Shown here: in pieces, positions 1-64,000 of the stretch
Layout of the letters: every line of letters starts with the position of its first letter
Numbering within the stretch: position 1 is the first letter of the stretch
DNA from: Owenia fusiformis
Taxonomy: Eukaryota > Annelida > Polychaeta > Sabellida > Oweniidae
Assembly: GCA_903813345.2 (NCBI GenBank)
Contig: CAIIXF020000007.1
Location: 28,383,564-28,447,563 of the forward strand
Direction: 5' to 3'
Length of the DNA: 64,000 nucleotides
Made by a program: the position numbers and the translations under genes
Notes under the pieces: model-generated
Databases searched by the model: none
Seen by the model: only the letters and a program-made list of their open reading frames with translations
What the model was told of the DNA's origin: nothing

Positions 1-613
1 GCGCAATATGCCATATACTGCATGTGAATATGACATATACCGCAGGTGAAAACGTGATACAGAAAGCCTTGATTTGATTGGTTGCGAGAATCGACTCTAA
101 ATGTAAAACTACGCTGGATTACCAATATCGTTAGTGCGTCGAGTACTAAATTAATACATGATTCCTGGATTGATTGAGTAAGTTTATTATGCGATATTGG
201 TGACTAATACTTCTGCTAAGTGAATATATTCGATACACGGTACTGTTGATTCAGTAATCATTATAATAATTTATAACGTTTTACTTGTTCGTTCAATCGA
301 TGCACTTGACAATTGCATACTTCCGTATCACGTTCTCAATTGGTTAGTGTGTATGCCATATACCGCAGGTGAATCTGTCATACACCGCAAGTGAATATGC
401 CATATTCGTTGCGGAATATGACATATTTTTGTATCGTGTTTACCGCGTAACAATATTTTGCTGTAAAACTATTTGTTTAGCCCACCATGTACCAATGCCC
501 TGCCCGGTCTTCTACCCAAAAGCATTCTCACGGTGGCCAACGGTGAACACACACGGCCTAAAATGTGACAGCTCCATAAGTTTTGTAACGCTATAATGCC
601 TTGTTATATTTAC
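1..613. other. Lipoxygenase terminal intron and left flank, with short direct repeats
   Basis: No coding exon was recognised. The missing last lipoxygenase exon is not visible here. Short direct repeats of a CCATATACYGC / GTGAATATGMCATA type occur at 1-50 and again at about 352-425. They may be the ends of a repeat, but no inverted termini were found. Confidence 0.4.
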
Positions 614-3600
614 CTCTCAATGGCACTTAAGCAAATAGGATCATGGCAGTATTCAACTTCGAAGTTTCCCAATGCCGCAGTTCCTCGTGTACTCAATATC
701 TGGGTGACGATCATAACGTCCAACGTCTGCGGTTTCGAGGGTAGTACCTTTATGATATCCTTCTCCGATCGTGGTTCCTAAAATGTTTCATAAGGCAATA
801 TTATTTCTTTAATTCATAATGCATATTACATGATTCATGGGAATAACATGCTAAATCATATTTATCCGAGTCGAAACATATAAACATATAATTTTATGTT
901 GATCTTGCTCATAACACACTTTTATTACCTTATCAGTAGGGGGCGCACCGCCCAATGATGCAGGGTAGTTTGGTGGGAAGCCATATTCATCATATTGGGA
1001 AAAATTAGAAGCTGCATGCTGTACACTGGCTTGAAAAATAAGCGGTGTCAGAATGCTGCAGATGTCATCAACTGTTGCGAGCGTATCAGGCAGTCCCTGT
1101 AAAAAGCACCAAATCACTTGGTTTAACCATGCTTTGTTGGATTCCTAATTTATGTTCTTTACAAATATGAATTGATCCGTAATTTACGACTTTTACGAAG
1201 TGAGAAAAATCAAATGTTTCTTCTGCCCCGTGTCCCATTTTGCCCCGTTTTCCCCTATTTTTCCGCCTCCGTGGAATGTGATTCAGCAGCAGATTGACAA
1301 AAGTAAATTCTGATCAGCAGAAGGATGGACAGATCAAAGTTCCCAAAAACACAGGTAATGTCTTTTGATTTTTCAGTTCGTTTACCACGGACAACAACAC
1401 ATCCCATCTCTTATACGTCGTAGCACCGGAAGTTTACGACGTTATACGAGTATTTTCTGCTGGAGATAAGTAATCATCTATTTCGACGTTTTGACAGAAT
1501 ATGGTTCTTTTCTTTTCGTTGAACCATTGACCATACCATGTTTATAAAACTACGTCTCAACATTTCGTCTGGACACGGTCTAGAACTTCTCAAACCTTCT
1601 AGAAAGCACGACAATGTTTTATAAAAATTATCATTTTTTTACAAACCTCATCATAATTCTAACCATATCATCTTGAAACATTGATTCGATTAACCATACA
1701 ATTTTCGTACATAGATAGACACTTCAGTTTCCAAAATCGATGAAAGAATTCCGAGAAATTAATTCTTCTTTGAAAGTGCACGACGTCAAGGAGGTATACG
1801 ACATTCCATTGTAGATGTGTACGTTAAAGTGTGAGTTTAAGCTTGCATATAAAATCAAAACGCCAACCTATACGTATGACCAATCGCCCATACAAATGCA
1901 TCGCTTAAATATTTTCCATTCACGTTTAGGTTGTGAAAAACATTGCTAGCTTAAACTCCCTAGTATTTAATCCCCTGAACGTCGTAAACCTGTTCAACGC
2001 CGTATACGTTCAAAGAAAGATTAATTTCTCGGAATTCTTTGGAAATTCTGGGAATTTCGGGAATTGAAGTCCCTGGATGATATGTAAAAATTGTATTGTT
2101 AATCTTATCAATATTTAAAGATGATCGGGCTAGAATTGTAGAAACTTGATTTTCGTGCTCTCTAGAAAGTTTGAGAAGTTCTAGACCGTATTCAGACGAA
2201 ATGTCGAGACGTAGTGATAGAGGTATATCTGCATGGTATGTTCAATGTTTGTCCGAAAGGAAATGGACCATATTCTGGCAAGACGTCGAAATAAATGAGT
2301 ACTTACAAATCTCCCGCCGAAAATACTGGGTATAACGCCGTAAACTTCCGGTCCTAAAGGATTGGGTTGTGAACAATGACAAATTCCAAAACATATAAAC
2401 GAAAAGAAAGAATTAAATTTTAGTTGACCTACATTTAATCCAGGGCCTTCTGAAGGTGTCTTTAGCTCTTGTAACCAGTTGTGCAGTTCGTAATCATCTA
2501 AGATCTTCTGTGGTGTGTCGTATATACCAGATACGACTGCCTTCACATATTTCTCTATGGCTCCATAAACGAGAAGAGCATCGTCCCTGTAGTGGTAGTT
2601 AGGCAACGCATCTGCATCATCTACCTGAAAAAAGATCAGACATATGAAGGCTATTTTTTTCAATATGGCAACTAAGTTCATCTACAGTTAACATCAACAC
2701 CAAGAGCGATAGATATATCTCACAACGTATCTGTCATATTCAATCCACATGCATTAAAATGTAATAAGTCACTAAAAGTATCCTCAAAAAATCATGACTA
2801 TGAATACATGAATGGTAAGTATAAAATGGCAAAAATTGTTCAGTGTCGTTTTTTTACCAATCATTCATTAATATGATTAGTAAGTAAAAATGTCAACGCA
2901 CATACCCCTCGAATTTTTAAATTATTGGGCAAAGTTCCCTCCTGGTCTAGCCTCCATTTTGCCCATATTCGGCTGACAATGTTAAACAAGCCAGTCCTCC
3001 CTATAGTCATTGTATTGTCCACCCAGCCTCCTGGTGATACCAGCTTGTTCAGGGCTCGACTTCAAGAAAAACGGGATATGATAATAAGATGACAGCAAGC
3101 TATATGCGAAAACTGTGATATCTTAGACTGGTAGTGTGGCATTTGGGATTTTGGAAAATCTGACAGATTAGTAATTACAGCAACTACTATTATCATTTGG
3201 TGCGCATGTCTATCCGTTTATAAGAAGCAATCACTTATAAAACGTTGGGTGAACCCGGCCTTATCGGTTTAGACAAGACTTGAAATATTAGAAGAAAACT
3301 ATTCATATTCGGTGAGAAAAGCATTGGAATTGAATTGAAAATAAACACTTCTATAAGTATAATTGTTTTGCGAAGCACAAAATTTCGATTCACTTATACT
3401 TATAACGTATAGCTATACGCATAAACATAAGTTATGCTTTCACTTATGAGCGAAATCTCTCTTTTAGTAAAATCTTACCTGTTTATAGCGATAAGGTAAA
3501 GGAAATGCGGGGCCAGTAAACGGAACAGTGGGTGTGACGGAGATAGTTGACGATTGGTTACTACAGCAACGAACTCCATCACCAAGTGTGTTAATCCTGA

Positions 3601-6600
3601 AATTGTGTGTCAGCGTGTCCATGTGTTAGTTAATTAATACAAACAAAATGCACTGCAATGCTGTTAGGAGGATATTAAATGCAATGTTGATGGTGTAGTA
3701 AGATGGTTAAGAGCATCGATATAAAGATTAGACTTCGGTATTAAATCAAACATTTCCATTGATATGGAATGAAAGTCTAATTGTTAAGTTGAAAATAATT
3801 CTGACTATATCAGGAAAACAAAGAAAGGCTACAAATGACAATGCAGCATAGAGTCGGAAATACCTAGATGAACAGCAGCCTGATGATAGGACGCATCAGA
3901 GTTGTTGAACCACATCTTGGCCAACATCCACGTGTATTCGGGGTCAGATGGCAAGAATATCTGAAATATGAATACATCTTCATGTTTCGCCAATAAAAAA
4001 TGGAACTTTTGGGGTCAATTTTCGCCACTGTTGTCAATTTCAATTTTATTGATTAGACTTCTGGAGACAAAAGTCTACATGAAGGATTCGGTAAATCATG
4101 AGTGAAATAGTGACTGTTAATTTTCATGATAAACCTAATTTACAAATTGTACCGAGTGACTCTATCGAGGAATCCTATACTTCCAGTGTCTCTATTTGAT
4201 AAAATCAAATGGTGATGTTCACTACTAACTGGGTAAATAGCTGACGAAATCGCCCATGTTACTTTATACTTACAGGGTTGGTATCTGAGGGATTCTGGTT
4301 GAGTTGCATCCCGATGCAAATGGCGTCATCATTTTGACACTTCTAACTCTATAATTCAGGGTTTGTACTTTGTATTCAATGTCATTAGGAAGCACTATAC
4401 TTACAGGGTTCGTATCTGAGGGATTCTGGTTGAGTTGGATGGCAATAGGCATCAATTTTTGTTTTTTGTCCACGTAGAATAGAGCAAGAGGGGCACACAA
4501 CTATGAAATAAAAGGACACAAGTTGTTTGAAGATGTCGATAACACATAAATGAAATCCAACCAATGCTAAAAGAAGAGATGAGTTTTGACATTTATATGT
4601 GTTTACTAGAATTATACATCATATTATTCCATAATACTACTGTTTTCCCTGGGAAATAAAATCATATTATCCCTCTTAAAATCATATATACTCGAAAAAT
4701 AATATTGTCCCTCACCCTGTAAAAAATCATATATACTCGAAAAATCATATTGTCCCTGGAAAAAATCATATTGTCCCTATTTTTTCAAAAAAAGGTTTTT
4801 TTCAAAAAAATCATTTTTTCCAAAAATTGATTTTTCCCATTTTTCCAATTTTCGAGAAAAAATTTCAGAAATTTTCATTTTTTCAAAAAATTGCAATTTT
4901 TCAAAGATTTTCATTTATTTAAAAAAAATTCAATTTTGAATCAGTGTTTCATTTTTTCAAAATTTTTTCAATTTTCTTGAAATATCTTTTTCCTTAAATT
5001 CTCAAAAATTAAATTATGGAATAAAAAGGTTATTTCATGCTTGATTTTCAATATGAATTTTATTCCACGAGAAATATGACATTGACCTCGGTAAATATTA
5101 TATTGACACTCACTCGCTACGCTCGTTCGGTCAATATCATATTTCCCTCGGGCAATATCATATATATCATATATATATTTCTAATGGTGTATTTTAGAAA
5201 CCATAGGAAAAATCTTACTTTTCTATTTTCTGAGCACTTAAGGCCCTCTAATATCTTATAGTCCACAATGTAGATCTTCTTATTATCCAGGCAGTCTTTT
5301 AAGGTTTGTCCTTCGAGGAATGGTTCAACCATCTCTGGTGTTACCGGAAAACTAGAAAAGTTCATGAACAGTGGTACAATTATTGTCATTGAATAACTAC
5401 ATTATCAATAACATTGATGTAATGAAAATAATGAAGGTAGTTATGTGTACGTTAACATTTTTGATAATGCCTCTGTCCTGCCTGATCTACGAAAACCGTA
5501 CGACAGCCGTACCTTCCCCAAATCGAAATATGCAGCATAAAATATAGGGATAGGCAGTACGATGAAGATCATCTGTATCAATTTTGTGAAGCTACGGCCG
5601 TCGTATGACCACCGTAGAGCAAATGTGACAGAGGCTTAGACTTACTTTTCAGGGATACTTTGACACAAGCATATTGACATTGGATTACAGCCAGTCAATC
5701 TTTGTGATCCGAACTCGACGTCTTTCTTCCAGTTTTTAAGACCCTAATACAAAAAATAACAAGATTGTTCCATAGGTTTAATTTTAGTCAAAATGGTGTT
5801 AGACTCAAAGAATAAACATTTTCAGCGGTTGTACTTTTTGGTGATTACATAAAGGTTATATCCTGGGAGGTTTTTGAAACATGGTTTATTCAAGAGATTA
5901 TGTGTATATCCCGAGAGATCGCAGGGACCGAGGGAGATACACATATTTTCCGAGGGATAAACTCTCTATCCAAAACCGACTGTACATAATAGATGTGTTC
6001 CATATCTACTGAGGTTCTAGGTACATAATATCTCAAAAATTTAAAAACTTAAATAAGGTACGAATTTTCTTTAAAAAATCTTAAAAGTGATCCAAAGCAC
6101 AATGGAAGTTTATTGTTGCTTGTTAAAAGTGCAAATTTCACTCACGTCGGGTTCTCTAAATTTTGAGTCATAGACATTTTTAAGATCGTCCAGGGTTTTA
6201 AATTCTCCAGTCATCAAAAGCTTCAGTTTTTCGAAGCCAAGTTGTAGCTTTGTCTTTTGTATGTCCCACTATAATAAAATACGACGATCGTATTATTGAT
6301 ATAAATGTAAAGTAAATGAGCATAAGCCATATTATTCCATAGTTAGCATGATATTCATAGGATAACATGTGAAAATAAAAACGGTATTTTTGTAATCAGT
6401 GGTAAAATATGATATTTTTGACAAATTTTCACTTAACCATAGCATACGGTTTTTTAGCCATGACATACGGCGTCGTATGCGATGGTTTATGGATTTTTGC
6501 TACTTCAGACTCAAAACGAGGCTAAGTATCAACATCGCCGGATCGTTTGGAAAATTCGAATTAAATCATTTAATTTCCGACGATTCTGATGATGACTTTA

Positions 6601-9438
6601 ACTATGGAATAAAAAGAACATCCTATGATTTACTCGTGATATGATTTTAATCCACTCATGGATATTGATATCTGCACTCTCTCGCTACGCTCGCTCGTGC
6701 AGATATCATATTCATTCGTGGATAAAAATCATATCACTCATAAATCATAGGATATCCTCTATTGATTTGAAAAAAAAACTGCTTGCCACATAATGGATAG
6801 TAATAGCACACGGCTATATGTATTTGGTATATGAGGATAAACTATCACTTGCAGCTGAGAATGACATAAATATTAGACATCTATACCCTTTGCATTCGTT
6901 CGTCTTCGCCTCTTTTTAACAAAAAATTAATTAAGAGAGCTTCGTCTCCACTCTTTCAGTTTACAATAGTAGTACTTAATAACTAGACTCTGAGCGCAGG
7001 GTAGGGCATCTACCCTTTGCATTCGTTCGACTTCACTTCTTAAAAGAGAGCTTCGTCGTCGTTTAACTAGACTCTACACGCAGGGTAGGCATCTATTAAG
7101 ACAACAGTAAACTGTTCTCTACAGAAACGTGAATGACACACAAACACCATTCTGATACTCATTGCAACTTTCTGTTTCACCTGACATCTCAGAGCTGAGA
7201 AGAAATGAGATGTCATGGTTTATCATGATGCACAAACATATACAATATAAATTGAGAACCAACTAGAATGCATTTCATTATACCTTGTAATCATTGGAGA
7301 AGGATTCATCATCTGGCATCGTAAGTACCTGAAAAACAAATCAGGTCAAATGTCAAGGTCTGTAAACGCGGACCACAATCATGGAGGATTTCAGTCGTAT
7401 TGACATATCAGATACCAACTACAGTATGTGTTTTTAAAGTATGCGCTAAGAAGTTTCAACAAAACTTATACCTGCGCTGAAAGTCCTTCCTGTTGGACTT
7501 TCAGTTGATATTTTTCCTGTTTTCTTGCAAGTTCCTTCTTCCTTTGTTCCAGATGTTTATCATGTTGCGGCAAAACGCAGTCGAACTCCTGAATCTGAAT
7601 TCGAAAGTTTGCAGGAATCCAGCGATGAATTGGGAATACACTCCGGTCCTTGTCCTTGCAGCGTTCTATGACAACCTTCTCTACATACCTAAAGAATTAA
7701 ATTGGACAAAAACAAAGCATTTAATTGAAAAGTTTTGATTTTAAATGTAATGTTTTCTGTCATGAATTGATTTCAAATATTCAAACAAGAAATGTGAAAA
7801 CAATAATACCGACATTTTGTTAAATATAGGTAATCATGAAATGAAAATTCCCATCGCTGTTTATTTAAAATTTTGCTTTTATGTTGGACATTAATTGGAG
7901 CATTTGAATGTAAAACGTGCAAATGTTAAATATAGAATTCACTATCAACTATAGCGGAATTACTTTGAGTACATAAGTAACAGCAATTATTGTAATCGTT
8001 CTTGACATGCCATGAAACGATCTTAGTAAAAATAACTTTATCATAATGTGTACAGTGATACCTGTATATCCGAAAACCTCTCTAATCCGAACACCTCTCA
8101 ATTTGAATACGGCTAACCAGTCCCAATAGCGTTCGGATAAGACAGGTTTAACTGTTTTGATTGAATTATAGTTTGATTAAATTATACAGTGCAACTAGCA
8201 ATGTATATATAGACTTGTATATTAGACTTGTGCATTGGTGCGTCCGTACTTGCGTGACTTATATGACTCTGGCACAGTGTTACATCCACATACGAATATA
8301 GAATAAATCATATGTGAACGAAAAATGGGACGATTTACCAGTTATCATGGGAAAATGTGTTATCCCTCCAAATGTCTACTTCAGTGATGTGCTTTAAATC
8401 CGGACAGTCTTTAATAGGGAAAGTGTCTGTTCTTCCAGCCTCAAAGTCATTCCGCCAGGCAGCGTCGAGCTTTACATCTTGTGACCTTTTCTCGTCTTCG
8501 TCGATCATAGAAATATAAACCTATAAGTAAGAAACCATAACACAATTCATTCATTTAGAATAGTTTTAGATTAGAATATTATTGCATTTACACAGATTCT
8601 GGGATAGTTTAGCCACGAGCAGTCGTGAGCCACTGTATTGGTTAAGTAAATAAGGGGCGAGGTCCAGACTCTTGAAGAAAGACTATCCAAAGTCACTGGT
8701 GATCCACTCGATTACGCTGGTTACCAAAACGGTTCGTTTTGGTAACAACATGTCGGAACATCGAAGGTACAATTTTTCTTTTTTCCTTATTTCACACGTT
8801 GTAGGGAGTATTCCCACGACATTTTTAACACAAACGTGTATCAGTATCATTTGCTTAAGAAAATGTACATATTTGCGAACAAATAGTTCAGAAGACAACA
8901 GAACCATCGATTTAATTCCTCACTTAAGTTACATAAACGGTTTTTCGAAAAACAGTTAAGATCTGCACTTTTAACCCAAACCGTTTATGTAACTTAAGTG
9001 AGGAATTAAATCGACGATTCTATTGTCTTCTGAGCTATTTTTTCGCAAGGATGTACATTTTCTAAAACATATGATGCTGATACACGTTTGTGTGAAAAAA
9101 CGTCGCTGGGATTCTGCCTATAACGCGTGAAATAAGGAAAAAAGAAAAATCGTACCTTCGACGTTCCGACATTTTGTTACCGAAACGAACCGTTTCGGTA
9201 ACCAGCGTATTCGAGCGGATCACCAGTGAAAGTGAAATTAAAACCTGCACTTAGTGTTACTATTTGATTACAATGGAAGACTCGGCGTAGACTGTTGTAC
9301 CCCTCGCCATTATGTACGAGGGAACTACTTAATTTTAATACTCACATTTCCATCTGTCCCAGCTCCTTTTTTGTCTCCTGTTTTAACGTACACGTTATAA
9401 TCGGCATCACCATTGTTTTTACTGTTGAACTGGCCCAT
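614..9438 (-). CDS. Animal lipoxygenase (PLAT + lipoxygenase domains), 3'-partial
   Basis: Iron-dependent dioxygenase that adds O2 to polyunsaturated fatty acids (eicosanoid pathway). Exons, 5' to 3': 9346-9438, 8339-8520, 7472-7688, 7284-7328, 6146-6268, 5646-5743, 5219-5351, 4405-4500, 3864-3960, 3479-3596, 2906-3059, 2433-2624, 929-1096, 614-777. All have AG/GT borders and phases join without a break, giving 626 residues plus 2 nt. Residues 1 to about 110 form the PLAT lipid-binding domain (YNVYVKTGDKKGAGTDG). The catalytic domain follows, with FGSQRLTGCNP, H360 and H365 (HLGLTHL), and H543 with N547 (SVQHAASNFSQYDEYGF). These match iron ligands of human 5-LOX in spacing. The start is ATG at 9438, immediately before the PLAT strand. 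About 40 residues, including the terminal iron-ligand Ile, must lie left of base 1. Ala403 occupies the position that in known enzymes predicts S-stereochemistry (inference). Product regiospecificity cannot be read from sequence. Confidence 0.95.
1395..2370. mobile_element. Long fold-back element in lipoxygenase intron
   Basis: Two diverged arms of roughly 400 bp (about 1395-1805 and 1965-2370) are reverse complements of one another. Examples are GGTCTAGAACTTCTCAAAC near 1578 and its complement near 2180, and CCGGAAGTTTACG at 1425 with its complement near 2346. The outer ends are blurred and no target duplication is clear. The centre holds a separate small MITE (1830-1966). The right arm ends only about 60 bp from lipoxygenase exon 2433-2624. 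Confidence 0.75.
1830..1966 (+). mobile_element. 135-bp MITE nested in the fold-back (copy 1)
   Basis: The ends are imperfect inverted repeats (GAGTTTAAGCTTGC and TAGCTTAAACTCCC). The whole module matches the reverse complement of 24503-24637 at high identity, including a shared frame around DQSPIQMHR. In this copy the frame has a stop (KHC then TAG). Confidence 0.7.
4272..4345 (-). repeat. Partial duplicate of lipoxygenase exon 8 and its donor site
   Basis: About 41 bp, from CAACTCAACCAGAATCCC through the GTAAGTATA donor, repeat the end of exon 4405-4500 with one mismatch, 133 bp further downstream in the gene. The stretch before it on the minus strand stays open in the exon's frame and reads a lipoxygenase-like segment (AICIGMQLNQNPSDTNP). 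The upstream acceptor candidate is weak. It could be a decoy donor or a remnant alternative exon. Confidence 0.7.
4622..5175. repeat. Palindrome element A with CTCGCTACGCTCG hub
   Basis: An inverted TTATTCCATAAT / ATTATGGAATAA pair flanks about 400 bp of low-complexity sequence rich in ATCATATTGTCCC and TTTTTC. It is followed by a stem ATATTGAC / GTCAATAT around the sequence CTCGCTACGCTCG near 5100-5150. The layout is the same as at 6328-6751. Confidence 0.55.
5890..5960. repeat. Short palindrome in lipoxygenase intron
   Basis: ATGTGTATATCCCGAG is mirrored by CGAGGGAGATACACAT, with the sequence AGATCGCAGGGAC between the arms. It resembles the neighbouring hub palindromes in style but has a different core. 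Confidence 0.5.
6328..6751. repeat. Palindrome element B with CTCGCTACGCTCG hub
   Basis: TTATTCCATAGTTA near 6328 pairs with TAACTATGGAATAA near 6598. It is followed by a near-perfect palindrome (6622-6751) whose arms run from CCTATGATTTA to TAAATCATAGG and meet at CTCTCTCGCTACGCTCGCTCG. Element A (4622-5175) shares the architecture and hub but not the stem sequence. Confidence 0.65.
6880..7096. repeat. Two-copy tandem repeat
   Basis: Two consecutive units begin CTTTGCATTCGTTCG and end AACTAGACTCT with CGCAGGGTAGG. The first is about 125 bp and the second about 90 bp. They lie in the lipoxygenase intron between exons 7284-7328 and 6146-6268. Confidence 0.6.
8053..8154. mobile_element. pogo-like MITE
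   Basis: The ends are CAGTGATACCTGTATATCCGA and TCGGATAAGACAGGTTTAACTG, typical of the many CAGTAAAACCTGT elements in the window. The left end abuts TA. Confidence 0.55.
8694..9228. mobile_element. 535-bp fold-back element with 5-bp target-site duplication
   Basis: The arms are about 250 bp (8694-8943 and 8979-9228), starting CACTGGTGATCC and ending GGATCACCAGTG, and separated by about 35 bp. The element is flanked on both sides by AAAGT (8689-8693 and 9229-9233). It sits in lipoxygenase intron 1. No transposase was seen. Confidence 0.85.
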
Positions 9439-9703
9439 TCTTTCTCGATCTGAGCTAACGTTTGTTATAACGTTTGCAAGTAGTGCTTCTTACTATTTTA
9501 CCAATTAGTGTCAGCATAACACTGCTACAATAAACCTACAATAACAAAGTGGTTGAACATTACAGCATTAATATTGTATTACATATTACAATATTGTAGT
9601 ACCCTTTTCAATATGATTTTGTCTTCTTTTATCCTCTGAGTTTGAGATATTCATTTTTCTAGCCTCTGCCAAACAAAAAACTGAGGAAAGGCCTACCCCC
9701 TTA

Positions 9704-10120
9704 TCACACCATGACCAAACTAGTTCTTTCCCGTTCTTGCCAGTCCTACGAAAACGTCGTAAAACGGACTCAATCTGGCTGTGGTCGGGAAATCTGTCTA
9801 AAATAATTAGCTACTTCGTCATAAGCAGCCTTCAATACGTCCATCTCATTCGCAGTTCGTTCAGGTCGCACCACGTCGGTGTGCAACGTCGTATAACGCG
9901 TCCCTTAGTGTATAAGGTCTGACCTGATTACAGAACGGTATGGTCGCCATCGAATATTGAATCGATTCAAAATTCTAAATCACATTCCCCGTCCGGGAAA
10001 GTCCATGAAGTTCGTAAACAGACCGTAGAACGTTGTAGCTACGTTCATTCAGTTCGCACACAGTTTAAAACCGACTCGGCAACGTTTTGAAGAACGCAGT
10101 GACAACTGGTTCTGGTGTGA
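9704..10120. mobile_element. 417-bp TIR element (MITE), TA-flanked
   Basis: The termini are TCACACCATGACCAAACTAG and CTGGTTCTGGTGTGA, with TA on both sides. The interior is rich in ACGTYGTA and CGTTC motifs. Related sequence ending in TTGGTGTGATAG is at 14137-14432. Confidence 0.65.
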
Positions 10121-10205
10121 TAGCTATTTTTGTTAATACGTTCATAAGCTACAAGCGGACTAGATTGGGGTACTCGCGGCTGCAACTTACGCCTGACTAC
10201 ACAAC

Positions 10206-13200
10206 GTAATATATATATTTTTTTTTATTTTATTTATTTATTCTTATTTAATCATATCTTTACAATAGGTTACAATAAACGGGTGACACATAATGTGTAT
10301 ATTCCCGTGTTTTATAATAATACATGAACAGATGGGGGATCTGCTTGTGCAATAATGCATACTATTTGTTTCTGCTTAAATAGTGTGTGTCATATTAAGC
10401 CCGCAAATCATTATAAAACTAACATAGACTATGAATGATACTATTGATTAAGAAGGTACTTTTTGAGTTCTTTTTTCATAATGAAGATGCTTTCAGATGA
10501 TTTCATTTCATCAGTTAATTCATTCCAAATTATCGGTGCAGTGAAAGACAACATAGCTCTACCATAATTTGTTCGTACTTTGGGCTTGTCATAAGAACAC
10601 TTGTTTCGGGTGTTGTAATTATGTCTCTCCTGGATAGTTTTAAAGAGGTTTGGGAAAATTTTCTGATAATTATCAAGTTCATTAATCCATTTGTACATAA
10701 AAAGGCATTTCAATTGCTTGTTTATGTCAAATATATTTAGAATGTTTAGTTGTTTGAATAAGGGAAGAGAATGAGCTCGATAATCAGAATTTGTTGCAAT
10801 GCGTGTGAACTTTTTCTGGAGACGATGTAGTGAATTTAATATACCTTTACCCGCTTCACCCCAAATAACATTTCCGTATATCAGATAAGAATATATAAGC
10901 GAGTGATAGATGCTCAAGAATCCTTTATTATTCAACAGATGTTTAACCCTATATAGAATACCAATAGTTCTAGAGATTTTTGCACTAACAGATGTAACAT
11001 GGCGCTTCCAATTTAAGTTCTGATCAATTGTTATACCTAGAAAATTTATGTGATCAACTTGTTGAAGCTTCTTTTTATTTAGAAAAATGCTTATATCATT
11101 TGGATTATATCTTTTTTGAGTTGAAGTAGATATAATATATTTTGTTTTGTCAGCATTAAGGGATAATTTATTAGTAATGAGCCATTCCTCTATTTGTTTT
11201 AATTCAGTATTGAGAATATCTGCAAGGTCACTTAGATCTTTCCCTTGTATCAATAAATTGGTATCATCTGCGAAAAGCACAAAAAATAGTCGTCGAGAAG
11301 AAAGGTAGATATCATTGATGTATAGGATAAAAAACAATGGTCCGAGAATTGAACCCTGGGGGATTCCGCAGGTGATCAATTCAGGTTCTGATAAAGTATC
11401 TTTGTATGATGTTTTCTGAATTCTTTGAGTAAAATAACTTTTAATCCAATTGAGCGCAACTCCTCGAATGCCATAAAATTCAAGTTTACTAAATAGAATG
11501 TTGTGATCAATTGTATCAAAGGCTTTGGAAAAGTCAAGAAATAGTCCTATTGTAAATTCACCATCATCAATTGCTTTTCTAATCTTTTCAATAAAAGTCA
11601 AGACAGCCATGGAAGTAGATCTTTTTTCCCTAAATCCAAATTGGTTAATGTACAGAATGTCAATTGTATCTATGAATGTAGTAATTCTACTGTGCATAAT
11701 CTTTTCCAGAATCTTAAAAAACACGGGTAAAACTGATATTGGGCGATAATTTGTGAAAAAATGTGCGTCATCTTTTTTATATATAGGAATAACCTTTGCT
11801 ATTTTAAGTCGATCTGGGAAAATTCCGCTTGTGAGAGATAGATTAAAAATATGTAAAAGAGGACGGTGAAATAATGATCCACATTCTTTAATGATAAAAG
11901 GTTTAAGGTCATCGTGTCCCGCTGCAGAAGGTTTTAAATTTTTTATTATTTTATTCAATTCATTGACTTCAACTGGATCTAAGAAAAGAGTGGCGGCTTG
12001 TCTCCCTATTGTTTGCATAAAGTCTAAAGAGTTTTTATTTGATTTTGGTATTTTTGCTGCTAGTTTTTCTCCAACGTTTACAAAAAAATTATTAAATTGA
12101 TTAGCTATTTCCTGTTTATTTGTTATTTCAACATTATTTTGAAGGAAAGTATCTGAAATATTGTTATTTTTATTTTTCCTTTGAAGAATATCATTTATTA
12201 TTTGCCAATTTGCCTTAATATTGCCCTGATTATGTTCAAATTTGTTATTATAATACTGTTTTTCAGACAATTTTATGATGGTTTTTAACTGATTTGCAAA
12301 AGATTTGTATTGGTTTTTGTTTTGATCATTTGGATTTCTAAGATATTTTTTATAGAGCTTGCTTTTATTTCTAATTGATTTAAGTATTGCTGATGTTATC
12401 CATGGCTTCTGGTTATTGTTATATAATTTAATTGTAACTTGTTTTAATGGGAAACATTCATTAAAGATACTTGACAACTTATCCTCAAATTTATCATAAG
12501 ATTCGTTTGTATCAGTGAGTTCAGTAATATTATCCCAAGTTTCATGTGAAGTTATTTCTTTGAACTTTAGAATATTTTCTTTTGTGTAACTTCTAATTGA
12601 TTTTTTTATAAACTTAGTTTTGTTGATAGGTTTATCAGAAATAGCAAAAATTGGAAAGTGATCTGAAATATCATTATAAATTATACCACATAAGTCAATC
12701 TTTGGATCGTTGGTGAAAATATTATCTATTGAAGTAGCAGATGTAGAAGTCACTCTAGTTGCTTTATAAATCACGGGCAAGAGGTTATACGCAGTCATAG
12801 TGTTATAGAAACTTTCTGTAAGATCATGTTCAAATGATTTAAAGAGATCAATGTTAAAATCTCCAGCAATGTAATTTAATTTGTTATTTTCTCTTGAAAT
12901 ATGTGACAAATAAACATCAAGATCATTGTTGAATTCTTCAACATCGACATTAGGTGGTTTGTAAATACTAGTGACTAAAATATTCTTCCCATGCTCTACA
13001 ATAATTTCTATAGTTATGACATCACAATTTTCATTATTGAATATAAGGTCAGTTCTTTCTTTAGTTTTAAGTGAACTATGAATAAAGAGACCAGCCCCTC
13101 CACCTCTGGAGGTACGAGATTTAAAATATCCTTTGTAATTCATAAACTGAGAAAAAGTAGCCTCTTGATCTTTGTATAACCATGTTTCGGATAGTGCAAT

Positions 13201-14136
13201 AATAGAGATTCTCTTATCGATTGATGCCAAAAGATTTGTCAACTTCCAATGATTTGATGGCAAACTGCGAATATTACAATGGATGATTGACATATCTATA
13301 TTATTCTTAGAATTGAGATTGTCGTTAAAATTAGAAAGTGTTACATATTCACTTTTTGCCATGAAGTCTTTTGTAGTTTGATCAAAGTCTGGGGCATCAG
13401 GATCGTCAACTTTCATATCAAGTGGATTGAATATTTTATTTTCAAAATTATTCATTGAAGCACCATTTGGAACAGAATCAATAAATTCACTATTGTCTAT
13501 GATTGAAAAGAATGGGAATTCAGTCCAGGGGCATGACACATGTAGATTTAAATCATCCAGTATCCAAAAACAGAAGCATTATACACACAAGCAGACCCCC
13601 TTTAATATTGTGATTTTTCTTGCACGTTGATAATTGCAAGAAAGAAAGAGACATGGGTGCAGTAGTAATTTGGTACTCTGCATGTAATTTAATAAAAGTT
13701 GCAAAATAATGAGAAATTCAGGAACCAGCACAAAGCTTGAGTGTTACATGCTGGTCACAAGATGATATATATGCATTTCCAAAGTGGAAAATATGTACAT
13801 TTTAGATATTGTTCATTAATAATCAAACAATATATTATTACACAATTCTACACAAGTCTTGTTTGGATGATCAGCAATTAAATAAATAAATAAAATAAAG
13901 TATAATCCAATATTGGATTTATAAATGGTCTATTGGAAAAACAAAACATGGGAGTGGAATTTATCATTCTCAATTATATACAGAGTAAGGCAACACTATA
14001 ATTAGCAAACCTGCCAATTGAAAACCAAATAAAAAATAGAAAGACTACCATTTCAATGCTTTTGACTCAAAAATCCTTTACAAAGCTATGCAATATAGTT
14101 GTTAACAGTCTGGGGCAATCCTGCAAATTTAAGATT
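10206..14136 (-). mobile_element. Non-LTR retrotransposon (LINE, CR1/L2-like), long open frame
   Basis: The A-rich 3' tail lies at about 10208-10250 (read on the minus strand), followed by a short 3' UTR and the ORF at 10441-13539. The 5' part (13540-14136) contains no clear ORF1. GTAAT at 10206-10210 and 14137-14141 may be the target-site duplication. If so, the LINE sits inside a copy of the GGTGTGATAG repeat. The boundaries are inferred. Confidence 0.7.
10441..13539 (-). CDS. LINE ORF2: APE endonuclease-reverse transcriptase
   Basis: A 1032-residue uninterrupted frame that performs target nicking and reverse transcription for a non-LTR element. The endonuclease domain spans about residues 82-300, with N89, E118 (ALSETW), D227/N229 (AGDFNI) and S292-D293-H294. 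The reverse transcriptase spans about residues 560-830, with NYRPIS (597-602), LDFSKAFDTIDH (668-679), GIPQGSILGP (725-734) and FADD (756-759). The first codon of the listed frame is GTG. The frame is open about 13 codons further upstream without an ATG, so the true start is uncertain: an internal ATG at residue 29, an ORF1 overlap, or a lost 5' end. Domain order and motifs fit the CR1/L2/Jockey group, but a precise clade needs a tree. The lack of stops suggests a recent insertion. Confidence 0.9.
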   Translation of the reverse strand: MSCPWTEFPFFSIIDNSEFIDSVPNGASMNNFENKIFNPLDMKVDDPDAPDFDQTTKDFMAKSEYVTLSNFNDNLNSKNNIDMSIIHCNIRSLPSNHWKLTNLLASIDKRISIIALSETWLYKDQEATFSQFMNYKGYFKSRTSRGGGAGLFIHSSLKTKERTDLIFNNENCDVITIEIIVEHGKNILVTSIYKPPNVDVEEFNNDLDVYLSHISRENNKLNYIAGDFNIDLFKSFEHDLTESFYNTMTAYNLLPVIYKATRVTSTSATSIDNIFTNDPKIDLCGIIYNDISDHFPIFAISDKPINKTKFIKKSIRSYTKENILKFKEITSHETWDNITELTDTNESYDKFEDKLSSIFNECFPLKQVTIKLYNNNQKPWITSAILKSIRNKSKLYKKYLRNPNDQNKNQYKSFANQLKTIIKLSEKQYYNNKFEHNQGNIKANWQIINDILQRKNKNNNISDTFLQNNVEITNKQEIANQFNNFFVNVGEKLAAKIPKSNKNSLDFMQTIGRQAATLFLDPVEVNELNKIIKNLKPSAAGHDDLKPFIIKECGSLFHRPLLHIFNLSLTSGIFPDRLKIAKVIPIYKKDDAHFFTNYRPISVLPVFFKILEKIMHSRITTFIDTIDILYINQFGFREKRSTSMAVLTFIEKIRKAIDDGEFTIGLFLDFSKAFDTIDHNILFSKLEFYGIRGVALNWIKSYFTQRIQKTSYKDTLSEPELITCGIPQGSILGPLFFILYINDIYLSSRRLFFVLFADDTNLLIQGKDLSDLADILNTELKQIEEWLITNKLSLNADKTKYIISTSTQKRYNPNDISIFLNKKKLQQVDHINFLGITIDQNLNWKRHVTSVSAKISRTIGILYRVKHLLNNKGFLSIYHSLIYSYLIYGNVIWGEAGKGILNSLHRLQKKFTRIATNSDYRAHSLPLFKQLNILNIFDINKQLKCLFMYKWINELDNYQKIFPNLFKTIQERHNYNTRNKCSYDKPKVRTNYGRAMLSFTAPIIWNELTDEMKSSESIFIMKKELKKYLLNQ

Positions 14137-14432
14137 GTAATACGTCCCTAGCAGGATTGAAGTACGACACTTCCGTTCGTAGTGTGTCCCCAGTGCGTTC
14201 AGGTCGTCTTAAGTACGTTGTCACTCGTTCTGATTGCAGAACGTGACGATCACCAGAAAATTTTGAGCGTGCTCTAAGTTCTGGAGGACCTACTCGTTCG
14301 AGTAATTTCATGAAGGTTGTAACAGATTCCAAACGGTTCTTAGTGGGTTCTTAGTACGTCAAATCCGTTCGTGCACAGTTTAAGCCCGTTTTCGAGAACG
14401 CAGTGAGATCTAGTTTGGTGTGATAGTAAGGT
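14137..14432. repeat. Fragment of the GGTGTGATAG repeat family
   Basis: Rich in CGTTC and ACGT motifs, ending CTAGTTTGGTGTGATAG. It matches the right part of the element at 9704-10120 in pattern (GATTRCAGAACG, GCACAGTTTAA, GAACGCAGTGA). Its left end is missing or displaced by the adjacent LINE. Confidence 0.5.
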
Positions 14433-15176
14433 AACAAAATCTTCCCAATCATAAATTGTCATTATATGGCCATGGCTATAACATGTATGAGTACATGCAA
14501 AACTATCTCTTGAAAGCCCAAGATATTACTAATCAGCACCAGCTGCAGATTATTTGTCCATCAATTAGAACATAGTGCTCTGCGCATTTGGGGGAAATTA
14601 TAGGGAAATGTCTGGGGACTCCGTATTGAGGCACCAGTGAGATATTTGGATCTAACAATTATTACAGGACTGTACAAATGATATGAAAATAGGTTCACGA
14701 CCTGAGAGGCTAAGTAATTCAGTCCAAAGAATTGGCAAGAATGCTATTGAAAAAGAACCCATTCTATCGAAAAATACATTTATGTTAGTAAGTTAATTCA
14801 ATCCATTATAGAGGTACTTCTGATTGAGAATACCCATTGGGGCGCGATTGAAAGCATAGCAGGATAGAATTGCAAAGGCTATAATCAACGCACTACTGTA
14901 AAACAGCAACGCCACTGCTGTAGCAAATCCCTCAAAACATATATTTCATCAAATCACACACCTCATTTGGAGCACTTGACTTTGAAATAACATCTACTTT
15001 AGCAATGACGGTGCCTCGTCTTGACGTTACTCTTAAGTATATGTCAATTTATCATTAACGTGTTCGTATTTAATAATCATTATATGCAATATAATGTGCT
15101 TTATTGTTTCAATTGCCTAAGGGAGTCTTCTGTTGACACAAATGGGGGTTTAGTGCAAAGTAGGCACTCCCCAATG
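14433..15176. other. Intergenic sequence, nothing recognised
   Basis: No coding region, RNA gene or clear repeat terminus was seen. Only short chance frames are present. Confidence 0.5.
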
Positions 15177-18100
15177 TTTTTTTTATTTTATTTATATATT
15201 TCTACAAAGAATACATTAAACAAGTGCACATGTGCTTGTGGCTGGGCATCAGCATTATCAGCCACGTTATGTGATGAGAGTCAATTAACAGTATTCAATC
15301 AGACATTAAAAAAGGGTTGTATTTGTGGAGGGTTACAGTGGTGGGGGTGACCTAGACATTTTTACATCGTTCAAAAAAGATGGCACTACAAAATAAGTTT
15401 ACAGCGTTAGGTAGTCTTTTATCACCATTGAGGATAAGGGAGAGTTTGTCTCGTTGTGATCTATATTTAGTAGAATATTCTATGTTCATATTTTTTAATT
15501 CATTTTCAAATTCTGTTCAAAATGTTGATCTTAGATTACAGTGAAAAATTACGTGATTAGTTGTTTCACCATCCATTCCACACTGGCAGATGGGGCAGTT
15601 TACATTAGTGAAATTATGAGCGTAGAGGTGAGCCTTAAAAATGAGATCACATCGCACTCTATTGAAAATTGTTTCTTCTTTTCTTGAAACGGGGAGTTCT
15701 GATGAATTTGTAACATCGTCATTGAATAAATCTATTTTAAGCCTGGATTTGAATATACTAAGGGTAGGTGAATTTCTTATTTCAGGTGAAAGCTTGTTCC
15801 ATTCAGTAAGTGTTTGTGATATGCAAGATCTATTAGAAAATGAGGATTTATTTGGAATTGTGTAGCTCAGTTGATTTCTTAGACCATAAACATGATTTCT
15901 TTTGAGAGGCTCAAACATGTTAACAGACTTGCCAACCTCCCGTTTTCTACGGGAATCTCCCGTAAATTTTTTGTTTTTCCGTAAAAAATACCGAACTCCC
16001 GTACCGTTTTCTCCCGTAAAAACTCCCGTAAACTCCCGTACCGCATTTCTACTAAAATCTCCCGTAATTTTTTTTAAAAATATGGCCGTAAAATCTCCCG
16101 TATTTTTGTTCTTGTGCCATGCTCACCTACACGGGAATTTTAAAAATGCAAATACAAGTGTATCATTCGTATCACCCACACGGGAAATTTGAAATGTAAT
16201 TTACGAGTGCATTATCCGTATCACCCACATGCCATTCTCACAAACAGTGATATTTAAATGTAAGGTCTTGATGAATTATCACGTGTGAAAATTCTGATCT
16301 TACTCCATTTTAATGCTATGCACAGATGAAGATGCATCCATATAACATGAGCACAGGTTGTCATTTCATCAAAATACATGTAGTACATGAAGGTAACAGT
16401 GTGTATGTATGCTGAAATCTCCCGAACATCTCCCGTATTCTGGTATAACTCCCGTAAAATCTCCCGTATTCTTGGTATAACTCCCGTAAAATCTCCCGTT
16501 TTCTGGTATAACTCCCGTAAAATCTCCGTTTTTTGCTATCGAAATCTACCGTATTTAAAAGGAATTTGACAAATTTGTGACCTTGATTATTGCAGGCACG
16601 CTTCTTTCTTTTACTCCAAGAAGGATTGGCTCCCATGGTTCACTATCGATACTTTCATAAATAACTTAAAAGTACTTCATTCCCATGATTCAAATTGCTT
16701 TTCTGCGATCAGTTCGGTATAAGTTTGCACACCAAATGTCCACAAACGGGGGCCAGTTCATATTCTGCCATACTTCTGTCGGGAGAATACATTTTGTTTT
16801 TATATGGCGCTATACAAAATATTCCCGCAATATAAGGCGCATTATGGGTAGGGACTGCTGTGAAATAATGAACGTAAGTGAAATCTATCTTAGATTATAA
16901 GTTCTATCAATTTATTAACTGCGCATGCGTCATCGATTTCAACCAATTAAATCGCTGGATTTAATGCTCATGCGCGAAAACCCGAACCTAAAAATGGAAC
17001 CTCACGCAGATTGCCCTTAGCATATAGTGAACGCCACATATACATTTAACTTAGCTTTGATCAATTCGTTTCCAAAGTAATAACATTTTCCCGTTTTTTC
17101 AGAAATCTACCGTAAAAACTCACGTTTTTTTTCAAAATGTACCGTAAAACACCCGTTTTTTCAGAAACCTACCGTAAGAACTCCCGTTTTTTTCGAAATC
17201 TACCGTAAAAACTCCCGTTCTTTCAAAATCTACCGTAGAAACTCCCGTTTTTTTCAAAATCTAAAGTAAAAACTCCAGTTTTTTCAGAAATCTAGCGTAA
17301 AGCTCCAGTTTTTTTTCAAAATCTACCGTAAAAACTCCCGTTTTACATAAATCTACCGTAAAAACTCCAGTTTTTTCCGAAATCTGCCGTAAAAACTCCC
17401 GTTTTTTCAGAAATCTACCGTAAAAACTCCCGTTTTTTCAGAAATCTACCGTAAAAATCCCGTTTTTTCAGAAATCTACCTTAAAAACACCCGTTTTTCG
17501 GATATCTACCATAAAAACTCCAGTTTTTTTAAAAAGCTACCGCAAAAACTCCCGTTTTTTCAGAACCTACCGCAAAAACTCCCGTTTTTTCTGAAATCTT
17601 CCGTAAAAAAGTCACGTTTTTTTAAATTTACCTCGAAAATACCTTTTTTAAAAAATCTCCCGTAAAAACTCCCGTTTTTTCAAAATCTCCCGTAGAAACT
17701 CCCGTTTTTTTCAAAATTTACCGCAAAAACTCCCGTTTTTTTTAAATCTCCCGTAAAAACTACCGTTTTTTTCAAAAATCTTCCGTAAAAACTCCCGCTT
17801 TTTTCAAAAAACTCCCGCAGAAACTACCGGATTTTGAAAAAAACTCCCGTAAAAGTACAGCAATTTTTTTTAAATCTCCCGAAAAATTTTCATTTTAGGT
17901 TGGCAAGTCTGTGTTAAGAACATAAGAGGGTAGCATATTATTATGTGCCCTATACATGAAAGTACTTCTGTGATATTGACGCCTCTTTGTTAATGTTGGC
18001 CAATTTAAATTATTCAACACTTCAATTGTCGAAGTCCCATGTAGAGTGCCTGAACAAATGCAAGCGACTTTATAGTAAAGTCGATCTAATAACTGTAATT

Positions 18101-18520
18101 TTGTTGTGTTTGCACACCCATATAAACTATCACCATTATCAAAAAGTGGCAGGATAATTAATTTAAAAAAGGTTTAAAGATTGTTTCTAGATGTTTTCCA
18201 TTTATTTTCTGACAGAGCGCTTTTAGTGGATTTAATAGTTTGTCTATTCTTGCGCCAAGTTCAGTTATGTGAAGGTCAAAAGTGAGATTTTTGTCTAGGA
18301 TTAAGCCTAAGTGCTTATGGCTGTTTACTCTTGGTATAATGTCATTTCCAAGAGAAAGATCTATGGTCAAAATTTCACGTTTCTTTGGATTGGAAAAGGT
18401 CAAATCTTTGCTTTTAGTAGCTTTAAAATGTAATTTCCATGTCCCCAATGTTTAAATTGATCAATCCCCTTTTGGCATGTGTCACATGACACACCACAAT
18501 ACATACTATTCATTTTTAAT
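15177..18520 (-). pseudogene. Decayed LINE (second family) interrupted by a TIR insertion
   Basis: C-terminal part of a non-LTR reverse transcriptase protein. The segment at 17917-18448 has HKHLGLILDKNLTF and GTSTIEVLNNLNWPTLTKRR. The segment at 15361-15918 has the C-terminal zinc motif CPICQCGMDGETTNHVIFHC. An A-rich tail is at about 15177-15200. Damage includes an in-frame TGA at about 15514-15516, a frameshift near 18160 and another near 18450, beyond which the 5' part fades out. The element at 15923-17912 was inserted into its frame. Removing it together with one copy of the 4-bp duplication leaves the LINE frame unbroken at that site. Confidence 0.85.
15923..17912. mobile_element. 1990-bp non-autonomous TIR element with CCCGT minisatellites
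   Basis: It has perfect 16-bp terminal inverted repeats (ACAGACTTGCCAACCT and AGGTTGGCAAGTCTGT) and 4-bp duplications GTTA at 15919-15922 and 17913-17916. The inside is mostly tandem repeat: about 31-bp units of TCCCGTAAAATCTCCCGTAT at 16411-16540, and roughly 33-bp units of CTACCGTAAAAACTCCCGTT at about 17085-17890. A unique core lies at about 16560-17080. No transposase frame was seen. Confidence 0.85.
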
Positions 18521-19011
18521 TCCACACCGGGAATGATAGGGCGGTAGGATTATTTTATCTTATTTCCCTCCCTCCTCCCCGTGTTACACACTTCATCTTT
18601 TTATAATACTTTTAATTGTACTAATAAGCAGAGAATGTGAGTATGCACTTAATTAAGCTAATTAGGTTTTTATATTAGGTGATCGTACTAATTAGCTAGA
18701 TTATGGTCGTATATTATTAAGCTAATCTAGCTAATTAAGCTAATTATGCTTATCTAGCTAATTAATGGCCGATGTCCAAATTAATATAAACTTAGAAATT
18801 GATAAGATAAATTTCGTTATTACATTTAAATTTGCAACCATGGTAACACGTATAGTCTAGTGTTCTTATTAATCTAATTACTAAAATACATATACGATCT
18901 AAAAGTCGTCAAAAATAATGATTAGTTTATTCGGATTAAATGACCTTTGAAGACACCTTAAAGCATCAATTCAACAGACGGGGATAGGCTCAAATCATTG
19001 GCAAGTATGTA
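18521..19011. other. Intergenic, AT-rich with TAGCTAATTA repeats
   Basis: 18655-18770 carries many overlapping palindromic TAGCTAATTAAGCTAATT words. Nothing coding was seen. Confidence 0.5.
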
Positions 19012-19585
19012 CAGGGTGGTCAAATAAAACTGCAGCCCTGTCGCTATTTTCCTCATATCTTTGTCATTTTAGAAAAGTTCTACCTGATATTTGGTACATG
19101 TGTACATCATTCAATCTTCTATCAGGTACACTATTTTACGACCATCAGATTGATAGTTACAATGTTACAGCACTTTAAACAACATGCTCCAGAGGCCAAT
19201 ATAGCGCCTTGGGCAAACCTGCATCCGTCGTCGTCCAAAATGTTCTTACTTGACTTCTACCTGTGGGATATACCAAAGATAAAGTGTACAAAAATAACCT
19301 CATGACAATTACGAGACCTCAAAAAGGAGGTCATAATTGTCATCCAGGTCATACCTACTGAGGGTTGCAGTCGGGTCATAGAAAACGTGTGCAGGTTTGC
19401 CTAAGCGTGATGATTTTCAGACCTGGGGCATGTTGTTTTAAGTGCTGTAACAGTGTGACTATCAGTCTGATGGCCTTGAGATATACTGAGCTGAGAGGAA
19501 TTTGAATGATGTACAAGCGTGTCAAATATCAGGAAGTAATTATCTAAAATGGTAAAGATATGGGTTGCCGTTTTTAACCACCCTG
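19012..19585 (+). mobile_element. Deleted Tc1/mariner-like element, copy 1
   Basis: Flanked by TA, with ends CAGGGTGGTCAA and TTAACCACCCTG and inverted terminal regions of about 180 bp. The interior keeps a broken C-terminal transposase piece: DFYLW at about 19250, then after a frameshift QLRDLKKEVIIVIQVIP. This resembles the LWGYLKDKVY...L...I part of Tc1/mariner DDE transposases. Related to 38656-39229. Confidence 0.75.
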
Positions 19586-21419
19586 TAGTTTGTGAGTTTT
19601 CAAAATATGATTACAACTAAGAAATTGATTATGTCATTGGTGGGATATTCACAAATCAATTCATTCCCTCGATTAGGAAATGAGGGAAATTTTTAAAATG
19701 AACTGTACTTTCCTGGTTTCTTTGAGAAACCGTCCTCCCCAGTGGTGTTTACGTTATTTAAAAGTTAAAGTTGCAGTAAAAGTTTAGCTTAAAACGTTTA
19801 TCGGAAGCTCTCTAATGTTCTCCTTGTTGAAACGTCGGTACATCAACACGCCAATGCTAAGAACGTAGCTCAACCGTTAATTTTTTTTGGTTTACAGAGT
19901 TTGGATTAGAATATATTAAGATACGGCCATTTACTCAGGGACCCAAGTTCTGAGAAACAGCTAGAAAGTGAAAATGGATATTGGAAAGTATTACGCGAGA
20001 TTTTTTCAGTTCTTGTTGGAAAATAAGTTACTTTTATGATGTGGGGTGATATCTAGAGTTTGAGACTTGCGAAAATAAGATATCTTCATCTTTATACCCC
20101 CCGCCCTATAATTTTAGGGGGGTCAGAAGAAAATAGACTTTAATTCATAACTTTGGAAGTATATGAGATACAAACTTAATTTTTTCACCAAAATTTATGA
20201 AATAACATCAGTAATGGAGAAAAAAATATTTTGAATGAAAAAAGCTAATTTGCATAATTTAACCCTTAAACTGCCATAAAAACTAGTAAATGACGAAATG
20301 ATGTTATATCACATTTACTGTTATTGCCTTCATATGAAGTTATAACTTATGAAATAATTCCTAAAAATGCATCTATATATGTATAATAAATGTGCAAAAT
20401 ATTAGAAGTGTATCTTAGATAAAGACTGTGAAAAAAATTCTCCCCCTACCCAGATTTTTGAGGGGAGGGGGTCAAATAAAAATGGACTTTAATTCATAAT
20501 TTTAAAAGTATATGAGGTACAAACTTAATTTTTTCACCAAAGTTTATGTAATAACATCAGTAATTCAGAAAAAATATTTTTGATACGCAAATGAGTTAAT
20601 TTGCATAATTTAACCCTTATACAGTCATAAAAACTGTTAAATGACGATGCGATAAAATACGACATTTACTCTAATTGACCTCTCATGAAGTTTTAACAAA
20701 TAAAATAATTCCTAAAAATGCATCTATATATGTATAACAGATATTTGAGGGGGGTCAAATGGAAATGGACTTTAATTCATAACTTTGGAAGTATATGAGG
20801 TACAAACTTAATTCTTTCACCAAAATTTATGTTATAACGTCAGTAATTCAGAAAAATATCTTGATATGAAAATAAGCTAATTTGCATAATTTAACCCTTA
20901 TACAGTCATAAAAAACGTTAAATGACAAAGTGATGAAATACGACTTCTATGAAGTTATAACTTGTGAAATAATTCCTAGAAATACATTTACAACAGGTAT
21001 GCACAATATAAAAAGGGTATTGTATATAATGAGTGTGAAAAAATCACGCACCCTACCCTAATATTTTAGGGTTGGGGGAAGAAAATAATAAACTTTGATT
21101 CATAACTTTGAAATCGTATAAGAAAGAGCTTATACATGTATTTCTTCGCCAGAATATTGAGAAATCGCATCAAGAATGAAACAAATATTACATGGAAACA
21201 ATATTATACTAGTAGTAGAAGTAAATTTATTAATTAAATTCTTACGCACTAAAGATGTTACATTAAGATACATACATGAATTAAAACAATTCCTGGTTGA
21301 TGCCGACCTATTAGAGACCATCGCATGTAACTATTTCACGACTTTTGACTAACATATTTATCATACATTTTCCAAGTGTCCTTTGAACAGTTTTTTTTCA
21401 TTCATTATTATACAATATT

Positions 21420-21610
21420 TTCCTAGACAATGTAAAAGTCACTATGGATATCAGTCATTTAGGCAAACAGACTTAATCGTTCATTTTCAAACATATGACA
21501 TTCTACTTTAAAGTGAGTTTCTGTCTCCATTGACTGTCCACATGGGCATATAACAAAAATCCCAAAGTCATTTTGCACATGCAAACGATACAAGGACAAA
21601 GCATTATGTT
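21420..21610 (-). pseudogene. LINE C-terminal zinc-motif fragment
   Basis: The minus strand reads SLYRLHVQNDF then ICPCGQSMETETHFKVEC, the typical end of a CR1/L2-like reverse transcriptase protein, followed by a stop. It lies inside the centre of the fold-back element. Confidence 0.65.
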
Positions 21611-21625
21611 AAACCACTTGCTCAT

Positions 21626-21916
21626 GTGCCACTGCAGGTACAGAATGTTTTGCTGCATGTTCATGCGGCTCAAAGGAAAGTGAGTGTGGACGGGAATAAG
21701 TGGATTAACCCAAATATATATGATGACATTTTCACTGCATCAGGTACCTACAACCTAGAATATGACACCAGTCCTCACAGTGACTCTGATTATGGTTCAA
21801 TAAACTTTAGAATTGTTATGGTTACCTTTTTAAGGGTTATTCTGAAACATTGCAAGTTCAATTCAACTCAATTTATTCATACATTTAATCATTATGTGTA
21901 CACATATTATTATTAA
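21626..21916 (+). CDS. Unrecognised 96-codon frame inside the fold-back
   Basis: The frame reads through AAQRKVSVDGNKWINPNIY and SPHSDSDYGSINFR and then becomes hydrophobic and low-information. Its composition before residue 62 looks like real protein, but I recognise no family. There is no supported promoter, and the ATG is not certain. It could be a captured exon or chance. Confidence 0.2.
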   Translation: MPLQVQNVLLHVHAAQRKVSVDGNKWINPNIYDDIFTASGTYNLEYDTSPHSDSDYGSINFRIVMVTFLRVILKHCKFNSTQFIHTFNHYVYTYYY

Positions 21917-22320
21917 TAGGTGGCACCACAGGTGATGCTTAAATACCCGTACATATAGTAGTTAAATCATGAAGTATCATTATGTTGTCAACGAATCAAA
22001 CCGGAATGTAATCACAAAAGTTAGATTATAATAAATAAAGGTATGGGGGATCCATGATGCTCGTTTCATTTGAAGCCAAGAAGGTGCCATATGCCATGGG
22101 GAAATTTTATGAATGTGTAGCTTCATTAATTATTATTTAAAGATGCAAGGCTACCGCATTGACGCAAATAATCTTTAAAAGTGTGATTCTTATAAGGTTG
22201 GTATGGTCAGAATTATTATTTTAGATCTTAAGTAGTTTGGAGCAGCCCCCAGGTTGGCCCATGTACCTCCCTTGAGAGCCTACCCTTCTTACTGAAGAAA
22301 CAAGAAATGATATAGTCAAC

Positions 22321-22570
22321 TAATGATTAATAAGCTAAGAGAATATGCTTCTCCAGTTTTGATTTAAGAAAAGAAATGGAATTTGACTTTTTTATTTCTT
22401 CTGGGAGATTGTTCCATATGGAGTAACCATTAAAGGCTATTGTTTTTTGCCATAATTTTCAGTTTTGCTTTAGGAAGGGTGAAGTTTGATTTGCCTCTAG
22501 TATTATATCTATGAAAATCTCCATGGGTATTGAAATAGTTGGGAAAAATAGCTTCATAATTCTTGATATC
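22321..22570 (-). pseudogene. LINE C-terminal fragment
   Basis: The minus strand reads YFNTHGDFHRYNTRGKSNF, then a frameshift, then the WNSLPEE-like region (EQSPRRNKKVKFHFF). This is the post-RT C-terminal region common to CR1/L2-type proteins. It is broken by stops. Confidence 0.6.
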
Positions 22571-24502
22571 ATTTTTTCCATTTAAATGCTAGTATTAAGA
22601 AAGGATATATTGTCAAAGTCCTTACTTCATGTGAAGTCAATTTCAGTATAGAACCACTTTGCCTTATAATGATTCTCATGACTGTTTGAAGCTAAAATTA
22701 TGCAAATTAGTTGAAATATAGTATTGTCCCCATGTAATATTCGTTTCATTATTGATGTGATTTCTCAATTTTCAGCGAAGAAATATAAGCTCTTTCTTAA
22801 ATTATTTCAAAGTTATGAGTTAAACTCTATTATTTTCTTTAACCCCCCCCCCCCCGAGCCCTCAAAATTATTAAGGTAGGGTGTAAGATTCTTTTCACAC
22901 TCATTATATAAAATAACCTCTTTATATTGTGCATATCTGTTGTACATTTTTTCTCGAAGTTATAACTTCATAAGAAGTCAATTATAAAGTAAATGCCATA
23001 TTTTATCACTTCGTCATTTAACGGTTTTTATTACTTTATAAGGGTTAAATTATGCAAATTAGCTTATTTGCATATCAAAAATTATTTTTTCTGAATTACT
23101 GATGTTATAACATAAATTTTGGTGAAAAATTAAGTTTGTACCTCATATACTTCCAAAGTTATGAATTAAAGTCCATTTTCATTTTGACCCCCCCCCCCTC
23201 AAATATCTGGGTAGAGGGAGAATTTTTTTCACAGTCGTTATGTAAGATACACTTTTAATATTTTGCACATCTGTTATACATATATAAATGCAACTATATG
23301 AATTATTTCATAAGTAATAACTTCATGAGAGGTCGATTAAAATAAATGTCGTATTTTATCGTTTTGTCATTTAACGGTTTTTATGACTGTATAAGGGTTA
23401 AATTATGCAAATTAGCTTATTTGCATATCAAAAATGTATTTTCTGAGTTACTGATGTTATTACATAAATTTTGGTGAACAAATAGGTTTATACCTCATAT
23501 ACTTCCAAAGTTATAAATTAAAGTCCCTTTTTAGTTGACCCCCCTGAAATATCTGGGTAGGGGGAGAAATTTTTTCACAATCTATATATAAGATGCACTT
23601 TTGATATTTTTCACATCTATTATACATATATAGATGCATTTTTAGGAATTATTTCATCAGTTATAACTTCATATGAAGGTAATTACAGTAAATGTCGTAT
23701 ATTATCATTTTGTCATTTAATAGTTTTTATGGCGGTTTAAGGGTTAAATTATGCAAATTAGCTTATTTTTGTTCAAAATATTTTTTTCTCCATTACTGAT
23801 ATTATTTTGTAAATTTTGGTGAAAAAATTAAGTTTGTATCTTATATACTTCCAAAGTTATGAATTAAAGTTTATTTTCTTTTGACCCCCTCCCTTCAATT
23901 TTAGGGTAAGGGGAGAAATATTTTTCACAGTCGTTATGTAAGATACACTTTTAATATTTTGCACATCTAATATACATATATAGTTGCATTTTTAGGAATT
24001 ATTTCATAAGTTATAACTTCATATGAAGGCAATTACAGTAAAAGTTGTTTATTATCATTCCGTTATTTAATAGTTTTTATGGCGGTTTAAGGGTTAAATT
24101 ATGCAAATTAGCTTATTTTCGTTTGAAATATTTTTTTCTGCATTACTGATGTCATTCTATAAATTATGGTAAAAAAATTAAGTTTGTATCTCATTTACTT
24201 CCAAAGTTATGAATTAAAGTTTATTTTCTTCTGACCCCCCTGAAATTATAGGGTGGGGGGTATAAAGATGAGGATATCTTATTTTCGCAAGCCTCAAACT
24301 CTAGATATCACCCCACATCATAAACTAAATATATTTTCCAACAAGAAAATGAAAAAATCTCGCGTAATACTCTCCAATATTCAAAAACAAAAATATTCAG
24401 GCTGGGTCCCTAAGTAATTGTATTATAAGTGCATAGCCTTATAAAAAGGATGATTTCGTGAGTCCATGGTATGTGGTCATAGTGGCACGTGTTGGTGAAA
24501 TA

Positions 24503-24637
24503 ATAGGGAGTTTAAGCTTGCAATGTTTTTCACAACCTAAACGACAACGCAAAATATGTAAGCGATGCATTTGTATAGGCGATTGGTCATGCATATAGGT
24601 TGGTGTTTCGATTTTATATACAAGCTTGAACTCCCTA
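24503..24637 (-). mobile_element. 135-bp MITE (copy 2)
   Basis: Inverted ends GGGAGTTTAAGCTTGCA and CAAGCTTGAACTCCC, with TA at both borders. It matches, in reverse orientation, the module at 1830-1966. The minus-strand frame is open here (TPTYMHDQSPIQMHRLHI). Confidence 0.75.
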
Positions 24638-27079
24638 CTCACGCGGTCCTAACTTCGACCGTTATTTCTTGAATTTTTGATCTACCGGATGTTTGAAAAT
24701 CAAGGATTATGCACCGTTTTTCTTCAAACTTGTTCCATTCAAAGCATAACGAAAATCCCTTTCTGATGGTACATTATTCTCTTAAACAGAGTCCCTACTT
24801 CCAGCGGCAACGAAATAGAACGCTAGAACGAGGGACTCTTTACAATAAAGTAATGCACCAGTAATGCACCGTTTTAGCTGCTTTTAATGGTATAAGTTTG
24901 AACTGAAAAACGGTGCAGTATGAGACTCGCAATCCTAATGTAGAGTCTGCTACATTAGGATTAGATGACTGAAACTCTCTTTTAAGGAAGCAAAATTAAG
25001 CTATTGGAAAGGATACTATCATATGCGTGTTTATTTTTCCGCTTAGCTTGACTGCATCATGGTCAATTGCGTGCCTTTGCGTGACTTAACCTTTGCATCA
25101 AAATGGGATAGGGCTTTGAAAAATAGATACACTATACAACTATATTGCTGTGTCATTGAAAGGTCTCGGTACGAGCTTTTGTGAGCCCCCCCCCCCCTTC
25201 CCACCCCCAACTACACATCTCCCCACAAGCTTGGTGAAGTAGATAAGGGGGACTTGAAGCAAGACTATGAAAGTACTCTCCATTTTGGCTTTGAAGGCAA
25301 CTTAAAAATCGTATTGATTTTAATATCTTGTGTAATTCAGAAATAAAGTACGGATAGACAAAGTAAAAAAACCCGAGCATAACCTTATCGTGTTTTGATT
25401 CAACTATTCGTTGTATTCGTGTTGTAAAAGTAGCTCTGTGGAGGCAACTTGCATTTTATTAATTTTCAACAAATATTTAAGTAATATCTTGATAGATCAA
25501 GATGATATGTCTGGTCAATATTGAATTTGAGAGGTTTTACATATTTCATTTCGGCCATCGTTGCATGCTAGTAGAGACGGGGGCAAAATTAACAAAGTAC
25601 CGCTTTTCGCCATCTTAGAAAATATTGCCGAATATTGCAGAAACAGCAGTTATCGTAACGTAGCACCACTACCCTGCTATTTGTTTATACTTTATATGCC
25701 TTTTCAGCTTCAATACCTTAGTTGGCATAAACAGCCTTCATTGAGTAAACTAATAAAACGAAGCATGAATGTTCAATAGCTCACAGTTTTTATGCTACTT
25801 CTCTCCAGCTCTCGCTAGTTAATAGAATATTTTTTCCAAAACCACCATGTCTCCTTTACTAGGAGCATACTTTAATTATTGTTTACTCCGCTGTTCTCAA
25901 GAAAATCCCCATAATCACCGTGATGATGGCATTTTACCTGGATTCATTACGACCCACTTACCTTATTCACTGCGGTAGTGCTACCAGACACTATTCGTAG
26001 ACGTTCATAGCATTTGTCAATATTCCAGTACCTTTCAGTCGTTCGTTCTTCTCTTAGTTCTGCGTGATTAACATTGAATGTGTGCTCCGGGTGGATGCGT
26101 CAAGCTAACCCGAAAAGGCCTGGCTTCGAAAGAGGATAAATTGCCCCATGAATGTGATAAAAGGTTAAATTCATCTGTCGGAATCAGGGAATGAATTATG
26201 GGAATGCAGGATGTCTGCACATCCTTCTTCAAAGGACTTCATTTATGCTTAAATTCATTTATATACTTGTAAAATTCATATTAACCTATTTACACTACAC
26301 GTGACATTCGAAGGCGTCTTGGCGAAACGTATTAGAAATATTATGTTGAGTTTACAACATGTTGATTTATGTTGATTTTAGTACAAACCTCCGAAAAATG
26401 CTAAAAGAGTGGTCGTTTTTATATCTCAGATTTACATTACTCCAGATCTCCCAGACTACTTGTCATTTAGTGATTTGAGACGTTCTCTCCTCTAAGGGTA
26501 CTTTAAAAGATATACTTTGAATGTTAAATTCTTAATGTAGTTCACAGTTAAAACTGCTTCGTCACAGCGGGCAATAAATTTAAACATTATTTTTTTATAA
26601 AAAATATTAAAAATACCCAATACATCAAAATCTCATTAATACCTTCAGAGTTATACTGAAAACATATGTAAATATTATCGTGTCATTATATTGCTGGACT
26701 TCAAACAGAAGTTGAAGTTACCCGCAAATGATATATTCATTGCATGGAGTAAGTAATTATCTTTGGTATAGCGAAACATATGAGTAAAAATAAATTGTTT
26801 GGGTTTCTTTCTATGCAAAATAGCAGGCTCCGTCACAGCGGACACATTTTTCGATACCGGCCTGTACCCTAACCCTCATGGTTAAGGTTGATCAACCCTG
26901 ATCAATCCGGTCTCGTTTACCTATTTTTCCTACGACTGGCGGTAACACGAATTCAAAGACTAATCATCCACGATTCATTAAGTCATTTTTACACATTGCT
27001 CTTGATTGTACAGCGTCACCAAAAGGAAATGCATTTTCAAGGACACTTTATGTAGGCTAAGGGGTTTGCAAAGTTTGAC
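24638..27079. other. Intergenic region, little structure
   Basis: No gene was recognised. It contains a perfect 13-bp stem with 6-nt loop at 24931-24962 (AATCCTAATGTAG and complement) and a poly-C tract near 25187. Confidence 0.5.
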
Positions 27080-27445
27080 AATTTGACTCAATTGCATTGT
27101 CTAATGACCATGCATTACTTTCAGGCGTTGTTTCCTAAACTTAACACTCGATGCTCCACATCTCTTGCAAATTTTGGAAAGCAACAGTTACACTTTCAAG
27201 AAATGGTCATTCCACATTGCACGAAGTCCAGTGCTTAAATCCTTGGTAGAGTTGAGTTAAAAAATAAAAAGAATTGAAGTCCAATACTCAATGCATTGTC
27301 TAATGACCATTCCTTTCAGGCGTTGCCTTGTAAAATTGATACTCGATTCTAAGCATATCGTGCAAATTTTGGAAAGCAACACCTTCAAGGAATGGTCCAC
27401 CCCGATGGTCCACATGCACTAAGTCCAGGGCTTTCTCAGTTATAG
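27080..27445 (+). repeat. Diverged direct duplication upstream of Arp3
   Basis: Two copies (about 27085-27240 and 27288-27435) share CATTGTCTAATGACCAT, TTTCAGGCGTTG, GCAAATTTTGGAAAGCAACA and CAAGRAATGGTC. They lie 370-730 bp before the Arp3 start codon, so they may be part of the promoter region or simply a repeat. Confidence 0.65.
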
Positions 27446-27811
27446 GTCTTGTAAAGATGGCAGTACTGCAGGTTCATGAATAGTTTACCCTGAATATAAA
27501 ATCCGGAGAACAAAACCCGGAAGTAAATGGCACTGCGATTTGTTATCCAATGTTCTTAAAAAGCAAATCTGTGTCTCCTCGAAATATAGTAAATTGACAA
27601 TTCTAACAATCAAAGTGCCATTTCATGGTGTATCAACTAAATATTAAGTTACTTGTGAGTTGTATTTGTGCAAAACAGCTTTGACGGATGATTGGGTTTG
27701 GCGTAATTGACCTCCCATTGCCACCATTTTAAAAATCTAGGAAACACTTGCAAAACTTTTAGAAGAAAATTGAACTTTTAGATAAGAATTCGACAACGGA
27801 ATAACACTACG

Positions 27812-30800
27812 ATGGCTGGAAGGTTACCAGCTGTTGTCATAGACAATGGAACGGGGTAAGTTACGCGATCGCATATTGCACATCTTCCTAAATATCAAGT
27901 TGAATTTGAACCGGCTAGGCTAAATCATTGAAAACTCATTTCATTTCCTGGTTTGTGATTGAGACTTTTTTAGAACTGTTCCTTGTCCCGGTTGCAGAAT
28001 ACTTATATAATATTGGTGAAATGCTAATATGTATATAAGATCAAATCATATGCTTCATGATTCTGTTCCTTTTATAGTACTCTCAAATGTAAACTTATGG
28101 TCAACCTCAATACACAAAGATGAAGGGTGGGGGGAGGGGTTAGTATGTATCCAACACACCGAATATAATATTCAGTCTGTTATGATTGATACCCTTCACA
28201 TGGAAATTGTGGCGATATTTTGTGCACATAAATTTCTCGTTTATTACAAGAATGCTCACCTTGCGCCACAGTCTAAAAGCCTGGCGAGAGCGTCTAATGG
28301 AGGGGGCAATCAAATCTTATCAACTGTTATTAGAAGAAATTGAACTTGTAAAGATGATGGATTTTCTAATGTGTGTCCGTGTTACAAAATCAAACAATCA
28401 TTCATCATCGCTATTTCGTTCTCCTTCACAGTGCGTTATACGCAATTGTTATTTTGGCTTGTTTTTATCACAAATCCATGTATTATACAAAAACCTCATT
28501 CAGATTCAAAGACCAAAGTCTTATATCGTTTCAAAAATATTAAAATAACATACCATATTTAATGTGAAGTACCCCCGGGATTCACCATATAATGACAAGG
28601 GACAAGATACATGTAATAGTGTTGTATATAATTTCAGTCATTGCGATATTACTGGTGATTGGGTCATTAGACCCCGGCCTTCTGATTGTAATTAAGAAAA
28701 GTTGCTATGTTGACAATGATGTTTTGCTACCATTCCCAAATAAGGTTTATTATCTAACAGTTTTGAATTTCTGGTTTCAGATACACTAAAATGGGATATG
28801 CTGGTAATACAGAACCCCAGTTTATTATCCCATCATGCATTGCTGTAAAAGAGTCGGCCAGTGTTGGTGATAAAAACAAAAGACTTGGGAAAGGGGTCGA
28901 AGACTTGGATTTCTATATCGGAGATGAGGCGACTGATGCTACAAACTATGCAGTTAAAGTTAGTGTTCAGTATTAGCGAGAATAAAGACACATTCTTTTA
29001 CGTTATTACGGTTGTTTTTCAGTATTATCCCATCCTCCGTCATAATATATTTGAATTAATAATACTAAACTGCAGGTTGAAAATCACAGAAGCCCCCAGA
29101 GAAAAGCGGTGGTTAATTGATTGATTGTAATGATTAAGACACTATGACTTTTGAGTTACCATGGGCTTTGCCTTCATCAAAGCTTCTGACTACAAAATTA
29201 ATAAACACAACACAAAATTACTGGAGATTAAAATTTTGACTTGGACATGTGATTTTGGTGAAAGCAACTGAGGTTTTTTTTTGATTTGTTGCTTATTCTC
29301 CTTAGTCTCACTCCAGTGATCTGATCTTAGCCTATAAATAATGGAGATAAAGGATTGTTGGATTAAAGATGTTAGAGGTTTACAACACATTGATCCTCGC
29401 AATCTTAAAATAGAGAGTAAAGTTGTCCCTTGTATGAACTGACTGTATGTGACAATATTGCCATAGCTGCTGTTCTGTATTTAATAAAATTGGTCCATGT
29501 TATTAACTTCCATATTTAAATTCCAGTGGCCTGTTCGCCATGGCATCATTGAAGACTGGGATTTGATGGAAAGATTTTGGGAACAAGCCATTTTCAAATA
29601 TCTCCGTAGCGAGCCTGAGGATCACTACTTCCTGTTAACAGAACCTCCTCTCAACACCCCCGAAAACCGTGAATACACTGCAGAAATCATGTTTGAGACA
29701 TTCAATGTGCCTGGCCTGTATATTGCTGTGCAGGCCGTGTTAGCACTCGCTGCGTCCTGGACGTCCCGACAAGTGGGAGACCGTACTCTGACTGGTACAG
29801 TAATAGATTCAGGAGATGGTGTCACACACGTTATCCCTGTAGCAGAGGGCTATGTCATCGGTAGCTGTATTAAACATATCCCAATTGCTGGCCGTGACAT
29901 CACATACTTTATCCAACAACTCCTGCGTGAAAGAGAAGTTGGAATTCCCCCGGAACAATCTCTGGAAACTGCAAAAGCTATTAAAGTAAGTCATCTCCCA
30001 AGTTTAGTGGTATTCATGTTTAAGCAAGTATATCATAATTGTACAATATTATGTATACGTATGACAGGCCCATTGCCAGCTTTTTCCACTTGAAAAATGC
30101 TCATAATGGTGAAAAAGCTGCATGATTTTGAAAGAATTTTGGCCCTGAAAACACCCCCCCTGGCTATGGGCCTGATGACTTTTGTTCCATGTAAGATCAA
30201 GAAATAAACTTGAGTGGTAAGCAACATCTGCACATCATCCTTTTACTAAAAGGGACTCAATACAGAATATATGAACAAGTCTTAGAAACAAGGCTTCATT
30301 TGAGAGTTCATGCTTTAAAGAGTGTTTGTACCTCCTAAACTTAGTTCTAAGTTATTATATCACCTTACACAAGCTTAGAGTTATAGTGTGTACAGGAAAT
30401 GAGCTGTATGTGACATGATCAAAATAATCAAAATGACATAATCAAAATGACATGCAAAATCTGTATTTATTTCCAGGAAAAATTTTGTTACGTATGTCCA
30501 GATATAGTGAAAGAATTTAACAAATATGATAATGACCCAAATAAATGGATACGAAAATATGACAGCACTAACGCTATATCCAAACAGCCATTCAGTGTAG
30601 ATGTTGGTTATGAACGTTTCCTTGGACCAGAGATCTTCTTCCATCCTGAGGTAAGAATCACATCAATATTTTGATGTCCAAAAACATACTGTTTCATTTC
30701 AGAATGACCCCCCTGCTCCCCCTCCAAAATACCCCCCCCCTGCATCCCCTCCAAAATACCCCCCCCCCTGCATCCCCTCCAAAATACCCCCCCCCCCCTG

Positions 30801-33800
30801 CATCCCCTCCAAATATAATTGTAGATGTAGATTTGTACACATTTATTGACTTCTTTTACATGGAAAGTACTTCCTTTGAAAAATTAGTGTATGCTATAAA
30901 ACATTATGGATATACTGTATTTACCTCCTACAAATATAATTGATAACATTTGTGAGTGATAAACCTTCACCTTAACATTTTCCTTGAGTGTAATACAACT
31001 TTGGTAAGTTTCAATAAAGATATTGCAATAGACCTCAATGAAAATAGTGCAAAGATCTGTTTAAATGTTTATGATGATAATGAATCTTCAAATGCTCAAT
31101 ATCGTAGATTCAATCAGATGATATATGGAAGTTATTAAATTGGAGGGTATGAATATGGGTTTTATTTCGCATTTTCCCAATTTCTGGAGTTTTTCAATAC
31201 TTTAAGAAGGTACAAGGTTTTAACTGAGTTTTAACTGAGTCAAGCAAGAAGCATGCTTTATAATAAGATAGGAGTAAATTGAAGAATGTATTTGTTTCCA
31301 GTTTTCTAATCCTGATTTCACTACACCTATCTCAGAGACAGTAGATACAGTCATACAGCAATGTCCCATTGATACTAGGAGGGGCTTATATAAGGTAAGT
31401 ACTAAGTACAGTAAAACATTTGTAGGTTAACACCTTTTGTACCTCAATATAAGGATATAAGAGTATAGTGTTCCACTTGGGAGGTATCTATTCAACCTGC
31501 AAAGTAGTTTCACATTATACAGTACAGTGTTCAGTGTACAGTGCAAAATTCTCATTTTCACTATTTGGACCAAAATTGGTCAAAATATGCCCCCATTTTT
31601 CATGTTTTTTCTCATTTTTAAGTGGGTGCAAATGCATTTTCAGGTGGATGCAAGCCTGTTTCTAAAATCTCAGGAGGGTTCTGCACCCACTTGCTTTAAT
31701 GCTGGGGAGATCACTGATCTGTGTTCCTGTTTATGATGAAAACTTTGTGTCTTGAAAAAAATTATTTAGGTGTTCAACATATAGAGGTGTTCAATTTTAC
31801 AGGTTTTCTCTGTATATGATTGGTTCTTTTGTCATATTTAATAGATACTGATGCAGCTATCAATGACATTTGAAACATACAAGTACAGTAAAACCTGTTA
31901 AATTCAAATGTTGCTGTAACAGGCTAAGTGTTCAGATTTGTGTCTTCTACTTGTAGAATGTTGTGCTATCTGGTGGTTCTACGATGTTCCGAGATTTTGG
32001 CAGGAAGTTACAGCGAGACTTGAAACGTGTTGTAGATGTCCGGTTAAAGGAAAGCGAGATGCTGAGTGGGGGCAGGTTGAAAGTAAGAACTAAACTAAAT
32101 AGTTTCTATTTAACCTCTTGACTACCTGGAGTGACGAGATATCTCGTCACCTCAGACATGACCTTGAAACTCAGGGTGACGAGAAAATCCGTCACCAAAT
32201 TTTTCACTAAAATTGCTCTTATTTGAACAATTTTCATCCAATTTAAACAAAACTTGTTTTAGAATTTGTAGAAATGATCTCCGCCGTGTGATTTTACTAA
32301 GTTGAGCATCTAAAGTTGTATATGAATGTAGTTAAATATCAAAAGGTGGCAAAAATGAAAAATTCTCTGGTTTCAACCGATTTTAGAGACTGGGATTCAA
32401 GAGGTTAAAGACTTGTTTGACTCACTTTATTTTCTGATCATCAACTCTAGAAAAGATAAACATACTTGTATGATTTTATACATAATATATTATAAGTTGT
32501 AGTTCAGGAAATCAAACTTTTTTGTATACTCATTTCCATATTATGAATTGCATTGCTATTTCATATTTGGAGAACAGAACTATGTATTTGTTTTTCATTA
32601 ATATGAATGCTTATATCAATTTCAATACTGTGTAATATACATTAGGAGACAAGGGAGTCGAGATGACTCCAAATGTCAATATATAAAAGTGAATCGTTTC
32701 CTCATTGTAAACTGTGTATAATGTACACTTTTGGTGAATTACGATACAAAATGTACTGTGGGGAAATATCAATAGCTTTTCTCATAACATGGGAAGTATC
32801 AAATGTATATGTGCACATTTTACGTAAAATGGTTTTTAAAAGACTAGACTTTTGAGTACCCTATTGAGTTACATGTTGAGTCACTTTAACAATTCAGCCC
32901 AATAGTTTTAATCTAAGACTCAGTTCAGATGTGTTCCTCCTCAACTTAGTGTTTTCTTTTTGTTAACTTCCAGACTACTTGCTAACCCATGTTAGCAATG
33001 AAACCACCGTCTCATCAAATAAATAAAATGGAAAATGTAATGGATTTAGTGTGAAACATATTCAATTTTTATTGGTGTATCTAGCTTTGATACAGGAAGC
33101 AAATCAACTACCTCTCCCTCAACTGGCAGCCATCATCAAAACAGCAGAAAACCTTTCATCAGTTAAAAGTTTTTCAGATATAAGAGCAGACAACTAAAGC
33201 CAAGATCTAACAAGGTTTTGGCCATACTCCAGATTGATTCACAGGGAAGCCATTTTAAGCTTCAAGTGCTATTAACCACTGTGTGCCATGTTCTGATCGT
33301 TCATTGTTGTTCTTTGTTTGTTACAGCCAAAACCTATTGAATGTCAAGTGATAACTCACCATATGCAGCGCTATGCAGTCTGGTTTGGTGGCAGTATGTT
33401 GGCTTCTACTGTAAGTATATTTGCATTTATGTATGTAAATCAGTAAAAGTTCTACACCACAAGCACTATGCATCTTCACATGCTCCGGTCTTCACTGCGT
33501 TCATTCGACGGGACAACGACCCATGGGAGCCGAGTGAACAAAGATGAGCACTATGTAGACCCCATCATACTGCTAGTATAGCAACAAGAATTAACTGATA
33601 GGGCTGACTAGTTCCTCTATGGAACTAGTGTAAATTAATAACTTAAATAACTTTACATAATTTACATTTTACATAGTTTACATGATTTTACATAGTTTAA
33701 TCATTGGTGAAGCGTTATGTGATTTATTCATACGTTTCCTGTATTTTTGTTTAGTACTATTAAGGTATATCTAGTTATTATTTCAATGTTTTTCTCTTGG

Positions 33801-33965
33801 TGCAAGAGTTGATTTAAAATGGTGCATATTTTGTATTGATTTAAAATGGCGCATATTTTGTATTTTCAGCCTGAATTTTACCAAGTGTGTCACACAAAGG
33901 CTGATTATGATGAATATGGTCCTTCCATATGTCGACACAATCCCGTTTTCGGAACCATGTCATAG
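27812..33965 (+). CDS. ACTR3: Actin-related protein 3 (Arp3)
   Basis: Actin-fold ATPase subunit of the Arp2/3 complex, which nucleates branched actin at membranes and endocytic sites. Exons: 27812-27855, 28781-28958, 29527-29985, 30477-30650, 31302-31394, 31957-32082, 33327-33410, 33870-33965. The model gives 417 residues against about 418 for human Arp3, with all junctions GT-AG and in phase. Nucleotide-binding loops are visible: DNGTG (11-15), DSGDGVTHV (168-176) and GGSTMFRDF (322-330). Arp3-specific stretches include [32 protein letters not shown], the long [18 protein letters not shown] block in the 459-bp exon, and the C-terminus [13 protein letters not shown]. The start ATG is the one giving MAGRLPAV. 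No damage is seen, and the gene looks fully functional. Introns hold a C-rich minisatellite and small MITEs. Confidence 0.98.
30064..30174. mobile_element. CAGGCCC...GGGCCTG repeat, short copy
   Basis: Ends CAGGCCCATTGCCAG and CTGGCTATGGGCCTG with poly-C before the right end. Same family as 50744-50947, 55832-56024 and 61734-61890. It lies in Arp3 intron 3. Confidence 0.6.
30705..30815 (+). repeat. C-rich minisatellite in Arp3 intron 4
   Basis: About four units of roughly 29 bp: CCCTCCAAAATACC, then a C-run, then CTGCATC. Confidence 0.8.
31886..31945. mobile_element. pogo-like MITE remnant
   Basis: CAGTAAAACCTGTTAAATTC after TA, with a degraded right side. It ends just before Arp3 exon 31957-32082. 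Confidence 0.35.
32114..32404. mobile_element. 291-bp TTAA-flanked MITE
   Basis: CCTCTTGA at the left and TCAAGAGG at the right are each bordered by TTAA (32110-32113 and 32405-32408), as in piggyBac-type insertions. It lies in Arp3 intron 6 and has no coding content. Confidence 0.6.
33811..33866 (+). repeat. 28-bp tandem duplication at the Arp3 exon 8 acceptor
   Basis: GATTTAAAATGGYGCATATT followed by TTGTATT occurs twice back to back, the second copy running into the TTTTCAG acceptor of exon 33870-33965. The copies differ by one base. Confidence 0.8.
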
Positions 33966-35142
33966 GGACTATTTCATGCTCTACTTTATGTGCACATGGA
34001 TATAGCAGTGATTGCCTGGACAAAGATATTGGAACAAGGAGGCTGGTGGATTGATAGTTTAATATACAAAAACTCAATATTTAGAATCCATTCCTAACAT
34101 TGCCAAGCATTTAATAATGACAATACGTCTCGATGAAACATTGACCATATTTGGATACATTCTTTTCCATTGAGTTTCACTTTTTATTGGTTATATCTTA
34201 TTGCATATAGCCTGCCTCAACAAATCTTAGCAAGGGCATGACCAGGATCTAGAATGGGTGAGGCAAATAGTAATATGTGAGGCTAATAATAATTGGTGAG
34301 GCACATTGATGCTGACAAGAAATGTGATTATTGGACTTCGACGGATTTGCAAAAACGCCCAAATGAATAATTTTATGTTTATTTTTATCCTGGATTCACC
34401 AATGTTTACTATGGCGTGTATGAATGTTATAAAATGTTTGAGGAAACAATACTACAAGTTCAACAAATGCACAGAAAATTAATAATTAATATAATGGCTA
34501 TGGGTGCTAATTTTGCTCAAGTGTATAACAAATGTGTTAAGCTGAGTATGAGACTGAAATCAATTTGACCAAAAAAATCATTTGAGATTAGAGTTTTATA
34601 GGCACATTATCTGGATGCATGTTATATTTCACTTTTGACATGGTAATAATCTTGCATTGAGTTTTTGTACCCCCCCCCCCCCCTCGGTCATATTCTCTAC
34701 CAGATGAGTTGGGGGAGGTTTGACAATAATTTGATGTAAGACGGGGGGAAATTATTTCACATTATGTACTAACTTAAAGAGGCACTGTCAGTAAGTACGA
34801 AAACTTTTGGTATCCCTTTATATTTGTACATGAGGAGGTAGTTGTGATATTATGTTAAGCATATGAAAAACTGTCAATAGGTATTTTGTATTGAACTGGA
34901 ATTATCTTATATCATATATCAGTTCATAAAAAAATCCACATATTAAAATATTTGAATCTTACAGACTGTCTCCCTTTAATTAATAATAATTAGACTGAAA
35001 TCTTTGAAAGCTTTGGTTGTAAGTTGTAACCTGAATTGCTAGAAATCAGTACATAATTGTAAGTAATCTTTATTGTATAAAAAGAATGTACATTATAGGA
35101 AATTACCATTTTATACACTAATGAGTTGTATGTATTGTACAT

Positions 35143-35148
35143 AATAAA
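35143..35148 (+). terminator. Candidate Arp3 poly(A) signal
   Basis: AATAAA about 1.2 kb after the Arp3 stop codon, and the first clear canonical hexamer I noticed on this strand. Use is unproven. Confidence 0.25.
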
Positions 35149-35704
35149 CAAACACATCCAAGCATTTGTCAAACTAAATGTTATTGATAATATAAAGAAA
35201 GTATATAATATTAATTATGTTTTCTGTTTAATGTTCATAAAATAGCTTTAAGAGGCTTATAGTTCCAGGTTGTAATATTTTCCATATTTCCAGTGGAACT
35301 TGACTTTGGGGCCATATCTCAAATTATGAAAAAAATGTTGTCATCATCTTGTGCTACTGGGCATGCATGTGGGTTGACAGGCACCACAAATCTTCTGGAA
35401 GATTCCAGGAAAACTTCTTGCCTCTTTAATCCGGTACTTTAACAGATGCAAGGGTAGACTAAGTGCCAATATCTGACTAGGTTTTGGGCATGATGGGTAA
35501 ATTACTTGGCAGCCATGTGCAAATATGAAATTAGTAGTTTAACAGCTTTTTCACAAAAATCATTTTTTCCTATTTTCCGCCTAGAAGAGAAACTAAAAAA
35601 GTCATCATTATACCAATAGGTGGCAAGATATACTGCACTGGGGTATTCCAAGTACCACAAAGGTTTTGCCCTTTATCACAGGGGGCAGTGTTCGTATAAA
35701 CATA

Positions 35705-35889
35705 CAGGTTGTCTCATCTCATGTGTAAAATAGTCCACAATGCATATACGGGTTGCCATGGCAATAATGAATATACCAGTGCTACTGAAAAGGTGAAACA
35801 AAATACAACAAAAGTTAGAATATTACACTTTGAAGTGGTTTTAATTGTTTCCTGGTTAATAAAATTTTTAGCACTCATGGGACACCCTG
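35705..35889. mobile_element. 185-bp mariner-type MITE
   Basis: Ends CAGGTTGTCTCAT and ATGGGACACCCTG, bordered by TA on both sides. No coding content. Confidence 0.65.
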
Positions 35890-36488
35890 TATACTAGATT
35901 AGTAATTCTGACTCAGTCACAATTTGGGTTCTGAGTAGAATTTTATCCCTCAAAGATTTTCACAGTTGGAAATTTCTCACAATGTATTGTAAACTGCACA
36001 TGTATAAATATACACCTCACTCCATAAGTTTGATATCAAAGAGTCCCCATTTGGTAGCATGTGTTAAAACTTGTGGAGGGAAGTGTACATGTATATGGAA
36101 TTATATGAGGATTAATTTGCCTTCAAGGTTATTTATGTACATGTATTTAGTAATGCCTATTTGCATTCGTTGATGTGGAAAAGAGCTCATAGTCAATGGA
36201 CACACATGTGCAATCAGTGATTGTTATGAATGAAAAGTGTCAAACAAGAAAAGTGTTTACAAAATTGAGGATGACTGATGGTGAACATTTTGTGCAAGAC
36301 TATATTTTGGTGGAATTTTGCATAATAAATAGATATAAGCAATACAAAAATGACATTTGAACTTGAAATGAATTCATGTATAGTTTCTGACTGTAAACAT
36401 ACCATCGTAAAAATGCTTACTGAGAGTTGAATTGTCCATTGCAATTGAAGCTCATAACGAACAAAGTTTATATTTTTCATATTTTGCA

Positions 36489-39400
36489 ATGGCTATTGCT
36501 TCAGTACATGGGATTTTCATTACAATTTTGATAGTCATATTTTCCTGTGAGTGTATCTGGTTCATGTGTACGTATAATGATGCCATCTTCAACAAGAGGA
36601 GCTACAAAAGCCCTCACCCAACACATGGTCAGAAGTTTGAAGGGGAAAGGAATTTACAAGGAGTGGACAAAGAAAAGAGACTCGTTGTAATGGGTAAGGT
36701 ATGAATGCACACGATTTTATCAAGTTTAAGGTGCTATGGAAGTTAACAGGAAATGACAAAACAGGAAGTGACAATTTTTTTTGCATTTTTAGATATTTTT
36801 TGAATAAAAATAACAGAGTTCTGGTTTGACCTCCAGTCAATTTAACTATTTCCACATATCATTTACATGACCAGGATCACAATGTGCATGGTCAGAATGA
36901 CCCTAAACATGATGAAATAACCTTTTTAGCCCTTTGAAAGTGTGACTGAAAAAAAAGCTAAAAGTAGGAGCGTAGGGATAGTCACTGAACAGAATCTTTT
37001 GAATTTTTCAGAAAATGTGCCCAATATAATGCTCTAACTAGTACAATCTTTGAAATATTAGAAAATTGTCTTAAACAAAAATGGCAGTCATAAAAAGGAA
37101 AATAGAACGCTTTTCAAATCAGTTTTTTCATTTCTTTTTCTTTTTCTATGAATGATATCAAATTTTCAAAGATTGTATCATTTAGAGCAATATATTGGGC
37201 ACATTTTCTGAAAAATTCAAAAGATTCTGTTCAGTGACCTTCCCTACGCTCCTACTTTTAGCTTTTTTTCAGTCACACTTTCAAAGGGCTAAAAAGGTTA
37301 TTTCATCATGTTTAGGGTCATTCTGACCATGCACATTGTGATCCTGGTCATGTAAATGATATGTGGAAATAGTTAAATTGACTGGAGGTCAAACCAGAAC
37401 TCTGTTATCTTTATTCAAAAAATATCTAAAAATGCAAAAAAAATTGTCACTTCCTGTTTTGTCATTTCCTGTTAAGTTCCATAGCACCTTAAAGAGAAGT
37501 CAATAAAGCATTAAACACCAACTTGGTAAGCACTTATAATGAATGTAAAACGGAATCAATCCTTGTAAAATTACCACATACAGTTTGGAACATAAATAAA
37601 TGACAGGTGGATTTGCTAAAAATGTTAAAATAAGAAAATTTTCAAGAGGCCATACATCAGTGGATGAGATTATACAAAATGTAAAATATAAAAATTTGAA
37701 GGGATATGTATCTAGACAATATTGGAAATTATGGGCTTTCAGATGACCATGATTAGGAAATGGTGATCGAAAATCGACCTGTCATTTATTTTTGTCCCCA
37801 ACTGTATCTGCATATCAAGCAAAAATGCAGAGATATGTAAAATATTCATAAAATAATGTCTATTTCGATGTCTTTATTTTCGTAAACTCTCAATATGTAG
37901 ATGTATGATCGCATTGGGGTGTAGCTTATCATATTTCTATACCAATTATCTATCCAATGATGTTATTTATTGTTGTTTTGAGATAAGGAAATTATCATTT
38001 GACTTATAAATTTATGGTGATTTTGAGCTTGGTTCCCTTCTCCTTGGTACAAATGTATAAACATGAGGAAGATATTAAGGTGTAACTTGTGAATATATAC
38101 ATAAAATTGGGAAAATTTCTTTCATGGTAATGGAAATCATGAAAATTCTTCTAAACATGTGGAACTGTCTAGCCTGATGCAGTTGCAAGTTGTCTTGAAG
38201 CTCAAATATCCCCACACAAAACATGTAGCACCCTGTATAAATTCTTCTGAAAATACCAACACTTGAAAAACTACAGGCTGAGTCACATGAATAGAATTTA
38301 AAAATGTCATGGACACACACTTACAGGGTGAACAGATTTTTCAAGATTGAAAACCGAGACTGAAATTCACAGAAAAGTTCTATTTCTAAGTTTATGATTG
38401 TGAAAGTTACAGATTCTTGTGATTTTATAAAAGGGGCTATTATAGTATCAGAGATGGCTATTGGTCCATTTCAATATGTCTCCATTAAATAAAATATTTT
38501 TCCATGAATCAAACGTATTAAAATTATTCCAGATGGGAAAGTGCGCAATGGTACCATTTAAAAAGATTTTACCATGAGGATTCAAGCAATGAATATCATA
38601 TAAGAAATATGAAAGGTGCATAAAGCCCTATTGTAATTTGGAATATCTCTATATACAGGGTGGTCAAAAAATGGAAACCCTGCATTTTCCTTATATCTTT
38701 GTCACTTTAAGAAATTACTCCCTGATATTTCACACATTTGTACATCATTCAATTTCCTACCACCCTACCATATTTCATGACCATCAGACTGATAGTCACA
38801 ATTTTACAGCACTTTGAATAACATGCTTCAGATTTGGCATTATCGCGCTGTAGGCAGCGAAAACAGCACAGTTGTCAATGACCCGAATGCATTCCTCAGC
38901 AGGTATGGCCTGAATGACACAAATGATCTCACTTTTGAGGTTTGCAATTGTCCTGAGGTCATTCTCATATACTCTATCTCTGCCATATCCCAACAGGTAG
39001 GGACATTTTAGACGATGAGTACAGGTTTCCCCACAACGCAATAGTGGCCACTGGGCATGTTCTTAAAAGTACTGTAACATTGTGACTATCAATCTGATGG
39101 TCATGAAATGAAGTATGCTGGTAGCAAATTGAATGATGTACAAAAGTGTAAAATATCAGGGAGTTATTTTTTAAAATGACAAATATATGAGGAAAATGGT
39201 ATTAGGGTTTCCATTTTTGTTGACCACCCTACATGTACTCCCTCCCCACAGGTACATGTATATGCTCATTGCTCATCTTTTGCATTATTTTTCACAGGCC
39301 TTTCGACATGATTCAGAAACATTCCTCACGAACAGCACATATGATGGACGTGAACATCAACATTTGAAGTTTATCTGGTTGAAATCCACCGTGATGAAAC

Positions 39401-40726
39401 GCATACTGTCACGAGAGCTCTACAAAGAATTTATAGATCTCTTCCGTACATTAGACCAGGCATTTACTGAAGCTAATATAACATATGTGATGTCTGATGG
39501 CACATTGCTGGGGTCGTATCTTTGTCATGGTATGATACCCTGGGATGATGATGGTGACCTTATGGTTGATATCGCAGATAGACCTAAGGTAATTTGGACT
39601 ACATGTATGTCTTCTGCAGTGATGAGTCTTATCAGATGTCTCTGAATTCATTTGCCCTTTTAAACCTCTTTAAACCTTGTTTTGGGTCTAATACCTCATT
39701 GTGTAAAGGAATGGGAACTTATGTCTTTATGCCTTCCTGTTCCATCTTATCCTGATGGACTACCCCTCCCCCAAGAGTGATGTCAAAAGCATTTTCTTTA
39801 CTATTGTATTAACCCCAGTATTTCAATTTCTTTCTCATTGAAGTCCTTATTTTGAAAGTTTTTGTAATTTTCCTGTTAAAAATTAACTTTATCAAATACA
39901 CTATTAACTAATAGGCAATCATTCTGCATGATTAAGTTAGACCAAATCCAGCCTGTTTTGGTTTGTTCAAACACTATGAATTGTACGGTACCTCTCAGTT
40001 GCTGCTGCATCTTCATTGAGAAAACATTATAAATAGGCTAAAAATGCTTTTCTTATTTTACAGGTTCACTTTGTTTTGGGAGAACTAAACAAGAAGGGGT
40101 TTGCTGCACATGGGTACCATGATGAAAATGATGAATATGCTAAATTTAACTGTAAAGATGAACCAAGACAAAAAGAATCTAAACCCACGAGACGGCTTTG
40201 GCATAAATTCAAATTCTACAAATGTGACCATCGCCTGTATAAGCCCGTCCCTAAACTGCACTACAACTGGCCATTTCTCGATATCAAATATTTTGAAAAT
40301 GATATATCATCAGAATATATCCGGAAAAAGGACTTCACCGATGGGATTGTTCAGTTAAAGAAATGGGGAGAGTTTTACCCATTGTATAGAAGACCCTATG
40401 GACCTCTATGGTTACCTTCCCCAAGGGACACATTGAAATACCTGAGACTGAAATATTTAGCCAGGACAAATTTCACAGATATCGAATGTAAGACAAAAGG
40501 TTGGGATCATATCAAAGAGAACTGGCGCCATACACAGAGTGCAAATTGTGATTTAATAAGACAAGTTTTTCCTGGTGTTTCAAGAAAAATCGTGAAGAGT
40601 GATAATCCCAGGGGAACGAGAAGTGTACTGGAAACTCTAACATTGAATGGAACTGTGCTGCATACTGTTGAAGTTAAAGGACAGACTGATTACCATTTCC
40701 CTGCGCAATCTTACTCTCTTATATAA
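36489..40726 (+). CDS. LicD/fukutin-family type II membrane protein
   Basis: Probable Golgi enzyme that moves a phospho-sugar or phosphocholine-type group onto a glycan. The exact reaction is unknown. Exons 36489-36698, 39298-39588 and 40064-40726 join in phase 0 and give 387 residues. Residues about 4-27 are one hydrophobic signal-anchor segment (ASVHGIFITILIVIF), followed by a basic, polar stem encoded by the rest of exon 1. Residues about 90-340 form the LicD domain, with SDGTLLGSYLCHGMIPWDDD (136-155), the metal/nucleotide-binding acidic cluster seen in LicD, fukutin and FKRP. Exon 3 holds PLYRRPYGPLWLPSP and NWRHTQSANC. Possible N-glycosylation sites are NST, NIT and NFT. The start ATG is the last one before the membrane segment. 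Expression is not shown by the sequence. Intron 1 carries a TTAA fold-back and intron 1's 3' end a deleted mariner. Confidence 0.85.
36730..37488. mobile_element. 759-bp TTAA-flanked fold-back element
   Basis: The two arms of roughly 320 bp are almost perfect inverted copies, starting GGTGCTATGGAAGTTAACAG and ending CCATAGCACC, with a loop of about 100 bp near 37080-37150. TTAA borders both ends (36726-36729 and 37489-37492), as in piggyBac-type insertions. No transposase. It lies in LicD intron 1. Confidence 0.85.
38656..39229 (-). mobile_element. Deleted Tc1/mariner-like element, copy 2
   Basis: Ends CAGGGTGGTCAAAAAATGG and TTGACCACCCT, TA at the left, inverted terminal regions of about 180 bp. 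The minus strand keeps a transposase C-terminal piece (RDRVYENDLRTIANLKSEI, then IPAEECIRVIDN). It lies 69 bp upstream of the LicD exon at 39298. Confidence 0.75.
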
Positions 40727-43700
40727 AGATGCTGATTTTTTTCCGGTGCTTCATTTTGCATGTTCAAAGAGAGCTTCATATACACTCTATTTAATGCAGT
40801 ATTAGCTTGTTTTCATGTTGTTTTTTGGTGTAGAAAAGTAATACATTTGTAACCAGAAATATAGATTATGACTATTTGGAATGACATTGGGCTATGTATA
40901 AAACAACATTTCTTATCCTACTAATATTTTTGAATTTCTATACAAAGTGGTGATATAAGTAAGGTTAAGTAACATGGTTTAAGAGAAATGGTACATGAAC
41001 ATGTAAATGACACACAGGAATTACAATTCCTTCGCTTTTTTGGGGTATTTCCGGGCCTTTTTGGGCATTAAGTTTTTAATTTTAGGCCAAATTTTCAAGA
41101 AAATGGGCCATAAATGTTCAAAATTTGGGCCCAATATTTACGGTTTCAAGGGCCAAAATGTGGAAAAAATCAGACTTAAAATATGGGCCCCCTTTGTTAG
41201 TTTGCAGATCTGCCCCTGCATTATTACAACTTTTCGTCTTATACCTTGATGCTCCAGCGAGCAGGTAAATACTGCAAAGGGGAGAACTTATTCTGAAAAA
41301 GAGGACCATAATTCCACATGTTCATATTCAAGTTCTTTAAAAATGTGTTGCTTAACCTTCCTTAATTATTCACTTAAGTGCAATATATCATAGTTCAAAC
41401 ATCTTTCTCCCGGACATGAAATTAACATAAAAATGTAAGGATTGTTTTCATTTCCAAAATTTGGAATAAGGGTTTATTGAAAAAAACAAACAAGACATTA
41501 TTTTTAACCAGAAATATACATATTACAACTATAATTATCAATAACATTGGGCAATGCATAAAACACATTTCAAAACTTTTAAAACAGGAAAAACCTTCCA
41601 TCATTATTTTCATACATTAACCCATAAAATATCTAACAGTTTATATATTGTGGAAACTATGTGTAATATACATCTGTATAATTCCTGATATTTTGTAATC
41701 CATGTGAAAAATGAAACAATTTTTGATAAATAACAAATTTTTAATTTCTTCATTCGACAAAATCCAGATTTTTCATTCCTTCTTCAAAATATTAATTTAT
41801 AAATTATAACAGTCTGTGGGGTTGATTTATTGAAGAAAATGTTCATGTACACAAATGACTGCCTTATATACATACTGTACAAATGGTACGTGAAAGAATG
41901 TGCAGATGTGGTATGCTTTACATGATTGTCTACCTACATAAAAGTGAACAATTTTCTCATTTATCATATAAGTGACAAGTACATAAAAAGTACAAACTTT
42001 CAAACATTAGGGATAACTGTCATAAAAAATCAATACAGCCAAACCCAAACGTCAATCCTGCTTTTAGACAGTAATAATTAATTTAAATTAAAAATTTGAA
42101 CTCCATTCAAATTCAAATCCAATTAATAAACCTTTTACCAAACACCAGCGAAAATTAACTTGGTGGTAATAGGCATACATCAATGTTTCAACGCCATCCT
42201 GACGTACAAATTGGTTGAAGACTGACAAAAATGATAATAAAAATCCTCTTGATACGAAACAACTAATACACTACATAACATGTATGTAGATGTTTTTTCA
42301 AACTCTTATGTCTCACACCTTATTGAACTTTGTTTGGTCGGAAGCATATGTACATTAATATGAAGCGAAATATACAGCTTTTTTAGAAGTCATATAAATG
42401 AATCCGCTAGAAAATGGATTTCTGTACAATTTGGCAAATGGTAGAGACAGTGAAATGTTGAGTATGTTCAAGTGATTTTACAATTCAGTGATTTTACAAT
42501 TAAGTAATTATTTTACAATTCAGCAATTTAACAATTCAGTGATTCAACACTGATATTACTGCTACAAACAGACAACAAAAAAGATTACTCTAAACACCCT
42601 AAAATGTATGTTCCTTAACACTGACTGTGATACCTCAAAAATGAAATTGTTGAATTTACTATAACAGAACCTTGAAACTTGTTTTGCAGGAACAAATCTG
42701 TGAATGTTACAATTAAGATAAATAATTAAATCCCATCGAACCCCAAGTTTCAGTTTTCAGCATTCGATTGGAGTACCACAGTCACTGTAAAAAGTATTTA
42801 TATTTCACCGATTGTAACAGGTTATGAAATTCACATTCAACAAGTTGCAATACAGGGTGTTCAAAAGCAGCCCAAGAATTTAATTGTTAAGAAATTTAAA
42901 AGTAACAAACAATTGTTCATCTTCAGAGATTATCAATACCATATTTTCTCAAAATAATACTGACTCATTAAGAGGCCCATGGGCTATTCATTGGAAATAC
43001 TTTAAATTTTCAAAATTGTTTGAATGTTTTAATCACCATTAATGTTAGGCTTGTACAGACATTGTGAACTTAGTTTGTTGCATCGACGCATAGTTAACAA
43101 TATCTTCAAACAATTTTCAAATAAATGCCCAGTGGGGCTTTTAGTGAGAGTACTTTAAAAATTAGGGGTATGCATCTTTATTCTTCAAGAAAATATGATA
43201 TATCTCTCTGATTTGATGTTATTTATATCTTTATGTTATCATAATACAATGATTTAGTTTAGTTAAACCTAGTAGTAGCACAACTACCAGTTTTGGGTCG
43301 AATGAAATGGTTTTCTCTTGGTTTGTCCTTACACTTCCCTCAAGCCATGCACCATAGATGGGCATATCACAGTAATATTATATTCAGCTGTTTGTGATTG
43401 ACTAGATTTCTTGTTCAATATTTACAAATTATGCCTCGTAATCCGCCCACAGACTTGAAGAAGTTTTTGTTCATGGTAAGGTGGACAAATCAGGTCCAAA
43501 CAGACTGACAAATCAGGTCCTATCAGACTGACAAATCAGGTCCTATCAGACTAATAATCAGGTCCTATCAGACTGAACATTCAACAGCTTCAACAGGGCT
43601 CTATACCTGGTTCCATGTGGCGTCTGACAGCACAACCTAGCATTTCTCAATGCAAGGGTCTCGTAATCTCATAATTCACAATTAAACAATTTATAAAATT

Positions 43701-43740
43701 TAGATTGATTAAAAATATTCCTAAAATTGTTTTTACTCTA
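40727..43740. other. Spacer between convergent LicD and DPP4-like genes
   Basis: No gene was recognised. The 3' UTRs of both genes are presumably here. It contains a GGGCC-rich repeat at about 41035-41215 related to 62110-62250, a diverged repeat pair at about 40850-40915 and 41505-41570, and a weak inverted repeat at about 42950-43195. Confidence 0.5.
43482..43575 (+). repeat. Four-copy 24-bp tandem repeat
   Basis: Units of ACAAATCAGGTCCTATCAGA with small variations, just downstream of the DPP4-like stop codon on the minus strand. Confidence 0.8.
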
Positions 43741-63557
<19,817 letters not shown>

Positions 63558-63604
63558 CTAAAAGTAAAAGAAAAAACGTTAATAATTCCATAATGTCAAA
63601 TATA

Positions 63605-64000
63605 CAGGGTGTCTCAAAAAAATGTACCCAAAAATATATCAAGAGCACAGATAAACCAATCAATATTTTCAGACATTTTTTGCATGGTCATGTAGCCAAA
63701 ACATGAAAGTTTTCTCCCCAATACACCATTTTTATTTCAGTCTTGTCTTTTTGATTCTTTAACCCTTTACCTTTTACACCACAAAATCGATGTAACCTCA
63801 TATTTCGATGACAGCCTGTATACTTACTGCTACATTGTTCATCACATTTGATAATAATTCCGGTGAAATGTTTTGGATTTCCCTTTGGATGTTGCCCTTA
63901 AGTTGTTCTAGGTCTTTTTGCTTGGAATGAGCATTAAAACACTCCTTCAAATAGCCACAGAGAAAGATGTTTGAGGATGACGATGGCAGAACAAACGCAG
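63605..64000 (-). mobile_element. Tc1/mariner-like element, cut by the window edge
   Basis: Starts CAGGGTGTCTCAAAAAAATG after TA. The minus strand at about 63830-64000 is open and reads FLCGYLKECFNAHSKQKD, then LKGNIQREIQNISPELLSNV. This fits the C-terminus of a mariner/IS630-type transposase (LWGYLK...LK..IRREI..I.PE.L..VM). Stops follow near 63780. Inserted upstream of the first visible DPP4-like exon. Confidence 0.75.

What the first reader, a model, noticed from the sequence alone, without database searches (positions are those of the whole stretch)
19931..24417. Fold-back element with multi-kilobase arms made of ~350-bp tandem units
Both arms are inverted copies of an outer segment plus three to four AT-rich tandem units with poly-C/G tracts. 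Such arms resemble FB-type elements, but the central part holds dead LINE pieces rather than a transposase. The arms may have expanded by unequal exchange, and the whole could extrude a large hairpin.
Basis: seen in the sequence. Interest (0 to 1): 0.75.

Follow-up and report, generated by a model that had tools for sequence, protein, structure and literature searches.

The report
Fold-back transposon with Academ-type partner
The window holds one copy of a jumping DNA element with long mirror-image arms, found at about forty places in this genome, and a longer relative with nearly the same ends still carries an uninterrupted gene for the protein that probably moves it.

Summary
Window 19932-24416 is a 4,485-bp element with tips TACTYAGGGACCC, inverted arms of ~350-bp tandem units and a 3-bp target duplication (ATT). 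Its tips occur as 41 facing pairs in the genome (my count); of 34 copies read with standard ends, 32 carry a 3-bp duplication of varied sequence, so it moves as a unit and is no assembly artefact. The FB label fails on duplication length (3 bp, not 8-10). The 'dead LINE' is half the story: the centre holds a LINE piece and a remnant of a transposase gene. With 3-bp duplications and no helicase found this fits AcademX of the Academ superfamily; the nuclease match is suggestive (E=0.12), and no named Academ protein was at hand. Most likely mechanism: cut-and-paste in trans by the Academ-type protein, the tandem units serving as repeated binding sites, as reported for Galileo. The hairpin idea is not excluded but weakly supported.

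The parts
19929..19931 (.). left copy of 3-bp target-site duplication (ATT)
   Evidence: the two flank hits of the joined-flank query overlap by exactly these 3 bases
19932..24416 (+). whole non-autonomous fold-back element (4,485 bp)
19932..20117 (+). left tip and outer segment (TACTCAGGGACCC...), no tandem unit core
   Evidence: 96% identical to the coding copy over 150 bp; 31-bp core not found with up to 13 substitutions
20118..21193 (-). left arm: three tandem units (20118-20465, 20467-20743, 20750-21071) and a partial fourth (21075-21193)
   Evidence: nhmmer with one unit; cores at 20243, 20594, 20875
21548..21858 (+). decayed remnant of the transposase gene 3' part, 83% identical in DNA to the coding copy
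   Evidence: two sister copies read as P0001 1180-1274 at 83% with two stops each
22367..22631 (-). dead piece of a LINE reverse-transcriptase gene (C-terminal part), broken by stops and a frame change; inner limit approximate, at the start of the right arm
22603..24239 (+). right arm: partial unit (22603-22847) and four tandem units (22869-23192, 23195-23543, 23541-23889, 23891-24239)
24240..24416 (-). right outer segment and tip (read inward from the right end: TACTTAGGGACCC...)
24417..24419 (.). right copy of 3-bp target-site duplication (ATT)

Best explanation
The window element is a non-autonomous member of an Academ-type (AcademX-like) DNA transposon family with fold-back arms. An ancestor resembling the 7.87-kb copies lost most of its transposase gene, took in a LINE fragment, and was then copied to about 40 places. 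It is moved in trans by the protein of a coding relative that recognises the shared tips and, by inference, the conserved core repeated in each ~350-bp unit. Insertion duplicates 3 bp. Shown: the family, its tips, the 3-bp duplications, the long relative with open frames, the gene remnant and the LINE piece. Inferred: that the long relative's protein (or a close relative of it) moves these copies, that the units are binding sites, and the superfamily name.
For: 41 facing tip pairs in the genome (my count of the list). 3-bp TSD in 32 of 34 copies with standard ends, chance 0.024 per copy, 4 bp in 0 of 34. Two 7.87-kb copies with these tips, 99.7% identical, with an open 1,274-codon frame and an open 327-codon frame upstream. 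Left 150 bp 96% and right 150 bp 90% identical between window copy and coding copy, against 84.5% over the left 777 bp and 79% over the right ~1,060 bp. Remnant of the same gene inside short copies, 83% at protein level in two. C-terminal domain of P0001 aligned with 18 of 20 fetched homologues: invariant D19, D62, K73, R80, A168, D169, D194, D196, G254, D256, K266 among others, in the order of Rad2/FEN/XPG motifs (recalled); a profile search of the PDB lists exonuclease 1, aligned in order at two of these motifs, E=0.12. AcademX makes 3 or 4-bp TSDs, AcademH 9 or 10 (PMC10045372, discussion passage). No helicase among the Pfam hits of P0001/P0002.
Against: The short family and the two coding copies differ by about 15-21% over the arms in register, so the coding copies are a sister subfamily, not the direct parent. 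The exonuclease match is not significant and a third aligned piece is out of order; no Pfam family passed its cut-off, the only P-loop hint being AAA_23 at E=0.085 in P0002, and no XPG family appeared for 19 members. One of the two coding copies (L032) and one short copy (L028) show no TSD. No named Academ protein was at hand. The N-terminal half keeps acids that could form another catalytic site. Activity and binding are untested.
Confidence: 0.8

Rival explanations
1. An Academ-type family, but mobilised by a different, unseen autonomous element; L032/L033 merely share the tips.
For: About 15-21% divergence over the arms between the two kinds; 31 other loci with distant relatives of P0001 among the 36 of 553 candidates scored; of the tips, 7 of 41 pairs and 8 of 9 singles were not read.
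Against: The first 50 bases of the left end are identical between the two kinds. In the protein search only C5 and C483 hold a near-identical frame, the next best being 47% (capped list).
Confidence: 0.15
2. It is a member of the FB/MULE-type foldback elements proper (Drosophila FB, Tetris), moved by a Mutator-like transposase.
For: Same architecture: outer tip, tandem units in inverted arms, variable middle (PMC4079207 passages).
Against: TSDs are 3 bp in 32 of 34 and 4 bp in none, against 8-10 bp for Tetris; no MULE family among the Pfam hits of the coding relative.
Confidence: 0.03
3. Inverted duplication or long-read assembly artefact around a satellite, not a mobile element.
For: Long inverted arms are a known assembly hazard (general knowledge).
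Against: Copies of the same structure on contigs C1-C12, C336 and C483 with different flanks (one pair of copies, L027/L029, shares flanks) and 3-bp duplications.
Confidence: 0.01

Closest known systems
Academ superfamily, AcademX branch (PMC10045372, discussion passage; the AcademH paper PMC7165386 is not held)
   Same: 3-bp TSD, terminal inverted repeats, protein with XPG/FEN-like residue pattern, no helicase found
   Different: Inverted arms of ~0.7 kb (coding copies) to over 1.2 kb (short family) built of ~350-bp tandem units; I could not check whether named Academ families have such arms
Galileo (P superfamily, Drosophila; PMC3688188, abstract)
   Same: Long foldback-like inverted repeats with internal tandem repeats; there reported to carry multiple transposase-domain binding sites
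   Different: Other superfamily; THAP domain there, none among the Pfam hits here
Tetris and FB foldbacks (PMC4079207, passages)
   Same: Outer tip, tandem units, variable non-coding middle, non-autonomous
   Different: 8-10-bp TSD and proposed Mutator origin there; 3-bp TSD and a coding relative found here

Membership tests
Academ (AcademX) | 3 or 4-bp target-site duplication | tested here: met
   3 bp in 32 of 34, 4 bp in 0 of 34; definition from PMC10045372
Academ (AcademX) | terminal inverted repeats | tested here: met
   13-bp tips with one variable base, and inverted arms
Academ (AcademX) | XPG-like nuclease domain in the protein (definition recalled; the passage speaks of a nuclease) | tested here: inconclusive
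   invariant acids and K/R in 19 aligned sequences; exonuclease 1 at E=0.12; no XPG family for any of 19 members
Academ (AcademX) | no helicase domain (AcademH has one) | tested here: met
   no helicase among Pfam hits of P0001 and P0002 up to E=1; AAA_23 at E=0.085 in P0002 is below its cut-off
Academ (AcademX) | groups with named Academ proteins in a tree | not testable with these tools
   no Repbase or named Academ protein at hand
FB/MULE foldback elements | long inverted arms with tandem units | tested here: met
FB/MULE foldback elements | 8-10-bp target-site duplication | tested here: not met
   3 bp; 8-10 bp for Tetris
FB/MULE foldback elements | Mutator-like transposase in the partner | tested here: inconclusive
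   no MULE family among Pfam hits of P0001/P0002, but no transposase family of any kind was hit either

The most novel reading that the evidence does not exclude
The fold-back arms are not only binding arrays but the substrate: the inverted arms extrude or anneal as single strands, and the Rad2/FEN-like domain of the Academ-type protein, an enzyme class that cuts at flaps and junctions, releases or joins the element there. That would make Academ a transposon class that uses a structure-specific nuclease on its own hairpin.
Probability: 0.06. Interest if true: 0.85.

Novelty: new variant of a known kind. Interest (0 to 1): 0.42.

Why it matters
Foldback elements can lack a known partner; the Tetris authors report finding no autonomous copy. 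Here the short fold-back family and an uninterrupted coding relative sit in one genome, so the role of long tandem-unit arms can be tested. It also offers a system for asking what the XPG/FEN-like domain of Academ-type proteins does.

Tried and rejected
Pfam on four small ORFs of the window's central part: nothing. Pfam on P0001/P0002: three weak hits, none above cut-off; on 19 C-terminal members: five families, one member each, best E 0.011, none XPG. PDB search with P0001 alone: one chance match, E=0.95. Empty-site search for the window copy: of 40 scored matches (1,298 candidates) only the window's own two flanks reach the junction, so no paralogous empty site was seen; the two flank hits overlap by exactly the 3-bp duplication. 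Lower diversity at the ends among 22 copies (left 120 bp 0.005, interior bins 0.009-0.047) was not used as proof of constraint, because copies were picked by their ends; the comparison with the coding copies, picked by 14 bases, is cleaner. Arm homogenisation: in 66 pairs of 12 short copies 19 sites group arms within a copy and 5,619 group the same arm across copies, so hardly any conversion since the spread; between the two subfamilies 11-15 of 32-37 informative sites (six short copies tried) group arms within an element, against 16-20 for the same arm, and in the outer 100 bp 0 against 11 for the two copies shown by bin. The unit conservation was discarded because units were chosen by the core; one search repeats it with units chosen over their whole length (10 of 14 hits, those over 250 positions). 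N-terminal half of P0001: D196 in 10 of 11 (the eleventh is a partial that does not cover it), D369, D613 and E617 in 11 of 11, compatible with a second, DDE-like site, not pursued. TRF finds no array in the coding copy L033, its units being only about 69-76% alike. The first TSD script was off by one base and printed no duplications; anchors exactly and replaces it. Paper search used 'academ' as a word start, which also matches 'academic', so it says nothing about Academ.

Full report
What is there. The window lies at C7:28383564-28447563 of a 498-Mb genome in 525 contigs. At 19932-24416 there is a 4,485-bp element starting TACTCAGGGACCC and ending GGGTCCCTAAGTA, flanked by ATT on both sides. 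Its arms are inverted copies (346 nt at 86%, 241 nt at 90% and more) made of an outer ~186-bp segment and ~350-bp tandem units: three and a partial one on the left, four and a partial one on the right. A 23-bp core of the unit occurs 7 times in the window with at most one mismatch, mean 0 in shuffles.

It is a mobile family. The 14-base tip pattern occurs 91 times in the genome (control 3); by my count of the list these are 41 facing pairs and 9 singles, and 34 of the 41 pairs span 4.1-5.7 kb. I read 35 copies: 34 of the 41 pairs and one single whose right tip is changed (the window copy and loci). Of these, 34 have the standard left and right end types; 32 of the 34 are flanked by a 3-bp direct repeat of varied sequence (chance 0.024 each), none by 4 bp. 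L028 and L032 lack it; L001 has two left-type ends and was not counted. L027 and L029 share flanks and are probably one site on two haplotypes, which leaves 31 of 33. Among 22 copies of 4.3-5.3 kb the median pairwise difference is 1.9%, range 0.35-3.6%, so the spread is fairly recent; these copies were chosen by well-matching ends. Longer copies hold insertions (7.7, 9.6, 11 and 16 kb); a 1.6-kb copy (L034) is an internal deletion.

The centre. In 21 short copies the longest frame from stop to stop is 141 codons. Window 21548-21858 aligns at 83% with the 3' part of the coding relative, and two sister copies read as residues 1180-1274 of its protein at 83%, each with two stops. Window 22367 to about 22631 is a LINE piece: relatives outside the family lie in open frames of up to 1,203 codons, one of which, L067, carries reverse transcriptase and endonuclease domains (E 4.4e-33 and 3.7e-9). 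The first 22 residues of the query used lie in arm sequence, so the inner limit is approximate.

The partner. Copies at C5:13570232-13578110 (L032) and C483:202724-210594 (L033) are 7,879 and 7,871 bp, 99.7% identical, with open frames of 327 and 1,274 codons on one strand, 318 bp apart, perhaps two exons. L033 has a 3-bp duplication, L032 has none. They too have inverted arms (85% over ~700 bp) and tandem units, two cores on the left and three on the right. Against the window copy the left 50 bases are identical, the left 150 bp 96% and the right 150 bp 90% identical, while longer stretches of the arms stand at 79-85%: the ends are better kept than the rest, as expected if one protein reads both. 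In ten whole units from both kinds (of 14 hits) the best-kept stretch is TAAGGGTTAAATTATGCAAATTAGCT.

The protein. The C-terminal 443 residues of P0001 were aligned with 18 of 20 fetched homologues from the same genome, 20-45% identical. The best-kept positions follow the order xDG, FDRY, SxKxxERxRR, HEEAD, SxDTDV, GCDxTSxFxGxGK, which is the order of active-site motifs in Rad2/FEN/XPG nucleases as I recall them. A profile search of the PDB with E up to 10 listed seven sequences: a CXC protein (lin-54, E=0.012, on the Cys-rich tail), four exonuclease 1 sequences (best E=0.12, aligned at FD...SxKxxERxRR and GCDxxSxxxGxG, with a third piece out of order) and two YacP sequences (E=0.2). These are suggestive, not significant for the nuclease. 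With 3-bp TSDs and no helicase found they fit AcademX as described in PMC10045372 (one discussion passage and its reference seen). The N-terminal half keeps four near-invariant acids, so a DDE-like site is possible as well; which one cuts is open.

Mechanism. I take the short family to be moved in trans by an Academ-type protein. In Galileo, another transposon with foldback-like arms, DNA-binding sites of the transposase domain were found in the tandem repeats of the arms, and the authors propose that they provide binding specificity (PMC3688188, abstract). The same reading suits the repeated core here; it is an inference. The hairpin reading is weaker: the bases between the 13-bp tips and about position 45 do not match between the arms yet are kept between subfamilies on the left, and the arms of short copies have hardly been homogenised since they spread (19 against 5,619 sites). 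It is not excluded.

Novelty. Foldback structure has been suggested to arise independently in different lineages (PMC4079207, passages). A whole-word search for Academ together with foldback or 'long terminal inverted repeats' found three papers, none holding Academ; a search for Academ with four other terms found one paper holding it, where it stands in a list of superfamilies. The spelling 'fold-back' was not searched, and the AcademH paper and Repbase were not available, so a published Academ family with such arms cannot be ruled out.

Noticed in passing
L001 2905-7985 (C3:21265454-21275313): A copy of the family carries a nested 5.1-kb near-perfect palindrome (98% self-complementary) with a 6-base overlap at the junction, perhaps a second, younger fold-back element; the outer right segment of the host copy is of left type.
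   Followed up: partly
L022/L023 (C4:14457371-14474112): The 16.4-kb copy holds an ~11.8-kb insert with 475-bp tandem units and arrays of a 12-bp unit.
   Followed up: partly
window 20243, 20594, 20875, 23042, 23395, 23741, 24091: Each of these unit cores contains ATGCAAAT, which I recall as the octamer site of POU proteins; may be chance or a host factor site.
   Followed up: no
genome-wide: 31 further loci in the capped list encode distant relatives of P0001 (25-47% identical), 15 of them in open frames over 1,400 codons: this genome is rich in Academ-like genes.
   Followed up: partly
C8:31030562-31031978: A diverged relative of the central part (80% over 500 bp) that has no exact tip: an older copy or sister family.
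   Followed up: no
window 24490-24586: The right flank from about 75 bp beyond the element matches a repeat at 38 other places at 89-94% identity in a capped list.
   Followed up: no
window 16419-17886: Arrays of 31-bp units (CTCCCGTA...) upstream of the element.
   Followed up: no
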